Of a stretch of 64,000 nucleotides of DNA, positions 1 through 64,000 are shown piece after piece (the first letter of the stretch is position 1; every line of letters starts with the position of its first letter). This DNA comes from Cryptobacterium curtum DSM 15641 (lineage in GTDB: Bacteria > Actinomycetota > Coriobacteriia > Coriobacteriales > Eggerthellaceae): NCBI RefSeq assembly GCF_000023845.1, contig NC_013170.1, positions 930,001 to 994,000 on the forward strand, in the 5' to 3' direction. Under the pieces are notes generated by a model. That model saw only the letters and a program-made list of their open reading frames with translations, was not told where the DNA came from and made no database searches. A program made the translations under genes and the position numbers.

Positions 1-293
1 AACCACAATTACACACGCCCGAAAAGGGCTTAAAGCGCCTTCGGAGGCGCTTGCAATAGGGGAAAACCATACACCACAGTCTCAAGTAGGCTTGAATTCT
101 CTCAGTCGGACATAACAAAATGACACCCACAGACTGACTGTCAAAACGCCGATATGGATAGCTCTCAGTCAGGCATAACAAAAAACGGCTATCCCTGAGG
201 GACAGCCGTATCAACCATGGTCTCGGTATTTCAGTCTTCCCTCGCATGTGCAGCCGACCAGTTGCGCACGTCAGCAAGAAAGAAAACACTTGC
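1..293. other. Non-coding left edge with hairpins and a duplicated 22-mer
   Basis: No gene is visible here. Two compact hairpins lie near the edge: GCCC/GGGC at about 18-29, and AAGCGCCT (33-40) pairing with AGGCGCTT (45-52) around a TCGG loop. A 22-base sequence, CTCTCAGTCGGACATAACAAAA (first 20: CTCTCAGTCGGACATAACAA), occurs at 99-120 and again with few changes at 162-183. The second copy runs into the dps terminator. Any gene to the left is outside the window. Confidence 0.5.
185..209 (-). terminator. Rho-independent terminator of dps
   Basis: ACGGCT-A-TCCC pairs with GGGA-C-AGCCGT around a three-base loop. On the minus strand the stem is followed by TTTTTTGTTATG. It sits about 85 bases downstream of the dps stop codon on the same strand. 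Confidence 0.75.
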
Positions 294-725
294 TTACATC
301 TGTGATTGACCGATCATCCAGATATGCTTGGACAGCAGTGCAATGTGCTCGTCCATAGCTGCTGAAACCAGATAATTATCTTCAGCATCAGCATCTTTCT
401 TGATGTCAGCAGCAAGACTCCGCAGCGATTCAAAGTCGCTCTTTACCGTTGCGAAGAGTGCATTCACTTCTTTGAAGCCATCTTCTGCTTCGTCAATTGT
501 GGCAGCTTTAAGGAAGCCTGCCATCGAAGCGAGCGGCTGACCGCCATTTTGCAGCACCAGTTCGGCTACTTCGTCGATCTGATCAAACATCTGGTCATAG
601 AACTCTTCGAGTTTGGCATGCGTGTTAAAGAAGGTGTGACCTTTGATGTACCAATGGAAGTTCTGGGTTTTGTGGGCTACTACTGCATAGTTTGCTAACA
701 AAGTATTGAGCTTGTCGTTAATCAT
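294..725 (-). CDS. dps: Dps-family ferritin-like DNA-protection protein
   Basis: A 143-residue four-helix ferritin-like protein of the Dps/miniferritin family, which oxidises ferrous iron with hydrogen peroxide in the cytoplasm and stores it in a dodecameric shell. The inter-subunit ferroxidase ligands are visible as H24, H36 (12 residues apart, as in Listeria Dps), D51 and E55. The length is slightly short of the usual 150-170 because the N-terminal DNA-binding tail is minimal, so iron detoxification is better supported than DNA coating. The ATG follows GAAAGGGG. The gene stands alone, with its own promoter (771-799), a candidate operator (806-818) and a terminator (185-209). I infer an oxidative-stress role in an anaerobe. 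Confidence 0.92.
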   Translation of the reverse strand: MINDKLNTLLANYAVVAHKTQNFHWYIKGHTFFNTHAKLEEFYDQMFDQIDEVAELVLQNGGQPLASMAGFLKAATIDEAEDGFKEVNALFATVKSDFESLRSLAADIKKDADAEDNYLVSAAMDEHIALLSKHIWMIGQSQM

Positions 726-770
726 GAGATGCCCCTTTCATAGGATGTATCGATTAACTTGTACAAGCTA

Positions 771-799
771 TCTATAACCGTGTGCAACTTTATTTTCAA
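771..799 (-). promoter_or_regulatory. Predicted dps promoter
   Basis: Read on the minus strand, a -35 box TTGAAA (799-794) and a -10 box TATAGA (776-771) are separated by exactly 17 bases. This places transcription initiation about 35-40 bases before the dps ATG. Confidence 0.65.
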
Positions 800-805
800 G
801 AGTGC

Positions 806-818
806 GAGAACAATTCTC
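806..818. promoter_or_regulatory. Inverted repeat upstream of the dps promoter
   Basis: GAGAA-CAA-TTCTC is a perfect 5-3-5 palindrome lying seven bases upstream of the dps -35 box. A peroxide or iron sensor (PerR or Fur type) would be the natural candidate to bind here, but the sequence matches neither consensus closely. Confidence 0.4.
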
Positions 819-860
819 ATATCCCCGTTCTCCAACGGTCTAAATTGTGCGGCGAACCGC

Positions 861-1829
861 TTATGACAACAGATCACCATTCGTATCAATAACCGTCACA
901 TGCAGCGGGATGTCTTTTCCGCTTTGCTCTATCGCACGCCGCACCGCCATTTCAATACCGCCGCAACACGGCACTGACATACGCGCCACAACCACATCAC
1001 GTACGTCATTAAGTGAAAGAATGGCAGAAAGTTTTTCGGTGTAGTCAACGGCGTCAAGCTTCGGACACCCAATAAGTGCCACACGACCCGTCAGGTAATC
1101 GCGATGAAAATCAGCGTAAGCAAATGCCGTGCAATCTGCGGCAATTAACAAATGGCATCCTTGGAAAAATGAACTCGATGGTGACACGAGTTTGATTTGA
1201 ACCGGCCACTGAGAAAGTTCACTATCAAGTGCCCCATTGCGACGAACTCCAACGGTTGGCAGCGCATAGTTGCCACTAAAGGCAGCCGCTATATCAGCTG
1301 CATTGGAGGACTGCGACGGATTTTCGTCTGTTAACGATGACAGCACGCCGTTGAAGAAAGATACTGCCGATGAATTCACCGAAGATGGTTTCGGCACGGC
1401 AGTTGGTGAATTATATGGTGAGGACATTGATGCACGCTGGGGCGATCCAGCTAACGGGGTAGATACGCCCGATGACGGTACGTGTCGCTCGAACGTCATA
1501 GCGCGACTACCAGGACAGCCGCCAGCAGGCTCTGCAAACGCAACCGAAGTTGTCTTGACCGTCTGCGCCTGAGCGTTATCGACACGAGCACGTTCAAGCT
1601 TAGCCGCCAACACAGCTGCTTCGTTATACGGGGCGGCTTCACGTTCTTCCCAGGTGATAGCACCAGTGGGACATTCAGGCAAACAATCTCCCATGCCATC
1701 GCAATAGTCATCACGTAAAAGACGAGCTTTGCCGCCAACCAAGCCAATAGCGCCTTCATGACAAGCAGTTACACAAATGCCGCAGCCATCGCATTTCTCT
1801 TCATCAATCGTAATAATTTGTCGTTTCAT
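861..1829 (-). CDS. 4Fe-4S ferredoxin-domain protein with PCCGG C-terminal module
   Basis: A 322-residue predicted cytoplasmic iron-sulfur protein. Residues 13-23 form a classical CxxCxxCxxxC cluster site. A second, less regular site follows (YCDGMGDCLPECP). After about residue 100 comes the family motif GGCPGSR, then a long Ser/Pro-rich low-complexity stretch (about 115-180), and a C-terminal domain ending in SVPCCGG. This architecture is widespread in anaerobic Firmicutes and Actinobacteria under the label 4Fe-4S-binding protein; its role is, to my knowledge, not established. Cluster-binding electron transfer is likely. The low-complexity insert is unusual. It is transcribed alone. Confidence 0.7.
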   Translation of the reverse strand: MKRQIITIDEEKCDGCGICVTACHEGAIGLVGGKARLLRDDYCDGMGDCLPECPTGAITWEEREAAPYNEAAVLAAKLERARVDNAQAQTVKTTSVAFAEPAGGCPGSRAMTFERHVPSSGVSTPLAGSPQRASMSSPYNSPTAVPKPSSVNSSAVSFFNGVLSSLTDENPSQSSNAADIAAAFSGNYALPTVGVRRNGALDSELSQWPVQIKLVSPSSSFFQGCHLLIAADCTAFAYADFHRDYLTGRVALIGCPKLDAVDYTEKLSAILSLNDVRDVVVARMSVPCCGGIEMAVRRAIEQSGKDIPLHVTVIDTNGDLLS

Positions 1830-2185
1830 CGATTACCTCTCTCGTATGCATGCCGTATCGTACTGAGCCCCTTTCAGGTGGTATGTTGCAAAAGCAACAC
1901 TCCACGATCTCGTCGTAACAACGCGTTCAACCGATACAAAGCGAAGTGATCGTGTTAACTTCACACCCATAAGAAGAGCAACTCCCGAAAGAAATACGAG
2001 GTGCGCTACCATAGAGATAATGTCGCTATAGTGCTGCAGCGCAGCGGCGCTATAGCGAACAATGCCGCATTGATAAGGGGCAGCCTTGCTATGATCAATG
2101 CCGCTATACGTGCCATTACGATAGTGAATATCATTATTAATAGGTAAAACAGTATTGCTTTGTGTTTGTAAGGAGATTACTCGTC
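1830..2185. other. Divergent intergenic region with two inverted repeats
   Basis: This region separates the minus-strand ferredoxin gene and the plus-strand uup. It contains TGTTGC-AAAA-GCAACA (1884-1899), a possible operator for the ferredoxin gene. It also holds a larger dyad at 2023-2058: TCGCTATAG / CTATAGCGA outer arms with GCTGC / GCAGC nested inside. Short CGCTATA-like words recur around the dyad. No open reading frame looks real. Confidence 0.45.
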
Positions 2186-4093
2186 GTGCCCGTGATGCTT
2201 ACCTGTAAAGATGCTAGCTTGGACTTCCCCACCAAAACTATTTTCAGCGAGGTAACACTGGGCATATCGTCAGGTGATCGTATTGGTATTGTCGGAGCTA
2301 ATGGCGACGGCAAGTCAACACTGCTGAACCTGCTCGCACGACGCATCGAACCCGACACGGGTCAGGTTATACCTAGTGGCAATGCAACTATCGGATTGCT
2401 GGGCCAACGTGATACTCTCAACAACAACAACACCGTTGCAGACGTGCTAGCAGGTGCCCAAGTTGATGCTTTCACCTGGGAGGCAAGTCGCGAGGCACGA
2501 ACTATTGTCGAAAAACTCTTGGGCGACGTTGACCATTCAAAACGCGTTGCCGACCTTTCGGGCGGACAACGCCGCCGTTGTGACCTTGCGCGTCTGCTGA
2601 TTGGCGACTGGGATATTCTCATGCTCGATGAGCCAACAAACCACCTCGATATCGGTGCTATTCATTGGCTTGCCGAACACCTGCGTAGCCGCTGGCAAAG
2701 TGGAAGTGGAGCCCTTTTGGTTGTCACGCATGACCGCTGGTTTCTTGACGAAGTCTGCCGCACAATGTGGGAAGTACATGATGGACAGGTTGACCCCTTT
2801 GAAGGTGGTTATTCGGCCTATGTCATGCAGCGGGTTGAACGCGACCGACGTGCCGCCCTTGCGAAGCAAAAACGCGAAAACAAGCTGCGTAAAGAACTGG
2901 CGTGGCTGTCGCGCGGCGCGCAAGCACGACGAAGTAAACCACGTTTCCATCTTGAGGCTGCTCAGGCGCTGATTGCTGACGTGCCCGAAATGCGCAACTC
3001 CCTTGAATTAAAACAAATGGCCGTATCGCGTTTGGGCAAGCAGGTACTTGAACTTTCTGATGTCTGTCTTGACCGTGGTGGACAGAGAATTCTCACCGAT
3101 ATCACGTGGAATATCGGACCTGGTGACCGCATTGGTATTCTTGGTGAAAACGGCGCTGGCAAGTCGTCGTTACTGCATCTACTCAATGGCAGCTTGCGCC
3201 CAACCTTGGGGCACATTAAAACAGGACGCACTGTTCACTTTGCTACTTTGACACAAAACCTTGACGAGCTTACCCCGCTTGAAGAAGACACCATTCGGGT
3301 AGTGTTATCGCGCTATAAAACCTTCTATCAGGTAGAAGGCAAGAAACTTACCCCTGCTGCGCTACTTGAGCGCGCTGGCTTTACGCCGGCAGAAATGAAT
3401 GCGCGTATCAAAGATCTCTCCGGTGGGCAACGACGGCGACTCCAGCTTCTGCTTATTCTGCTCGACGAACCCAACGTGCTCATCTTAGACGAGCCTGGTA
3501 ACGATCTCGACACCGACATGCTCGCAGTCACTGAAGATCTGCTCGACAACTGGCCCGGTACTCTTATTGTGGTTAGTCACGACCGCTATTTCATAGAACG
3601 AGTAACCGATAGCCAATTCGCGCTCATAGATGGCCATATCCACCATGTACCAGGCGGTGTTGACGAATACCTTTCGCTGCTTGAGCAGAAGCACCAAAGC
3701 ACGCAATCGAATACAGCAAAAGGCACCCAAACCGCCCCGCGCAATACGAATACAACGCGTGCTACATCGGCACATTCCTTTACAACAGCAAGTAACGAGT
3801 CAGCACGTTCCTCTGCAACACATAACGCGCGCAAAACATCCGACAGCACACGTGATGTAACAAGCGATGAACTCTCAAACGCCGAGAGGCATGCACTGCG
3901 CAAGCAACTGTATAGCCTTGAGAGGAAAATGAAAACCCAACAAAATCGTGTGACTAAGGCGCAAGAAATACTTGCAGAAACTGATCCTTTCGACTTTGTT
4001 GCACTGGGCGTGGCACAGGCAGAATTGCAGCATCATCAGGCAGCTTTGAGTGAGCTTGAGGACACCTGGTTAGAAATAAGTGACCGTATATAG
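2186..4093 (+). CDS. uup: ABC-F family ATPase, Uup-like
   Basis: A soluble protein of about 635 residues with two ABC domains and no membrane segments, as in the ABC-F family acting on ribosomes or nucleic acids. Walker A motifs are GANGDGKST and GENGAGKSS; the signature motifs are LSGGQRRRCDLAR and LSGGQRRRLQLLL; Walker B motifs are LMLDEPTNHLD and LILDEPGNDLD. The C-terminal 75 residues are an alpha-helical coiled coil typical of Uup. It is joined by an unusually Ser/Thr/Asn-rich linker of about 60 residues. I prefer the GTG at 2186 because AAGGAG (2170-2175) lies ten bases before it; the ATG at 2195 is the alternative. Uup suppresses transposon excision in E. coli. Antibiotic-resistance-type ABC-F is less likely. 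Confidence 0.85.
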   Translation: MPVMLTCKDASLDFPTKTIFSEVTLGISSGDRIGIVGANGDGKSTLLNLLARRIEPDTGQVIPSGNATIGLLGQRDTLNNNNTVADVLAGAQVDAFTWEASREARTIVEKLLGDVDHSKRVADLSGGQRRRCDLARLLIGDWDILMLDEPTNHLDIGAIHWLAEHLRSRWQSGSGALLVVTHDRWFLDEVCRTMWEVHDGQVDPFEGGYSAYVMQRVERDRRAALAKQKRENKLRKELAWLSRGAQARRSKPRFHLEAAQALIADVPEMRNSLELKQMAVSRLGKQVLELSDVCLDRGGQRILTDITWNIGPGDRIGILGENGAGKSSLLHLLNGSLRPTLGHIKTGRTVHFATLTQNLDELTPLEEDTIRVVLSRYKTFYQVEGKKLTPAALLERAGFTPAEMNARIKDLSGGQRRRLQLLLILLDEPNVLILDEPGNDLDTDMLAVTEDLLDNWPGTLIVVSHDRYFIERVTDSQFALIDGHIHHVPGGVDEYLSLLEQKHQSTQSNTAKGTQTAPRNTNTTRATSAHSFTTASNESARSSATHNARKTSDSTRDVTSDELSNAERHALRKQLYSLERKMKTQQNRVTKAQEILAETDPFDFVALGVAQAELQHHQAALSELEDTWLEISDRI

Positions 4094-4174
4094 AAAAACG
4101 GTTTATAGACCTTTTAATTGGTATGCAAAATGGTATATTTTCCGGGACCGATATCCACATGAGGGAATGAATTT

Positions 4175-4903
4175 ATGGCACGACCACGTAATGAAAAACT
4201 GAAAGTCGTCATCCGCCGTAAGGCGTGGCAGCTGTTCGTTACTATTGGTTACGATGAAACAACCTATACCATTCTTGCTAAAGCCTGCAATATCAAACGC
4301 CCGCTTGTTCAATATCATTTTCCGAAAAAGGAAACGCTCGCTCAGCAATTTCTGCAAGCTGAACTCGAGCGTGCACAGCAAGCTTGGAACTTTTCTGATA
4401 ACGACCTGTCACACAGTCTCGATGCCCTATATGCGGTTGGCACTACCTTGTATGAATCGTTTCTTTCCGATGAAGGTCGAGCGCTTTTCTTACGTGATAT
4501 TCTTACAAGCCGTTCGTTAACCCGCACTGTGATGCCCTTCAATACCGCCTGGATTACCTCACATGCACAAAGTACTCAATCTGATCAGGTACGTAACGGC
4601 GAAGAATTCGAGCCAACTGACGAAACACTTACCCATTTTGGCGGCTTCTACGAGGCACTGTATAAGCATCTTGCCGAAGGAACCTCGTATGATGTTGCAA
4701 GTGGACTTGCGCCCGTCATGAAAACTATCGCCAAACAGCTCGGGTACCCAATGGCGCAAATCTATCACCTGAACCCCGAAGAGAGTTTCGGCACCTTTGC
4801 TCTTTCAGCTGCGCTCCATCGCATGCAGGAAGATCCACTTGCCTGCTGGCTCTACGAAGGTAATTTTTACAAACAGGATTCGGAACTACTCGCGCACGTC
4901 TAA
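4175..4903 (+). CDS. TetR/AcrR-family transcriptional regulator
   Basis: A 242-residue protein. Residues 8-55 form the TetR helix-turn-helix (IRRKAWQLFVTIGYDETT, then IKRPLVQYHFPKKETLAQQ). The rest is a helical ligand-binding and dimerisation domain without similarity I recognise. It follows uup on the same strand after 81 bases. GAGGGAATG precedes the ATG. The next gene (mscS) is on the opposite strand and ends 230 bases away, so no target operon is obvious; autoregulation or control of uup is possible but inferred. The effector is unknown. Confidence 0.85.
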   Translation: MARPRNEKLKVVIRRKAWQLFVTIGYDETTYTILAKACNIKRPLVQYHFPKKETLAQQFLQAELERAQQAWNFSDNDLSHSLDALYAVGTTLYESFLSDEGRALFLRDILTSRSLTRTVMPFNTAWITSHAQSTQSDQVRNGEEFEPTDETLTHFGGFYEALYKHLAEGTSYDVASGLAPVMKTIAKQLGYPMAQIYHLNPEESFGTFALSAALHRMQEDPLACWLYEGNFYKQDSELLAHV

Positions 4904-5135
4904 CACACATTCCGATACTATTTTCATCCGCTTACCACAGCCTGACTGGCAGGTAGAGTAACAACTCTTCGCACAGCGGGGTTATTTTGATGTTGTCAAA
5001 GCTGATAGTTTTAATGGTTTGGGAACTCATGCTTCGAGTACATACCCACGTTGCATGCTGACCTCAACTACACCCGTACATTAAGCGACTTTAACCTTGC
5101 AGTTTATTATCGCTGCTCGGGGCGTGCTGATAGCC

Positions 5136-5909
5136 CTAACTCTCATCGGCATACTCGGTAAGCACGGGAGCAATGGCACGCAGTACCTTATCGGCTGCAT
5201 CAGATGAAGTAATCCGCGAACGCTTATAGTGCACCGTTATATCGCCAGCTAATCCACCCACTTCTTCCCCGCGCATAAGGACCGATACACCCTTATCGCC
5301 TATTGCATGACCGAGTGCATGACGCGCTGCTTCAACGGCTCGGTTACTAAACGCATCAAGATCACTTCCTATAGCTAAAAGAAAAGGAACGCTCACAACC
5401 CCTTCTTCACCGATACTGGCAATGGCGTTTTTGTTCATGAGTGAATTCGGTATGGAATGAAGGCTGCCGGATGAATCAATGATCGTCGTATGGCGCCAAC
5501 CAATATCGACAACCCGCCCGCGTTGACCAAGTACCTCGATGTATTCCCCGAGTTCAACGATCTTACCAAGCGAGACCTGCAATCCGCCAATAAGGTTGAG
5601 CAAAGTATCTTGAAAACCAAGCGAGATCGCAATACCGCCAACACCTAACGCCGTAACAAATGCCGTGAGATCGTAGTTGAAACAAACCTTTGAAAGAATG
5701 GCTAAACCCAGCAACCAAATGATGATGCGAGCGATGTTTGCCAGAATGGATCCACCCGGTAGAGGGGTTTTATCGCTGTTTGATAACCGTTTGATCAGCG
5801 AAAACACCCATCGTTGGACGATATAAGTAACAACAATAATGACAATAGCAGCAAGCACCGAAACAGCCAGCGCATAATTCTGAATGAATCCACTGAGAGC
5901 ATCGGACAT
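5136..5909 (-). CDS. mscS: Small-conductance mechanosensitive channel, MscS family
   Basis: About 257 residues. Three predicted membrane helices occupy roughly residues 10-105. The third has the Gly/Ala-rich pore pattern (TALGVGGIAISLGFQDTLLN), followed by the beta domain (GEYIEVLGQRGRVVDIGWRH) and a C-terminal alpha/beta domain. It would gate open in the cytoplasmic membrane under hypo-osmotic tension. The ATG at 5909 is chosen over 5924 because GAAAGG lies seven bases before it. Monocistronic. Confidence 0.88.
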   Translation of the reverse strand: MSDALSGFIQNYALAVSVLAAIVIIVVTYIVQRWVFSLIKRLSNSDKTPLPGGSILANIARIIIWLLGLAILSKVCFNYDLTAFVTALGVGGIAISLGFQDTLLNLIGGLQVSLGKIVELGEYIEVLGQRGRVVDIGWRHTTIIDSSGSLHSIPNSLMNKNAIASIGEEGVVSVPFLLAIGSDLDAFSNRAVEAARHALGHAIGDKGVSVLMRGEEVGGLAGDITVHYKRSRITSSDAADKVLRAIAPVLTEYADES

Positions 5910-6326
5910 GTGAAAACCTTTCACCTAAAGGAAACGTGCTTATTCTAACAGCAAGATGATACCGACACAGCATCGCTAATCGACACGCTCAAGCAAGACA
6001 TCTAAAAAGTGCATAGCCGAAAAGCTTAAGCTTATGCATTAAGTTAAACACGTATCGAGCCAGACAAACGTTCAGCTATAAAACTATGCGATAACAACGT
6101 TCAAAGGAAACAAACCCGCTAAAAAATAATGGGGTGTGCTCATACACTTGTGAGATATCTAACTTGTTGAAATACGAATGAAGCAGTATGTCTATACACC
6201 TATTGGAGTATCCTTGCCGCCGAGCCATGACATTGTTGTTTACTTCCGCCAATATTCCCTCGGCATAAAGTAAGCCGCATCTATAATCCGCACTATCCTT
6301 GCGCATCGGATCGAAAGGAGCCGACC
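5910..6326. other. Divergent intergenic region between mscS and merR
   Basis: No convincing gene. It holds the palindrome AAGCTTAAGCTT (6022-6033) within a larger GCATA...TATGC context, and an AT-rich stretch near 6121. The merR promoter and Shine-Dalgarno sequence lie at the right end. Confidence 0.5.
6282..6320 (+). promoter_or_regulatory. merR -10 box and Shine-Dalgarno sequence
   Basis: A perfect TATAAT lies at 6282-6287 and AAAGGAG at 6314-6320. No good -35 box is visible 17-19 bases upstream, as is common for regulator-dependent promoters. The Shine-Dalgarno sequence is six bases before an ACG codon (6327). No ATG, GTG or TTG exists in frame between the stop at 6228 and 6504. Confidence 0.6.
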
Positions 6327-7181
6327 ACGGAATCGGATACAGGTTATAGCACCGTCGGCGAAGTCGCAGAACGCGTCGGTATTACCGTACGAACGCTCCA
6401 ATACTACGATCAAGCGGGCATCCTCAAGCCGTCGGCAAAGGGCAGCCGCAATCAGCGTCTCTATTCCGAAGAGGATATCGAGAATGTCTATCGCATTCTG
6501 GTCATGAAATTCCTTGGCATTCAGCTCGATGATATTAAGCGCGATCAGGATGATTACCGCACTATTGATAGTGTCAAACAGCTGTTCAGCGAGAAATCAA
6601 AGACCATGGAAGCGGAATTTAACGAGCTGTTACGGCACTTTACTGCTTTGAAAAACCTTGCCGCTACCACGCGCGATGACGACAGTATTGACTGGTCTCG
6701 CTATGCGCGCATCATTCAAGACTTTGAGGATGGCGGAAAGTATTTCTGGCAGCTGAGCTGTGTATACGAAGAAAATGCTTCACGGGAAGTTGAAGCCGCT
6801 GTTCAGCGCAATATTGAAGAAAAGCAGCGCCATCATGAAAAAATGCGTGCGATGCACGAACTGATTGCGCAGGCTATCGTACTCATGCATGATGGCGTTC
6901 CCGCTGATGATGAACGAGCACAAGAACTTGCTCGTAAATTCAATTCTATCCAGGACAAAACCGGTTGGGCGATGCCGGTTAACCACTTTATTCTTGGTGA
7001 TGCGCACTCTTCGCATAGTGGCGATCATGCGCATACAAACCATCATGCTTCCGACAGTATGCCTCCTTCGCTGGCAGAGGCGAATACCTCGCCCTTTGGC
7101 GAGCTGCGCAACGATGTCGGCGCGTACTTCTTAAAGGCAAGTCAAGCGCTACAAAAACAGCAAAAACGAAAAGAATTGTAG
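6327..7181 (+). CDS. MerR-family regulator, apparent ACG start codon
   Basis: In this frame the residues just after 6345 read YSTVGEVAERVGITVRTLQY followed by YDQAGILKPS, a textbook MerR winged helix-turn-helix. The first in-frame ATG (6504) lies inside that domain and would remove it. The reading frame is open from 6231 but has no standard start. AAAGGAG sits ideally before ACG at 6327, giving 284 residues. The C-terminal part is helical, ending with a His/Ser-rich segment (HSSHSGDHAHTNHH) that may bind metal. The effector is unknown. Either ACG is used as a weak start, or an ATG was lost by mutation or sequencing error. Confidence 0.72.
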   Translation, partial: TESDTGYSTVGEVAERVGITVRTLQYYDQAGILKPSAKGSRNQRLYSEEDIENVYRILVMKFLGIQLDDIKRDQDDYRTIDSVKQLFSEKSKTMEAEFNELLRHFTALKNLAATTRDDDSIDWSRYARIIQDFEDGGKYFWQLSCVYEENASREVEAAVQRNIEEKQRHHEKMRAMHELIAQAIVLMHDGVPADDERAQELARKFNSIQDKTGWAMPVNHFILGDAHSSHSGDHAHTNHHASDSMPPSLAEANTSPFGELRNDVGAYFLKASQALQKQQKRKEL

Positions 7182-7199
7182 AAAACGTTTCTTGTCAAA

Positions 7200-7225
7200 C
7201 ACACTTGCCGAAATGCGGAAGTGTG
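7200..7225 (+). terminator. Weak hairpin after merR
   Basis: CACACTT-G-CCG pairs with CGG-AAGTGTG around AAATG, 18 bases after the merR stop. It has no T-run (GCATAATAAA follows), and it overlaps the probable tRNA promoter (TTGCCG at 7205-7210, CATAAT at 7227-7232, 16 bases apart). Confidence 0.35.
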
Positions 7226-7244
7226 GCATAATAAACAGGCTTTT

Positions 7245-7319
7245 GCCAGTGTGGCGCAATGGTAGCGCATCTGATTTGTAATCAGGCGGTTGCAGGTTCG
7301 AGTCCTGTCACTGGCTCCA
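7245..7319 (+). tRNA. tRNA-Thr (anticodon TGT)
   Basis: A full cloverleaf is visible. The acceptor stem is GCCAGTG / CACTGGC, the D arm GCGC...GCGC, the anticodon stem TCTGA / TCAGG with loop TTTGTAA (TGT at 7277-7279) and the T arm GCAGGTTCGAGTCCTGT-like. The CCA end is encoded (7317-7319). A strong terminator follows directly. Confidence 0.96.
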
Positions 7320-7330
7320 GTAAACCATTA

Positions 7331-7361
7331 GTCCAACCAGCAGATGCTGGTTGGACTTTTT
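7331..7361 (+). terminator. Rho-independent terminator after tRNA-Thr
   Basis: A perfect 11-base-pair stem, GTCCAACCAGC / GCTGGTTGGAC with AGAT loop, is followed by TTTTTGTT on the plus strand. It ends the tRNA transcript just before the convergent polA gene. Confidence 0.9.
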
Positions 7362-7364
7362 GTT

Positions 7365-10022
7365 CTAGTGTGCTTCTGCCCAGTTTTTGGCGCTCTGCAC
7401 ATCAACAATAAGCGGCACATCCAATTCAACAACGTTTTCCATTACCTCTTTTAAGAGGGCAGATACCTCTCCTACCTGGTCAGCTGGCACTGACAGGTCA
7501 AGTTCGTCGTGAACCTGAATCATCATCTTCGCATTAGGGAATTCATGACGTAGGCGCGCATCGACTTCGACCATGGCCTTCTTGATGATATCGGCTGCTG
7601 TTCCCTGCATTGGATGATTCATCGCGATGCGTTCACCAAAAGCTCGCTGCTGCGCATTATGAGCACGCAATTCAGGGATATGGCGCTTACGACCAAACAT
7701 CGTGAGTGCGTAGCCCTTCTCATGTGCCTGCGCAACAATGTTATCAAGATACGCCCGCACAACCGGATATGCCGTAAAGTAGCGGTCGATCATCGCTTGC
7801 GCTTCACCAAAGGGAATCCGCAAACTCTGCGACAACCCAAATGCTTGCTGCCCATAAACGATACCGAAGTTAACTGCTTTCGCACGGCTGCGCAGTTCAG
7901 GAGTCACCTCTTCAACAGGTACCCCAAAGACACGAGCAGCAGTGGCCGAATGGAAGTCGGCACCTGAACGGAAGGCGTCAATTAAATGAGCATCGCCGGA
8001 TAGATGCGCGAGCAGGCGCAATTCAATCTGCGAATAATCGGCCGACACAAAAAGATGCTCAGGTGATAGCGGAATAAAACATTCCCGAATATGACGTCCA
8101 AATTCTGTCCGCACCGGAATATTTTGCAGGTTGGGATTACTTGAACTTAAACGCCCCGTCGTTGTTACGGTTTCATTAAACGAGGTATGAAGACGTCCAT
8201 CAGCTCCACGCAGCTTTGGCAGCGCATCAATATAGGTGCCCATAATCTTTGCCAGCTCGCGATATTCCAAGATAAGGCCCGGTAGCTGATGTTCGCTTGA
8301 AAGATCTTCAAGCACTTTAGCATCCGTTGAATATCCCCGTGATGTTCGTTTACGCGGCGGCAAACCAATAACATCAAAGAGAATATGGCTCACCTGCTGA
8401 GGCGAATCGATATTGAACTTTTCACCCGCTAGCTCATAAATACGCTCTGATATATCAGCAATATTCTGAGCCGTACGAGAACCAAGTGCCTGCAAGGTAT
8501 CAGTATCAAGCAGCGCTCCAATGCGCTCCATATGGGCAAGCACCGGGACAAGCGGCAGATCAATCGTATCGTAGACGCCTTTCGTGCCGTCGGCCACCAG
8601 CGCCTGTGACATTGGGTCGATAAGTGCCCGTAAGCATGCAGCCTGCATAACTAAGCGGTCATCATCATCCTCAACGGGCGCCAATGCACCTTCAAGATAT
8701 GTTTCGGCAAGATACGAAAAGTCATAGCGCGACACAGACGAATCAAGCACATAGGCAGCCAAGGTGACATCAAAGAAGTTCATGGCGAACAAATCGGCTT
8801 CGGCAATATGTATCTCTTCAGCAGTATCCGGCGGATAAACACACTGAAGTGCTTCCTTAGCATCAAGCACTGCAATGCGCAGAGAAGATGACCGACCTAC
8901 GGCAAACCCCAATAAAGCACGTGCGCGATCACCTTCGATAAGCGCACAACCGGTGTCGCAGGCGACTGCCAGCTTCAAACCTGATTCAAATAAGTTTTCC
9001 TGATCAGATATGGTAAATGCCATACCAATACGCTCAGCACCTGTGCATTCCACACTGTCGTCAAGCACCTGTGCAATCAGATTGTACGCTTCATCATTAC
9101 GTGTATAGTCTTGCCACTTCAGAGCAACCACATGACCAACAGGAGCCTCTTCACCAATGAGCGATAACACACGACCCAAATGAGCCCGCATGCCAAGCTT
9201 CTCAAACGCAGCTGTCACGGCTTCTTCATTAAATGACGGAAAAGTGAGATTCTCGAGGTCGAGTTCAAAATCAAGATCGCACTTAATAATGGCAACATCA
9301 CGCGAAAGAAATGCCGCATCGCGATTATCGCGGATACTCTCCTGCTGCTTGCCTTTCAGCTCGTCGAGATGCTCATAGATGCCTTCAATACTCCCAAAGC
9401 GCTGCAACAGCTTAGCAGCCGTCTTCGGGCCAATACCTGGCACCCCTGGAATATTGTCTGATGAGTCACCCATCAACCCTAAAAAGTCAGGAATCTGTTC
9501 AGGAGAAACACCATACTTTTCTTCTACACCCGCCGGATCGAATATGACCACATCGGAAATGCCGCGTTTGGTGTTGACAATCCGCGTGTGGTCGCTGGCC
9601 AATTGGCAGGCATCCTTATCGCCCGTTACCAGCAGCGTGTCATAGCCAGCTGCATCGCCACGCGCCGCAATGGTACCTAAGATATCGTCACCCTCCCAAC
9701 CAGGAACTTTAACAGCAGGAATGCCCATTGCGGCAAGCACCTGCTCAACAACGGGAAACTGCACACGCAGATCGTCATCCATGGGTGGACGCTGAGCCTT
9801 GTACTGCTCAAGAGCAGCAATACGATGCTGTGGTTTACCCACGTCAAACGCACATACCACCGCATCGGGATGAGCGATATCAATAAATTTCAGAAACATT
9901 GAAAGAAAGCCAAACACCGCATTGGTCGGCGTGCCGTCGGGAGCATTCATAGTGGGAGGCACCGCATGATAGGCGCGATGCATCAGAGAGTTCCCGTCAA
10001 TGACGGCAATTGTTTTTGGCAT
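7365..10022 (-). CDS. polA: DNA polymerase I
   Basis: About 885 residues. Residues 1-290 are the 5'-3' exonuclease (AVIDGNSLMHRAYHA; GDSSDNIPGVPGIGPKTA). The middle 300-470 region is a 3'-5' exonuclease fold that lacks the FDTE, NxxYD-type and YxxxD acidic motifs, so proofreading is probably absent. The polymerase domain carries SADYSQIELRLLAHLSGD (motif A), RSRAKAVNFGIVYGQ (motif B) and MIQVHDELDL (motif C). It fills gaps in repair and replaces Okazaki primers. The ATG at 10022 has AGGGGA at proper spacing; 10028 is the alternative. It lies downstream of glnA and the GlnR-like gene with a 61-base gap. Confidence 0.97.
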   Translation of the reverse strand: MPKTIAVIDGNSLMHRAYHAVPPTMNAPDGTPTNAVFGFLSMFLKFIDIAHPDAVVCAFDVGKPQHRIAALEQYKAQRPPMDDDLRVQFPVVEQVLAAMGIPAVKVPGWEGDDILGTIAARGDAAGYDTLLVTGDKDACQLASDHTRIVNTKRGISDVVIFDPAGVEEKYGVSPEQIPDFLGLMGDSSDNIPGVPGIGPKTAAKLLQRFGSIEGIYEHLDELKGKQQESIRDNRDAAFLSRDVAIIKCDLDFELDLENLTFPSFNEEAVTAAFEKLGMRAHLGRVLSLIGEEAPVGHVVALKWQDYTRNDEAYNLIAQVLDDSVECTGAERIGMAFTISDQENLFESGLKLAVACDTGCALIEGDRARALLGFAVGRSSSLRIAVLDAKEALQCVYPPDTAEEIHIAEADLFAMNFFDVTLAAYVLDSSVSRYDFSYLAETYLEGALAPVEDDDDRLVMQAACLRALIDPMSQALVADGTKGVYDTIDLPLVPVLAHMERIGALLDTDTLQALGSRTAQNIADISERIYELAGEKFNIDSPQQVSHILFDVIGLPPRKRTSRGYSTDAKVLEDLSSEHQLPGLILEYRELAKIMGTYIDALPKLRGADGRLHTSFNETVTTTGRLSSSNPNLQNIPVRTEFGRHIRECFIPLSPEHLFVSADYSQIELRLLAHLSGDAHLIDAFRSGADFHSATAARVFGVPVEEVTPELRSRAKAVNFGIVYGQQAFGLSQSLRIPFGEAQAMIDRYFTAYPVVRAYLDNIVAQAHEKGYALTMFGRKRHIPELRAHNAQQRAFGERIAMNHPMQGTAADIIKKAMVEVDARLRHEFPNAKMMIQVHDELDLSVPADQVGEVSALLKEVMENVVELDVPLIVDVQSAKNWAEAH

Positions 10023-10083
10023 ATTCATTCCCCTGCCCTGTTGTCGTGATTTCTCTTCGAATTATAACCGAGACTATGCTGGA

Positions 10084-10794
10084 CTAGATTTGCCACAGAT
10101 AGCCAACACCACGTACGGTTTCTAAGTGATGCGCTAAATCTGGTCCCAGTTTGCTCCGTACGCGACGGACATGTACGTCAACCGTGCGGCTTCCACCGTA
10201 GTAGTCAAAGCCCCACACACGCTGCAACAAGGCATCACGACTAAACGTACGACCAGGGTGTGCTGCAAGAAACGCGAGGAGCGCGTATTCAAGGTAGGTC
10301 AGATCAAGCGGAGTGCCCGCGATAGTAACCTGATAGGTTGCAAGGTTGATGCACAGTGAACCAACGGTAATGGTGTCGGTCTCAAGCGCATCATTACGAG
10401 GCCAGAGCAAGCGTCGAATACGAACGCTGCACTCCCCTTCGCTTGCCGATGAAACGACAAAATCGCTTTTTACCTGGCTTGGAAGACGTGTTTCTTCCAA
10501 TATATCGGCAGGCGCAATAATAAGTGTTGGTATGCCACCGGCCTCAACCAAAGCTGTTTCTAGGGCAGCCATCGACATCGATACGTTTTGATTGAACTCA
10601 AAAATCACCAAATCGAAGTGCTGACCGTGGTCTAAGGCACGCTCAAACCGAGCTGTTGAATGGGCGACAAAATCGATAGGAAGTGCCGAGAGCACCTGCC
10701 GAAACTTATACGCACTCTTTAAGCTATCGGCAACAAACGCAACCTGCTTGCGGGCTTCGTCAGTTTCGTTATTTGTGACTGTACTCGGTATCAT
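10084..10794 (-). CDS. GlnR-like orphan OmpR-family regulator
   Basis: 236 residues. The N-terminal half is a degenerate receiver domain: the usual acidic pair is missing at the start, and the phospho-acceptor position reads FDLVIFEFN, with Glu in place of Asp. The C-terminal half is an OmpR winged helix (LDLTYLEYALLAFLAAHPGR, then SRTVDVHVRRVRSKLG) that closely resembles actinobacterial GlnR. It starts 20 bases after glnA on the same strand, so they are probably co-transcribed. GlnR proteins are phosphorylation-independent nitrogen regulators. The location supports that role here, although PhoP-like alternatives cannot be excluded. No partner kinase is present. Confidence 0.75.
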   Translation of the reverse strand: MIPSTVTNNETDEARKQVAFVADSLKSAYKFRQVLSALPIDFVAHSTARFERALDHGQHFDLVIFEFNQNVSMSMAALETALVEAGGIPTLIIAPADILEETRLPSQVKSDFVVSSASEGECSVRIRRLLWPRNDALETDTITVGSLCINLATYQVTIAGTPLDLTYLEYALLAFLAAHPGRTFSRDALLQRVWGFDYYGGSRTVDVHVRRVRSKLGPDLAHHLETVRGVGYLWQI

Positions 10795-10814
10795 TGATTG
10801 CCTGTCTGTATCGG

Positions 10815-12152
10815 TTACAGGACTTCGAGATAGTGATCAAGCTCCCACGGGCTAACCGTTGCCTGATAGGCGCGATATTCCGCACGTTTTGCTTGCACAA
10901 GGTAGCTATGAATATGTTCACCAAGCACGCGCTGCATCAAGCGAGATTGAGCAAATGCATCGACCGCTTCGGCAAGCGTGCGGGGCATCTGGGCAATACC
11001 TGCTTGCTCAAGCTGGGCAGACGTATGCAACGCAAGATTATGCCCGTCGACCGGTGCGGGCGCTTCAAGCTCTTCATCAATGCCGGCGAGCCCCGCAGCA
11101 AGCACCGCCGCGATAGCAAGATACGGGTTGCAGGCAGGATCGGGATTGCGCAGTTCAATGCGACACGCATTTTCCTTATGTGGCTTATAGCCCGGTATGC
11201 GAATGAGCGTGCTGCGATTCGACCGCCCCCAGCTAATATATGACGGTGAGTCTGCCCCACCGGTTAGCCGCTTGTACGAGTTAACGTACTGGTTGGTAAC
11301 AAGTGAATATTCAGGAGCGTAATGCAAAAGGCCAGCAATAAAACACTTTGCCAGATGAGACAGGTGATAGTCCGCTTCCGCCTGTTCATCCCAGAACGCA
11401 TTATGGTCGTCGGGGGTGAAAAGACTAACGTGTAAATGCATGCCGCTTCCTGGCTGATCGGAAAGCGGTTTCGGCATGAAACTTGCGTATACGCCGTGCT
11501 TGGCAGCGACTTCTTTTACGACCATCTTGTACGTCATAACAGCATCAGCCATGCTGCATGCATCGGAATAGCGTAGGTCAACCTCGTGTTGGCTCTGACC
11601 GCTTTCGTGATGGCTATATTCCACGGGAATGCCCATGCGCTCGAGTGTTAGCACGGTATCACGGCGTAAGTCCGACCCTGAATCAAGCTGCGTTAAATCG
11701 AAGTATCCCCCACGATCAAGAACAACCGGCGCGGTACTATCGCAAAAATAAAAGTACTCAAGTTCTGGGCCAATATTCACTAAAAAGCCCCGCTGGCGCA
11801 CCTGCTCAACCACCCGCGCAAGAATCGCGCGCGAATCCCCTTCAAACACGTCGCCTTCGGGAGTGCGAATACTGCAAAACATGCGTGCCACGGCATTTGA
11901 ATCGGGGCGCCAAGGAAGAATTTGAAAGGTGCCCGCATCGGGAAACGCCAGCATGTCGCTTTCAGCGGCGCCCGTGAATCCAGCTATACAGCTTCCATCG
12001 AAACCCATACCGTAGCTAAAGGCATCAGCCAATTCACCAGGGCTCACCGCAAAGGACTTTAGGTTACCCATCACGTCGGTAAACCAGAAACGCACAAAGT
12101 GGACATCGCGCGACTCAATCGTGCGCATCACATATTCTTGATCGGGAGTCAT
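10815..12152 (-). CDS. glnA: Glutamine synthetase type I
   Basis: 445 residues from the ATG at 12152, which has AAGGGG nine bases upstream; an upstream frame to 12227 is open but lacks family similarity. GSI hallmarks are present: DGSCIAGF near the N terminus, the ammonia/Glu pocket (HHESGQSQHEVDLRY), the ATP-binding SGMHLHVSL and NSYKRL, and the RIELRNPDPACNPYLA active-site loop. The length and lack of the Tyr adenylylation segment fit the GSI-alpha type, controlled by feedback and transcription rather than adenylylation. It makes glutamine from glutamate, ammonia and ATP. Co-transcription with the GlnR-like gene suggests nitrogen control. Confidence 0.95.
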   Translation of the reverse strand: MTPDQEYVMRTIESRDVHFVRFWFTDVMGNLKSFAVSPGELADAFSYGMGFDGSCIAGFTGAAESDMLAFPDAGTFQILPWRPDSNAVARMFCSIRTPEGDVFEGDSRAILARVVEQVRQRGFLVNIGPELEYFYFCDSTAPVVLDRGGYFDLTQLDSGSDLRRDTVLTLERMGIPVEYSHHESGQSQHEVDLRYSDACSMADAVMTYKMVVKEVAAKHGVYASFMPKPLSDQPGSGMHLHVSLFTPDDHNAFWDEQAEADYHLSHLAKCFIAGLLHYAPEYSLVTNQYVNSYKRLTGGADSPSYISWGRSNRSTLIRIPGYKPHKENACRIELRNPDPACNPYLAIAAVLAAGLAGIDEELEAPAPVDGHNLALHTSAQLEQAGIAQMPRTLAEAVDAFAQSRLMQRVLGEHIHSYLVQAKRAEYRAYQATVSPWELDHYLEVL

Positions 12153-12250
12153 GCCACACGGCCCCTTTCCCTTGGATTCAACGCGCATAGTGTAGCGCGG
12201 ACATAATACGACACGACCATCGCGCACTAAAACACCGAGAAAGAAAGTTA

Positions 12251-12284
12251 AACCGGGTCCTACTTTATCCGCAAAGACCCGGTT
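12251..12284 (-). terminator. Probable terminator upstream of glnA, downstream of metQ
   Basis: AACCGGGTC pairs with GACCCGGTT across a 16-base loop. On the minus strand it is followed by TTAACTTTCTTTCTC. It would close the metNIQ transcript before the glnA promoter region. Confidence 0.5.
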
Positions 12285-12299
12285 TACTGCAATCTAGTT

Positions 12300-12520
12300 G
12301 AATCCTCAAAGATCTCGAAAGCTGCTATGTGCCAGCGTCATGGCTTTCGTGCGATCTCACCTGAACTCTCGAAATTGCGCAGATGAAACTGTGTTCCCAC
12401 CGTTGAAGGATGTTATGTGGTCTCACCTGAACCCTCGAAGACGGTTAGATGAAGCTGTGTCCTGCAGTTAGAAACTTTACGACAATCTAATTGACTGTAA
12501 CTGAACTCTAGAAGACCGGC
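12300..12520. repeat. Imperfect tandem repeat between metQ and glnA
   Basis: A unit near ACCTGAACTCTCGAAATTGC (12359 onward), continuing into AGATGAAACTGTGTTCC, recurs at about 12425 (ACCTGAACCCTCGAAGACGG, then AGATGAAGCTGTGTCC). Its first half recurs at about 12499 (AACTGAACTCTAGAAGACCG), overlapping the metQ stop codon. A further weak copy starts near 12303. Spacing is 66-74 bases. The function is unknown. Confidence 0.65.
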
Positions 12521-13356
12521 ACGACAGCACCGTTGTACGTTGATTCAATAAACTGCCGAGCCGTATCGCTGGTCAGAGCCTCGTACAGTGCCTTGCTCTT
12601 AGCGGAATCTTTGTCCGCTGCACGCACAGCAACAACATTGGCGTATGTTTTTGCTGCTTCAGACTGGGCAGATTCACTGACCAAGACCTTGGAAGAATCA
12701 AGACCGGCTGCTTGAGCAAAATTACCATTCACGATGGCAAAGTCGGCGTCCTGTAGCTGGCGAGCTACTGAGGCAGCTTCAACCTCAATAAACTGAACAT
12801 GGTAGGGATTCTCGACGATGTCGTTTGTCGTAGCTTCAAGCCCTGCGCCATCCTTAAGCTTCAAGATACCTTGATCCTGCAAAAGCAGCAGAGCACGCGC
12901 TTCGTTGGTAGCATCGCTGGGAACGGCGATTTTTGCACCATCAGCAATAGCAGAAAGATCGGAGCTCTTGCCTGCATAGAGGCTCATCGGCTCAAAGTGA
13001 ATAGCACCGATGCTCACAAGATCGGTTTTATTCTGCTCGTTGTAGTTGTCCAAATAGGGTGCATGCTGGAAATAGTTTGCGTCCAAGTCGCCATCATTGA
13101 GCGCGACATTCGGCTGAATATAGTCCTGATATTCGACAACCTCTAAGGTATAGCCTTTGGCTGCCAGTTCATCTTTAACAGCTTTGAGTATTTCAGCATG
13201 CGGTGTCGGACTTGCGCCCACTTTAATGACTGTGTCATTCGTCGACGAGGTACCTGCGGTCCCGCAGCCGGCCAAGGCAAAAGCCACAACAGCCACAGCG
13301 GCAACAAGTGCTGCCTTCAGTGCAAGGGTGTTTCGGTGTGTCTTTTTGAATGTCAT
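12508..13356 (-). CDS. metQ: MetQ/NlpA-family methionine-binding lipoprotein
   Basis: 282 residues. A lipoprotein signal peptide with hydrophobic core AALVAAVAVVAFALAGC (lipobox LAGC, modified Cys at about 31) is followed by the NlpA/MetQ fold: VIKVGASPTPHAEILKAV, VEYQDYIQPNVALNDGDLDA and NYFQHAPYLDNYN. This family binds methionine outside the membrane and delivers it to MetNI. It is the last gene of metN-metI-metQ and is separated from metI by 120 bases of repeats. GAAAGAAAGGAAAC precedes the ATG. The exact ligand (L- or D-methionine) cannot be told. Confidence 0.93.
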   Translation of the reverse strand: MTFKKTHRNTLALKAALVAAVAVVAFALAGCGTAGTSSTNDTVIKVGASPTPHAEILKAVKDELAAKGYTLEVVEYQDYIQPNVALNDGDLDANYFQHAPYLDNYNEQNKTDLVSIGAIHFEPMSLYAGKSSDLSAIADGAKIAVPSDATNEARALLLLQDQGILKLKDGAGLEATTNDIVENPYHVQFIEVEAASVARQLQDADFAIVNGNFAQAAGLDSSKVLVSESAQSEAAKTYANVVAVRAADKDSAKSKALYEALTSDTARQFIESTYNGAVVPVF

Positions 13357-13403
13357 GTTCGTTTCCTTTCTTTCTCTCCTGCGTTCTCACGCAGCAGTTA
13401 ATG

Positions 13404-13490
13404 ATGTTTTCTGTACGATTGATTGCTCGTAATAATGTTTTCGCGCGATCGGTTGCGTCTATTGATATTTGTTGCGTTACCGATTGCGCT
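13404..13490. repeat. Short degenerate repeats between metI and metQ
   Basis: ATGTTTTCTGTACGATTGAT (13404) continuing TGCTCG, ATGTTTTCGCGCGATCGGTT (13435) continuing GCGTC, and ATTTGTTGCGTTACCGATTG (13467) are three imperfect copies at about 31-base spacing. The third covers the metI stop codon. Confidence 0.5.
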
Positions 13491-14154
13491 TATCCATTCG
13501 CCGCGCAGTCATATCACCGGCACTCTGCACGATCTGAACAAGCACGATAAGAATAATAATCGTGGCTATCATCACGTCGTTTTGGTAGCGCTGGTACCCA
13601 TAGCGAATAGCAATATCACCTAAACCACCGGCCCCTACTGTGCCGGCCATCGCTGAATAACCAAGCAGCGTAATAAGCGTGATTGAAGCCCCACGTATGA
13701 GCGACGGCACAGCTTCATGCAGATATACCTTCCAGACAATCTGCCACGTCGAAGCACCAAAACTTTGTGCTGCCTCCACCAAACCGCTATCAACTTCACG
13801 CAAGCTTTGTTCAACCATACGCGCAACAAAGGGTGCGGCAGAAATAACCAGCGGCACAATGGCACCAGGAACTCCAAGACTCGTGCCCACAATAAAGCGC
13901 GTAAAGGGAATAAGGGCAACAAGCAAGATAATGAACGGTACCGAGCGACCGATATTGACTAGCCAACCCAACACGCGCGAAAGAGCGGGATGGGGTCGCA
14001 ACCCATCTGGCGCCGTCAGTGTTACCAGTACGCCAAGCGGAATACCTAACAGATAAGCAAACAGCGTTGAGACGAGTGTCATAACAACGGTGTCACGCGT
14101 TCCAACCAGCAATAGTTGCCCATACTGACCGAAAAACGAAGTGAGTACTTCCAT
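13477..14154 (-). CDS. metI: Methionine ABC transporter permease
   Basis: 225 residues with five to six predicted membrane helices (for example TVVMTLVSTLFAYLLGIPLG; FIILLVALIPF; LITLLGYSAMAGTVGAGGLG). The EAA-loop region VEAAQSFGASTWQIVWKVYL, which contacts the ATPase, is intact. It ends with a basic tail. Its ATG overlaps the metN stop codon by one base, indicating translational coupling. With MetN it forms the membrane channel of the importer. Confidence 0.95.
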   Translation of the reverse strand: MEVLTSFFGQYGQLLLVGTRDTVVMTLVSTLFAYLLGIPLGVLVTLTAPDGLRPHPALSRVLGWLVNIGRSVPFIILLVALIPFTRFIVGTSLGVPGAIVPLVISAAPFVARMVEQSLREVDSGLVEAAQSFGASTWQIVWKVYLHEAVPSLIRGASITLITLLGYSAMAGTVGAGGLGDIAIRYGYQRYQNDVMIATIIILIVLVQIVQSAGDMTARRMDKRNR

Positions 14155-14975
14155 TATGCGCTCACCTCCGTACTCTGAGGCGAAGAAGTTGCTGTGTTAG
14201 CTGATTCATTTTTCGCAGGCGCTGTTTCACCCACATCGTCTAATCCCAACAGAGCGCGCGCCATGGAACTTTGTGGATGAGCAAATACCTCCGCCGTTAC
14301 ACCCTCTTCGACAATTTGTCCCCCATCGATAACCGCTACGCGATGACAAATAGCTTGCGCCACATTCATCGAATGGGTAATCAGCACCAGTGTCACCCCA
14401 AGTTCGCGGTTAATATCGGCAAGTAAACCCAGGATGGACTTTGTTGTCATCGTATCAAGTGCGCTGGTTGCTTCATCACAGAGGATAATACTTGGCTTAC
14501 AGGCAAGCGCACGGGCAATCGCAACGCGCTGCTGCTGCCCACCTGATAGCTGAGAGGGATAATCATTCGCCTTGCCTTCAAGCCCTACTAAACGCAGCAG
14601 TTCGTAGGCCCTCTCACGCGCCTGGGGTTGTTCAACATGCTGTAATTCCAAGGGGAAGGTCACGTTGCGTAATACCGACCGCTGTGCAAACAGGCTAAAG
14701 TTCTGAAAAATCATGCCAATTCCCTGACGCAGGTGCGCAAGTTCACGGCCGGTGCAATCAGTCACATCACGCCCATCGATGAAAATTCGACCCTTACTCG
14801 GGCGCTCAAGCAAGTTAATACAGCGCACGAGTGTGCTCTTTCCCGCACCTGATTCACCAATGATGCCAAATATTTCACCGTCATCAATAGAAAGATTGAT
14901 GTCGGTAAGGGCAACATGCTCCCGATCGGTCTCGCCGGCATGGTATGTCTTAAACAGATGCTCGATCCGTATCAT
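14154..14975 (-). CDS. metN: Methionine ABC transporter ATP-binding protein lacking the NIL domain
   Basis: 273 residues. Walker A is GESGAGKST, the signature LSGGQQQRVAIARAL, Walker B IILCDEATSALD and the switch His ITHSMN. Typical MetN proteins are about 340 residues and end in an ACT-like NIL domain that binds methionine and inhibits transport. Here the protein stops after the ATPase core with a Ser/Thr-rich tail, so transinhibition is probably absent. GGAGGA lies 11 bases before the ATG. First gene of metNIQ. Confidence 0.93.
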   Translation of the reverse strand: MIRIEHLFKTYHAGETDREHVALTDINLSIDDGEIFGIIGESGAGKSTLVRCINLLERPSKGRIFIDGRDVTDCTGRELAHLRQGIGMIFQNFSLFAQRSVLRNVTFPLELQHVEQPQARERAYELLRLVGLEGKANDYPSQLSGGQQQRVAIARALACKPSIILCDEATSALDTMTTKSILGLLADINRELGVTLVLITHSMNVAQAICHRVAVIDGGQIVEEGVTAEVFAHPQSSMARALLGLDDVGETAPAKNESANTATSSPQSTEVSA

Positions 14976-15573
14976 GATCGATCAATTCCTCCAGTCTCTC
15001 GCACCGAGGTCATCTCGGCGACAGTGTAAAACAGCGAACATGATGCTTTGTCAGTTGCTCTCTTTGCCTACGATAGAACTCATCAAGACCGAGTTAAGTA
15101 TTCTTGCCTCAATGCGCCTTATCCGTTTTGCAGACACTGCCCGCCAAGCGTTTTGCAGTTCCTGCTTGTGGCCATCTCGCCATTCTGCAGTTACTGCCTT
15201 TTGAGCCATCTGCTATTTTGCATGCGTTGCATACTAGCGTTCTCAGATGTTCCTTGAAAGGCTGAATGGTATACGTTATATAGCCAGTTTGTTATCTATA
15301 TTAACGATATATTGTTTTATCTGCATATATAATGAAATATAGTACTTTAATCCCAGAAAATAACCCGATAATTTTGCTATTAGATATCTCTTTAGCGCTC
15401 AATGCGATAACAAACTATCCATAAAAATACGCCTGAGAATAAGATTGGTACACTAGCGGTTTAAGCACCTTTTCGATCTAACTGTCGATTGAATCAATAC
15501 CGCAGAGAAGTGCACTTGAGAATTACTTATGTACTTGCTTGAAGACTACTATAACGAAAGCAAGTTCCTCAAA
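14976..15573. other. Long non-coding region upstream of metN with repeats
   Basis: About 600 bases between the metN start and the LCP stop. Four copies of a TTTTGCAGTTCCTGC-like unit begin at 15126, 15151, 15183 and 15216 (spacing 25-33). CCGAG / CTCGG forms a small hairpin close to the metN Shine-Dalgarno. 15270-15390 is very AT-rich and may hold the promoter. I looked for S-box, SAM-IV and T-box cores and saw none. No gene is supported. Confidence 0.5.
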
Positions 15574-16905
15574 CTATCGGTTTGAAGAGTGCCGCGTAGA
15601 AGATGTGTTGCCAGAAGACGTAGAGCTCGATGATGGAGATGAAGAACTCAACGTGTTACCAGAAGAACTTGACGAGTCCACCACCGTTGATCCACCCGAG
15701 TCAACCTCAGTTGAAGGGGCATCATCACCGGCTGAAGACATTGCAATACCGGTTGCTTCATCAATAACCGTTTCTTCTGTCGGAGATAAGCCCGCATTTA
15801 CGCGATCCATCATGGCCTTCCAAGGCTTTTCAAGAATGATGTTGTACCAGACTTTATCCTCGTACACCGCTTCTGTTGGCAACGTTGCACTCCAAAGTGA
15901 CGTGCTGGGATCCATGCCACGCATTGCCTGTGCCAGGCCAATAATGTCATTGACCGACAAATCAGTATGAACATATTCTGAAAGCAGCGTAATGGTATTT
16001 GTGAGTGTGATAGGGTCACTCGCCAGCATTTTCTTCGCAATTGCCTGCAAAACCAAACGCTGGTCAGCAGCGCGATAGCCATCACCGTCACCATAGCTGT
16101 CATACGCATGACGAGCACGACAGAGAATCAATGCTTGATCACCATCGAGCGTCTGCAAACCTGCATCAAGATGTCCACCTGCATCTGGATCGTTAATCTC
16201 AATAGGCACATCAACTTCCACACCACCAAGTGCATCAACCGTCGCCTTGAGGCCATCCATATCCACTAGCGCAAAATGCGAAATACCAACCCCTGCAACA
16301 CTGGAAATGGTGTCAACAGCTAACGACGAACCACCAAATGCATAGGCCGCATTAATTTTCTGAACACCATGACCGTCAAGCTCTATCTTGGTATCACGAG
16401 GAACAGAAACCATGGTTACCTGCTTAGCTTTCGCATCGATGCGGGCCAGAATAATGGAATCAGTTCGATATGTTCCACCCGTCTCAAGGTTTTCCTGACG
16501 CTGTAGTGATTCATCGGTACCCAGCAATAACATGTAGAAAGGTTCGTTAGTTAAATCGGTTTTGACAAGAGAATCCTGCAGATTTTCGTCCAGGCCCTCT
16601 TTGAGGTTTGCATCCACCACTTCAACGGTATGATGCAAATAAGCCCAGACAACGCCACCGCCAACTAACAGAACAGCAAAGATACAGCCAAGCACAGTCA
16701 GAACAATACGGCGCCGACGACGCTTCGGACGCTGGTACTTTCCATTGGCATGCCGCGAATAAGCCTTTGTACCCGCTTGCTGCACCGAGGCCGTTTGAGA
16801 CAGTGAATCAATATCAACTGCCGGCTTAAAGCCGCCAGATCGGTCAGTATCCTGAGAAGTAGCTGCATGTTTTGGAGCAGCATGATTTCCTTTTTTAAAT
16901 GCCAT
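15574..16905 (-). CDS. LytR-CpsA-Psr (LCP) family wall-polymer ligase
   Basis: About 443 residues. A cytoplasmic tail ending KRRRRR is followed by one membrane helix (IVLTVLGCIFAVLLVGGGVVWAY region, about residues 70-92) and the extracellular LCP domain: FYMLLLGTDE, RTDSIILARID, MVSVPRDTKIEL, KINAAYAFGG and LDGDQALILCRARHAYDSYGDG. The Arg/Asp residues that bind polyprenyl pyrophosphate are present. The last 50 residues are almost all Ser/Thr/Gly. LCP enzymes move teichoic acids or polysaccharides from lipid carriers to peptidoglycan. The start at 16905 has GGGAG ten bases upstream. Its neighbours (lysozyme, lic genes, glycan enzymes) fit that role. Confidence 0.92.
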   Translation of the reverse strand: MAFKKGNHAAPKHAATSQDTDRSGGFKPAVDIDSLSQTASVQQAGTKAYSRHANGKYQRPKRRRRRIVLTVLGCIFAVLLVGGGVVWAYLHHTVEVVDANLKEGLDENLQDSLVKTDLTNEPFYMLLLGTDESLQRQENLETGGTYRTDSIILARIDAKAKQVTMVSVPRDTKIELDGHGVQKINAAYAFGGSSLAVDTISSVAGVGISHFALVDMDGLKATVDALGGVEVDVPIEINDPDAGGHLDAGLQTLDGDQALILCRARHAYDSYGDGDGYRAADQRLVLQAIAKKMLASDPITLTNTITLLSEYVHTDLSVNDIIGLAQAMRGMDPSTSLWSATLPTEAVYEDKVWYNIILEKPWKAMMDRVNAGLSPTEETVIDEATGIAMSSAGDDAPSTEVDSGGSTVVDSSSSSGNTLSSSSPSSSSTSSGNTSSTRHSSNR

Positions 16906-17151
16906 TGGCAGCATTCTCCCGCAACGATCGACAGAACGTCGAAATAAATCGGCTTATTATCCCAAACTCACGCCACCAAGCGCAAATGTACACACAGGGC
17001 GTCCACGATTGCCACAGCATCGACAAATGTACACGACTATTCGTGGAACTTATCCATGCCTACCCGCACATCCTATAAACAACGAATACCGGCAGGTACA
17101 ATGATGCCACGAACCAGCTTCGTCATGCCTTCTGAGAGGATCCGATATAGT

Positions 17152-18930
17152 ATGAATAGAAGTTACACTAGTTCTTCGTATGCCACACGGCATACGAATG
17201 CACCCATCCGTATAGCAGGTGCTTTTCTTCTTGCTGGCATGCTTGCTCTGTCAACTATGCCGGATCTCGCATGGGCTACTGCCACAAATTCGTCTAGTAG
17301 GGATACTTCTACTTCCACCCAGGTAACCAGCACCACCTCCTCATCTCCCACACAAGCACAGCGCAGCGATTCATTTACACAAACAACAAGTGCTCAACAG
17401 ACAGATGAGATCGATGCAGCCCTGAGCGATTCCTCTACCGCCGCTGATGCAACACAGACATCATCTGCACAAGCAGCTGACACAGCAAAAGCAGCAGAAA
17501 ACAGCTGGCGGTATCGCGATGGGGTACGGCTGTACACAGACGGTACTACCGAAAAATCACTGGACACCACCGAAACGCAAAGTAAATCCGCCAGTAGCCA
17601 ATCACGTCCATCGAATCGACCAGCTGGCACCCAACTTTCAAAATGGAGCCTCACGAGTGAAGGGGCTGTCTCCCCCACGGGCGAAGTGATTGAAGGAGCA
17701 ACAGCTATTGGCATTGACGTCAGTCACCATCAAGGCACGATTAACTGGGAAAAGGTAAAGGCTGCCGGTATCGATTTTGTTATCTTACGCTGCGGTCAAA
17801 GCACCAATATCAACGACCGCCAATGGAAACGCAACGTCGGTGAATGTGAACGCCTTGGCATTCCCTACGGTGTCTATTTATACTCCACGGCCACTACCGT
17901 TGATGAAGCGCGCGACGAGGCACAGCGAACCCTGCGCGACCTTGCTGGCCACAGCCCTTCGTACCCTGTGTACTTCGACCTTGAAGAATCGGACCTCGCA
18001 TCAACCGATAATCGCCAGTTACTTGCCGACATGGCTCAGGCATACTGCGACATCATCGAAGATGCAGGCTATACACCTGGTGTATATGCGAACGTCAACT
18101 GGTGGAATAACTATCTGACCGATTCGGTATTTGATCAGTGGGATCGCTGGATTGCACACTACCGCAACTATCAGTCTTCCTACAAAAAGGCATATCACCT
18201 ATGGCAATGCTCTGATGTCGAGCGTGTCGACGGCATTATCGGCAACGTTGATCTCGACTTTGAATTTGGCGGCACGCCCTATCCCTCAAAATATACGTGG
18301 ATTGAAGATAGTCACGGTTGGTGGCTGAAACGAGCCGACGGAAGCTATCCTGCCTCTGCCTGGGAAAAAGTAAATGGCACGTGGTACTATTTCGATTCAG
18401 AGGGCTATCTTGCTTCCGGTTGGCAAAAGCTGAATGGCTCGTGGTACTACTTGAACCCTGATCATGACGGTACGTTTGGCGCCATGCAGACCGGCTGGCA
18501 AAAGATAGACGGTATCTGGTATCACTTTGCAAGCTGGGGTGGCGCGAATGTCGGGTGGCAGCAGGTAGATGGCACGTGGTATCACTTCGATTTATCTGGT
18601 GGCATGGAAACGGGCTGGTTGCAATTAGATGGCTCATGGCATTACTTTGCCTGGTGGGGTGGCATGCGCACCGACTGGCAAGAAATCGATAATACCTGGT
18701 ACTACTTCGATTCAGAAGGTATTCTTCTGTCGGGTTGGCAGAAAATAGATGGTTCGTGGTACTACTTAAACCCCAACCATGATGGCACATTCGGCGCCAT
18801 GCAGACCGGCTGGCAAAAGATAGACGGTATCTGGTATTACTTTGTGAACTGGGGTGGCATGGTCACTGGATCATATACGATCGACGCCATCGAATATCTC
18901 TTTGATTCATCAGGAGCTTGGCAAAGCTAA
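17152..18930 (+). CDS. Secreted GH25 lysozyme with choline-binding-type repeats
   Basis: About 592 residues from 17152 (AGAGGATCC upstream); in-frame ATGs at 17056 and 17101 remain possible. A signal peptide (IAGAFLLAGMLALSTMPDLAWA, cleaved after AWA) is followed by a Ser/Thr-rich linker, then a GH25 domain (AIGIDVSHHQGTINWEKVK; FVILRCGQS; YPVYFDLEES with the catalytic acid; GVYANVNWW). The C terminus has about ten aromatic repeats of the type GWQKIDGSWYYLN, matching CW-binding/choline-binding repeats, some with DHDGTFGAMQTGW inserts as in clostridial toxins. The plan mirrors the pneumococcal phage lysozyme Cpl-1. Beside lic genes, phosphocholine is the likely ligand. Confidence 0.9.
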   Translation: MNRSYTSSSYATRHTNAPIRIAGAFLLAGMLALSTMPDLAWATATNSSSRDTSTSTQVTSTTSSSPTQAQRSDSFTQTTSAQQTDEIDAALSDSSTAADATQTSSAQAADTAKAAENSWRYRDGVRLYTDGTTEKSLDTTETQSKSASSQSRPSNRPAGTQLSKWSLTSEGAVSPTGEVIEGATAIGIDVSHHQGTINWEKVKAAGIDFVILRCGQSTNINDRQWKRNVGECERLGIPYGVYLYSTATTVDEARDEAQRTLRDLAGHSPSYPVYFDLEESDLASTDNRQLLADMAQAYCDIIEDAGYTPGVYANVNWWNNYLTDSVFDQWDRWIAHYRNYQSSYKKAYHLWQCSDVERVDGIIGNVDLDFEFGGTPYPSKYTWIEDSHGWWLKRADGSYPASAWEKVNGTWYYFDSEGYLASGWQKLNGSWYYLNPDHDGTFGAMQTGWQKIDGIWYHFASWGGANVGWQQVDGTWYHFDLSGGMETGWLQLDGSWHYFAWWGGMRTDWQEIDNTWYYFDSEGILLSGWQKIDGSWYYLNPNHDGTFGAMQTGWQKIDGIWYYFVNWGGMVTGSYTIDAIEYLFDSSGAWQS

Positions 18931-19001
18931 TTCGAAATTATGCTTCTGCATGATAGACCGTACTCTTACAAAATCTGACAATATGAGATGTGTTTAAAGA
19001 T

Positions 19002-19034
19002 GCCCCCAACCGACTAATTTGTGCGGTTGGGGGC
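19002..19034 (-). terminator. Strong hairpin between the lysozyme and LicB-like genes
   Basis: GCCCCCAACCG pairs perfectly with CGGTTGGGGGC around an 11-base loop. It is followed on the minus strand by ATCTTTAAAC and lies 35 bases beyond the stop of the minus-strand permease gene. It may serve both convergent genes. Confidence 0.6.
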
Positions 19035-19091
19035 AATCTACTTGCTTGGACATCTACTTGCCTAGCATCTATTTTGCGAGCATGTCTTTGC
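19035..19091. repeat. 15-16-base micro-repeat crossing the LicB-like stop codon
   Basis: Four copies of an ATCTACTTGC-like unit start at 19035, 19051, 19066 and 19081. The permease stop codon (19069-19071) lies inside the third copy. Farther in, GACGCGCTCTTGCCCGAA occurs twice (near 19150 and 19183), which makes the repetitive protein tail. Confidence 0.65.
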
Positions 19092-20151
19092 CTGAAGTGG
19101 AATCCATCGCAGCTGATGTATTTTTTTCTGAAGCAGTGTCTCTTGGTGCTGACGCGCTCTTGCCCGAAACACCTTCAGTTATCGACGCGCTCTTGCCCGA
19201 AGCAGGGTCTACAGCTGGATCTTCACGCTTAAACATATTCAAATCGACCCATTCTGCGGTTGCCGAAAGCACCGTACCGCCCAGAATTAGCACACAGCAC
19301 ACAATGTCGAGCAGCTGAGGAATGTTTCCCAAGATGATTACCCCAAAAATGACGGCCCAGGCTGAATAAGAAATATTAAGTGCCATGCCGCGCGCGGCGC
19401 CAATACGATTGATTGCCTGATAGTAGAACAGATACGATACCGTACCAGCAAGGGCAGCAAGTGCAATAACACCCATGGCCGGCGTTGTCACAACGTCCCC
19501 TGCCAAATTAAGCGCACCGGCTACGGGTGCAACCACCAGTCCATACACCAGCGCCGATGTGGTTTCACGGATCTGGAGGGCTGTTTCGTTATCGACGGCA
19601 TCGTCACGCATACCCCACGCTAAAATAACCGCTTCAGACCCCCAGCCAAACACACAAACGAGCGCGCCGGTAACACCAAGAAGAGGATCTCCCGCCGTAG
19701 CTTCTGCACCAGCGCTCATCCAACCCATCGTCATCACACCACCAAGGGCAGCCATCAGCGCAATTACCTGACGCACCCGCATACGTTCGTGCAAAGCAAG
19801 CACTGCCAATACTGTACCAACAGCAGGGTAAAATGCCGATATGATAGCCGTATAACCCGAACCAATATTGGCAATGGCGATCAGATAACCCGTCATACCT
19901 AAGGGTCCACCAAGCAGCGCGGCAACCATAACAACACGTCCGCTGCGCGTCTTCAACGCCGCAACGGTATCGCCCAGGCGTCCCCGCAAACCCATATACA
20001 GCAGCAACATAATGGCACAGCACGCATCATGCAAAAACGCGCTGGCAATCGGCGCTTCTGAAAGTTCCGCAAGTGGCGCCATTGAAACCGCTATTCCCAA
20101 AATAAGCGTATCAAGACCCCACAGAATGCCGCTTCCGAGTCCGTATTTCAT
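19069..20151 (-). CDS. EamA/DMT-superfamily permease, LicB-like
   Basis: About 360 residues with ten predicted membrane helices in two EamA halves (WGLDTLILGIAVSMAPLAEL onward). The C-terminal cytoplasmic tail of about 45 residues repeats SGKSAS / SGKD-type words and looks recently expanded. The start at 20151 is set by GAAGGGA seven bases upstream. It follows the licC-licA fusion on the same strand. In Haemophilus and Streptococcus, LicB is a DMT permease importing choline for phosphocholine decoration, so choline import is the likely job; this rests on context, since DMT substrate cannot be read from sequence. Confidence 0.75.
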   Translation of the reverse strand: MKYGLGSGILWGLDTLILGIAVSMAPLAELSEAPIASAFLHDACCAIMLLLYMGLRGRLGDTVAALKTRSGRVVMVAALLGGPLGMTGYLIAIANIGSGYTAIISAFYPAVGTVLAVLALHERMRVRQVIALMAALGGVMTMGWMSAGAEATAGDPLLGVTGALVCVFGWGSEAVILAWGMRDDAVDNETALQIRETTSALVYGLVVAPVAGALNLAGDVVTTPAMGVIALAALAGTVSYLFYYQAINRIGAARGMALNISYSAWAVIFGVIILGNIPQLLDIVCCVLILGGTVLSATAEWVDLNMFKREDPAVDPASGKSASITEGVSGKSASAPRDTASEKNTSAAMDSTSGKDMLAK

Positions 20152-20277
20152 GATGGTTCCCTTCGGTTTCCTCTTACCGCAGCGTGTACATACCACGCAA
20201 TGGTTTCTTTTGAGTTCTTCGCATTACGCTGCGTAAATAACACGCAAGTGAATGGCCTACTACCTCTATTGCTTAGA

Positions 20278-22056
20278 TTAGTTTTGGGCGTCTTCATACC
20301 AACCGAGCACGCGATTCATGTAGCTATCCGCATAGCGCCAGTACACGAATAGCCATTCATCGACATGATCGCCTTCGGCCTGGCGCGCAAGCGCCCAGAC
20401 ATACCAGCACCAGCCCGCCAGAACCACATACGCCCAAAAATGGCGACGTTCCTCAAAGGTCGGTGGGCGGTCAAAATAGTATTCAAGCGCACGTTCTGCC
20501 TGGTCATCAGACAGTTCACTACAAACAACAAAGGTGCCAAAATCGTTTGCGCAGTCCGCCATACCGGCATATTCCCAGTCGATAAGAAATAGGCGGTCGT
20601 CGTCATCGAGAATAAAATTCAAGTGGAAGAAATCGTTGTGATTCACGCAATGAGGAAACCCATCGGCATCGGCATATTGCTTGAGGCGTGATGCCTTTTG
20701 GGCAAGGTCGTGGTAGCCCGGCACATCAATAGGACCGTGTGAAGCAAGCAGCTGTTCGTACTTCTTGCCTTCCTCGTAAAAGTCAAATGAACGCGCCAGC
20801 GTACCAGCAGAATCATGCAGCCGACGGCACATATGCATTGCACGAGCCAGCTGACTTTCGTCATGCACATCCAGGTTGCGTGCATGGGGAACAAATCGCG
20901 ATATCTTCCAACCGGCCTGCGCATCTTCATAGAGAAACGTTTCATCAAGACCAAGATCACGCGCCATTTGAAGCGCTGCGAGTTCAGCTTGACGATCGAG
21001 CATCTTATCCGTTCCCACGCCTGGATGACGGTACACGTATTCGGCATTGCCGACCGAAAAATGGCACGATAAGTTAGTAATTCCCTGCTTCAGTGGATAA
21101 AAATCGCGAATGTCTGATTTCTTGCATCCCAAAACTGAAGTGATGTTATCAAGAACCGCCGAGTCGACATTTTCAATAAACTGCGGGTCAAACATGCGCA
21201 GCTGATCGAGCGAATCAAATTCGTAAATACAGCCCGCGTCATAGCGTCGCACGCGCATATCGAATTCTTTGAGATGGTCAAAATAGATGCTCTCCCACAG
21301 CTTGCCCGCTGTTTCAGGCAACTGATATTCCCGCTCAAGAATTTCAACAAAGTGTTTGGAAAACGCCTGATCGAAGTAAGCATGACCAAGCATGATATCG
21401 GCATCACTGCCGCCGATAGTAATTTTGGCAATGCGATTGCCAGAAGTGGTTTCCATACACCATTCATCAGTTTGACCATCAACGTGCTGGGACGCATAGT
21501 ACGCACACCAAGCGTATTTGCTAAAGGGGTTTTCGGTATAGTAGATATCCGATGAGCAAATATACGTGTTCCGCAGCTGATTGCGCACGACCCAGAGCGT
21601 CGAGTTGTTGTTGCGCGTCGCGTAGTCGGGGTTGGCTACACACTTCACACCGTATTTGTCGGCAAGATAAAAAAAGTACTCCATCTTATAGCCCACCACA
21701 ACAGTGATGTCCTTGATACCAGCCTCATGCAGCTGTTTAATCTGCCGTTCGATGAGCACGTCGCCTTTTACCTTCAAGAGGCCTTTGGGCTTTTCATACG
21801 AAATAGGAGCAAAGCGCGATGAAAGACCCGCAGCCATAATGATGGCATTATCTACCTGATACGGCTTAAGAGCTGCTCTTCCCTTTTCCGTAAGACAATT
21901 CGCGTCGACGTACTCCTTTTTGCGGCAACGCGCCAGAGTAGCATTAACGGTACCAAGTGACAGCGCTGTGTGTTGGGCGATTACCCGCTGCGATACCGAT
22001 GGATTATTAAGCTCGTCAAGAGCACACAGGATCTTGAAATCGTTCAAGTTCACCAT
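20278..22056 (-). CDS. HTH-cytidylyltransferase-choline kinase fusion (LicC-LicA)
   Basis: 592 residues with three modules. Residues 1-65 are a winged helix-turn-helix (SVSQRVIAQHTALSLGTVNA). Residues 68-300 are a nucleotidyltransferase (IIMAAGLSSRFAPISYEKPK; SSDIYYTENPF), as in LicC choline-phosphate cytidylyltransferase. Residues 310-590 are a LicA-type choline kinase with HNDFFHLNFIL (phosphotransfer loop) and LFLIDWEYAG (metal ligand). One polypeptide would therefore convert choline to CDP-choline. The HTH may sense choline and control this operon; a palindrome covers its own -35 box. AAGGAA precedes the ATG. LicD, the final transferase, is not in the window. Confidence 0.85.
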   Translation of the reverse strand: MVNLNDFKILCALDELNNPSVSQRVIAQHTALSLGTVNATLARCRKKEYVDANCLTEKGRAALKPYQVDNAIIMAAGLSSRFAPISYEKPKGLLKVKGDVLIERQIKQLHEAGIKDITVVVGYKMEYFFYLADKYGVKCVANPDYATRNNNSTLWVVRNQLRNTYICSSDIYYTENPFSKYAWCAYYASQHVDGQTDEWCMETTSGNRIAKITIGGSDADIMLGHAYFDQAFSKHFVEILEREYQLPETAGKLWESIYFDHLKEFDMRVRRYDAGCIYEFDSLDQLRMFDPQFIENVDSAVLDNITSVLGCKKSDIRDFYPLKQGITNLSCHFSVGNAEYVYRHPGVGTDKMLDRQAELAALQMARDLGLDETFLYEDAQAGWKISRFVPHARNLDVHDESQLARAMHMCRRLHDSAGTLARSFDFYEEGKKYEQLLASHGPIDVPGYHDLAQKASRLKQYADADGFPHCVNHNDFFHLNFILDDDDRLFLIDWEYAGMADCANDFGTFVVCSELSDDQAERALEYYFDRPPTFEERRHFWAYVVLAGWCWYVWALARQAEGDHVDEWLFVYWRYADSYMNRVLGWYEDAQN

Positions 22057-22130
22057 GGAGCTATTCCTTATCGATCGTTTCGTTTCTTAAAACTACTATC
22101 GGAAATCAATACCGATACGTTCGATTTGAA

Positions 22131-22164
22131 ATAATACAACCTAATATCTGAACGTTCAAGATAT
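22131..22164 (-). promoter_or_regulatory. licC-licA promoter overlapped by a palindrome
   Basis: On the minus strand TTGAAC (22159-22154) and TATTAT (22136-22131) are 17 bases apart. The -35 box is the right arm of a near-perfect dyad, ATATCTGAAC (22144-22153) with GTTCAAGATAT (22154-22164). TTGAA-type half-sites occur on both sides. This is a good operator candidate. Confidence 0.6.
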
Positions 22165-22250
22165 AATATTTAATTTTGTATTTGAACGACTGCACAAGGC
22201 GGGGGTAGAAAACCACGAGACAGCAAGGCACTATCTACCGAGATAGATAA

Positions 22251-22280
22251 TAGATGTACGCCGTTTAGATGTACGCCGTT
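22251..22280. repeat. Perfect 15-base tandem duplication
   Basis: TAGATGTACGCCGTT occurs twice head to tail, 60 bases beyond the glf stop codon. The rest of 22165-22339 shows no gene. Confidence 0.85.
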
Positions 22281-22339
22281 GAGGGGTTCAGCGCCATTTT
22301 TACACCATGCATGATTATGTGTAAGCAAACCGAGAAGCG

Positions 22340-23455
22340 TTACACGCCCAGTTCAGCATCGACTAAATCAAGTGCCGCATTGATTGCTTTGTCCATGTCG
22401 TAGTACTTGTAACCACCCAAGCGACCAGCAAAAACAATATCGCCTTCCGTGCGCGCCTTGTCGGCATACTGCTCGTAGAGCTGTGTGTTACGATCGTCGT
22501 TAATGGGATAATATGCCTCGTCACCTGGCTGCCATGCAGCCGGATACTCACGTGTCACCACCGTTTTTGGCTGCGTGCCATACTCAAAATGCTTGTGCTC
22601 AATAATGCGGGTATACGGCACTGCACGATCAGTGTAGTTCACCACCGCATTACCCTGATGATTTACTTCATCAATCACCTCAGAGGAAAAACGCAGGCTT
22701 CGATATTCCAAGTAACCAAAGCAATAGTCATAGAACTCGTCGATCGGCCCGCAATAAATAGTACGCGCCGCGCACTGCGGATGTTCAGCTATAAAGTCGC
22801 GATATGAGCATTCAAGTAGAACATCGGTACCAGCAAGCATGCGTTCAACCAGTGCGGTGTAACCGCCAATGGGAATGCCCTGCCACCGATCGTTAAAGTA
22901 ATTATTATCAAATCGCATGCGACACGGGATGCGTTTAATAATGCTCGCGGGCAATTTACAACAAGGACGCCCCCATTGCTTTTCGGTATACCCTTTGATG
23001 AGCTTTTCATACACATCGCGTCCAACCAGCGAAAGCGCCTGTTCTTCAAGATTGCGCGGTTCTTCAATACCTTCAGCTGCCACTGCTTCAGCGATTTTAG
23101 CCTGCGCTTCGGCAGGTGTTTTTACGCCCCAAAGCTGATTGAACGTATTCATATTGAATGGCAGGTTATACAGTTCATCGTGCCAGATGGCCACCGGACT
23201 ATTGACGTAGTTATTAAATTCTGCGAACTGATTCACATAGTCCCACACACGCCTGATAGACGTGTGAAAGATATGTGCGCCGTAGACGTGCACATTGATA
23301 TCTTCAACACTTCGCGTGAAAGCATTGCCGGCAATGTGATTGCGCCGGTCGATGACCAGGCAGCTCTTCCCCCGTTGTATTGCTTCGTGAGCAAATACTG
23401 CACCCGTCAGGCCAGCACCTACAATCAGATAGTCGTATGAATCCTTCACTGCCAT
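22340..23455 (-). CDS. glf: UDP-galactopyranose mutase
   Basis: About 371 residues. The N-terminal FAD-binding fold reads YLIVGAGLTGAVFAHEAI, then CLVIDRRNHIAGNAFT. Family motifs include YGAHIFHT, YNLPFNMNTFNQLWG, KGYTEKQWG, IPIGGYTALVERML, and FAGRLGGYKYYDMD at the C terminus. It interconverts UDP-galactopyranose and UDP-galactofuranose, the donor of Galf in surface glycans. Length fits the bacterial enzyme (about 370-390). The start is uncertain: ATG 23455, GTG 23449 (best spacing from GGAAGG) or ATG 23482. It runs toward licC-licA with a 283-base gap. Confidence 0.95.
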   Translation of the reverse strand: MAVKDSYDYLIVGAGLTGAVFAHEAIQRGKSCLVIDRRNHIAGNAFTRSVEDINVHVYGAHIFHTSIRRVWDYVNQFAEFNNYVNSPVAIWHDELYNLPFNMNTFNQLWGVKTPAEAQAKIAEAVAAEGIEEPRNLEEQALSLVGRDVYEKLIKGYTEKQWGRPCCKLPASIIKRIPCRMRFDNNYFNDRWQGIPIGGYTALVERMLAGTDVLLECSYRDFIAEHPQCAARTIYCGPIDEFYDYCFGYLEYRSLRFSSEVIDEVNHQGNAVVNYTDRAVPYTRIIEHKHFEYGTQPKTVVTREYPAAWQPGDEAYYPINDDRNTQLYEQYADKARTEGDIVFAGRLGGYKYYDMDKAINAALDLVDAELGV

Positions 23456-23606
23456 CCTTCCGCCGTCCTGCTGGGAAAACATGTCTGTAAGGATAACGCA
23501 ATGACTCAGCAGCGGGAAGCAATGGAAGTGTGGCGGGATTCATTGACCCTGCAAAGACCCCCTCTATAATGAATTGCTCGGATACGGAATACGTTGGATG
23601 GTTCAA

Positions 23607-23775
23607 CACAAGACCGTACAGGAAACTGCTGCCGCATGATGCTACGGCACAAGACTGTACCGGGAAGGGTGATGAACCACGACACAAGACCGTACAAGAA
23701 ATGATGTCGAACACCCCAGCGCAAGACCGGGAAGGACTGTGTCGGGCGCTTCGACACGAAACCGGGAAGGATATC
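23607..23775. repeat. Five imperfect direct repeats upstream of the aminotransferase gene
   Basis: Copies of ACACAAGACCGTACAGGAAA begin near 23607, 23648, 23683, 23720 and 23755 (spacing 35-41). Later copies drift to CAAGACCGGGAAGG. The last one supplies the GGAAGG Shine-Dalgarno sequence of the aminotransferase. The 320-base interval 23456-23775 has no other feature. Confidence 0.7.
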
Positions 23776-24990
23776 ATGGAAAAACGCGAAATTCTGTTTT
23801 CCCCGCCTGATATTAGCCAGGCAGAGATTGATGAAGTAACTGCTGCCCTAAAAAGCGGTTGGATTACCACGGGTCCGCGCACAAAACAGTTGGAGCAGGA
23901 GTTAAAAGTTTTCACGGGTGCCGACGGATTCGCCTGCCTTAATTCTGCCACGGCTGCCCTGGAATGTGGCTTGCGTGCACTCGGTATTGGACCAGGCGAC
24001 GAAGTAATCGTTTGTGCCTACACCTACACGGCAAGCATTTCCCCCATTATCCACCTGGGTGCTACCCCGATTCTCTGCGATACGCAAGCAGATTCTTTTG
24101 AAATGGACTACGACGCCCTCGGTGCTCTCATCAATGAACACACCAAAGCGATTATTCCCGTTGACTTAGGCGGACACCTCGTAAATTACGATCGGTTATT
24201 TGAAATCGTTCGCGCACATGCTGCCTGTTGGACTCCGAATACTGATATTCAACGTTGTTTCGATCGTGTCATTATCTTTGCGGATTCCGCTCATGCACTC
24301 GGATCAACACAGCACGGCAAACCAGCTGGTAGCATCGCCGACTTTACGAGTTTTTCGTTCCATGCGGTCAAGAATTTCACGACAGCCGAAGGGGGCGGCT
24401 TGGCGTGGCGCTCACATGGCTTTGACAATGACGCGTTTTATCACGACATTATGCTCCAATCGCTCCATGGACAATCAAAAGATGCGCTTTCGAAAAATAA
24501 AATTGGTGCGTGGGAATACGACATTGAATTCCCTGGCTGGAAATGCAATATGACCGATGTTTTGGCTGCTCTGGGGCTCGCACAGTTCAAGCGGTATCCG
24601 TCACTATTGGCGCGCCGCCGTGAATTAATCGAACATTACGAACGCAACCTTGCTGATCTCGACGTGATAACTATTCCTCATTACCACGGCGACAATTGCT
24701 CGTCAGGACACCTGATAATGGTGCACATAAAGGGAATTGACGAACAAACGCGTAACGAGATTATTGTGCAGATGGCCACCGACGGGGTTGCTACCAACGT
24801 GCACTATAAGCCCGTTCCCCTGTTTACGGGCTACCAGAAGCTCGGCTTTTCTATCGACAACTACCCCCAGGCATACAAAATGTACGCAAGCGAAATCACC
24901 CTCCCCTTGCATACGTTACTGACCGACGACGACGTTGACTATGTCACTGACTCGCTCAAGCGTGCTCTCGCTGCCGCAGGTAGCAGGTAG
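23776..24990 (+). CDS. DegT/DnrJ/EryC1/StrS-family sugar aminotransferase
   Basis: 404 residues from ATG 23776, with GGAAGG five bases upstream. The frame is open to 23530, but the extension is repeat-derived. PLP-enzyme features: SGWITTGPRTKQLEQEL, ACLNSATAALECGL (phosphate-binding), DSAHALGSTQHGKP and the Lys motif FSFHAVKNFTTAEGGGL. The GPRTKQLE start resembles PglE/ArnB enzymes that aminate UDP-4-keto-6-deoxy sugars. It is followed after 11 bases by a phosphoglycosyl transferase. In pneumococcal teichoic acid the first sugar is a 4-amino-trideoxy galactose, so a similar initiating sugar is possible here; that step is inference. Confidence 0.88.
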   Translation: MEKREILFSPPDISQAEIDEVTAALKSGWITTGPRTKQLEQELKVFTGADGFACLNSATAALECGLRALGIGPGDEVIVCAYTYTASISPIIHLGATPILCDTQADSFEMDYDALGALINEHTKAIIPVDLGGHLVNYDRLFEIVRAHAACWTPNTDIQRCFDRVIIFADSAHALGSTQHGKPAGSIADFTSFSFHAVKNFTTAEGGGLAWRSHGFDNDAFYHDIMLQSLHGQSKDALSKNKIGAWEYDIEFPGWKCNMTDVLAALGLAQFKRYPSLLARRRELIEHYERNLADLDVITIPHYHGDNCSSGHLIMVHIKGIDEQTRNEIIVQMATDGVATNVHYKPVPLFTGYQKLGFSIDNYPQAYKMYASEITLPLHTLLTDDDVDYVTDSLKRALAAAGSR

Positions 24991-25001
24991 GAACTAGCCG
25001 C

Positions 25002-25607
25002 ATGTACCGTCACTTCTTTAAACGGGTTCTCGATATTCTTATCGGCATTATCGCGCTGCCGTTCTTGTTCCTGATTTTTATCGTGGTAGGACCGCTTATC
25101 TATCGCGAAGATAAGGGACCCCTCTTCTATAACGCAGAGCGGATCGGCAAGAATGGGCGCCCATTCATCATGTATAAATTTCGCTCAATGAAAGTGAACG
25201 CGCCCGATTTAAAGATGGCAGACGGATCAACGTATAACGGCGCCGATGACCCGCGTATGACACGCATCGGCGCCTTTATGCGGCGCACCAGTCTCGACGA
25301 GTTTCCGCAGTTTCTCAATGTTCTTAAAGGCGATATGTCCTTTATCGGACCGCGTCCCGATCTGAAGCGCGAAACAGAACTCTATGAAGGCAACGAAGGC
25401 GAAAAGTTGCTTGTTAAACCGGGCATCACCGGATACGCTGCCGCCTATGGACGTAACGCATTGGCGTGGCATGAACGATTGAAGCTCGATGTCTACTATG
25501 TGCATCACCTCAGTTTTGCGTTTGACGTGCGGATATTTTTCAAAACAATCGCGACGGTCTTTACGCAAGAAGGCGTCTATGTCGAAGACGATGCCAATAA
25601 CAAGTAA
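25002..25607 (+). CDS. PglC-type undecaprenyl-phosphate phosphoglycosyl transferase
   Basis: 201 residues, the size of small monotopic phosphoglycosyl transferases. An N-terminal re-entrant hydrophobic helix (ILIGIIALPFLFLIFIVVG) is followed by IYREDKGPLFYNAERIG, the KFRSMK motif, the catalytic Asp-Glu in RRTSLDEFPQ, and FIGPRPDLKRE. The enzyme transfers a sugar phosphate from a UDP-sugar to undecaprenyl phosphate at the inner membrane face and so starts glycan assembly. It sits directly downstream of the aminotransferase (11-base gap, same operon), which suggests that its substrate is the aminated sugar. Confidence 0.92.
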   Translation: MYRHFFKRVLDILIGIIALPFLFLIFIVVGPLIYREDKGPLFYNAERIGKNGRPFIMYKFRSMKVNAPDLKMADGSTYNGADDPRMTRIGAFMRRTSLDEFPQFLNVLKGDMSFIGPRPDLKRETELYEGNEGEKLLVKPGITGYAAAYGRNALAWHERLKLDVYYVHHLSFAFDVRIFFKTIATVFTQEGVYVEDDANNK

Positions 25608-25792
25608 ATAACTGACTTGTGAATATGAAGTAGCTGGCTTGTTAGTATACGCGTGTTGTTACACTCGGTAATCGGTTAGAGCAACACTACAACGCACCTG
25701 TTAAACAGTGCGCCTCTCGCAATAGGAGGTATCTGCGTAGGGCCGTTACTGTGGTGCATAACTTGATAGCGAGCACCTTATGAAAGGACGCC

Positions 25793-26740
25793 TTACGAAA
25801 AGGCAGTCGTCAGCCGTTCAAGCCGCTCCCACATTTCGTCGCGCCCCGCTTCGATACGGGCGATATCTTCACCATCAAGCGCTGCAAAACGAGCTTGTCG
25901 GCGAAGATAATGCTCAACTGATCCCCATTCATCGGCACCTGACGCAAACTGAGCGGGTCGACGGTTTAGTTTCAAACGACCGGCTGGTGTCTGGGAAGTC
26001 TGCGGTCCTTCATATTCAGCGAGATACCACAGCCCCGCGTCAACCACCTCACGGGCAATATCGACCATGTCACGATCGGGACAGCCCCATCCCGTGGGAC
26101 ACGGCGCAATCACATGAAGATACCGAGTACCTTTCATATCGCGTGCCTTAGCCACCTTGCGTAAGAAATCGGGAGCATATCCAATGCTCGCCGTCGCCGC
26201 ATAAGGAATCCCATGAGCGACAACAATTTCAAACATGTTCTTCTTATCCGTTGTGCAGCCATGCAGATTGGCGCCAACTGGCGTTGTCGTTGTACGTGCG
26301 CCAAACGGCGTCAGAGAACTCTTCTGTATACCGGTATTCATGTAAGCTTCATTGTCATAGCAGATATAGAGAATATCTTCGTTGCGATCAATAGCGCCAG
26401 ATAGTGCCTGTATACCAATATCAGCGGTACCACCATCGCCAGCAAAACCGACGACAGTACAATCGTCAGGCTTACATCCTTGAGCGCGCAGCCCCGCATC
26501 AATACCTGACAGCACTGCAGCGGTTGCCGCGAAGGGTGTGATCATAGCGTTGTTCGCAAAGCACAGTTGAGGGAAGTTGAACCCCACAGCACTCATACAA
26601 CCAGCTGGCAGGGCGGCTATGGCATGAGGACCTAATACCTTGAGTGCCTGTCGCAGCACAAGTGACCCGCCACAGCCAGCACACGCCTTATGACCGAAAA
26701 AGGGTTCTTCGGTTGGAAGGGTCCGAGCATTTAATGACAT
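25793..26740 (-). CDS. porB: 2-oxoacid (pyruvate):ferredoxin oxidoreductase, beta subunit
   Basis: 315 residues with the thiamine-diphosphate domain. GHKACAGCGGSLVLRQAL carries the first cluster cysteines; GFAGDGGTADIGIQALSGAI is the TPP/Mg motif; YDNEAYMNTGIQ follows, and CPTGWGC holds further cysteines. The sequence resembles PorB of pyruvate synthase more than IorB or KorB. Together with PorA and PorCD it would oxidise pyruvate to acetyl-CoA with ferredoxin, or run in reverse. Its start overlaps the porA stop by ten bases. Last gene of the cluster. Confidence 0.9.
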   Translation of the reverse strand: MSLNARTLPTEEPFFGHKACAGCGGSLVLRQALKVLGPHAIAALPAGCMSAVGFNFPQLCFANNAMITPFAATAAVLSGIDAGLRAQGCKPDDCTVVGFAGDGGTADIGIQALSGAIDRNEDILYICYDNEAYMNTGIQKSSLTPFGARTTTTPVGANLHGCTTDKKNMFEIVVAHGIPYAATASIGYAPDFLRKVAKARDMKGTRYLHVIAPCPTGWGCPDRDMVDIAREVVDAGLWYLAEYEGPQTSQTPAGRLKLNRRPAQFASGADEWGSVEHYLRRQARFAALDGEDIARIEAGRDEMWERLERLTTAFS

Positions 26741-27957
26741 GACGGCACCCCCTTCAACGCTTCATTTACTTCAGACCTCGATGGCGTTTCGATGTTAAAA
26801 AACTCTACTGAATCGTGCTTATTTCCCTGTGCGCAGGAAAACAGCTGATCGAAAACATGTCGCATCTGATCTTCGGTAATATCATCACCGCCAAGACCGC
26901 CAATAAAGTTAACAGCTGGCAGACACAGGCCAGCGTTAAACAATGCGCTCGATACATTGGTGAATACCGTTCCCTCAGCGCCAAAGGAAATGTCTTTTTC
27001 AAGCACGCCGATTGCTTGTGCCCCCGAAAGCGCTGCGACAATCTCGGCAGCGGGCATCGGACGGAGATAGCGAATGCGAACAACCCCAACTGCTCTCCCC
27101 TGTTGGCGTAAATGTTCAGCTACTTCGCATGCAAGCCCAGCGACCGAACCAAGCACCACAAGAATAACTTCGGCATCGTCGCAGCCCCAAGTCTCTATCA
27201 TCCCTGGCCACTGACGACCAACAATGTCAGCAAAGCGCTTTTCAACATCGGCTAAAACTTCACTGGTACGCAGCATGTCGATATGTTCGCTCTGTTTAAA
27301 GTAACGGTTATACGCCGGACCTGCACTAAACGCCATATTGGTCGGGTTCTCAAAATCAAATCGATTGCTCGTCTGATAGGGCGGCAAAAATGCATCAGCC
27401 TCTTCTGATGTGGGAATATCCACTGTTTCGTAGGTGTGTGTGAGGGCAAATCCATCGAGGTTAACCATAACCGGCGTCATAATGCGCGCATCCTCCGCAA
27501 CGGCATAGGCGATAAGTGCCATGTCAAGCGCCTCTTGGGCATCTTTGGCATATGCTTGTATCCAACCGTGATCAAGCAGGGAAAGCGAATCGCGCTGGTC
27601 GCCATAGATGTTCCACGGCAGACATGTCGCGCGATTGGCATTCATCATTACAATGGGAAACCGTCCACCCGATGCGTACGTGAGGCACTCAGCCATATAG
27701 AGCAGTCCCTGGCTCGACGTTGCAGTAAACGTACGAGCGCCCGTTGCCGCAGCGCCAATAGCCGCCGCAAGTGCTGAATGCTCGCTTTCAACATGAATGT
27801 ATTCGGCGGTCAAGCTTCCGCTTTCCACCATTTCGCTTAAACGTTCGACAACAACAGTCTGTGGGGTAATGGGATACGCCGATATAACCTGCGGCCTGGC
27901 AAGGCGCACTCCTTCGGCAAATGCCTCATCACCTGAGAGAAATCGTCTCTCGCCCAT
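26731..27957 (-). CDS. porA: 2-oxoacid (pyruvate):ferredoxin oxidoreductase, alpha subunit
   Basis: 408 residues. The PorA motifs are RPQVISAYPITPQTVVVE, HVESEHSALAAAIGAAATGA, TATSSQGLLYMAE and WNIYGDQRDSLSLLDHGWIQ. This subunit carries the pyrimidine-binding and substrate half of the TPP enzyme. The start codon overlaps the porCD stop by one base (TAATG), implying coupled translation. The substrate is inferred from the family; other short 2-oxoacids cannot be excluded, because a CoA ligase is in the same cluster. Confidence 0.92.
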   Translation of the reverse strand: MGERRFLSGDEAFAEGVRLARPQVISAYPITPQTVVVERLSEMVESGSLTAEYIHVESEHSALAAAIGAAATGARTFTATSSQGLLYMAECLTYASGGRFPIVMMNANRATCLPWNIYGDQRDSLSLLDHGWIQAYAKDAQEALDMALIAYAVAEDARIMTPVMVNLDGFALTHTYETVDIPTSEEADAFLPPYQTSNRFDFENPTNMAFSAGPAYNRYFKQSEHIDMLRTSEVLADVEKRFADIVGRQWPGMIETWGCDDAEVILVVLGSVAGLACEVAEHLRQQGRAVGVVRIRYLRPMPAAEIVAALSGAQAIGVLEKDISFGAEGTVFTNVSSALFNAGLCLPAVNFIGGLGGDDITEDQMRHVFDQLFSCAQGNKHDSVEFFNIETPSRSEVNEALKGVPSCH

Positions 27958-29024
27958 TACTTCTCCTTGTTCATTGCGCCTGTTGCGGTACGTCTGTTAT
28001 CTAATGTACCAGCTGTATCCGCCCCTGATTTGGCTGAGGAATACTGGATGGCGGCATTCTGCTTGATAGTTGCTTCTGACACCATTGAAATGGCGTCAAA
28101 GGGGCATACCTGTTCGCAGACAGCGCATCCTTTGCAAAATTCGGTATCCACTGATACAACTACGGCAGCAGACGGTGTCCGCTTGATAGCGCCATCAGGG
28201 CAGTACAAATAACATTGCAAGCAGCCCGTACAACGCTGTGCGTCCACCACCGGTCGCCTCTCGCGCCACCCGGCATTGTTCTCAACTAAGTATCCCGCAG
28301 TAAAGCACGTTGCCCGAGCGTAATCGGCAGGCTGTGGCTTTCTCGCACGTATAAAGGGAGTGCCAGACGGAGGACCTACTGGTATATCTGAGCTGTCTGT
28401 TGATGCATTTGAATGACCTGCTGGTACATCTAAATGACTGGCTGGTATATCTTGATTGTCCGCTAGCGCATTCGATTCAGAAACCGCAGGCGCAACCGAA
28501 GGCACACCAACCTCCATGGCACACACGCGCTCGACCACGGCATGATTGCCAGCATGCAGGCGCGCAGGTAGCTGTTCACTGATGGCACGATTAAGTGTTT
28601 TTGCAGTAAACCCCTCAATAAGATTTGTTAGTGCGGCAAGCAGTGCGGTATTCGGAATAGCGCGCCCAAGCAGTTCGGTAGAAATAGCGCTTGCATCAAG
28701 GCAAACAACCCGACTGTCATCGATAGTGCGAGCCGTATTAACAAGAACCACTCCCCCAGCAGTCAGTTCCTGTTCCCATCCAGACGATAGCAGCGTATCG
28801 TCAAGATAGACCACTACATCCGCCTGTGTGGGCGCTCCACGCACGCCAATAGGACCCGTGTCCAAACGCGTGAACGCACACATGGGAGCACCCCGGCGCT
28901 CAGGACCGAACGTTGGAAATGCGAGGGCCTGATGGCCCTGTTCATAACACCAAGCCGCACCGAGCAGACGTGCAGCGGTAAACGCTCCTTGTCCGCCCCT
29001 GCCATGCCAAATCACATCGACCAC
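27957..29024 (-). CDS. Oxoacid:ferredoxin oxidoreductase gamma-delta fusion
   Basis: 355 residues. Residues 1-180 are the gamma subunit (DVIWHGRGGQGAFTAARLLG; FGPERRGAPMCAF). Residues 245-355 are the ferredoxin-like delta subunit with two 4Fe-4S sites, CTGCLQCYLYCPDGA and CKGCAVCEQVCPFDA. Between them is a linker of about 50 residues built from DIPASHLDVPAGHSNAS-like repeats. In most organisms gamma and delta are separate genes; here they are joined, which fixes the electron-transfer module on the core. The 3' end couples to porA. The gene begins 39 bases after the LysR-like effector gene. Confidence 0.88.
   Translation of the reverse strand: MVDVIWHGRGGQGAFTAARLLGAAWCYEQGHQALAFPTFGPERRGAPMCAFTRLDTGPIGVRGAPTQADVVVYLDDTLLSSGWEQELTAGGVVLVNTARTIDDSRVVCLDASAISTELLGRAIPNTALLAALTNLIEGFTAKTLNRAISEQLPARLHAGNHAVVERVCAMEVGVPSVAPAVSESNALADNQDIPASHLDVPAGHSNASTDSSDIPVGPPSGTPFIRARKPQPADYARATCFTAGYLVENNAGWRERRPVVDAQRCTGCLQCYLYCPDGAIKRTPSAAVVVSVDTEFCKGCAVCEQVCPFDAISMVSEATIKQNAAIQYSSAKSGADTAGTLDNRRTATGAMNKEK
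28381..28462 (-). repeat. In-frame repeats in the PorCD linker
   Basis: GGTATATC/GGTACATC words (plus strand) recur at 28381, 28423 and 28443 and encode DIPV, DVPA and DIPA segments separated by Ser/Asn/His-rich residues. The repetition stays in frame, so it lengthens a linker rather than breaking the gene. Confidence 0.6.
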
Positions 29025-29063
29025 AAGCTTCTCCTGTCGTGTGAAAATGTGCCGATTGCGCGA

Positions 29064-29717
29064 CTACAGCCGTACGTATCGAGAGAGGTTCTTTGTCAGA
29101 CTCTGCACAAAACCCTCAGCGGGACCCTCGAGATGAGCACCCTTTTGCGCAATGTATCCGAGTTTTAAGGTCACGTCGGTTTGCAGCGGAATAGTCTGCA
29201 GCAGCGATCCATCAGTAATGCCCACCAGAATGCCGCTTGTTACCGTGTACCCATTGAGTGCCGCAATAAGCTCAGTTAAACTTGCTCGATCAGTCGTTGC
29301 AATACGCTTTTCACGAGGGACAGAAGATAAGGCCTCTTCAAAGAAGGCAAACGAATCGCCTTCCTCCTGTTCAAAATAGACATAGGGATAATCAGTCATG
29401 TCTTCAATAGAGACGCTTCGTGCGTTGCTCAATGGGTGGCTCTTGGGCAGAGCGATATACGGCTTCGATGAAATGATCGGCGTAAATTCTAACCCCGCCG
29501 ATAGCACTGCTGCTTCAATTTCATCGGCGTTTTCCGTTGTTTCAAACAGCACGCCCAAATTGCTGCGACCTGTTTGCACATCGGCGATAACACTGCGCGT
29601 AGTGCCATTGCGGAAGGCATAGGAATATTCAACACCTCCACCGGCAAGAACAGTATGAGCGAATGCCTGCACGCTAAAGAGATAATGTTGGCCAGATACG
29701 GCAAACTTCGTTTCCAT
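29064..29717 (-). CDS. Stand-alone LysR effector-binding domain (no HTH)
   Basis: 217 residues from ATG 29717 (AAGGA seven bases upstream). The sequence starts directly at the LysR effector domain, KFAVSGQHYLFSVQAFAHTV. It aligns with the neighbouring full LysR at its residue-90 region (RLAVSTQHYAFSVQAFIDTA) and continues to the C terminus (DRASLTELIAALNGYTVTSG against DRGTLSNLLANFNGFTITTG). No DNA-binding domain is encoded: paaK ends 40 bases upstream. It lies between paaK and porCD in one likely operon. It could bind the same effector as the LysR protein or form mixed oligomers with it. That function is inference. Confidence 0.8.
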   Translation of the reverse strand: METKFAVSGQHYLFSVQAFAHTVLAGGGVEYSYAFRNGTTRSVIADVQTGRSNLGVLFETTENADEIEAAVLSAGLEFTPIISSKPYIALPKSHPLSNARSVSIEDMTDYPYVYFEQEEGDSFAFFEEALSSVPREKRIATTDRASLTELIAALNGYTVTSGILVGITDGSLLQTIPLQTDVTLKLGYIAQKGAHLEGPAEGFVQSLTKNLSRYVRL

Positions 29718-29757
29718 AATAGTTTCCTTGCTCTCTTTCATCTGTCTTTTCGCCCAT

Positions 29758-31101
29758 CTAGTTGCGAGGAGTGCGCTCGTCAATAAATCGTTTGGCTTTA
29801 TGTTCCGATGATACTCCGAGCCGACCAGCATCAAACACAAGAACCTTTGCCGGGCGCACGCCAGTATGCGCTTTCAGTGCCCGCTCGACGCGCTGTGCAA
29901 CCGTATCAAATGCCTCGTCAGAACCTTGTGCACGTTCAACAGACACCTCATAGCGCGTTGAGAAGTTTTCGTCCCATACGCGAATGCTGTATTCGCCGGT
30001 TAGACCCTTTTCAGCACGCACCACATGTTCGATGTCACTCGGGAACACATTAACAGCGCCAACGATAAACATTTCATCTTTACGTCCTGTGATATGAATA
30101 CGCGCCAAAGTACGACCGCAACTGCACGGTTCGTTTGATACGTATCCGATATCACCCGATCGGAAGCGAATCATCGGGCGCGCCTTTTTCACCAACGTCG
30201 TATATACCAGCTCGCCCGTTTCACCGGAAGCGAGCAGCGCACCCGTTTGTGGATCGACTGTTTCAACTAATATCTGGTCCTCAACAATATGTAGGCCATC
30301 ATGCGCCTCGCAGCTTGCAGCACACGCGCCATAGATATCTGACAACCCGAAAAAGTCAACAACTTTCGCGCCCCACATATCTTCAATAGCTTCACGCGTT
30401 GAGGTGATCGAACCACCCGGTTCACCAGCAACAATAATGGTATGTAGATTGAAGTCGCGACGAGGATCATAGCCTTTTGCTTTTGCCTTTTCACCCAATG
30501 TCCACGCATAGGAAGGACTTGTCCAAATAACGGTTGGCTGATAGTGCTCAAGAACAAACAGAAGTCTGTCAGAGGGCACTGCCCCTACCCAAATAGCGGT
30601 CGCACCAAGACGCTGAGCACCAATAACATCGGGGCCACCTACATACAACGCAAAGTTAAGCCCATGAACGTAACGATCCTGCGAGCGCATACCCGCCTGC
30701 CAGAATAGACGTGCCTCAATGTCTTGCCACTGGTCGAAGTCTTCCTGGGTAAACGGCGAAACAGTGGGAACGCCCGTTGAACCTGATGACGTGGCCATGA
30801 AGACAACGTCCTTTTCGTCAACCGCACACATTTCGCCAAAGAAACTTCCCACATGCTGGGTGGCACGCTCGGTTTTCTTATCAACAAACGGGAATCGCTC
30901 TAAATCGGACAGCTGAGTAATATCGTTGGGGGAAACACCCGCCTCATCGAAGGAGCGACGGTAATAGGCCGTGTTCTCATAGGCAAAAGCAACCATATCC
31001 TTCAGACGAGTAAGTTGAAGCTGCTCAAGTTCAGGCCGCGGCATACATTCAATCTCAGGGTCGTAATACTTCTGGTTGTCAGGAAGATCTTTCTTTGCCA
31101 T
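29758..31101 (-). CDS. Phenylacetate-CoA ligase-like AMP-forming enzyme
   Basis: 447 residues from ATG 31101 with AAGGAGAG six bases upstream; the frame continues to 31194 but without family similarity. PaaK features: YYRRSFDEAGV, FMATSSGSTGVPTVSPFT (P-loop of the adenylate-forming family), IIVAGEPGGS, DFFGLSDIYG, RSGDIGYVSNEPCSCGRTLARIHITGRKDEMFI, and a C-terminal lid. It would join a carboxylate, often aryl-acetate, to CoA using ATP, or run in reverse for energy with the oxoacid oxidoreductase. Such pairings are common with indolepyruvate oxidoreductase. First gene of the five-gene run, divergent from lysR. Confidence 0.87.
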   Translation of the reverse strand: MAKKDLPDNQKYYDPEIECMPRPELEQLQLTRLKDMVAFAYENTAYYRRSFDEAGVSPNDITQLSDLERFPFVDKKTERATQHVGSFFGEMCAVDEKDVVFMATSSGSTGVPTVSPFTQEDFDQWQDIEARLFWQAGMRSQDRYVHGLNFALYVGGPDVIGAQRLGATAIWVGAVPSDRLLFVLEHYQPTVIWTSPSYAWTLGEKAKAKGYDPRRDFNLHTIIVAGEPGGSITSTREAIEDMWGAKVVDFFGLSDIYGACAASCEAHDGLHIVEDQILVETVDPQTGALLASGETGELVYTTLVKKARPMIRFRSGDIGYVSNEPCSCGRTLARIHITGRKDEMFIVGAVNVFPSDIEHVVRAEKGLTGEYSIRVWDENFSTRYEVSVERAQGSDEAFDTVAQRVERALKAHTGVRPAKVLVFDAGRLGVSSEHKAKRFIDERTPRN

Positions 31102-31399
31102 CGCTTCTCTCCTTGATATAAAGCAGTTCGCATCGGCTTGGACACCTTGTTTACCAGGCACCTTGGATGCACCTTGAGCATTTAACTGCTTCATACCCCG
31201 CTAAGACAAGAGGTACAGGCATTCGTTGTTTTTGGAATCTGTTATCTATTCTACCGATATGTATCTGTTATACCAGTTGAGAGCTATTTATTTCTCTATT
31301 TATACCTTCATCTGCCACTTAATTACCCCTTGCATAGTGGAGCAATGATGTGTTTAATGCTTAATCATTCGGCAATTTATATATCCCAGAAAGATGCTT
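31102..31399. promoter_or_regulatory. Divergent control region between paaK and lysR
   Basis: Three CACCTTG words lie at 31143, 31159 and 31170, near the paaK side. TTGC-N8-GCAA lies at 31330-31345 in an AT-rich stretch nearer lysR. LysR proteins usually bind such divergent regions. The precise operator cannot be assigned by eye. Confidence 0.4.
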
Positions 31400-32326
31400 A
31401 TGACTCTCCAACAACTACGCTATCTTATCGCCATTGCAGAATACGGTTCTATCAACGCCGCAGCGCACAACCTGTATGCCAGCCAGTCAAATCTTTCAAC
31501 CGCAATCAAAGACCTTGAATCTGAATTCGGCATTGCCATCTTTCGTCGATCAAACCGAGGCGTCACGCTCACCAACGAAGGGACAGAGCTTCTTGCGTAT
31601 GCACGACAGGTTATCGAACAGGCTGATATGCTTCACGCCCGCTATGCTCAGAGCACCGAACATCATGCGCGACTCGCAGTATCAACGCAGCATTATGCCT
31701 TTTCGGTCCAGGCCTTCATTGACACTGCCGAAACCTGCGACACCGCTGAATACGAATTTATCCTGCGTGAAACAGCAACAGCAGCAATTCTTGAGGATGT
31801 CAAAACGTTCCGCAGCGATATCGGCATCGTATTTACCGACAGCTTCAATAGTCGCGTCATGTGGAAAGCCTTCGATGACGCAGGACTAATGTTTTATCCG
31901 CTATTCGAAGCGAGCGCACATGTGTTTGTTGGCGCTCATCATCCCCTGGCCAATAAAGAAATCATCGAGCCTGAGGATCTTGAAGAATACCCCCGATACT
32001 CCTTCGAACAGGGAAACAATAATTCATTCTATTTTGCGGAAGAGCCCTTTGGACACCTGCCCCATAAGCGCAATATCCACGTGTCCGACCGCGGTACGCT
32101 GTCGAATCTCCTTGCCAATTTCAATGGCTTTACCATTACAACTGGCGTACTTTCAAGCGAAATGTACACGGGAATTGTATCGATCCCCTTGCACGCTAAC
32201 GAAACCATGCGGGTCGGTTACGTGATGCACAAAGATCGGCGCCCCAGCCAGCTGCTCGATCGCTATATTAGCAACCTTAAACTCATCGTACAGCGCGATC
32301 CGTCGGTCACCTATCTCGCTGGATAA
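31400..32326 (+). CDS. LysR-family transcriptional regulator
   Basis: 308 residues. Residues 1-60 are the LysR winged HTH (TLQQLRYLIAIAEYGSINAA, then ASQSNLSTAIKDLESEFGIA and RRSNRGVTLTNEG). Residues 90-300 are the effector domain, clearly homologous to the HTH-less protein at 29064-29717. It is divergent from paaK and the por cluster, the classical arrangement for a LysR activator of the neighbouring operon with autoregulation. The ATG at 31400 follows AGAAAG; 31394 is an in-frame alternative. The effector is unknown; an aryl or branched acid or its CoA ester is possible. Confidence 0.9.
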   Translation: MTLQQLRYLIAIAEYGSINAAAHNLYASQSNLSTAIKDLESEFGIAIFRRSNRGVTLTNEGTELLAYARQVIEQADMLHARYAQSTEHHARLAVSTQHYAFSVQAFIDTAETCDTAEYEFILRETATAAILEDVKTFRSDIGIVFTDSFNSRVMWKAFDDAGLMFYPLFEASAHVFVGAHHPLANKEIIEPEDLEEYPRYSFEQGNNNSFYFAEEPFGHLPHKRNIHVSDRGTLSNLLANFNGFTITTGVLSSEMYTGIVSIPLHANETMRVGYVMHKDRRPSQLLDRYISNLKLIVQRDPSVTYLAG

Positions 32327-32338
32327 GGTACTGAAGAT

Positions 32339-34675
32339 TTAGAGCATGCTTGCTGGATCGATATCAACCGCAACAGACAATTCATGCATTGCGCGCCGCG
32401 ATCGAAACACCGGTGTAAGCACCCGCGCGATATCTGCAGTAGCTGGTGCTTTTACCGTAATGTGATAGCGCCACGAACCACGCAGGCGCGAAAGTACACA
32501 CGGTGTTGGCGCCAGTATGGTCCAATCGCCTTGCGTATGTTCATCGATAGCATCTGTCATGCGACGATATAGCTCGCCTGCTTCACGCCGCACAGCAGCC
32601 TCGTCACGACCCCACACCAGCACATCGGCAAGACGAACAAATGGCGGATACCCCAGCGATTTTCGGCTTTCAAGTTCGTGGTTAAGCCATGACGTGCGAT
32701 CATAGTGAGCTGCCGCCTGAATAGCGATTGACGTGGCACTATAAGTCTGCACGATAACGCGACCAGGCAACTGCGCGCGACCCGAACGACCTGCTACCTG
32801 TTCAATCAAATCGAATGTACGCTCAGCGCTGCGGAAATCGGGTAGGCGCAATTGCGTATCGGCGTTGATAACACCGACAAGCGTCACATCATCAAAGTCG
32901 AGTCCCTTGGCAATCATCTGAGTACCTAAAAGTACCGCAGCGTCGGCAGCAGCAAATTCCTCAAGCAGCTTTTGATGCGCCCCTTTGCGTGCGGTCGTAT
33001 CGGCATCCATCCGCACGATATGCGCATCAACATCGGAAAAGCCGGCAAGTATGCTAGCAAGTTCAGCTTCAACCCGCTGCGTACCTGCCCCGAAGCGCTT
33101 GAGATAGGGGCTGCCACACTGCGGACAGACAGCGGGCGTTGTCATGTGAAAACCGCAGTGATGACACATGAGTACATTGCCCTTTTCATGAAAGGTCAAC
33201 GAGGTTGAACAGCTAGGACACTGAGGTACAAAGCCACATGCGCGACACAGGACAAACTGCGCAAACCCACGTTGATTGAGCATGAGCACCGCTTTGTTCC
33301 CCGCTGTAAGTGTTTCGCGCAAAGCCTGCTGCAAACGATGCGAAAACATGGATCGACTTCCCGCAGAAAATTCGTGTGCCATGTCAACAACTTCAATAGA
33401 AGGCAGAGGCTTGCCATTGGCTCGTTCGGGCAGTTCAACGGCCGTCCAGGTAGGATCATGCTGAACGCGAAAGATCGCCTCAATAGAAGGGGTCGCCGAC
33501 CCAAGCACCAGCGCTGCACCCCGCTCGCGCGCCATCCATGCCGCAACATCACGCGTCACGTAGCGTGGGGCACTATCCTGTTTGTAGGAAGCCTCATGTT
33601 CTTCATCGATAACAATAAGCCCCAAATCGGCAACAGGCGCAAACAGCGCGCTGCGTGCACCCACAATCACACGGGCTTCACCCGAACGGATGAAATCCCA
33701 TTGATCGAAACGTTCTCCTGTCCCCATCCGTGAATGAAGCACGGCAACCATGTCGCCAAAGCGCCCGCGAAACCGCGCAACCGTTTGCGGAGTAAGCGAT
33801 ATTTCAGGAACAAGCACAATAGCACTACGACCCGATCGCACCACTTCTTCAATGGCACGCAAATAGACCTCGGTTTTGCCCGAACCCGTTACCCCATCGA
33901 CAAGCACTACCTGCCCACTGTGCGCTTGAAAAGCCTTCGATATTGCAGCAACCGCACGTTGCTGACCCGGCGTTAGATGAGGCTTATGGGCCGCATCAAG
34001 AGTACACAATCCATAGTCGCAGCCAGATGTTGGTGTGTTTGAAACGCTTGTACCACGCATGCGTCGGCGAGAAAAAATTTCAATAACGCCCTTTGTTGCA
34101 AGCGATCGCAGTGTGGCAGAAACCGATCCATATTCAGCACGCAGATCAGCTACCCGCAGTTCACCAGCATCCAGTGCTGCAATAATAGCGCGCTGCTTGA
34201 CTGCCTGCTTACGCGGGTGAAATTCACGCGCACCCACTGCTAAGCGCACCCAGCGATCGTCAACCTTACCAACCGACGCATCACGAAGATACCAGCCGTC
34301 GCGCCCGTGCACCATGCGCGGCACACCACCCGGCGGCGTAAAGAGACGTACGCAACTGGCAAGCGGTGCAATATAGTGCTGAGCAAGAAATTGGGCACAA
34401 GCGGCCGACTCGCGCGGAAAGAGCGAACGACCAAGCAGGCGCGTGATTGGTTTTACTTTATGAGAATCACACCCAAGGGCCTCTTCTACTGCCTCAGGTG
34501 CAAGCTCATCAAGCGACAGCATCTTCATCACGAAACCAACAGCAGATCGCCCCCCAAAGGGAACAAGGACTGGTGAACCTACTTCAATATCGCCCAAATC
34601 GGAATGCGCGGCATACACATACGAACCCTCAAGGGCTTGAGTGGGAATATCAAGCACAACCTGCGCGAATTTCAT
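32339..34675 (-). CDS. priA: Primosomal replication-restart helicase PriA
   Basis: About 778 residues. An N-terminal DNA-binding part (VLDIPTQALEGSYVYA; LVPFGGRSAVGFVM) is followed by the SF2 helicase core (Walker A GVTGSGKTEVYL, motif II IVIDEEHEASYKQ, motif III LGSATPS, late motif QVAGRSGR). The zinc-binding insert has paired cysteines (CRACGFVPQCPSC, CHHCGF, CPQCGSPYL). PriA restarts stalled forks by loading DnaB. The start is uncertain: ATG 34675 matches the family N terminus but has no strong Shine-Dalgarno; 34699 and 34714 are alternatives. It lies 58 bases or less after metK. Confidence 0.94.
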   Translation of the reverse strand: MKFAQVVLDIPTQALEGSYVYAAHSDLGDIEVGSPVLVPFGGRSAVGFVMKMLSLDELAPEAVEEALGCDSHKVKPITRLLGRSLFPRESAACAQFLAQHYIAPLASCVRLFTPPGGVPRMVHGRDGWYLRDASVGKVDDRWVRLAVGAREFHPRKQAVKQRAIIAALDAGELRVADLRAEYGSVSATLRSLATKGVIEIFSRRRMRGTSVSNTPTSGCDYGLCTLDAAHKPHLTPGQQRAVAAISKAFQAHSGQVVLVDGVTGSGKTEVYLRAIEEVVRSGRSAIVLVPEISLTPQTVARFRGRFGDMVAVLHSRMGTGERFDQWDFIRSGEARVIVGARSALFAPVADLGLIVIDEEHEASYKQDSAPRYVTRDVAAWMARERGAALVLGSATPSIEAIFRVQHDPTWTAVELPERANGKPLPSIEVVDMAHEFSAGSRSMFSHRLQQALRETLTAGNKAVLMLNQRGFAQFVLCRACGFVPQCPSCSTSLTFHEKGNVLMCHHCGFHMTTPAVCPQCGSPYLKRFGAGTQRVEAELASILAGFSDVDAHIVRMDADTTARKGAHQKLLEEFAAADAAVLLGTQMIAKGLDFDDVTLVGVINADTQLRLPDFRSAERTFDLIEQVAGRSGRAQLPGRVIVQTYSATSIAIQAAAHYDRTSWLNHELESRKSLGYPPFVRLADVLVWGRDEAAVRREAGELYRRMTDAIDEHTQGDWTILAPTPCVLSRLRGSWRYHITVKAPATADIARVLTPVFRSRRAMHELSVAVDIDPASML

Positions 34676-34733
34676 GCAGGACACTGTTGAAGCTTCCATG
34701 CGACAACCAACCACTTACTAGTCGGCTCGTATT

Positions 34734-36002
34734 CTATAATCCGCAGGCAGCGCGCAATTCGTCAACTTTGTCGGTACGCTCCCAAGTAAACTCGGGGAGT
34801 TCGCGGCCAAAATGACCGTACGCACTCGTCTTGCGGAATATCGGACGACGTAAGTCAAGCGCGTCAATAATTGCTGCCGGTCGCAGATCGAATACCGTAT
34901 TAACTGCCCGTTCAATAGTGGATACCGGTACCGTGTTGGTTCCCTTTGTGTCCACATACACCGACAGAGGATTTGCCACCCCAATCGCATACGAAAGTTC
35001 GATCTCGCAAGCATCAGCAAGACCAGCTGCCACGATATTTTTTGCCACCCAGCGCGCTGCATATGCAGCAGAGCGATCAACCTTCGTGCAATCCTTGCCA
35101 GAAAACGCACCGCCACCATGTCGCCCGCGTCCACCGTAGGTATCAACAATAATCTTGCGGCCGGTAAGACCCGTGTCACCCATGGGACCCCCTACCACAA
35201 AGCGGCCCGTGGGGTTGACGAATATCTCAGCGCCATCCCAGGCAACCCCTTCAGCAGCAAAAACAGGTTCGATAACCCACTTGATAAGATCGGCTTTAAT
35301 CTCAGCCGTTGTCTTTTCCGGTGCATGCTGCGTGGAGATAAGTACTTTTTCTACACGCACTGGCTTATCGTCTTCATAGCGCACTGAAACCTGCGTCTTC
35401 CCATCGGGACGCAGATATGGAAGCGTTGCATTCTTACGCACCGCTGTCAGCCGTTCGGCAAGACGATGAGCCAAATATATCGGCATTGGCATAAGCGTGC
35501 TTGTTTCGTTGCACGCATACCCAAACATGACGCCCTGATCGCCGGCACCGATGCGCTCATACGGGTCATCAGCATCTGCCTGTCCGTTTTGTACTTCATA
35601 GGATTCATCCACACCCGCAGCAATATCGGCTGATTGCGCATGAATGTAATTTGATACCGCACAGGTACGTGCGTTAAATCCAAAGTCATCGCTTGTATAG
35701 CCAATGTCTTCGACCACATCACGCACGATGCCTTCAACGTCAACATAGGCCTGTGTGCGCACTTCACCCATGACCGTAATAATGCCGGTCGTAGTAAATG
35801 TTTCCACGGCGGTACGTACAGCAGAAACATCCGCCGCTGATCCATCAGGTGCTACATATCCTACCTTGGCCAGCTCGGCTTCGCGCGTGAGGATGGCATC
35901 AAGGATGGCATCCGATATCTGATCGCACATTTTATCGGGATGACCCTCGGTCACAGATTCGCTGGTAAACAGGTACGAGGAATGTTCCTCACGATTCTCC
36001 AT
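34734..36002 (-). CDS. metK: S-adenosylmethionine synthetase
   Basis: 422 residues. Motifs are [67 protein letters not shown] (ATP/phosphate loop) and [16 protein letters not shown]. It makes SAM from methionine and ATP in the cytoplasm. GAAGGAG precedes the ATG. It is divergent from the ATP-grasp-like gene and likely co-transcribed with priA downstream. No SAM riboswitch fits in the 111-base upstream gap. A few residues longer than most (380-400). Confidence 0.97.
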
Positions 36003-36113
36003 AGTGTTGCTCCTTCATAAAAGCACCCCTCTACCGTAGCGCAGCGGGGAAATGTTTCTTGGCAATGATACACTTTAATACCAGTGATAATTCCCTATTT
36101 CGGAGACGACGGT

Positions 36114-37487
36114 ATGACTCAAAACGCAAATTACACACGCGAGTATTTGAACATTATTGATGCACTTGATGGCGATTTACCTGGTCGGCGGGCAGCGCAT
36201 GCGTATATGGACAGTTCAACCGCTATCGTTCATGGAACGCATGTTGTTTCGTCGTACGTCCCGCGCCTCTTCGATCGAGAAACGTATGATGCCTTCAAGA
36301 ACATCTCTGAAACAACGTATTCCATCTGCTGCAAGATCATGCAGCGCTACCTTGACGATGCCTCATATCGATCGATTTTCGATTATGATCCGCGCCTCGT
36401 TGATCTGATTCTTCTGCCGCGCGGCTACGACGCACTACTCCCCTTCATGCGCGCTGATATCTTCCTTAACGAAGATGACCTTTCCTTTGGTTTCTGTGAA
36501 CTCAATGCCGATGGATCAAGTGGCATGAATGAAGATCGTGAACTCAATAATTCCTTCACCGCATCGCCCGCATTGGCCCGTTTTAAACAATCTCATCAGG
36601 TGCAATCAAGCAATTTATTTGACACCTGGGTCGATGAATTCATGCGTATTTATACTTCGTTTGACCATGCGATTGCCCATCCGCGCGTGGCAATTGTCGA
36701 TATATTTGATAACGCTATCACCGAGGAATTTAAGGTCTTTTGCCAAACGTTTGCCCGTCACGGAGTGGATGCCTTCATGGTTGATGCACGCGAGCTTACC
36801 TACGATGGAACACACCTTCGCGATAAACAGGGCGCGCGCATTGATGCCATCTGGCGTCGAATCGTTACCAATGATGTTCTTGCGTATTGGGATGACGTGC
36901 AGCCACTTATTAATGCTGTGGCTGATGAAAACGTGGCGCTCATCGGCAGTTTTGCGGGACATATTGTCCACGACAAGCAGATATTCGATGCCATGCACCA
37001 CCCATCAACCCAGGCATTTCTTACCACCGATGAAATCGCTCTTATTCAGGCTGGCGTTCCCCAAACTAAGTTCCTCGATGCAAGTCAGATTGACTTGAAT
37101 GCCGTTATCGCCCAAAAAGACAAATGGATTATCAAGCCCACTGACAGCTATGGCGCACGCGATGTGTACGCGGGAAACATGTATTCATCCGAAGACTGGC
37201 AGGCCATTGTCAACCGTTTTGCCAACGGAGCAGCAGGTGCCCCCTTCTTGGTGCAGACCTATAACATGCCCTTTAAAACCGAGTTAATTCCACCCTGTTA
37301 CGATATTTCGGCACGCGAAGATGACCAGGTTCCCCGCCAAACGACCTTCTACAACAATCTGAATGGCCTCTATGTATACAACGGAACATTTGCGGGTATC
37401 TTTAGTCGATTAGGACCCCAGCCGGTTATTAGCGAACCTTTAGGTGATCTCACCAGTGCCACTATGTGGGTTGACTGCAACCTCTAA
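36114..37487 (+). CDS. ATP-grasp-like protein, glutathionylspermidine-synthase-like (unassigned)
   Basis: 457 residues from ATG 36114 (GGAG eight bases upstream). I do not recognise a named family with certainty. FGFCELNADGSSGMNEDREL resembles the acidic loop of glutathionylspermidine-synthase-like, circularly permuted ATP-grasp enzymes. RVAIVDIF...VDARELTYD, then RIDAIWRRIV resembles their pre-ATP-grasp part. KWIIKPTDSYGARDVYAG looks like the nucleotide-binding lysine and glycine loop, with PFLVQTYNMP as its partner strand. Carboxylate-amine ligation is therefore plausible, but the substrate is unknown. First of four closely spaced plus-strand genes (31-base gap to DUF1461). Confidence 0.65.
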   Translation: MTQNANYTREYLNIIDALDGDLPGRRAAHAYMDSSTAIVHGTHVVSSYVPRLFDRETYDAFKNISETTYSICCKIMQRYLDDASYRSIFDYDPRLVDLILLPRGYDALLPFMRADIFLNEDDLSFGFCELNADGSSGMNEDRELNNSFTASPALARFKQSHQVQSSNLFDTWVDEFMRIYTSFDHAIAHPRVAIVDIFDNAITEEFKVFCQTFARHGVDAFMVDARELTYDGTHLRDKQGARIDAIWRRIVTNDVLAYWDDVQPLINAVADENVALIGSFAGHIVHDKQIFDAMHHPSTQAFLTTDEIALIQAGVPQTKFLDASQIDLNAVIAQKDKWIIKPTDSYGARDVYAGNMYSSEDWQAIVNRFANGAAGAPFLVQTYNMPFKTELIPPCYDISAREDDQVPRQTTFYNNLNGLYVYNGTFAGIFSRLGPQPVISEPLGDLTSATMWVDCNL

Positions 37488-37518
37488 TGCCATCTCTCAG
37501 ACCTGAAGGTAAACGTTG

Positions 37519-38493
37519 ATGAAGACGTCCATACCGTCTCGTGATCCGTCTCGTGATACATGTCAGAACGCGCAGATAAAGAACCACCTGCCACAACCAG
37601 GTTTATCTATCGGTTGGACAGCCCTTGCGGGTATCGCTTCGCTGTTGCTTGCTAGTTCGCTTTTTGCCAGCGGTTTTATCGTCTGTACCCTGCGACCAGT
37701 AAGCGCACTGCTGGCAGACCACACCATTGATGCCCCTTCATCGCCGTATGATCACGATAGCTTGGTGGATATGGCGCTCGCCACGCGTGACTACACCCTT
37801 TCGCCACCCTGGGTGCCACTGGATACCACGTCAGAGGCGGGCGGTAAAGCCGAACAGGCACTTGCACGCATTATCATGGACCACGCACGCGCAAGTTCAC
37901 AAGGAAACGATGTGCGCAGTCGCATTATTGCCGAGCGCATTCATGAAGCATATGAAGCCGTTGAAGAAAAGAGCATTTCATCTGGCGCAGCATCAACAGC
38001 AACAACGACGGCAACAACGATGGCAACCACCACTAACGACTGGGCATATGTATGTGTCTTGGGGGATTTGGATGCATCAGTAGCTCTTGATAGCGCATCA
38101 TTGGCGCACTTAGCCGACTGCAACCGTTTAATCAATGCGGCACTTGGCTGGATTGCCGCATCTGCCGTTGGGACAATCGTTTGCCTCGTGACGCTACGCC
38201 ATCATCGTCGCCTACTGGCGTGGGCATGTATGTGTGCACCCCTGCTTCTGATTGTCCTGCTTGCCCTGTGCGCACTTTGGGCTAGCATCGATTTCGTTGG
38301 TTTTTTCAGTGCCTTCCACCGGCTCTTCTTCCCCCAAGGCAATTGGGCATTTCCCGCTCAAAGCCTTCTTATCACCATGCTTCCCGAGGGATTTTGGATG
38401 GGCATGGCTATCCTCTGGTTGGCGGTAAGCGCACTGACCTGTATGATTTCACTAGTTGTGGGACGTCATCTTCTGACGACAAACGCACGCTAA
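37519..38493 (+). CDS. DUF1461/TIGR01906-type integral membrane protein
   Basis: 324 residues. One N-terminal membrane helix (TALAGIASLLLASSLFASGF) is followed by an outer domain with SLVDMALATRDYTL, the family's signature region, then a Thr/Ala-rich stretch (STATTTATTMATTT) and three further helices (AALGWIAASAVGTIVCLVT-like; LLLIVLLALCALWASI; WMGMAILWLAVSAL). The function of the family is unknown. An exact 12-base tandem duplication at 37534-37557 gives PSRDPSRD near the N terminus. The ATG at 37519 is preferred over TTG 37516; AAGGT is upstream. Confidence 0.75.
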   Translation: MKTSIPSRDPSRDTCQNAQIKNHLPQPGLSIGWTALAGIASLLLASSLFASGFIVCTLRPVSALLADHTIDAPSSPYDHDSLVDMALATRDYTLSPPWVPLDTTSEAGGKAEQALARIIMDHARASSQGNDVRSRIIAERIHEAYEAVEEKSISSGAASTATTTATTMATTTNDWAYVCVLGDLDASVALDSASLAHLADCNRLINAALGWIAASAVGTIVCLVTLRHHRRLLAWACMCAPLLLIVLLALCALWASIDFVGFFSAFHRLFFPQGNWAFPAQSLLITMLPEGFWMGMAILWLAVSALTCMISLVVGRHLLTTNAR

Positions 38494-38533
38494 AGTAGAC
38501 GTGCCCTCCCATCTGGAACTGAGAAGGACTATC

Positions 38534-40030
38534 ATGACCGATCATCGCGATGTACGCGTTCGTTTTGCCCCCTCTCCAACGGGCAAATTGCATATTGGCG
38601 GCGCTCGTACTGCCATCGATAACTGGGCATTTGCACGCTCACAAGGTGGCACATTTATTTTGCGCATCGAAGACACCGACCCCGAACGGTCTACGGAAGA
38701 AAATACGCAGATCATCCTGCGTGCGCTCCGATGGCTCGGACTTGATTGGGATGAAGGCCCGGAAGTAGGCGGCGCATACGGCCCCTACACGCAAACCGAA
38801 CGGCTTGATACCTATCGTGAAGCCCTCGAAAAACTCAAAGCAGCCGGAAAGGTGTACCCGTGCTTTTGCACTAAAGAAGAACTCGACGCAAAGCGGCATG
38901 CCGCAGAGGTTTCCGGGGAAGCGTATGCGGGCTACGATCGCACCTGCCGCCATCTGAGTGCTGACGAGGCGCACAGGCGCATAGCGGCTGGCGAAGAGCA
39001 TGTCTGGCGCTTGAAGGTGCCTGAAGATCACCCTGCTATCACCTTCGACGATGCTGTCTATGGACCGATGAGTTTTCCCCTTGAAGCAATGGATGACATG
39101 ATCCTTGTGCGCAGCGACGGCACACCCACCTACAACTTTGCGGTGGTCTGCGACGACGCCAATATGCGCATCAGTCATGTTATTCGCGGAGACGACCACC
39201 TATCCAATACGCCGCGTCAAATATTGATCTACGAAGCGCTTGGTTATCCGATACCGTCTTTTGCGCATCTTCCTATGATCTTAGGAGCAGACGGCAAGAA
39301 GCTCTCAAAGCGCCATGGTGCCACCAGCGTTGAAGAATACCGCGATGCGGGAATTACCTCCGATGCGTTGGTGAACTTTTTAGCACTGCTTGGCTGGTCA
39401 CTTGATGGGGAAACCACGATTATTCCCCGCGATGTGCTCTGTCGCGAATTTAGTCTTGAGCGCATTACGAAAAAAGATGCCATCTTTGACGAAACAAAAC
39501 TCGAATGGATGAATGGACAATACATTCAACACATGGGGGCACAAGCTTGGGTTGATGCCGCGCGCCCCTGGCTCGTAGCTGCTGGTGCTGATGAGGCGCT
39601 TATCGACACAAATCGTGATTGGTTTGAACGCATCTATCCGCTTATTGCCGAACGCCTGACGCGACTCTCTGACATTCCCGAAAAGCTTTCGTATCTTTTC
39701 TGGGGACCAGCCGTTCACCTCGATGAAAAGAGTGTGCAGAAGGTTCTGTTAAAAGAAGGTGCCCGTGCCGACGAAGCACTCCAGGCAACGCGTGCAGTCC
39801 TAGCAGATGAGGCCATCCCATGGACGTATGAGACGCTTCAAAATACCTGTCGGGCTCTCTGTGAACCACTCGATATAAAGCCAAAGTTTTTATTCCAACC
39901 GCTGCGTGTTGCTGTCTGTGGGAATATGGTTTCACCACCTTTGTTTGAAAGTATCGAGCTGCTCAAGCGCGCCGATATACTTGCCCGTATCGACACAACG
40001 CTCGCAGAGGTTTTCGAAAGCAAACAGTAG
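38534..40030 (+). CDS. gltX: Glutamyl-tRNA synthetase
   Basis: 498 residues from ATG 38534 with GAGAAGGA five bases upstream. Class I signature RFAPSPTGKLHIGGARTA (HIGH box), ILRIEDTDPERSTEE, HVIRGDDHLSNTPRQ and the KMSKS-equivalent KKLSKRHGATSVEEY are all present. It charges tRNA-Glu, and possibly tRNA-Gln as well if a GatCAB amidotransferase exists. Gaps to DUF1461 (40 bases) and the following ferredoxin (9 bases) suggest one transcript. Confidence 0.97.
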   Translation: MTDHRDVRVRFAPSPTGKLHIGGARTAIDNWAFARSQGGTFILRIEDTDPERSTEENTQIILRALRWLGLDWDEGPEVGGAYGPYTQTERLDTYREALEKLKAAGKVYPCFCTKEELDAKRHAAEVSGEAYAGYDRTCRHLSADEAHRRIAAGEEHVWRLKVPEDHPAITFDDAVYGPMSFPLEAMDDMILVRSDGTPTYNFAVVCDDANMRISHVIRGDDHLSNTPRQILIYEALGYPIPSFAHLPMILGADGKKLSKRHGATSVEEYRDAGITSDALVNFLALLGWSLDGETTIIPRDVLCREFSLERITKKDAIFDETKLEWMNGQYIQHMGAQAWVDAARPWLVAAGADEALIDTNRDWFERIYPLIAERLTRLSDIPEKLSYLFWGPAVHLDEKSVQKVLLKEGARADEALQATRAVLADEAIPWTYETLQNTCRALCEPLDIKPKFLFQPLRVAVCGNMVSPPLFESIELLKRADILARIDTTLAEVFESKQ

Positions 40031-40039
40031 GACACGCGC

Positions 40040-41158
40040 ATGGCAGATAAAACAGCAAAGCCGCGCGCTAAAGTAGTTGTTGTGCAGGAGTACTGCACCC
40101 ATGCCGCTGGATCAGACTGTCTGCGTTGTACGCATATATGCCCTCATGACGCCATTGATCTACCCGAGCTGCCGGGCGTACCGCACGTCGATATAGACCG
40201 CTGCAACGGCTGTGGTGTCTGCTTTGGTATCTGTGACACCTTTGCTTCAACCCATCTTACTATGGCGGATCTGCATGCGCGCATTCGCAGAATTGCCACG
40301 TCAGGTCGACGAGCGTACCTGACCTGTCGCGAGAATATTTTCCCGGAGCTTAACATCGACACGAATGTCGTTGTGCTCCCCTGCCTATCTATGGTCCCTC
40401 CCGAACTATGGACGCTCCTTTTAGCCGAAAACATACGCGTGTCGGTGGCCTGCGATCTCAAATACTGTGAAGATTGCCAACGCGCGGGAGATATCGGCGG
40501 CACGCTCTTTCCGCGCGCTATCGAAATGGCTGAAGAACGCACGGGCGGTAGCGTGAAATTTTCATACCGCATTCCTGAAAAGCAAAAGCTTATCGACAAG
40601 TATGCCAAAAGCACCCAAGCGACTGATCGCCGAGGAGCATTTACCGATTTAGCTGCCGATTTTGGCGAGATTGCCAGCGGAAAACGGCGACTGCGCAACA
40701 GCCAGGTATTAGCCGATTACTACGCCAAAAAAGAACGACAGAGGGCGATTGCACGACTCAATCTTGTCGACGAAGAAGCCTTCCCAACACTGACCCCCGA
40801 AGGTTTTATACGGCACCTGATGATGCCCCGGCGCAAGATGCTTCTTGAAGCAATAAGCCGCCAAGAAGATATAGCCGACAACATAGAGATTGCCCTTTCC
40901 GTTACGGATACAACGCTCTGCCGTGGATCGGGCGAATGTGTCCGTCTCTGCCCCACTGGAGCGCGCAGGTTTGCGCAGGACGATAGCGATAGTAGTTCTG
41001 ATGGTACTGGTAATGCTGATGGTGATGGCACCCCTGTCGTTGATGCAACACTTTGTATTGGCTGCGGCATCTGTGTTGATAGCTGCCCTGAAGCGGCAGT
41101 GTCACTTGTGCCCGTTACCGGTCGCGTGTGGCTTGAAGGCATCGAGCAGTCGGATTAA
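40040..41158 (+). CDS. Four-cluster ferredoxin-like protein with a central Cys domain
   Basis: 372 residues, no membrane segments. The N terminus has two cluster sites (CTHAAGSDCLRCTHICP and CNGCGVCFGICD). A central domain (AYLTCREN, VVVLPCLSMVPPELWTLLLA, VACDLKYCEDCQ) recalls the MvhD/HdrA-associated iron-sulfur subunit, but only loosely. The C terminus has two more sites (CRGSGECVRLCPTGA and CIGCGICVDSCPEAA) flanking an Asp/Ser/Gly-rich spacer (DDSDSSSDGTGNADGDG). It is probably an electron-transfer hub; partners are not visible here. It starts 9 bases after gltX and its stop shares TTAA with the convergent mfd stop. Confidence 0.75.
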   Translation: MADKTAKPRAKVVVVQEYCTHAAGSDCLRCTHICPHDAIDLPELPGVPHVDIDRCNGCGVCFGICDTFASTHLTMADLHARIRRIATSGRRAYLTCRENIFPELNIDTNVVVLPCLSMVPPELWTLLLAENIRVSVACDLKYCEDCQRAGDIGGTLFPRAIEMAEERTGGSVKFSYRIPEKQKLIDKYAKSTQATDRRGAFTDLAADFGEIASGKRRLRNSQVLADYYAKKERQRAIARLNLVDEEAFPTLTPEGFIRHLMMPRRKMLLEAISRQEDIADNIEIALSVTDTTLCRGSGECVRLCPTGARRFAQDDSDSSSDGTGNADGDGTPVVDATLCIGCGICVDSCPEAAVSLVPVTGRVWLEGIEQSD

Positions 41159-44100
41159 TTGGCACGTAACGTAGCTATAAAGGCATCGATCGCTTCAATA
41201 AGCGGATGTTCGTCGTCATATGAAAAGTAGGTCAGAGGTATCTGCAGTTTTTTTGACTGCACAATATACCGCCCACGAGCACGGCGAATGTCTGTCCCCA
41301 GCGATGCGGGCGGCTGTGCAATCGGCTCAATATTGAGTTTACCTGCCACGATACTGACCGCTGTTACCCCCATCTGATGCGCGCGTGCCTTAATGCGTGC
41401 TTTCGCAAAGAAATTCTGCGCCGCACGTGGTGCTGCTCCATAACGCGCGCAAAGCTCGTCGGCAATCCCATCGACTACCTCTGGTGTATCAGCTGAAGCG
41501 ACCCGTCGATAAGCGAGCACACGCGCATCGGCATCGGGCACGTATTCTTCAGGAATATAGGTATGATCAGGTACGTTAACGGTGATATCCGAAAGAGCTG
41601 GCGGAAGGTCATGAAGCGTATCGGCACGCCCCTCACGTGTCGCCCGCACAGCTTCGGTGAGCATCTGCGCAAACAAATCGAAACCCACGGCGCTCATGTT
41701 GCCACTCTGCTCAGCTCCCAACATGCTGCCAGCACCGCGAATTTCAAGGTCGCGCATGGCGACTTTCATCCCGCTGCCTAGTTCTTGGTATTCACCCACA
41801 GCTTCAAGGCGCGCCGTCGCTTCTTCAGTTAACGGAACATTTTCGGGGAACATAAAGTAGGCGTACGCTTGCAATGAACTGCGACCAACACGTCCTTTTA
41901 ACTGGTACATCTGTGCCAATCCAAGGCGCTGTGAATCCTCAATAATAAGCGTATTCGTGTGGGGATTATCGATGCCACTTTCAATAATGGTTGTCGCAAC
42001 AAGCACATCGATTTCGCCCGCCGCAAATTCTTCCATAACCTGTTCGAGCTGTTCTTTACTCATCTGACCATGCGCAACACCAATGCGCGCTTCGCCCGCT
42101 GCCTGACCAACGCGCGCTACCGCATCATCAATAGTACGCACCCGGTTTGACACGTAGTACACCTGGCCGTTGCGCGCTAATTCTCGCCGAATCGCATCGG
42201 ACACCACATCAGGATCCCATTCACCCACATGCACCTTAATCGGCTTGCGATCGTCGGGGGGTGTCATAATCAAGCTCATATCACGCACGCCCGATAGGGA
42301 CATCTGCATCGTTCGTGGTATCGGTGTGGCAGACAAGGTCAGTACATCGATCGACTCGCGCAGGTTCTTCAATTGTTCTTTATGCCCTACCCCGAAGCGT
42401 TGCTCTTCGTCGATGATAACAAGCCCCAGATCGTGCGGGTTTACATCACGCGAGAGCAGGCGATGGGTACCCACCAGCACATCAACAGTGCCCTGCGCAA
42501 AACCAGAAAGCGCCGCAGCTTGTTCAGACGAAAAGCGAAATCGACTGAGCACTTCCACCGTAACGCCATACTCTTCAAAGCGGTCTTTAAATGTTGTGTA
42601 ATGCTGCTGCGCCAAGATAGTTGTCGGACACAGCACCATAACCTGCTTGCCATCCTGTGTCGCCTTAAAAGCGGCTCGAAGCGCCACTTCGGTTTTCCCA
42701 AATCCGACATCACCGCAAATAAGTCGATCCATCGGTCGAGCCGAGCGCATATCTGCTTTCACATCGGCGATTGCCGCCAGCTGATCGGGGGTTTCCTGAT
42801 ACGGAAAATCTTCTTCCATCTGCCGCATCCAGGGTGTGTCGGCAGAATACTGAAACCCTGAAACAGCCGACCGGCGCGTATACACATCTACCAGGTCGAA
42901 CGCAAGCTTCTTGCTTGCCTTACGCGCGCACCCCATGGCACGCGACCAGTCGCTTGTATTCAAGCGTGTCAAGCGCGGAGAAGATCCTTCAGGACCAACG
43001 TAACGCGTTACCCGATCAAGCTGCTCAACCGGCACATAAAGCTTGTCGCCTTCGGCATATTCCAACAGTAGATAATCACGCAGCGACCCGCCCACTTCTT
43101 GACGTACAACATCGCGGAAAAACGCGATACCATGAGCGGCATGAACCACATAATCACCTGGATTAAAGGGGAACGTAATCTCGGTGATATCCACCCGTCG
43201 ATGATGACGAATAGCCGTAGCCCCTTGCGTGTCAGACAGGCTTATCAGCGCAATTTTTGCCTTTGGAATAATCAAACCGAGCGGAATATCTGCTTCCACC
43301 ACGTTGACGACCCCCCGACGCAGACGCGCAGGAACGGTATCTGCATCAGCATTCGCAAGGTCGACAATCGACAAACCCCGCTCCACAAAAGCAAGCTTCA
43401 TGTCCTCACGGGCACGATATGAAGGAGCACTAAACACAACGGTAAAATCCGCTTGAGTTAAACTGATCAACCGTCCAAAAAGTTTTTCGGGATCTCCCGC
43501 TACTTCCGTACGCTTTACGGGTATTTCAGCATCAACCGAAGAAGCTACGCGCATAATCGACTGGTAGGTGCAACGCTGGTTTTTTCCAAAATCAAGTTTC
43601 GCTGGTGGACAAATAAGATCCTCAACAAACCTGGTGTGTTCAACAGGAAGAGAAGACAGTGCTTCAGCAGCATGGAGAGCGTCATCAATTAACGACCGCG
43701 GTTCCACTAACACACTCAATGCATCGGAAGGAAGAAAATCCCCCAATGTTGCCAGGTGCGCATACAAATACGGAAGCAGGGCATCAGCCGCTTCGTTGTA
43801 TACACCCCCCTCAAGCGCTTCAAGCGACTCACGCAAAACTGGATCGGTGGTATCAGGATCAAAAAGAATCCGGCGTGCTCGATCAAGGGCGGCACGATCA
43901 GGCATGTACTCGCGTAAGGGATATATATCCACTTTGTCGATGCGAGCAATCGTCTGTCCCGTAGCTGGCACAATGCGTCGTATTTCGTCGACTTCATCAC
44001 CGAAAAAGTCGATGCGCACGGGATAGGAAAGATTACCGGGCCAGACATCTATCGTGCCTCCGCCCACACAAAAGGTTCCTGGCCCCGAAAGCTCACCAGT

Positions 44101-44622
44101 GTTGAGATAACCACAGGCCACGAGCTCTTCTGTAGCGGCTTCAAACGACGCGATCGTTCGCTCACCCGATCCACTTTGCACATCCATACCTGCCGTAAAA
44201 GTCAACGGAAGATAAAAACGGCTCCGCACTGGACCCATCAGGCGCATCAGCGCACGAGAACTCGCAACGACAATGCATTCTCGGCTTTCAACAAGCGCAT
44301 GAAGTGCTTGCAAGCGGCACGCTACCGCATGAACATCAACGGGTGTTGATGCCGTGGGATAGTCCTTTCGCTCAAAAAAACGCAGGACCCGATTGTCACC
44401 TACATAGGCAGAAAGCGTGCGGGCAAAATCTGCGGCGCTTTCTTCACCAGCGACAATGACCAATGTTGGCTGCGGTGTACGCGCAAAGCGAGCTGCAGTA
44501 AAAAATGGACGCGCCGAAGCAGCAAGCCCCATTGTCGCATCTGCACCGCTATCGAGCTTACCCCAGAAGGTATGCACGTCTTTGCAGGCATTAAGAGGAT
44601 ATGTGAGGGCATCTATCAACAT
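41155..44622 (-). CDS. mfd: Transcription-repair coupling factor Mfd
   Basis: 1155 residues. UvrB-like N-terminal domains (GTFCVGGGTIDVWPGN) are followed by an RNA-polymerase-interaction domain (GDYVVHAAHGIAFFRDV), and a RecG-like translocase with Walker A CGDVGFGKTEVALRAAF, the DEEQ box (IIDEEQRFGVGHKEQLK), LSATPIPRTMQMSLSG and QLKGRVGRSS. A C-terminal TRCF domain closes the protein. It removes RNA polymerase stalled at lesions and recruits UvrA. Full length for the family. Monocistronic by spacing; possible small ORF upstream at 44680-44847. Confidence 0.97.
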   Translation of the reverse strand: MLIDALTYPLNACKDVHTFWGKLDSGADATMGLAASARPFFTAARFARTPQPTLVIVAGEESAADFARTLSAYVGDNRVLRFFERKDYPTASTPVDVHAVACRLQALHALVESRECIVVASSRALMRLMGPVRSRFYLPLTFTAGMDVQSGSGERTIASFEAATEELVACGYLNTGELSGPGTFCVGGGTIDVWPGNLSYPVRIDFFGDEVDEIRRIVPATGQTIARIDKVDIYPLREYMPDRAALDRARRILFDPDTTDPVLRESLEALEGGVYNEAADALLPYLYAHLATLGDFLPSDALSVLVEPRSLIDDALHAAEALSSLPVEHTRFVEDLICPPAKLDFGKNQRCTYQSIMRVASSVDAEIPVKRTEVAGDPEKLFGRLISLTQADFTVVFSAPSYRAREDMKLAFVERGLSIVDLANADADTVPARLRRGVVNVVEADIPLGLIIPKAKIALISLSDTQGATAIRHHRRVDITEITFPFNPGDYVVHAAHGIAFFRDVVRQEVGGSLRDYLLLEYAEGDKLYVPVEQLDRVTRYVGPEGSSPRLTRLNTSDWSRAMGCARKASKKLAFDLVDVYTRRSAVSGFQYSADTPWMRQMEEDFPYQETPDQLAAIADVKADMRSARPMDRLICGDVGFGKTEVALRAAFKATQDGKQVMVLCPTTILAQQHYTTFKDRFEEYGVTVEVLSRFRFSSEQAAALSGFAQGTVDVLVGTHRLLSRDVNPHDLGLVIIDEEQRFGVGHKEQLKNLRESIDVLTLSATPIPRTMQMSLSGVRDMSLIMTPPDDRKPIKVHVGEWDPDVVSDAIRRELARNGQVYYVSNRVRTIDDAVARVGQAAGEARIGVAHGQMSKEQLEQVMEEFAAGEIDVLVATTIIESGIDNPHTNTLIIEDSQRLGLAQMYQLKGRVGRSSLQAYAYFMFPENVPLTEEATARLEAVGEYQELGSGMKVAMRDLEIRGAGSMLGAEQSGNMSAVGFDLFAQMLTEAVRATREGRADTLHDLPPALSDITVNVPDHTYIPEEYVPDADARVLAYRRVASADTPEVVDGIADELCARYGAAPRAAQNFFAKARIKARAHQMGVTAVSIVAGKLNIEPIAQPPASLGTDIRRARGRYIVQSKKLQIPLTYFSYDDEHPLIEAIDAFIATLRAN

Positions 44623-45035
44623 TGCCTGTTACATTCCTTTCTTATTTACTCTCGTCTGCGCAAGCGAAAACAGAGTTTCTTAACGTCCGCTCAGCCACAC
44701 GTGAAGCCACTCAGCAAAGACCACCACCGTAGTCGCAAAAGCCCAGACAACAATAGCAATCTGCAGTGGCCAAACCGCACAATAGCCACCCATTGCAGAA
44801 AAGGCCAGCAAAAGCAATCCGCTGTAATACAGGGCTTCAAACAGCACGCGCAGCGCAAGCCCACAATACCGCTAGCGGCCCAAACACGAAAAGCCGCATA
44901 GCGCGGCGATACGTGTTTTAAAGCGCGCCTATTGTATCAAGTGCGGCAACAACTCTGCGACAAGACAGCCAGCATGCACGTGCGCTCCACGAAAGACAGG
45001 TATGATCGTTTTCAAAGCACGATGAAGGAGCATTT
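44623..45035. other. 413-base intergenic region between mfd and nth
   Basis: Apart from the doubtful small membrane ORF on the minus strand (44680-44847), nothing is recognised. The plus-strand frames here have poor codon use. The nth Shine-Dalgarno GAAGGAG lies at the right end. Confidence 0.5.
44680..44847 (-). CDS. Possible small membrane protein or gene remnant
   Basis: A minus-strand frame of 55 codons opens at GTG 44847 and ends at TAA 44680. It reads LFEALYYSGLLLLAFSAMGG, then a second hydrophobic segment (QIAIVVWAFATTVVVFAEWL) and HVWLSGR. Two membrane helices of normal composition are clear. There is no ATG at the front, no Shine-Dalgarno sequence, and a TAG stop lies ten codons upstream in frame, so it may be the decayed end of a longer gene. 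It is 57 bases before mfd. Confidence 0.3.
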   Translation of the reverse strand: MLFEALYYSGLLLLAFSAMGGYCAVWPLQIAIVVWAFATTVVVFAEWLHVWLSGR

Positions 45036-45704
45036 ATGCCACGGGAAACAATGGCAGCAAAACGTGAACGCGCAGCTGAAATAGAAAAGCGTATGTTTGA
45101 CCACTACGGTGCGGGTGCCTGCTCGCTTGATTACGAATGCGATCCCTTTCGGTTGCTTGTTGCTGTTGTGCTCTCTGCTCAATGTACCGATGCTGCTGTC
45201 AATAAAGTTACCCCGTCGCTTTTTGCAGCATACCCTACCCCAGCAGCTCTTGCTCAGGCAAACGTCACTGATGTTGCAACTATCATCCATTCACTCGGCT
45301 TTTTTCGAGCAAAAGCAACGCATCTTGTACATCTCTCACAAGTTCTTATGACTGATTTCGGTGGTGAAGTACCCAACGATATTGACGCATTGCAGACGCT
45401 ACCCGGTGTAGGTCGCAAGACGGCCAACGTTGTTATGTGTGAAGCATTTAAAAACCCACAAGGCATCGCCGTAGACACCCATGTGTTCCGCATTGCGCAT
45501 AAGTTAAAATTTGCTGGTCCATCAGCTGATACGCCCGCAAAAACTGAAGCAGCACTGCTGAAGACATACCCACAAAAAGATTGGCTCTACATCAATCATC
45601 AGTGGGTTCATTTTGGCCGTGAATTCTGTATCGCCCGGCGACCGCGCTGCGCCGACTGCTTTATTGCCGATCTTTGCCCCAGTGCAAGCAAGGATGTTCT
45701 GTGA
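45036..45704 (+). CDS. nth: Endonuclease III
   Basis: 222 residues. The helix-hairpin-helix LPGVGRKTANVVMCEAF carries the catalytic Lys, and VDTHVFRIAHKL the catalytic Asp. The C terminus holds the 4Fe-4S ligands C-X6-C-X2-C-X5-C (CIARRPRCADCFIADLC). It is a DNA glycosylase/AP lyase for oxidised pyrimidines. GAAGGAG precedes the ATG. It contrasts with the MutY-like protein at 53156-54103, which lacks the cluster. Confidence 0.96.
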   Translation: MPRETMAAKRERAAEIEKRMFDHYGAGACSLDYECDPFRLLVAVVLSAQCTDAAVNKVTPSLFAAYPTPAALAQANVTDVATIIHSLGFFRAKATHLVHLSQVLMTDFGGEVPNDIDALQTLPGVGRKTANVVMCEAFKNPQGIAVDTHVFRIAHKLKFAGPSADTPAKTEAALLKTYPQKDWLYINHQWVHFGREFCIARRPRCADCFIADLCPSASKDVL

Positions 45705-45779
45705 ACTAATTGAACTATATTAGATTGTGTGCAATTATTCTATCAACGAACGAGAAGCTTAAAAAGAAAGGATGACGTC

Positions 45780-46322
45780 ATGCGCGTCTATGATTACACC
45801 GCAACCAACCTTGATGGCAGCGAAGCACCCCTGAGTGCGTATAAGGGGGATGTTCTTCTAGTGGTTAACACTGCGACCGGGTGTGGATTTACCCCGCAAT
45901 ACGAAGACCTCGAGAAAATATATGCAAACCATCGCACAAAAGGGTTTGAAATCCTCGACTTTCCATGCAACCAGTTCCGCGAGCAAGCACCTGGCAGCGA
46001 TGAAGAGATCCATCAATTCTGTACGATGAAATTTGGAACGGAATTTCCCCAGTTCAAAAAGATCGATGTCAATGGCGAGAACGCCTTTCCGCTCTTCAAG
46101 GAAATGGCGACTGAAAAGCCCTTTGTTGGCTTTGGTCGTGGCCCAAAGGCACTCATGATGAACCAGGTGGCTAAGTCGGTTGACAAAGAATTTGGTGATG
46201 CCGCCTACATCAAGTGGAACTTCACCAAATTCCTGTTCGATCGCGAAGGTAACCTTATCGAGCGCTTCGAGCCCACTGCCAAGATGGAAGATGTTGAAGC
46301 AGCCATTGAAAAGCTGCTCTAA
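45780..46322 (+). CDS. Glutathione peroxidase family protein (Cys type)
   Basis: 180 residues from ATG 45780 (AAAGGA seven bases upstream). The thioredoxin-fold peroxidase has the catalytic triad region NTATGCGFTPQYEDLE (Cys, not selenocysteine), LDFPCNQFREQAPG (Gln and second Cys) and KWNFTKFLFDREG (Trp/Asn). Bacterial members usually take electrons from thioredoxin rather than glutathione. It probably reduces peroxides in the cytoplasm. It follows nth after 75 bases on the same strand and converges on the hydrogenase protease gene. Confidence 0.94.
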   Translation: MRVYDYTATNLDGSEAPLSAYKGDVLLVVNTATGCGFTPQYEDLEKIYANHRTKGFEILDFPCNQFREQAPGSDEEIHQFCTMKFGTEFPQFKKIDVNGENAFPLFKEMATEKPFVGFGRGPKALMMNQVAKSVDKEFGDAAYIKWNFTKFLFDREGNLIERFEPTAKMEDVEAAIEKLL

Positions 46323-46366
46323 AAAGCAAGCGCGAGAACACTGCTAACAAGCAAATTGTTTCCTGA

Positions 46367-46894
46367 TCAGCCCATTAAATGATGATATCCGACAGCGACG
46401 CGCTCCCCCGTCGCTGCCAAGCACACCTCAACACCAGCAGCCACCAGTTCTGCTAGCACCGCATCGACAAGATCAGGTAATTTAGCAGCTATGGCAGGGG
46501 TAAGCCCTATGGTCAAGTCGATCGGGTTGGCATTTTCTATCTGCATGCCTAAGCATACTCCCTGGGCGTGATATCCAAGAAGCGCTGCGGCATCGAATAA
46601 GTCGCTTAAGCGCAAATCATGCAACGATTGGCTCCCAAAGCCACGACGCGCCGCGTCATCAGGCGAAAAACGCAATATGGTTCCTGGCGCTTCCCCGGTT
46701 CCTTCAAGCGCATCAACCGTGATAATGAAGTCATAGGTGGCAACTTTATTCACCAAATCAAGGCTCATGCAGCCAACATCGAAGAGATCCACCGCTCCCG
46801 CAAAGTCGTAAGCTTGTAGCTCTTCATAGACAGCTGGACCAAGCCCGTCATCGAGCATGAGCTTATTGCCCACGCAAAACACGGCAATACGCAT
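46367..46894 (-). CDS. [NiFe]-hydrogenase maturation protease
   Basis: 175 residues from ATG 46894 with AAAGGGG four bases upstream. The HycI/HyaD fold is clear: FCVGNKLMLDDGLGPAVYEE (first nickel ligand), FDVGCMSLDLV (second) and HDLRL (third, His). This protease removes the C-terminal extension of the large subunit after nickel insertion. The substrate is presumably HyaB at 47845-49491, which keeps such an extension. It lies 260 bases downstream of hyaC on the same strand, with a strong hairpin between. Confidence 0.9.
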   Translation of the reverse strand: MRIAVFCVGNKLMLDDGLGPAVYEELQAYDFAGAVDLFDVGCMSLDLVNKVATYDFIITVDALEGTGEAPGTILRFSPDDAARRGFGSQSLHDLRLSDLFDAAALLGYHAQGVCLGMQIENANPIDLTIGLTPAIAAKLPDLVDAVLAELVAAGVEVCLAATGERVAVGYHHLMG

Positions 46895-46935
46895 GGAACC
46901 CCTTTCATTTAGAAGACCAGAATACCGCATAAGCA

Positions 46936-46971
46936 AAGGACCTAACCTCGGAAAACCGAAGTTAGGTCCTT
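46936..46971 (-). terminator. Strong hairpin between hyaC and the protease gene
   Basis: AAGGACCTAAC-C-TCGG (46936-46951) pairs with CCGA-A-GTTAGGTCCTT (46956-46971) around AAAA. It has one mismatch in 16 pairs. The minus-strand continuation is TTTGCTTATG, a weak T-run. It could terminate or attenuate hyaABC transcription before the protease gene. Confidence 0.55.
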
Positions 46972-47153
46972 ATCGCTTTCGGAGTTGAACCTTCGCTTTT
47001 GCCTTACTAGTACAGGTAACGCTCATTCATTTTGCAGCACTGCAGGAGCGATTCAGCTTGCTAATACCACAACAATATCGTCCTGCCATCCGGTACGAGT
47101 GATTCGCTTTACCAGATCAGTAGGTTGCGTATCCTGGCAGATCACGAAAAGTC

Positions 47154-47843
47154 TTACCGTACGTTGTAGTCTTCTCCCGCTACATCATGGGTATGGATGT
47201 CGTAGGTCATACCGCCATGCTGCTTACGTGCAAACATAAGGGCAAGCAGGTGCTTTCCGCCTTCGATAACCGACATGTACACATGGATCATCGTGAACAG
47301 GATGAACACGAACATCATGATGTAATGGATAATACGCATACTCATGATGCCGCCCACAAGGTCGGTACCTGCCTGGAAAAACGGCAGCGACGAGGTGGGT
47401 ACCCACAGGCAAAATCCCGTATAAGCCATTAAGATAATCAGAAACGGAATAGCGCCATAGGCAATTTTCTGCAATGGATTGAATTTGCCTGAGAGCGGAT
47501 GGTCCTTCTTGATGAACAGGTAGAACTTTACCCATTCGATAAGCTGATGACGATTATCCGGTTGCGGAATCCATGAGCGGATATCTTTCTGCATCTGACG
47601 CGTACCTTCGGCGGGTGCTGATTCCACTACAAATGCAAGCACAATACGCACAATGCAGTTTACCAACAGTACGATACCGCAGAAGATATGCACGCCGCGA
47701 CAAATGCCCATATTGGCAGGTGCATACGGAAAATGAATCATGAAACCCGTCAGAATCAGCAATGCCATGCAGGATAGGTTCACATAATGAGTGATCACCA
47801 GAGGCAGTGGATGTGCCTCGCGGTAATGGGCTAGATGAGCCAT
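47154..47843 (-). CDS. hyaC: Hydrogenase cytochrome b subunit
   Basis: 229 residues with four to five membrane helices (ITHYVNLSCMALLILTGFMI; GVHIFCGIVLLVNCIVRIVL; YGAIPFLIILMAYTGFCLWV; RIIHYIMMFVFILFTMIHVY). His residues in the first, second and last helices are the expected haem b ligands. It passes electrons from the periplasm-facing or outward-facing hydrogenase to menaquinone. The ATG follows the hyaB stop by one base, so translation is coupled. Length is normal for HyaC/HupC. Confidence 0.92.
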   Translation of the reverse strand: MAHLAHYREAHPLPLVITHYVNLSCMALLILTGFMIHFPYAPANMGICRGVHIFCGIVLLVNCIVRIVLAFVVESAPAEGTRQMQKDIRSWIPQPDNRHQLIEWVKFYLFIKKDHPLSGKFNPLQKIAYGAIPFLIILMAYTGFCLWVPTSSLPFFQAGTDLVGGIMSMRIIHYIMMFVFILFTMIHVYMSVIEGGKHLLALMFARKQHGGMTYDIHTHDVAGEDYNVR

Positions 47844-47844
47844 G

Positions 47845-49491
47845 TTACCTCACTCCCCAAGGATTCGTGACCGTCTGGAACTTCTTACCGGTTGCCGGCT
47901 CCGTAATATGCACCGAGCACGCTGTACATGGATCAAAACTATGAACGGTGCGCAGGGCATTGATAGGCTTCTCGAGATCGGTAACGGGTACACCAATAAG
48001 CGCCTGTTCAAGTGGACCATGTTCACCATGTCCATTAATTGGCGCAAGGTTCCACGTACTTGGAATAATAATCTGGTAGTCGGTAATCTTGCCGTCCTTG
48101 ACCTTTTCGGTGTGATACAGAGCACCACGCGGTGCCTCCCAGAAAGCAGATCCTTCACCAGTTGTGCGAGTCGGTGGACGGAAGTACTCAGTGTCGCCAC
48201 CTTTGATAGCTTCAATAAGCTCGCGGACCCAATCTTTCATAAGGCCAGCAATATAGAGCGTTTCGATCTGGCGAACGCCCGTGCGGCCCATCGTAGACGG
48301 CACAATGTCGATACGGCCCGGTGCACCCAATGCTTCAAGCAGAGCGTCAACATGCTCGACAATAAACGGCACGCCGCGCTTGTAGGCAACAAGCATACGA
48401 GACATCGACGTGGCTTCCATGGCTTTACCGTTGTAGGTAGGAGCCTTAACCCAGCTATAGCGATCAGCAACGTCATACGAGGTAAATTCGGCCTTTGTTT
48501 CGCCTTCGCGCGGATTCAAGTCGGACGAGCCCTCGTACCAGGAATGGCCAACATATTCGCTAATGGCGTCCTCGTTGACCTCTTCGAGTGCGAATCCATC
48601 GTTTAAGACACCGGCGGGCAGATAGCGCTTCGTCATATCGAAGCTCGTATCGTCAAATACGCCCCATGCGATATAGCGACCACAACCACGGCCAAATTCG
48701 AATGCATCAGCATAGTACGGTGCAATAGCCAGGGTGTCGGGAAGCATCGTCGCTTCAACCCAATCATATAGTTCGTTGACCAGCGCCCACAGATCGTCAA
48801 GCTTTTCTTCGGTCGGCACAAACATGGTGCCACCGACGGTGCTTGTCATAATGTGAGGCATTTTGCCGCCGAGCAAACCAGCAATCTCGCTCGCCTTCGC
48901 CTGCATGCGCAACGCTTCAAGATAATGAGCCGTACAAATAAGATCGAGCTCTGGCGTCAGTTGGTAGCCATCGTTATTTTCAGCATCAAACCAGTTGCCA
49001 CTGAAAATAGACAGCTGCTTATTGGCGGCAAACGTCTGCAGTTTTTTCTTCACTGCGCCGAGATCACTCATGGTCGATGTGCCCGCTGCCTGAGCAAGAT
49101 CGTACGCATCAGCAACATTTGCCGTCAGCGCGTTGAGCGGGTTCACATAATCCAGCGCCGCCAGGTTATAGAACCAGAGAATATTGCTATGCATGAACTG
49201 CGCTGCTTCAACCAGGTTGCGGATGATGCGTGCGTTGTTTGAAATAGTGATGCCATAGGCTTTCTCGCCAGCAATAGAAGCAGAATGTGCATGCGAAACC
49301 GGGCAGACACCACAGATGCGCTGCACAATCATGGCAGCATCTTCGGGTGTGCGGTCGCGCACCACCAATTCCATGCCGCGGAAGCAGCCACCGGATACCC
49401 ACGCGTCAGTAACCATGCCGTCGTTGACTTCCATCTCGACGCGCAGATGACCCTCGATACGGGTGATCGGATCGATTACGGTACGTGCCAT
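47845..49491 (-). CDS. hyaB: [NiFe]-hydrogenase large subunit, group 1
   Basis: 548 residues. The nickel-iron site ligands are RICGVC near residue 60 and DPCTACSVH at the C terminus, followed by the cleavable extension ITEPATGKKFQTVTNPWGVR. The N terminus TVIDPITRIEGHLRVEMEV is diagnostic. It oxidises or evolves hydrogen. With HyaA (Tat signal) and HyaC it forms a membrane-bound uptake hydrogenase coupled to menaquinone. hyaA ends one base before its ATG. Confidence 0.96.
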   Translation of the reverse strand: MARTVIDPITRIEGHLRVEMEVNDGMVTDAWVSGGCFRGMELVVRDRTPEDAAMIVQRICGVCPVSHAHSASIAGEKAYGITISNNARIIRNLVEAAQFMHSNILWFYNLAALDYVNPLNALTANVADAYDLAQAAGTSTMSDLGAVKKKLQTFAANKQLSIFSGNWFDAENNDGYQLTPELDLICTAHYLEALRMQAKASEIAGLLGGKMPHIMTSTVGGTMFVPTEEKLDDLWALVNELYDWVEATMLPDTLAIAPYYADAFEFGRGCGRYIAWGVFDDTSFDMTKRYLPAGVLNDGFALEEVNEDAISEYVGHSWYEGSSDLNPREGETKAEFTSYDVADRYSWVKAPTYNGKAMEATSMSRMLVAYKRGVPFIVEHVDALLEALGAPGRIDIVPSTMGRTGVRQIETLYIAGLMKDWVRELIEAIKGGDTEYFRPPTRTTGEGSAFWEAPRGALYHTEKVKDGKITDYQIIIPSTWNLAPINGHGEHGPLEQALIGVPVTDLEKPINALRTVHSFDPCTACSVHITEPATGKKFQTVTNPWGVR

Positions 49492-50811
49492 TTACTCGCT
49501 GCCCCCCTTCTTACTGAGCTTTTCTTTGATGACCTGCAGATCGTCAGCCTGCTTCTTTTCGAAATCGGCAGCAGATACGGTCTCGGTGGTCCCGTCAGAC
49601 TTAATGATTACCTTATCTTCAACGTAATCGCCCACCGACCGATCGGGGTGCTTAGCATCCCAGGCACGCTTTTCTTCAAAGCGGAACTTGCCTTTCATGC
49701 GACCTGAGGCCTTAATGCCAAAGCCATGAACGGCAATGCCAGCAGCAACGATAGCTGTTAAGCCCAAGCAAACCGCTTCGGTCTGGAACGTCCAATCGCC
49801 AATACGCAGATCGCGATGGCGCTTCATAAAGGGCGTATTGACCTCAACCCAGTTATGACCAGGATCCATGGGTGCCGCTTCGCAGCAACCAATACACGGA
49901 GCACCCGCTTCAACACACCAGCTGCGTCGGTTGTTGTAGCGCACGATACCGCAGTTGGCCTTTGTCTGAGGGCCACGACAACCCATGGCATAGAGGCAAT
50001 AGTTTTTGGCTTCTTCTTCCGAGCCAAACTGATAGACAAACTCGCCGTTCTCAAAGTGTCCGCGACGCTCACAGTTGTCGTGAATAGTTTCGTCGAAGAT
50101 AAGAGCCGGTTTGTTTTCATAATCAAGCGCCGGCAGCTTATTCATCATGACGACATCGACAAGAACCGCTACCAGCCATTCCGGATTTGCGGGACAACCA
50201 GGTATGTTCACAACCGGAACGTTGATACCAGATTCCTTGAGGAACTTTTCAACGCCTACTGCACCAGCTGAATTGGGGTTAGCTCCCATCCATCCGCCGT
50301 TAACAGCGCACGAACCAAGGGCAACAACCGCATTAGCCGACGGGGCTGCCTCAAGCAGATGTTCGGTACCGGGCTTGCCCGCCACGCGCAGTGCTTCACC
50401 GCCCCACTTTTCGAGTACCGCACCCTCGTAAATGAGAATGTAATTACCGGCCTCGATGGTCTGCTCTTTAGCTTCTTCCATGGAATAGCCCGCAGCAGCT
50501 GAAAGGGTCTCGCTGTAATTCAGTGAGATCATTTCGAGAACAATAGTTGCTGGATCAGGGGTTTCAACCTGTGCAAAAGCTTCGGTACAACCCGTGCATG
50601 AAGCGCCCTCTATCCAGATAACCGGATAAAGCTTTCCTTCTTTTGCGCCGATGACAGATTTCTCGAGAGCATCGGCTACCTGGGGTATCGTCAGCTGACT
50701 TGCACCAGCCGCAGCGACCACAGCCCCACAGAGCTTCAGGAAACTGCGACGCGAAACTCCACGCGCTTCGAGCAGTGCCTCAAAACCCGTCTGGGTGGCC
50801 TCTCTTTCCAT
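49492..50811 (-). CDS. hyaA: [NiFe]-hydrogenase small subunit with Tat signal
   Basis: 439 residues from ATG 50811, preceded by a perfect AAGGAGGT; the frame extends to 50925 without support. The twin-arginine signal SRRSFLKLCGAVVAAAGAS exports the folded heterodimer. Fe-S ligands: EGASCTGCTEAF, LGSCAVNGGW, NIPGCPANP (proximal), then HDNCERRGHF, CLYAMGCRGP and CVEAGAPCIGCCE (distal and medial). A C-terminal helix (CLGLTAIVAAGIAVHGFG) anchors it to the membrane. A charged tail of about 60 residues follows that helix, longer than in E. coli HyaA. First gene of hyaABC. Confidence 0.95.
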   Translation of the reverse strand: MEREATQTGFEALLEARGVSRRSFLKLCGAVVAAAGASQLTIPQVADALEKSVIGAKEGKLYPVIWIEGASCTGCTEAFAQVETPDPATIVLEMISLNYSETLSAAAGYSMEEAKEQTIEAGNYILIYEGAVLEKWGGEALRVAGKPGTEHLLEAAPSANAVVALGSCAVNGGWMGANPNSAGAVGVEKFLKESGINVPVVNIPGCPANPEWLVAVLVDVVMMNKLPALDYENKPALIFDETIHDNCERRGHFENGEFVYQFGSEEEAKNYCLYAMGCRGPQTKANCGIVRYNNRRSWCVEAGAPCIGCCEAAPMDPGHNWVEVNTPFMKRHRDLRIGDWTFQTEAVCLGLTAIVAAGIAVHGFGIKASGRMKGKFRFEEKRAWDAKHPDRSVGDYVEDKVIIKSDGTTETVSAADFEKKQADDLQVIKEKLSKKGGSE

Positions 50812-51176
50812 GTGCGCACCTCCTTGGTGTCTTCTCCTGCCTGCATGGAAAACGGTAGCGCCTTGTGCATATGTTTCGCGCTGTCTCCCGGTCGATAGAT
50901 ACCCACACGCAACAAACGGTACCAAAATGTTACTTATACGTTAAAAAGTAACACTCATAGAACTGCATGCTCATGTGTTTACGACCCTGAAGCACAGCGC
51001 TCTCGTCTGCCTTGAGCGCTCGTATGGTTAGTATAAGCCTTGTTGTTACTTCCGTATCACAGGGATCGGGGAAAACCCGCAGATTCGATTATTTGAGCGC
51101 ATTTATTGTCAGTTAAGACTATGGAGACCCTAAAAAGTCAAACAAATCGACCCCTAAAATCCACCCCTAGGCATAA
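50812..51176. other. Non-coding leader and promoter region upstream of hyaA
   Basis: About 365 bases with no supported gene. It holds the palindrome at 50928-50953 (separate entry), a short hairpin CGGG-N5-CCCG at 51067-51079, and a CCCCTAAAATCCACCCCTAGG-like stretch near 51150. Nothing else is recognised. Confidence 0.5.
50928..50953. promoter_or_regulatory. 26-base palindrome upstream of hyaABC
   Basis: TGTTACTT (50928-50935) and AAGTAACA (50946-50953) are perfect 8-base arms separated by ten bases, 117 bases before the hyaA ATG. It resembles an operator for a dimeric regulator. It does not match the FNR consensus TTGAT-N4-ATCAA. Confidence 0.5.
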
Positions 51177-51208
51177 AAAGGGATGTCAACCTGCGTTGAC
51201 ATCCCTTT
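51177..51208 (-). terminator. Bidirectional terminator after rubrerythrin
   Basis: AAAGGGATGTCAAC pairs perfectly with GTTGACATCCCTTT around CTGC. T-rich and A-rich flanks on either side allow termination in both directions. It lies 85 bases past the rubrerythrin stop codon. Confidence 0.85.
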
Positions 51209-51292
51209 ATCAGACACACTTTTGTCCTTTGCCTCACCTTTGCCGCAGAACGCTTAAATAACGTCTACTGCAAAGAATAGGTAGATTTGATC

Positions 51293-51832
51293 CTAGAAGT
51301 TTTCGGCGCGAATCTCAAAGAATGACTGAGGATGGTTGCATACGGGGCAAACCTTCGGAGCTTCTTTGCCGATGTGGATATGACCACAGTTGTTGCACTT
51401 CCAGACAACGACATCGCCGCGCTTGAATACTTCACCAGCGTTAATGCGATCGATCAGCTTGCGATAGCGAGCCTCATGTTCTTTTTCGATAGCACCTACG
51501 CCATCAAACAGCTCAGCGAGGTTGTTGAAGCCCTCTTCGCGTGCTGTTTTAGCGAAGTCGGCATACATGTCGTCCCACTCGTAGTATTCACCGGCAGCTG
51601 CGTCAGCAAGGTTGGTCAGAGTATCAGGGATGCTACCGTCATGCAGTGCCTTAAACCACAGCTTGGCATGTTCTTTTTCGTTCTGTGAAGTCTCCAAAAA
51701 GATATTCTGGATTTGCACATAGCCATCTTTCTTGGCCTGGCTCGCATAGTACTGATACTTCGTATGTGCCTGTGATTCGCCTGCAAAAGCGGTCTGCAGG
51801 TTCTTTTCAGTCTGACTGCCCTTTAGTTCCAT
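51293..51832 (-). CDS. rbr: Rubrerythrin
   Basis: 179 residues. The N-terminal diiron four-helix domain has two ExxH-type motifs ([10 protein letters not shown] with [20 protein letters not shown]). The C-terminal rubredoxin-like domain has [10 protein letters not shown] and CPVCNHPQ. It reduces hydrogen peroxide with electrons from rubredoxin in the cytoplasm of anaerobes. Monocistronic. With Dps and the peroxidase it makes up a peroxide defence set spread through the window. Confidence 0.97.
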
Positions 51833-52134
51833 CGGGATGCCCCTTTCGTCTGCTTGCTTCTCGATGAGGCGATTATAACGCGGACTGATTCCTAATAAGA
51901 GTCTGTCACATAATCTTGAAAAGGAAGGGAAGCCTTACTAGAAAGTACCAGTTACCAGTATTTATTTAGCCTCTTCGTAATTTGTTTAAAGCCGTCCCCC
52001 TTCGCAAAGAGATTGTGTATCCTTGCGGCTATTCCACTGGTAGTATTCCACTGGTAAGCAATAAACCTATCACGGAGTGTCCGCAGGAATACCAGGCACT
52101 TCGATATTCCCGGGCAAGCAAGGAGCACTCACGC
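51833..52134. other. Intergenic region between rbr and pheA with a 14-base duplication
   Basis: ATTCCACTGGTAGT (52031-52044) is immediately repeated as ATTCCACTGGTAAG. I looked for a T-box (AGGGTGGNACC) ahead of pheA and did not find one. The frame open from 51982 belongs to no recognisable extension of PheA. Confidence 0.5.
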
Positions 52135-52995
52135 ATGGAGAAGACAACGATCGCGTATTTAGGACCCGCTGGAACAAATTGCGATGAAGCTGCTCGTGTG
52201 TTTGCCTGCCATATGGGAAAGGAAAGCACAACAGATAACTTCGATTTTATAGCCTGCCCAAGCTTTGCTGAAGTATTTGATGCTGTTGAACGCGAACAGA
52301 CCGATTATGGTGTCGTCGCCGTTGAGAATTCACTTGAAGGCTCGGTTACCAGTACTCTTGATCTCTTCGCTTTTGGCGGCACATCGCGTATCGTTGGGCA
52401 AACGGTTCTCGACATTCATCACTGCTTGCTTATCGCGCCAACAGCAGATCTTGCAGACGTGCAGCGCGTAGCATCCCACCCACAGGGACTTGCTCAATGT
52501 CGCCGGTTCCTATCCGAACAACTCCGTGGCTGCGAAACAATCACCGTGTCGTCAACCGCTGAAGCAGCCCGGCTTGCTGCAACCGACCCCCACATGGCTG
52601 CTATCGCTGATGAGTACGCAGCAAAACTATACGGCACACAGGTCTATGCACGTGAAATTGGTGATCGTGTTCGTAACGCCACCTCATTTGCTCTCATCAG
52701 TCGTAGCAAGCAGCCCACCTTTTCGCATGATGGTGTTTGGAAAACATCGCTCGCGCTGTTCTTGCAGGACAACAAAAAGGGCTCACTCAATATGATTCTC
52801 TCCGAGTTTGCCTATGCTGGTATCGATTTATCGATGATTCAATCGCGCCCAACTAAACAAGGGCTCGGCGATTACATGTTCTTCGTGGATATCCTTGGCC
52901 GCGAAAGCGACCCACGTGTGCAAACAGCGCTTAATTGCCTGCGACTTAAACTGCGCGAAGTAAAAGTACTCGGGACCTATCCCCTACTCTCATAA
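52135..52995 (+). CDS. pheA: Prephenate dehydratase
   Basis: 286 residues from ATG 52135 with AAGGAG upstream. The catalytic domain has IAYLGPAGTNCDEAA, YGVVAVENSLEGSVTSTLD and the conserved Thr-Phe region RNATSFALISR. A C-terminal ACT domain (GSLNMILSEFAYAGIDLSMI, then IQSRPTKQGLGDYMFFVDI, the ESRP-equivalent) gives phenylalanine feedback control. It converts prephenate to phenylpyruvate. No chorismate mutase domain is fused. Confidence 0.95.
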   Translation: MEKTTIAYLGPAGTNCDEAARVFACHMGKESTTDNFDFIACPSFAEVFDAVEREQTDYGVVAVENSLEGSVTSTLDLFAFGGTSRIVGQTVLDIHHCLLIAPTADLADVQRVASHPQGLAQCRRFLSEQLRGCETITVSSTAEAARLAATDPHMAAIADEYAAKLYGTQVYAREIGDRVRNATSFALISRSKQPTFSHDGVWKTSLALFLQDNKKGSLNMILSEFAYAGIDLSMIQSRPTKQGLGDYMFFVDILGRESDPRVQTALNCLRLKLREVKVLGTYPLLS

Positions 52996-53040
52996 GTGTC
53001 TATATACTTTCAGCTCAAATACCCACAGAGCTAGAGACAC
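52996..53040 (+). terminator. Stem-loop directly after pheA
   Basis: GTGTCTATA (52996-53004) pairs with TAGAGACAC (53032-53040) with one mismatch. AGCTC / GAGCT forms an inner stem. No T-run follows, so termination is uncertain; transcript stabilisation is an alternative. Confidence 0.4.
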
Positions 53041-53155
53041 AGCGGGTCAGCAAATAATAAACAGCCCGGCTTGGAAGTACACAGTACATTAGTCAGGTGA
53101 TAAGCAGTAGCACCAACAGAGGACGGCAGCATCGTGAATATGCTATCGAGCCGTG

Positions 53156-54103
53156 TTACACCTGTAAGGCATCGTCCACGCGCTGAAAAAATCCTTCAGC
53201 AGCTAGCTCGTCAACAAGGCGGTTCAGCGTCGTTTGATCGACAGACGGTCGACCCATCCGATTTTCTTCCGTATTCAGTAACGCACCAACTTCTGTGAAC
53301 GATATTCCTGAATGAGCAAGCACCGTACGTAAGATAAAGGCGCGCTTTTGACGATGCGACCCCTCAAAAGTGTTCTGCCGTGCATAATGAGCTGAGCGCC
53401 GGGTAGGATTTTTCTCCGTCTGCTTGATATGCGCACCCCAATCGAGCAGGGCATAATACCATCCCCGTGGGTTGTCATGGCTGCATGTTTGCTCGACAAG
53501 CGGAATAAGCTCGCGATCGTGTACCGCTTCAGTGTGATGAGCAAAAAACTCGTGAATAAAAACCGCGCGCACATTCGTTTCCACATACACCGCTGGCTTC
53601 TGAAACGCAAATGCCAGAATGCCACCAGCCGTTGCGGGTCCAATACCCGGAAGTGATAGCAGATCATCAAGCGTATCGGGCATCGTCGAGTCAAACCGCT
53701 CGACACACGCACAAGCTGCTCGCATAAGCGCGAGAGCGCGACGGTTATAGCCAAGGCCTTGCCACAGTTCGAGCACCTGTGCGGTTTCGGCATGTGCCAG
53801 ATCGTCAATTGTCGGAAAGGCTTCCATAAAACGCGGCCAGAACTTTTCAACACGAGAAACCTGCGTCTGCTGCAACATAACCTCGGATACATAGACCGCA
53901 TATGCGTCGTCGATGCCACGCCAGGGCAAATTATCACGCGCATATGCAAGGCCAGCTTCCCATACAGCGCGACGAAATGCTTCAAGCCGTTCTTCTGTCG
54001 GTACGCCATGATTAAACTCGGTACAAGCACCATCACCAACAATAGTGCTTCCCTGAACGTATGCGTTAGATGATGCTGCAGACGAAACGCGCTTTTGAGT
54101 CAT
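53156..54103 (-). CDS. MutY-like adenine glycosylase lacking the Fe-S cluster
   Basis: 315 residues. The HhH-GPD core is clear: LPWRGIDDAYAVYVSEVMLQ with the MutY general-acid Glu, and LLSLPGIGPATAGGILAFAF (HhH). The catalytic Asp position reads YVETNVRAVF, Glu instead of Asp. The region where MutY binds 4Fe-4S (LDWGAHIKQTEKNPTRRSAH) has no cysteines. The C terminus is a small winged-helix-like segment (TLNRLVDELAAEGFFQRV) instead of the NUDIX-like 8-oxoG reader. Adenine removal opposite 8-oxoguanine is therefore uncertain. Convergent with pheA. Confidence 0.8.
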   Translation of the reverse strand: MTQKRVSSAASSNAYVQGSTIVGDGACTEFNHGVPTEERLEAFRRAVWEAGLAYARDNLPWRGIDDAYAVYVSEVMLQQTQVSRVEKFWPRFMEAFPTIDDLAHAETAQVLELWQGLGYNRRALALMRAACACVERFDSTMPDTLDDLLSLPGIGPATAGGILAFAFQKPAVYVETNVRAVFIHEFFAHHTEAVHDRELIPLVEQTCSHDNPRGWYYALLDWGAHIKQTEKNPTRRSAHYARQNTFEGSHRQKRAFILRTVLAHSGISFTEVGALLNTEENRMGRPSVDQTTLNRLVDELAAEGFFQRVDDALQV

Positions 54104-54124
54104 CGTGCTTCTACCTATAGCTGC

Positions 54125-54637
54125 TTAGTTGCAAGTAACCGCGCACGACGTGGGAGCGCGTCCATCGAGAAGCTCATCAAGACTCGTACGTACCGCCTCA
54201 TCCGCCGCCTCAATGGTTGAAGCAGGGATATTTGAACTTGTTGACTCAAACATATCGGAAAGCGTTACCGAATCGAACAGCGTGTTGAGCATTTTATCGG
54301 CAACTTGCCAGAGCTGGTTGAAACGGCAACCCTCGCTTTTTGAACATGACTGCGGATCAGCCGCACAAGCCGACACCGTTACCTCACCCTGCAATGCATG
54401 CAATACATCAAGCACCGTTACCTGCGAAAGATCAATCGCAAGCTGCAATCCACCATGTGCGCCCCGTACCGTACGTACATACCCCGCTTGCACAAGATCA
54501 TGCTGAATGGTGCGGGCAAAGGCATAGGGAATCTCTTCTTCCTCAGAGATTTCAGCAACCGACACAAAACGGTCTCGGTGGCGGTAAGCACTGCGCAGAA
54601 TACGGCAGGCATAGTCGCAACGGCGGGTCAGTTCCAC
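54125..54637 (-). CDS. Rrf2-family (IscR-like) transcriptional regulator
   Basis: 170 residues from GTG 54637, one base after the stop of the upstream gene (TAAGGTG) with GAAGGAGG eight bases before; the longer frame to 54781 overlaps that gene and is unlikely. Winged HTH: ELTRRCDYACRILRSAYRHR, SVAEISEEEEIPYAFARTIQ, GYVRTVRGAHGGLQLA. Three cysteines (CAADPQSCSKSEGC) form an IscR-like cluster site, so it may sense Fe-S status, oxygen or nitric oxide. Translation is coupled to the pseudo-AAA protein, which suggests a joint function. Target genes are unknown. Confidence 0.87.
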   Translation of the reverse strand: MELTRRCDYACRILRSAYRHRDRFVSVAEISEEEEIPYAFARTIQHDLVQAGYVRTVRGAHGGLQLAIDLSQVTVLDVLHALQGEVTVSACAADPQSCSKSEGCRFNQLWQVADKMLNTLFDSVTLSDMFESTSSNIPASTIEAADEAVRTSLDELLDGRAPTSCAVTCN

Positions 54638-54638
54638 C

Positions 54639-56309
54639 TTATCGGCCTCCTTCTTCATCGAGAAGGTCGTCAAGGCGTTCGAACTCCCCTTGCATACTAT
54701 CGATAACCGCATTTTCAAGCCGGCGATATTCATCGGATTCAACCGGGTGGTACGAGGCGAGTTTCTCAAACACATTCGCACGCGTCACCGGCACAAACCG
54801 ACGCTCGCGCACACCCGCACGAAATGCTTCCTCCACCGACTGACGCGCTGCCTCATAGATTTCAATGCGTGTCAGGTGCGATGAATATGTCACCAAATCT
54901 TCCCGATCGATAGGACGAAGCGATGGGTGCAACGTGCAGATGTGTTGCCAAATAGCAGCGCGTTCGGTGCGAGTTGGCAGCCCGATAGATACTTCGTCGA
55001 TCGGATCGAGGAGGCTTGCGAAAAAGCCATCAAGTGGCGTTATATCCGATGCCGTAGCAATCACCGCAACAGCGGGATTTTCTACCGCCTGACGTATGAA
55101 ATTGATAACTTCGCGCGCCCCGCGCGTGAGCTGCATTGAAGTGATGGATGGATCAATATCGGAAGGAAGATCGGGAACACCCCAGTCGTCAACATCCTCA
55201 AGCATGAGTACGCCCGGACCCTCGAACGAGGCATGGCCGAAATGTGGACGCAGGCGAAATTCAGGTGAAGCCATAACGGAAAGAACCGGCATACCTTGTG
55301 GCGTCATATCCATCGACATGCGTACGAGCGGGCCAGCCAACTCACCCGCCAGTGCAAGCATAAATTGGTTAGCATCTTCGCGGGCAGCAGCGCGCACGAG
55401 GATGGTATCAATCTGCGGAATACCTGACACACCGTGACGACTGTCAAGCAAATCAACCAGTTGACCAAATGCTTCATCGTCAGAAAGACCAATCCCGCGG
55501 CGACGCATCTGTGCAATTGCCTTGTCATACCCGATGAGGTCTGCAAAAGTAATGCGCTCTTCGCTATCACCTGCCCCATCGGTATCTGATTCTTTTTGAG
55601 GCTCGTCTGACTGTACCGCAGATGTCTTCTTCGCAGATGGCAAAGGAATCTTCTTACGCACAGCATTAGATGTATCAGATGCCTGTTTCTGCCTGTGAGA
55701 AGTATCCTTCACGGTATGAGCTTCGTCCATGGCAGATGCGCCACTTGCACTACTTGCGCTACTGGCTGACTCATCGTCTGTCTCAGCTGCTGCGTGCTCT
55801 AACGTGGCGTGGGATTCTTTCGCTGCACTCGAAGAAGGCGTGAGCCCTCCAACCGCCAGCGTCATATCCCCTATTTGCATGATTGAATCGGCATCAATCA
55901 GATCGTCGGCAAGTAAATCTGCCATGCCTTGGGCTGCTTCAGGTGTAAAGCCAAATTCTTCAAGACGGTCGAGTGCCATCCGCTGAAGCTGACGCGCGCG
56001 ATTACGCTGTTCATCGGCAGTAGAGTACGGCTGAAGCTTTTCAAAAATATGTTCAGCAAGAGAGCGCTCATTTGATTCGCAGGCCGTAATCCACGCTTGG
56101 CGTAAACCTTCAACCACGCGGCGAGAAGGAGATTCAGAATCTTCCTGTGCTTTTTCAAAAGCAGCAAGATACAAATGAGCAGCTAAAGACCCATCACCCG
56201 CTTCGCGGGCACGTTCAGCCTGGGTAAGATATGCCTCCGAGCTTGAGGGCGCAGAACTACGGGCACGGCGGCCGGCAGATCCACCAAAGTTCAAGTTGAA
56301 ACCGAACAT
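54639..56309 (-). CDS. Degenerate AAA-like protein without Walker A
   Basis: 556 residues from ATG 56309 (AAGGAGG upstream); GTG 56318 is too close to it. Residues 1-130 are helical and TPR-like (YLTQAERAREAGDGSLAAHL). About 150-255 is low-complexity Ser/Asp/Glu. Residues 260-530 follow a classical AAA fold, but the P-loop reads ILVRAAAREDANQFMLALAG where GPPGTGKT is expected, Walker B reads GVLMLEDVDDWG, and the arginine finger region (LDGFFASLLDPIDEVSIGLP) lacks Arg. It is thus probably a non-hydrolysing scaffold. Co-transcribed with the Rrf2 regulator. No family name is known to me. Confidence 0.7.
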   Translation of the reverse strand: MFGFNLNFGGSAGRRARSSAPSSSEAYLTQAERAREAGDGSLAAHLYLAAFEKAQEDSESPSRRVVEGLRQAWITACESNERSLAEHIFEKLQPYSTADEQRNRARQLQRMALDRLEEFGFTPEAAQGMADLLADDLIDADSIMQIGDMTLAVGGLTPSSSAAKESHATLEHAAAETDDESASSASSASGASAMDEAHTVKDTSHRQKQASDTSNAVRKKIPLPSAKKTSAVQSDEPQKESDTDGAGDSEERITFADLIGYDKAIAQMRRRGIGLSDDEAFGQLVDLLDSRHGVSGIPQIDTILVRAAAREDANQFMLALAGELAGPLVRMSMDMTPQGMPVLSVMASPEFRLRPHFGHASFEGPGVLMLEDVDDWGVPDLPSDIDPSITSMQLTRGAREVINFIRQAVENPAVAVIATASDITPLDGFFASLLDPIDEVSIGLPTRTERAAIWQHICTLHPSLRPIDREDLVTYSSHLTRIEIYEAARQSVEEAFRAGVRERRFVPVTRANVFEKLASYHPVESDEYRRLENAVIDSMQGEFERLDDLLDEEGGR

Positions 56310-56473
56310 AGCGTCCACCCTCCTTTACGTCGTAGGCCTCAATAGTAGTGGTGTTGTTCGTGTTCACCGATAGTGTTCGAATTTATGGTAGCTGCTCTTG
56401 CCCAAGAACAAGCGACAAAATGAAAGAGCCGATACAATCGTCACCTTCCTGACAACAGTTTGGGCTTCTTGTA

Positions 56474-57184
56474 TCAGGAATTCCAGTCAAGAATGGGCCA
56501 GCCCTGCCGCTTTGCCTCACGCTCGAGCGGATTATCGGGCGTTACCGCATAGGGATGATCGGCCATGCGCAAGAGCGGTAAATCGGAATGATGGTCGCCA
56601 TAAGCATGCGTAACAACCCAACCTCCGGGGCCAAATGTTTTATCAGCAAGCCGGGTAAGCGCAGCGACTTTTTCAGCGCCCTCCACTGGTAAACCTTCGA
56701 CTTGGCGAGTGTAGCGTCCTGCTGCATCGACATGCATGCGCGTCGATGTCTGTAAATCAAACGAATGATTTTGCTGAGCTCGCTTAACAATAGGCTCCCA
56801 ACTTGCTGAAACGACAACCACCGTACGACCTGCTTGTGTATGAGCACGCATACTCTGTTCGGCTTGCTCACGGAAACAGGATGCCACTTCTTCGTCGTAA
56901 AAGTGAGAAAGGTAGGCATCGACTTCGGCCTTCGGTTCACCGGCAAACGCCTTAAAAACCTGAGAGCGCACCCAGCTTTCGTTTTGCGGTAAACGCAGTT
57001 TATAGCGCAATGCCCACAGACCAATACGCAAACCTGCGGTTAAGCGAAGGCGACGATTACGCAGAAGATACCGCACCAGCATAACGGGAGAATTACCCGT
57101 GATACTCGTACCATCAAAATCGTAGACTGCCAACTGAACCGGACTGTCCGGTTGAGACGGCGCATCATGCGCAGAATGACTCAT
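56474..57184 (-). CDS. HAD-IB phosphatase (SerB-like)
   Basis: 236 residues. Motif I is VYDFDGTSITGNS (nucleophile Asp), motif II VVVSASWEP, motif IV AYGDHHSDLPLL. The helical cap matches HAD-IB (phosphoserine phosphatase and PGP-like enzymes). The substrate cannot be assigned. It starts four bases after the stop of the ABC-exporter remnant, whose coding sequence also supplies a Shine-Dalgarno-like GGAAG. In the ancestral arrangement the ABC exporter was probably its upstream partner. Confidence 0.85.
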   Translation of the reverse strand: MSHSAHDAPSQPDSPVQLAVYDFDGTSITGNSPVMLVRYLLRNRRLRLTAGLRIGLWALRYKLRLPQNESWVRSQVFKAFAGEPKAEVDAYLSHFYDEEVASCFREQAEQSMRAHTQAGRTVVVVSASWEPIVKRAQQNHSFDLQTSTRMHVDAAGRYTRQVEGLPVEGAEKVAALTRLADKTFGPGGWVVTHAYGDHHSDLPLLRMADHPYAVTPDNPLEREAKRQGWPILDWNS

Positions 57185-57188
57185 GTCC

Positions 57189-57305
57189 TTATGCTTCCAG
57201 CCCGTCTTCTTCCTGTGCTTCGAATCGAGAATTGTACAGCTTTACATAAAAGCCGCCAAGCGCAAGCAACTGCTCATGCGTGCCTTGCTCTACTACATCC
57301 CATTC
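57189..57305 (-). pseudogene. C-terminal remnant of an ABC exporter gene
   Basis: Directly after the MFS stop, in the same frame, the minus strand reads WDVVEQGTHEQLLALGGFYV, then KLYNSRFEAQEEDGLEA and a stop. VEQGTHEQLLALGGFY...LYNSRFE is the characteristic C terminus of MsbA/LmrA-type ABC exporters. Only about 38 codons remain; the membrane domain, Walker motifs and signature are gone. A deletion joining the MFS gene to the exporter tail, or replacement of the exporter by the MFS gene, would explain it. Confidence 0.82.
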
Positions 57306-58841
57306 TTACTTATTATCTCGGCGCTTCAAAGGCTTTACCACCATAAGCACGATAGCCAGGGTAAAGATTGCTAAGGCAACCTGGATACCAAAGCTGGCAT
57401 TAAGCCCCACAACTGAAAGCCCTTCTGAAGCAGTAGGTGCCCCTGGATCAAGCTGCATAGTGGCTGCCGACATCATGGCAACGAGCACGCTTGATCCAAG
57501 CGCCCCGCCGATCTGGCGAAAAGAATTAACAATAGCGGTACCATGTGCCACATCACCACCTTTAAGCTTCTCAAGAGCATAGGCGGTCATCGGCATCATT
57601 AAGAAGGCTAAGCCAATCATACGAACACCATATACGAGTGCCACCACTACCAGAGGAGTTTCACCGTCAAAGATAGTAAAACCAAGAGATCCAGCCGCAA
57701 GACAGGAAAGCCCAATTGTTGCACTTACGCGCATGCCATGACGGTCGTAAAATCCACCAACGACCGGACTGGCAAATGCCATCAGCAATGATCCTGGTAG
57801 CAAAATAAGTCCCGCATTAAGCGCACTAACTCCATGGAGTTCCTGCATATACAACGGCAATTGAACAGTGCCGACCACCATGGCAATTTGCGCAAGCGCA
57901 GTAAGCCCCACTCCCAAGATGACATGCTTCCCGCGGAAAAGAGACAAACGCAACAGGGGCTGTTCCATATGAGCCTGCCGATAACAGAAGGCAACAATCA
58001 GAAATGCACCCAACAGATCAAGCGAATAACTAAACCACTGATACAGACCCTGCTGTTCAGTACAGGTAACCCCAACCATAAAGATGATAAGGCCCGGAAT
58101 AAACAGCAGACATGACCGAATATCGAGCACCTCGTGATGATGCTCGCCAAAATTATGCACGGTGAACACAGAAACAATCAATGCCATTGCGCCAAGGCCA
58201 CCCAAGATATCAAAAACCGCTCGCCATCCCCAGAACTGCACGATGGCACCAGAAAGCACCGGACCAAGCACTGGCGCAAAACCAATAACCATACCAACCA
58301 GGCCTAATGCAAAACCGTGACGTTCTTTCGGATACACCTCTACGGCAACATTCTGAATCAGCGGGATCATAATGCCATTGCCGCCAGCTTGCAGGAAGCG
58401 CGCAGCAAGAAGCACAGGATAGTTCGGCGCAAAAATAGCAATGCCTGACCCCATCACAAAGAAGCACATCGCCGCAAGAAACAACTTACGGGTATCAAAC
58501 GAATTGATAAGGAATGCTGTCAGCACACTGAGGATACCGAGCACATAGAAATAGCCGGTGGTTAAAAGCTGAGCGAGTGTCGTATCAACGTTAAAGTCGG
58601 ACATGATATACGGAAGTGCCGCCGAAAGCATGCTCTGTGCCGAGCAGGTCACAAATGAAGCGGCAAGCATAACAAATAGTGACCCTTTTGGACTTATGGG
58701 CAGCGGAAGCACATGCCTCCGCGCAGATGCCAACGCACTATCCGCCGTTTTAGGGGACACACTCGATACCTCAGATATCTCAGATGCATCGGACTGTTCG
58801 GTCGTCGATGCGCGCTCAACCATCATATCTGGCATACTCAC
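57306..58841 (-). CDS. MFS exporter of the DHA2 (EmrB/QacA) family
   Basis: 511 residues with 14 predicted membrane helices, as in DHA2 drug:proton antiporters. Motifs: FNVDTTLAQLLTTGYFYVLG, the motif-C-like GLVGMVIGFAPVLGPVLSGA, FDTRKLFLAAMCFF after loop 2-3. The GTG at 58841 has AGGAAG at good spacing; ATG 58835 is possible. It probably exports toxic organics. Specificity is unknown. A 60-base imperfect hairpin lies 52 bases upstream (58893-58952). The 3' end abuts an ABC remnant. Confidence 0.9.
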   Translation of the reverse strand: MSMPDMMVERASTTEQSDASEISEVSSVSPKTADSALASARRHVLPLPISPKGSLFVMLAASFVTCSAQSMLSAALPYIMSDFNVDTTLAQLLTTGYFYVLGILSVLTAFLINSFDTRKLFLAAMCFFVMGSGIAIFAPNYPVLLAARFLQAGGNGIMIPLIQNVAVEVYPKERHGFALGLVGMVIGFAPVLGPVLSGAIVQFWGWRAVFDILGGLGAMALIVSVFTVHNFGEHHHEVLDIRSCLLFIPGLIIFMVGVTCTEQQGLYQWFSYSLDLLGAFLIVAFCYRQAHMEQPLLRLSLFRGKHVILGVGLTALAQIAMVVGTVQLPLYMQELHGVSALNAGLILLPGSLLMAFASPVVGGFYDRHGMRVSATIGLSCLAAGSLGFTIFDGETPLVVVALVYGVRMIGLAFLMMPMTAYALEKLKGGDVAHGTAIVNSFRQIGGALGSSVLVAMMSAATMQLDPGAPTASEGLSVVGLNASFGIQVALAIFTLAIVLMVVKPLKRRDNK

Positions 58842-58892
58842 CCGTGTTCTTCCTATTCAATCGGAACAAATGGAGTATAGCAAACGAACGCA

Positions 58893-58952
58893 GCGCGCCA
58901 CCGAGGGTTTATACAGCTCCCTTTAAACAGGGCTGTTTCCTCGGCGGCGCGC
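58893..58952 (-). promoter_or_regulatory. Long imperfect stem-loop upstream of the MFS exporter
   Basis: GCGCGCC-A-CCGAGG (58893-58906) pairs with CCTCGG-C-GGCGCGC (58939-58952). Inside it ACAGC-T-CCCT (58913-58922) pairs with AGGGCTGT (58929-58936). In the leader or promoter of an efflux gene this could be an attenuator, an operator or a small-molecule-sensing RNA. I do not recognise a described riboswitch. Confidence 0.5.
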
Positions 58953-59048
58953 ACAGGTACGATACCTCTGTATTGGGCGATGCCCCTCAAACACCAATTC
59001 CGTTCATGTTATGAAGCAGGCAGTCGAGTGCTGCTGTTCGAGCAATCA

Positions 59049-59082
59049 CCTTGTAGCCTTGTAGCCGTTTATAGCCTTATAG
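59049..59082. repeat. 8-base tandem repeats after the FAD reductase gene
   Basis: CCTTGTAG CCTTGTAG CCGTTTATAG CCTTATAG: four head-to-tail units, 22 bases past the reductase stop codon. Confidence 0.75.
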
Positions 59083-59104
59083 CTCGATACCGACTCTCGC
59101 GCAT

Positions 59105-60871
59105 CTAGAGCGCAACGATCTCCTTCACGACATGAAGCGCTTCCGTCATCGTGCGGCCACAGGCAAACCCATGCAGTTGATCGGGATAATTGCCACTAAA
59201 TACCGAACCCGAACAATCACCAGCACAGTACAGACCCTTGATGGGGTTTGCATCAGCATCAAGTGCACGGCAATGCTCGTCAATGCGAATACCATCAATC
59301 GTGGTCAACAACGTTCCACCAAGTGTTGCACCATAAAATGGCGCTTGGCGAATGGCAGACAGGCGATATGCTTCCTTGCCGAAATCGGTGTCATCTTGCG
59401 CATCGTAGAGTTCGTTGTAGCGAGCGATGGTTGCGAGAAATGTTTTCTTCGCTTCATCCTTATAGCCAAGCTTATCAGCAAGCTCTTCGAGGGTGTCAGC
59501 CTTTTGTAGGCGCCCGTCAGAAAGATACTTTTCGAAGAAGCCATCTAAATCGTAGCTCCCATCATTCTTCTTAAAGGCCAGCACACCCATACGTGTGCCT
59601 GCCGAGCAACCCAGGGTATGGAAACGCTGAACGTCGTCGCCAAAGTTGCCATCCCACACCGAAACATACACGCCACCGGGCTGTTGTGCTGCGGCATGCG
59701 GTAAATAGTCGTAATCGGCTGATTCGTCGGCGAATCGTTCACCCCGCAGATTCATTTTCAAAAACGGTTGTGTACCCGGATTAAACTGTCCATTACCAGG
59801 AAATACTGGTTTACCAGCTGCAATACTATCTGCAGTATAGCCAGCCTCGGTACCGGGAGCCACCAGCCCGCGATCGAAAATCATCGTAGCGCTCGTGAGA
59901 TCCTTCACGGCTCCAGCACGCACTGCTGCCTGAATACCTTCACCTTCATTGTTTTGGTTATAGCCGAGTGCCGTAACGCTCTTGGCGGTAATGGGAGAAA
60001 GCGCGGTAACCATTTCGGGATTAGCCGCATAGCCGCCCGTCGTCAGTAAAACACCCTTGCGCGCATCAATTTGCACATATCCGTCAGATGTTTCGAACAC
60101 AGCACCCGTAATACCGTCTTTGGCGCTCCCCAGAAGCTTAACGAGCCGATGATTGTACGACACCTCGTGGCCAGCCTGCTGAATATGCTTTTCGAAGAGC
60201 TTATTGCGCTCTTCAATGCCCTTACGGTCGCCGTTGGCATCAGCATAATGATGTTCAAAAGGCGGAGTATAGAACGAAGTCGAACCCATGCCGCCTGGCA
60301 TTTCGTATTCATCGGCAATGACCTGTGCCCCTGATGCCGTCATGATGCCATTGACGAATTCAAACATGTCGGCACTTTCATTGATCCACATGTTGATAAG
60401 CGGCATGCAGCATGTTCCTGACGAATAACGGGCTATTTCACCGCGCAGACGTGCCTTGTCAACCGTAATCCCTTGGCTGGTGAACGGCGGGGTATCAACG
60501 GCGGCAAACCAATGGCGCGTCGCTCCTACTTCGGCACCTTTTTCGCAAATGATAAAGTCAACCCCTTGATCAGATGCATAAGCGGCAGCAGCCATACCAC
60601 CGTTTCCCGCACCAATAATAAGAAGGTCGGTTTCTTTCGTGCTTGCAATGGTTCCGACATCTGGATCGGTACCTGCCCACGCAGGAATTTCATAGACATC
60701 CATGCTCACCTGCGCGCTACCCGCCCCTTTTGACGAAGTGGCAACAGCCTGTTTTTCAGTGACCGATTTCGGTTGGGCACAGCCTGCTAAACCAAGTGCT
60801 GCAAGCGCCCCAGCAGCTGATACACCGCCGAGAAACGCGCGCCGTGAAATCCCTGAATTCATTGCCTCCAT
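59105..60871 (-). CDS. Tat-exported FAD-dependent reductase (fumarate reductase-like)
   Basis: 588 residues. A twin-arginine signal with lipobox (SRRAFLGGVSAAGALAALGL, then AGC) predicts an outward-facing lipoprotein. The FAD-binding domain starts TDLLIIGAGNGGMAAAAYAS and ends GLYCAGDCSGSVFSGNYPDQ. The body is of the FrdA/urocanate-reductase flavoprotein type, lacking any covalent FMN or cytochrome domain. Eggerthellaceae carry many such reductases, each specialised for one electron acceptor, and they are often paired with a membrane LuxR regulator, as here (divergent, 341 bases). The acceptor is unknown. GGGAG precedes ATG 60871. Confidence 0.87.
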   Translation of the reverse strand: MEAMNSGISRRAFLGGVSAAGALAALGLAGCAQPKSVTEKQAVATSSKGAGSAQVSMDVYEIPAWAGTDPDVGTIASTKETDLLIIGAGNGGMAAAAYASDQGVDFIICEKGAEVGATRHWFAAVDTPPFTSQGITVDKARLRGEIARYSSGTCCMPLINMWINESADMFEFVNGIMTASGAQVIADEYEMPGGMGSTSFYTPPFEHHYADANGDRKGIEERNKLFEKHIQQAGHEVSYNHRLVKLLGSAKDGITGAVFETSDGYVQIDARKGVLLTTGGYAANPEMVTALSPITAKSVTALGYNQNNEGEGIQAAVRAGAVKDLTSATMIFDRGLVAPGTEAGYTADSIAAGKPVFPGNGQFNPGTQPFLKMNLRGERFADESADYDYLPHAAAQQPGGVYVSVWDGNFGDDVQRFHTLGCSAGTRMGVLAFKKNDGSYDLDGFFEKYLSDGRLQKADTLEELADKLGYKDEAKKTFLATIARYNELYDAQDDTDFGKEAYRLSAIRQAPFYGATLGGTLLTTIDGIRIDEHCRALDADANPIKGLYCAGDCSGSVFSGNYPDQLHGFACGRTMTEALHVVKEIVAL

Positions 60872-61212
60872 GATATTCTCCCCTCATGTCGTATATCCAA
60901 GAAATCGGATATACACATGGTGTCGCATGCGAGGCCGCCTGGCACCACCCCACCATGATGTTTTGCCCTAAAATCCGCACACCCTACTAGGGTGATTTTG
61001 CTAGTTATACCTGTTAAATGACGTGTATCGGTATGTGTGGCAATCTAACAGCAACAAGTTCAGAAAGAAAGAGAACCATCCGTACCTTCCCCGCCCTCTT
61101 TTTAAGTTGACGGATTATCGCGCGAAAAATTGTCTAACAAGAAAACGTATCGAACAGGAAAAAATCCACTGTCTCTCTTACAATAGCTTTGAGGGAGCCT
61201 AAAGGGGATGAT
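60872..61212. promoter_or_regulatory. Divergent control region of reductase and membrane LuxR
   Basis: Two palindromes stand out. CATGTC-GTATATCC-N8-GGATATAC-ACATG (60885-60919) lies in the reductase leader. CACCCTA-C-TAGGGTG (60980-60994) lies farther upstream and has the size and symmetry of a NarL/LuxR-type site. No gene is visible in the interval. Confidence 0.55.
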
Positions 61213-62739
61213 ATGGCGGTATTGAAACCACAGATACTCAAACAGAATCAGGAAAACCAGCTGTCGCAAGCGCAGCAACCGATTCAACCTGCCATTTTCG
61301 CTGTTGCTCTGGGGGTATTAGCACTTGACGTTGTTGGCACCTGGTTATTAAACGGCTGTATCTTTTCCCGCTTTGCCCTTGTTGCACCATGGCTGCGCGA
61401 AGCAAGCACCCTTGCTTCGGGTCTTGCCATGCTTGTTGCTGCACTCCTCGCCTGGCGCGCTCCCCGTTGGCTTAAGCCGGATGGGGTGCTGCTTGTCTGC
61501 TTGGGTAGTCTTGTATCGTCGACGCTCATTCTTTTCTTGGCAGCCCCAACAGGTGAAATTGTCTTTTGTGCCATCGCCATGCTCTTCAATGCGCTCGCGC
61601 GCGCTGCCTGCAATCTCTTAATTGCCTGCGAGCTCTGCGCACTCAAAAAACCTGCCAGTATCATGACCGTTTGTCTGTGCGGTACCGCACTTGGCAATAT
61701 CTGCTGTGAATTCTTGCCGCTGCCACCAATGGGTGCTGGCATCCTCATACGAGGGCTCTGCATGGTCGTCATTGTCATCGCCTGTTGGCGCCAAGCGCGT
61801 ATCCTGCTTGAATCCATCGCTCAAAGCGAAGCTCCTACCCTGTTGAACATGACAGAACCACAAGCGTTTCTTAAGCCCTTAAACGGCGTTCTCACCTGCT
61901 CGCTATTCTTTGGACTCGCCTTCGGCTTTTCTCTGGCGCTCAATCAATCCGACCGCGTGCCCGCCACCACCATACTGACTGGTATTATCCTGGCAATAGC
62001 CGCGATAGGTTTTGCCTTTTCAACACGCGCGCAGCGCGAAGACGACCTTTTCTCGCTGGCTATTCTGCTGGTTATTGCCGGACTTGCATTCCTTCCTTGG
62101 CTGCAAAATACATCCCCCACTGCCTCTAATGCACTGTTTTCAGCCGGTGGTGAATGTTTTCGCGCCCTTATTTGGACAACGGCTGTCGCCATTGGGCTGC
62201 GTAACCAGCTTGCCCTTATCCCCGTTCTCTCCGCTTCAAGAGCTGCTCATGCCATTGGGGTGGCGCTTGGCGCAATGAGTGGGCATGCTGTTGGCGCTGG
62301 GTTTGCTATCTCACCACAAGAGACACTGGGCTTTATTGGCGCAGCCCTGTTTATCTTCGTCGCGTTTCTTTGGATTGGGTTTCGCTCGTTTAGTTTCAGC
62401 GACACCATCAATGGAGTGCACAGCCTCTCGCATAGTCCTGCTCAACAAGTAGATGGACAATCCGCCAGCGACGATGCCCTTGCGCAGCGCTGTGCTACGA
62501 TTGCCACAGCACATGGACTCACAAAACGCGAAACCGAAATACTTGCCATGATGGCGCAAGGACGTAACGCGCGCTTCATCAAAGATCATTATGTTGTCAG
62601 TGTTAATACGGTAAAAAGCCACATCAAGCATGTGTACTTAAAACTCGATATTCACTCTCAGCAAGAACTGATCGATCTGGTGCGCAGTGGCGAAAGCTCA
62701 ACGTCTTCCTCACACGCGCCTTCCTCACGCAGTATATAA
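61213..62739 (+). CDS. Membrane-integrated LuxR-family regulator
   Basis: 508 residues from ATG 61213 (AAAGGGG five bases upstream). About twelve hydrophobic helices (from AIFAVALGVLALDVVGTWLL to FIGAALFIFVAFLWIGF) form a transporter-like sensor. A linker is followed by a C-terminal LuxR HTH (LTKRETEILAMMAQGRNARF, VSVNTVKSHIKHVYLKLDIH). This architecture is a hallmark of Eggerthellaceae, where it controls adjacent reductase genes in response to an electron acceptor. Here it is divergent from the Tat-exported flavoprotein. The ligand is unknown. Confidence 0.9.
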   Translation: MAVLKPQILKQNQENQLSQAQQPIQPAIFAVALGVLALDVVGTWLLNGCIFSRFALVAPWLREASTLASGLAMLVAALLAWRAPRWLKPDGVLLVCLGSLVSSTLILFLAAPTGEIVFCAIAMLFNALARAACNLLIACELCALKKPASIMTVCLCGTALGNICCEFLPLPPMGAGILIRGLCMVVIVIACWRQARILLESIAQSEAPTLLNMTEPQAFLKPLNGVLTCSLFFGLAFGFSLALNQSDRVPATTILTGIILAIAAIGFAFSTRAQREDDLFSLAILLVIAGLAFLPWLQNTSPTASNALFSAGGECFRALIWTTAVAIGLRNQLALIPVLSASRAAHAIGVALGAMSGHAVGAGFAISPQETLGFIGAALFIFVAFLWIGFRSFSFSDTINGVHSLSHSPAQQVDGQSASDDALAQRCATIATAHGLTKRETEILAMMAQGRNARFIKDHYVVSVNTVKSHIKHVYLKLDIHSQQELIDLVRSGESSTSSSHAPSSRSI

Positions 62740-62759
62740 GTATTGTCGATGGGACTTTA

Positions 62760-63566
62760 TTAGCGCCGCAGCAGGCGACCAAGCGGCGTTGCAGCAGGCG
62801 TACCTTCCGCTCGGGCGCGATTCGTACGCATCGCTTGACGCTCGATTTCCTGTAGGCTGGGCGGTGTCCAAGAAACCGCATCAGCACCAGCATTGATTGT
62901 GCTCATAATGCTTTCAGGCGTGCCACCCCCTGAAGCAATAATGGGCATGTGCGGGTAGGCACGACGCGCTGCTTCAACAACACGCGGTGTCTCGCGACCT
63001 GCCGATATATTAATAATGCGCGCTCCCGCTGCAATCTGCAGTTGCGTGCGAGACGTTAACTCAGACACCGTAAGAACCACCGGAATATCAACGCTGCGTG
63101 CAATATTGCGGATAACAACCGGTTTTGTTGCGATATTGACCGCAACACCACTGGCACCCTGCATTTCGCTTTGAGCAGCCAGCAGTACCGAGCGCACACC
63201 CGTTGTTGTCGCCCCTGCCACACCGGTAACCACCGGGCGTTCCGAAACAGTCAGTAATGCCTGTGTAATAGCTGGCTGGCAGGTAAAGGGGTACACCGCC
63301 AACACAGCATCGGCATCACAGTTGCGGATAACAACCAAATCGGTTGAAAAGACAAACGAACGCACTAAATGGTTGTACAGCTTAATACCCGGTGCTTTAC
63401 GCACTTCACGAGGCAGAGGAAGTTCAGCGCGGCGGAATGCGCCCTCAATCACTTTGGGCTCAGCCTGAATTTCAGTGACATCGGCTAATTCGTCAGAGAT
63501 ATTGCTGTTGTTGAGAACATCGTCCTCACCCGGTTCGTGTACCAAAATATCAGACACCGTATTCAC
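62760..63566 (-). CDS. Predicted TIM-barrel phosphate-binding protein of unknown function
   Basis: 268 residues. I do not recognise a named family. Alternating strands and helices with GARIINISAGRETPRVVE, then PIIASGGGTPESIMSTINAG near the C terminus, look like the phosphate-binding end of a beta/alpha barrel such as those in HisF-like or dehydrogenase enzymes. About 45 acidic N-terminal residues precede it. No membrane segment or signal is seen. The gene converges with the LuxR gene and is divergent from ilvE. Repeats (63592-63643) lie just upstream of its start. Confidence 0.5.
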   Translation of the reverse strand: MNTVSDILVHEPGEDDVLNNSNISDELADVTEIQAEPKVIEGAFRRAELPLPREVRKAPGIKLYNHLVRSFVFSTDLVVIRNCDADAVLAVYPFTCQPAITQALLTVSERPVVTGVAGATTTGVRSVLLAAQSEMQGASGVAVNIATKPVVIRNIARSVDIPVVLTVSELTSRTQLQIAAGARIINISAGRETPRVVEAARRAYPHMPIIASGGGTPESIMSTINAGADAVSWTPPSLQEIERQAMRTNRARAEGTPAATPLGRLLRR

Positions 63567-63591
63567 CCCTCTTTTCGATATATTTCTATTT

Positions 63592-63643
63592 CCCGTATAT
63601 GCCTCACGTATATCTCACGTGTATCTGTACCGCACGTATATAT
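63592..63643. repeat. CACGTATATCT-type repeats in a divergent promoter region
   Basis: Four imperfect copies of CACGTATATCT occupy the 52 bases, about 30 bases upstream of the TIM-barrel-like gene. They lie in the 235-base region shared with ilvE. Confidence 0.6.
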
Positions 63644-63801
63644 GGCGCTTCATTGTAGCCCTTTCGCCCCTGCGTACGACGAACGTATTTCCGATGACGT
63701 GAAGTCGTTATCTTTGCAAAAAATGGCATCAGCAGAAAGCAGGGGCATTCTCTTGTTCTATAGTGCACAAAAAGTAACCGAACGCCAAGGAGCCAACTAA
63801 A

Positions 63802-64000
63802 ATGGAAAAGAAAGATCTGGACTGGGCAAACTTAGGATTTGGCTATCAGCCCTGTGATTACAGTTACGTTTGTAATTACCGCAACGGCGCCTGGGAAGAA
63901 GGTGGTCTTACCAGCGATCACACCGTTACTTTATCCGAATGCGCCGGCATCCTGCACTACTGTCAAGAAATCTTCGAGGGGCTTAAGGCCTACACGACCG
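63802..64000 (+). CDS. ilvE: Branched-chain amino acid aminotransferase, 5' part
   Basis: Only the first 66 codons are inside the window. MEKKDLDWANLGFGYQPCDY and HYCQEIFEGLKAYTT match the N terminus of class IV (fold IV) PLP aminotransferases of the IlvE type, where FEGLKAY is a conserved motif. It would transfer amino groups to and from leucine, isoleucine and valine. AAGGAG precedes the ATG at 63802. The catalytic Lys lies beyond the edge. Confidence 0.9.
   Translation, partial: MEKKDLDWANLGFGYQPCDYSYVCNYRNGAWEEGGLTSDHTVTLSECAGILHYCQEIFEGLKAYTT

Follow-up and report, generated by a model that had tools for sequence, protein, structure and literature searches.

A protein of 556 residues encoded in the genome of Cryptobacterium curtum DSM 15641 was found to be a genuine pseudo-ATPase belonging to the classical AAA type, as shown computationally by its fold, the loss of all its catalytic motifs, its conservation and the purifying selection acting on it. 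The gene directly downstream encodes an Rrf2-family regulator, and sequence comparison suggests that this regulator is most likely a local switch with the pseudo-AAA gene as its target. An initial annotation of the locus had raised the reverse arrangement, in which the pseudo-AAA protein controls or senses through the regulator; the direction is corrected here, as the pseudo-ATPase looks like the target of the regulator and not its master.

Gene location and predicted structure

The window is the whole stretch of 64,000 nucleotides analysed, taken from a single-contig genome of 1,617,804 bases. The pseudo-AAA open reading frame spans 54639..56318 on the minus strand and the best start is the ATG at 56309, which is preceded by a strong Shine-Dalgarno sequence. 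The stop codon TAA (54641-54639) is followed by a single spacer base (54638) and then by the GTG of the Rrf2 gene (54637), the tight coupling that the initial annotation had pointed out. The features of the locus are:

53156..54103, minus strand: MutY adenine glycosylase, conserved downstream neighbour (orthology in syntenic loci)
54125..54637, minus strand: Rrf2-family regulator, 170 residues plus stop, GTG start one base past the pseudo-AAA stop
54326..54367, minus strand: Cys91-X6-Cys98-X5-Cys104 of the Rrf2 protein
54639..56309, minus strand: pseudo-AAA gene, 556 residues plus stop, ATG start at 56309, Shine-Dalgarno AAAGGAGGG
54642-56309, minus strand: coding part of the pseudo-AAA gene without the stop codon
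54642..54971, minus strand: helical lid and C-terminal helix, residues 447-556, sensor-2 position without the classical GADL turn
54972..55568, minus strand: AAA alpha/beta core, residues 248-446 (AlphaFold, structure matches, profile-profile alignment)
55188..55211, minus strand: pseudo-Walker B VLMLEDVD, residues 367-374, ED replacing DE (alignment)
55368..55391, minus strand: pseudo-Walker A AAAREDAN, residues 307-314, replacing GPPGTGKT (alignments, AlphaFold model)
55569..55871, minus strand: variable linker, residues 147-247, probably disordered (pLDDT <50; omega 0.14-0.66)
55872..56249, minus strand: N-terminal helical TPR-like domain, residues 21-146, three helical hairpins (AlphaFold models, Foldseek/VIA)
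56434..56462, plus strand: strongest operator-like candidate upstream of the pseudo-AAA gene, weak and not accepted (11-12 bits; shuffled 99% level 11.4)
56474..57184, minus strand: SerB-like HAD hydrolase, conserved upstream neighbour

Template-free AlphaFold modelling with 65 relatives gave a helical region (residues 24-146), a disordered linker and a high-confidence domain at residues 248-556, with pLDDT mostly above 90. This domain was matched to FtsH (1lv7) by VIA with a Z of 14.1 and an rmsd of 3.4 over 228 aligned residues, and it also resembled the AAA domains of p97, ATAD1/Msp1, spastin and Vps4 (Z 13-14 for the best matches); the best Foldseek E value was 4e-7. The model, the structure matches and the profile alignment all gave an AAA core and lid, so that structure prediction, proposed earlier as a check on the AAA assignment, upheld it. 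The classical AAA ATPases are the best structural matches and share with the pseudo-AAA protein the P..ER..IW that follows the core, but the identity is only about 10-20%, and the pseudo-AAA protein has no Pfam match and is without Walker A, the DE of Walker B, the sensor-1 asparagine and the arginine finger. When the N-terminal domain was modelled alone, nearly all of its Foldseek/VIA matches were TPR proteins, the highest being Tom70 with a Z of 12.4, a value too low to be relied on for helical repeats, which easily reach middling Z; no Foldseek match fell under an E of 0.001. The three helical hairpins recall the TPR domains of Tom70, Hop TPR2A and the P4H peptide-binding domain, a likeness that is suggestive only.

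Single-sequence searches with the protein (P0001) of Pfam, PADLOC and, by sequence, the PDB were empty, NCBIfam returned nothing of note, and the protein was absent from the matches to PF00004 above cut-off in its own genome. A profile of the family reached p97-like proteins weakly. Neither Pfam nor NCBIfam holds a model for the family, which is undescribed in the libraries searched.

Loss of the catalytic motifs

The initial annotation had placed RAAAREDANQ by eye at the position of GPPGTGKT. In a profile-profile alignment with the intact AAA protein of loci L142 and L161 (ILLYGPPGCGKTLLAQAAAGEM), the segment ILVRAAAREDANQFMLALAGEL of the pseudo-AAA protein was aligned ungapped (Prob 97, E 7e-11) and AAAREDAN was paired with GPPGCGKT, showing that this register was correct. 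The Walker A consensus GxxGxGK[ST] is replaced by AAAREDAN, none of the 96 members compared has a lysine at the Walker A column, and orthologues with an intact Walker A, which had been named as the sign of a recent decay, were not seen in the order. In the AlphaFold model strand 302-307 passes almost directly into helix 310-324 at the pseudo-P-loop. The Walker B pattern hhhhDE is likewise missing; the column reads ED, EN, EG and the like in the 96 members, a glutamate followed by D or N in nearly all. The sensor-1 asparagine and an RPGRF-type arginine finger are absent throughout the members compared, their places being occupied in the C. curtum protein by IATASD and SLLDPID, which bears out the earlier remark that the finger is missing. 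The RED motif that stands in the pseudo-P-loop is invariant in all 46 Eggerthellaceae carrying the Rrf2 gene and is conserved widely, and in the sister family f5 the majority of proteins retain G-P in the form GPSRED (also GPSREDV). In genus g9 (L122, L125) the pseudo-AAA protein is short, at 377-379 residues without the N-domain, its pseudo-P-loop motif differs (GDTPEE/GETPEE), and neither Rrf2 nor HAD adjoins it.

The nearest active relative found is a rare AAA protein of 434 residues from another Coriobacteriia family (G385; L142 5268-6573, plus strand; also L161 and L162). It gave the best profile match among all proteins compared and, like the pseudo-AAA protein, has a helical N-domain followed by an AAA domain. 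It differs in that GPPGCGKT, DEID and GRF are intact and that Rrf2, HAD and MutY do not adjoin its gene; the N-domains taken alone have weak similarity, and orthology between the two is a candidate only.

Distribution, selection and gene order

The family is present in 115 of 119 Eggerthellaceae genomes (85 of the 85 good ones) and in 125 of the 299 genomes of the order, where it occurs in the Eggerthellaceae and three more families (f1, f3, f5 and f9). None was seen in families f4 and f10 of the order, and elsewhere in the class only a distant, intact AAA protein was found. Values of omega were 0.0-0.2 in most pairs of close relatives for both the N-domain and the AAA domain, compared with 0.14-0.66 for the linker, and purifying selection was equal in genomes with and without the Rrf2 gene. 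The conserved motifs together with the low omega point to an old, selected pseudo-ATPase, and on sequence comparison the protein is one that lost its ATP-handling parts early in the order and has been kept by selection.

The wide gene order is MarR - ABC - ABC - HAD - pseudo-AAA - Rrf2 - MutY - MntP - ... hydrogenase. The segment HAD - pseudo-AAA - Rrf2 - MutY was found also in the distant family f5; since the two families have this order in common, it probably dates back to their shared ancestor. A profile search identified the Rrf2 orthologue in 64 of the 118 genomes of the family, and in all 64 its gene immediately follows the pseudo-AAA gene and has the same orientation. It was absent from the other 54, nearly all of which have kept the pseudo-AAA gene. 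Where Rrf2 has been lost, MutY is mostly the direct neighbour, the pseudo-AAA gene abutting mutY in 30 of 39 such loci, and the presence or absence of Rrf2 corresponds to about six state changes on the tree. Some genomes have the pseudo-AAA gene with no MutY or HAD adjoining, and no conserved AAA partner gene was found near it at the loci compared. In four f5 loci (L128, L133, L136, L137) the HAD open reading frame beside the pseudo-AAA gene has about 490-720 codons, far longer than in Eggerthellaceae, which may reflect a fusion or a wrongly assigned start.

The Rrf2 regulator

The protein of 170 residues is an Rrf2 winged-helix protein (PF02082, 107.4 bits against a cut-off of 30, E 8e-31; TIGR00738, 93.4 against 73.3), although it passed the cut-off of none of the named Rrf2 equivalogs of NCBIfam, with 47.5 bits for NsrR (cut-off 182) and 69.2 bits for IscR (cut-off 207.55). 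All 23 orthologues compared, which come from two families, have Cys91, Cys98, Cys104, Asp8 and Arg12. The [4Fe-4S] cluster of NsrR from Streptomyces coelicolor is held by three cysteines and Asp8, which pairs with Arg12, while IscR uses His107 (PMC5411485). The three cysteines, Asp8 and Arg12 stand at matching places in the present protein, giving it the NsrR ligand set, whereas position 107 is an asparagine here and a histidine in only six of the 23 orthologues. The earlier description as an IscR-like regulator is loose: an Fe-S type is supported, but the ligand residues make an NsrR-like sensor with a [4Fe-4S] cluster on Cys91, Cys98, Cys104 and Asp8 the likelier type. NsrR of S. coelicolor also has a small regulon to which its own gene belongs (PMC5411485, PMC9338935), as is predicted for this Rrf2. 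The differences from NsrR are the X6/X5 spacing of the cysteines, the score far below the NsrR model cut-off, another operator sequence and the lack of an adjoining NO-detoxifying gene.

An operator-like palindrome

Most species that carry the Rrf2 gene have a palindrome, TAAAATGnTACytGannaTAnnCATTT, upstream of the pseudo-AAA gene, and species without Rrf2 hardly ever do. The palindrome was obtained by a de novo palindrome search of 39 non-redundant pseudo-AAA upstream regions from Rrf2-carrying Eggerthellaceae, in which the result aAAATGntActnnnnnagTanCATTTt reached a log-likelihood of 250, compared to 45 for shuffled regions and 149 for regions from genomes lacking Rrf2. The operator-like site sequence, a candidate target DNA for Rrf2, is TAAAATGTGACTTGACCATATACATTT. 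Sites above 16 bits occur in about two thirds of the upstream regions with Rrf2 and in one of 38 without. When one half of the tree was used for training and the other was tested, the two groups differed with p values of 2e-6 and 6e-8, which ignore shared ancestry, related genomes overstating independence. Matches above 15 bits fell mostly at the pseudo-AAA promoter in 548 kb of loci with Rrf2, compared with none in 375 kb of loci without. The 118 genomes contain 19 sites with 0-1 mismatch, every one of them upstream of the pseudo-AAA gene, and sites elsewhere with 2-3 mismatches are few, near the control level. The length of 27-29 bp is consistent with the 23-39 bp of known Rrf2 operator fragments (PMC9338935); the TAAAAT part could be in part a -10 box. 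Control of the pseudo-AAA promoter by Rrf2 is strongly indicated by these sequence data in most Rrf2-carrying Eggerthellaceae.

A matrix trained on Eggerthellaceae, which had not seen f5, found a site above the shuffled 99% level in the gap between the pseudo-AAA and rrf2 genes in seven of 11 f5 genomes. As this site lies before rrf2, self-control of rrf2 looks ancestral, and control of the pseudo-AAA gene looks to have been acquired in the Eggerthellaceae. The C. curtum genome itself gave no genome-wide operator match even at three mismatches; the local sites in it and in its nearest relatives (L062, L072) are weak, at 11-12 bits, and none is a convincing operator. The circuit is consequently indicated for the relatives and not for the window, and the regulatory part may have changed in C. 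curtum and its nearest relatives.

The best match to the motif in the window is a TTAC...GTAACATTTT-like element at 50923-50951, just before the gene for the [NiFe]-hydrogenase small subunit. It was rejected as an Rrf2 target because similar GTAACATTTT elements precede the same gene in relatives with and without Rrf2, making another regulator likely. In L186 and L187 (G017, G086), from genomes without an Rrf2 orthologue, an operator-like TAAAATGTGAYCTAACTATCTACAATT was seen before the gene of a predicted membrane-segment protein.

Proposed role and alternative explanations

The reading that we consider fairly probable is that of a selected pseudo-ATPase, repressed by Rrf2 until cluster damage and serving as a nucleotide-independent scaffold or adaptor. 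The AAA body should neither bind nor hydrolyse ATP in the usual way. Rrf2, probably with an NsrR-like [4Fe-4S] cluster, would bind the palindrome before the pseudo-AAA gene and keep the pseudo-AAA - rrf2 (- mutY) transcript repressed until NO, oxygen or loss of iron damages the cluster, and the circuit would then turn itself off again. The induced protein would act as the scaffold, with the TPR groove holding a client and the AAA body docking, a role that we infer and that would be carried out without need for Rrf2. The most plausible setting would be a response for repair or protection in which MutY takes part as well. The stronger proposal, in which a nucleotide-free AAA scaffold induced by damage to a dedicated [4Fe-4S] Rrf2 repressor acts with the Fe-S enzyme MutY as a Coriobacteriales-specific, redox-induced module of oxidative DNA repair, appears improbable; gene order alone may be passive. 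A literature search on bacterial pseudo-AAA proteins or on Rrf2 in Eggerthella found nothing direct.

In the arrangement raised by the initial annotation the pseudo-AAA protein would be an adaptor that binds Rrf2 and controls it or relays signals to it. There is a precedent in CysK, which binds the Rrf2 protein CymR. The one-base spacing in C. curtum, the 0-18 bases in most Rrf2-carrying Eggerthellaceae and the observation that, in the 118 genomes, every copy of this Rrf2 gene adjoins the pseudo-AAA gene agree with such an adaptor, as does Arg310 (codon 55380-55382), which is invariant in the 46 Rrf2-carrying Eggerthellaceae and is Ile or Leu in ten of 32 members without Rrf2. Arg310 may, however, have been lost in one or two events, and it is missing from three f5/f3 members too; when an Rrf2 interface was mapped from columns conserved only in Rrf2-carrying members, Arg310 was the one suggestive position and the events were too few for the mapping to be accepted. 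The spacing in f5 is 60-460 bases, and the 54 genomes without Rrf2 nearly always keep the pseudo-AAA gene under equal constraint. This retention, together with a palindrome placed before the pseudo-AAA gene, makes it most likely that the direction of control is the reverse, and the adaptor is accordingly judged rather unlikely.

It is also doubtful that the AAA domain still binds nucleotide or joins an active AAA protein, for example FtsH, in a mixed ring as the inactive subunit. The closest folds, FtsH, p97, Msp1 and the Ycf2-FtsHi motor, would suit such a role, as would the conserved acidic ED pair of Walker B, but the sequence has no P-loop and the model hardly any, sensor 1 and the arginine finger have been lost as well, and the locus has no conserved AAA partner gene. 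Unlikely, too, is a house-keeping scaffold that Rrf2 and MutY adjoin through inherited gene order only; the near universality of the protein in Eggerthellaceae whatever its neighbours, including genomes in which MutY or HAD is not adjacent, fits this, but the presence of a specific palindrome before the gene tracks that of Rrf2. A decaying, functionless ATPase would account for the motif loss alone and is refuted, to the point of being almost inconceivable, by the missing lysine in all 96 members, the conserved RED, LED and other motifs, the omega mostly below 0.2 and the presence in 115 of 119 genomes.

Pseudo-AAA proteins were already known, but a bacterial family that is near-universal and has its P-loop replaced in a conserved way offers a clean example of the AAA body being retained for a non-ATP role. 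The protein occurs in gut and mouth bacteria. Rrf2 and its single predicted site would constitute a compact redox circuit that can be tested in Eggerthella and Gordonibacter, two genera common in the human gut with few well-understood regulators.

Upstream of the HAD gene the window contains a remnant of the 3'-end of an ABC exporter gene at 57187-57305 on the minus strand (EWDVVEQGTHEQLLALGGFYVKLYNSRFEAQEEDGLEA*), immediately following a gene for an MFS transporter, at the place where relatives have two ABC exporter genes.
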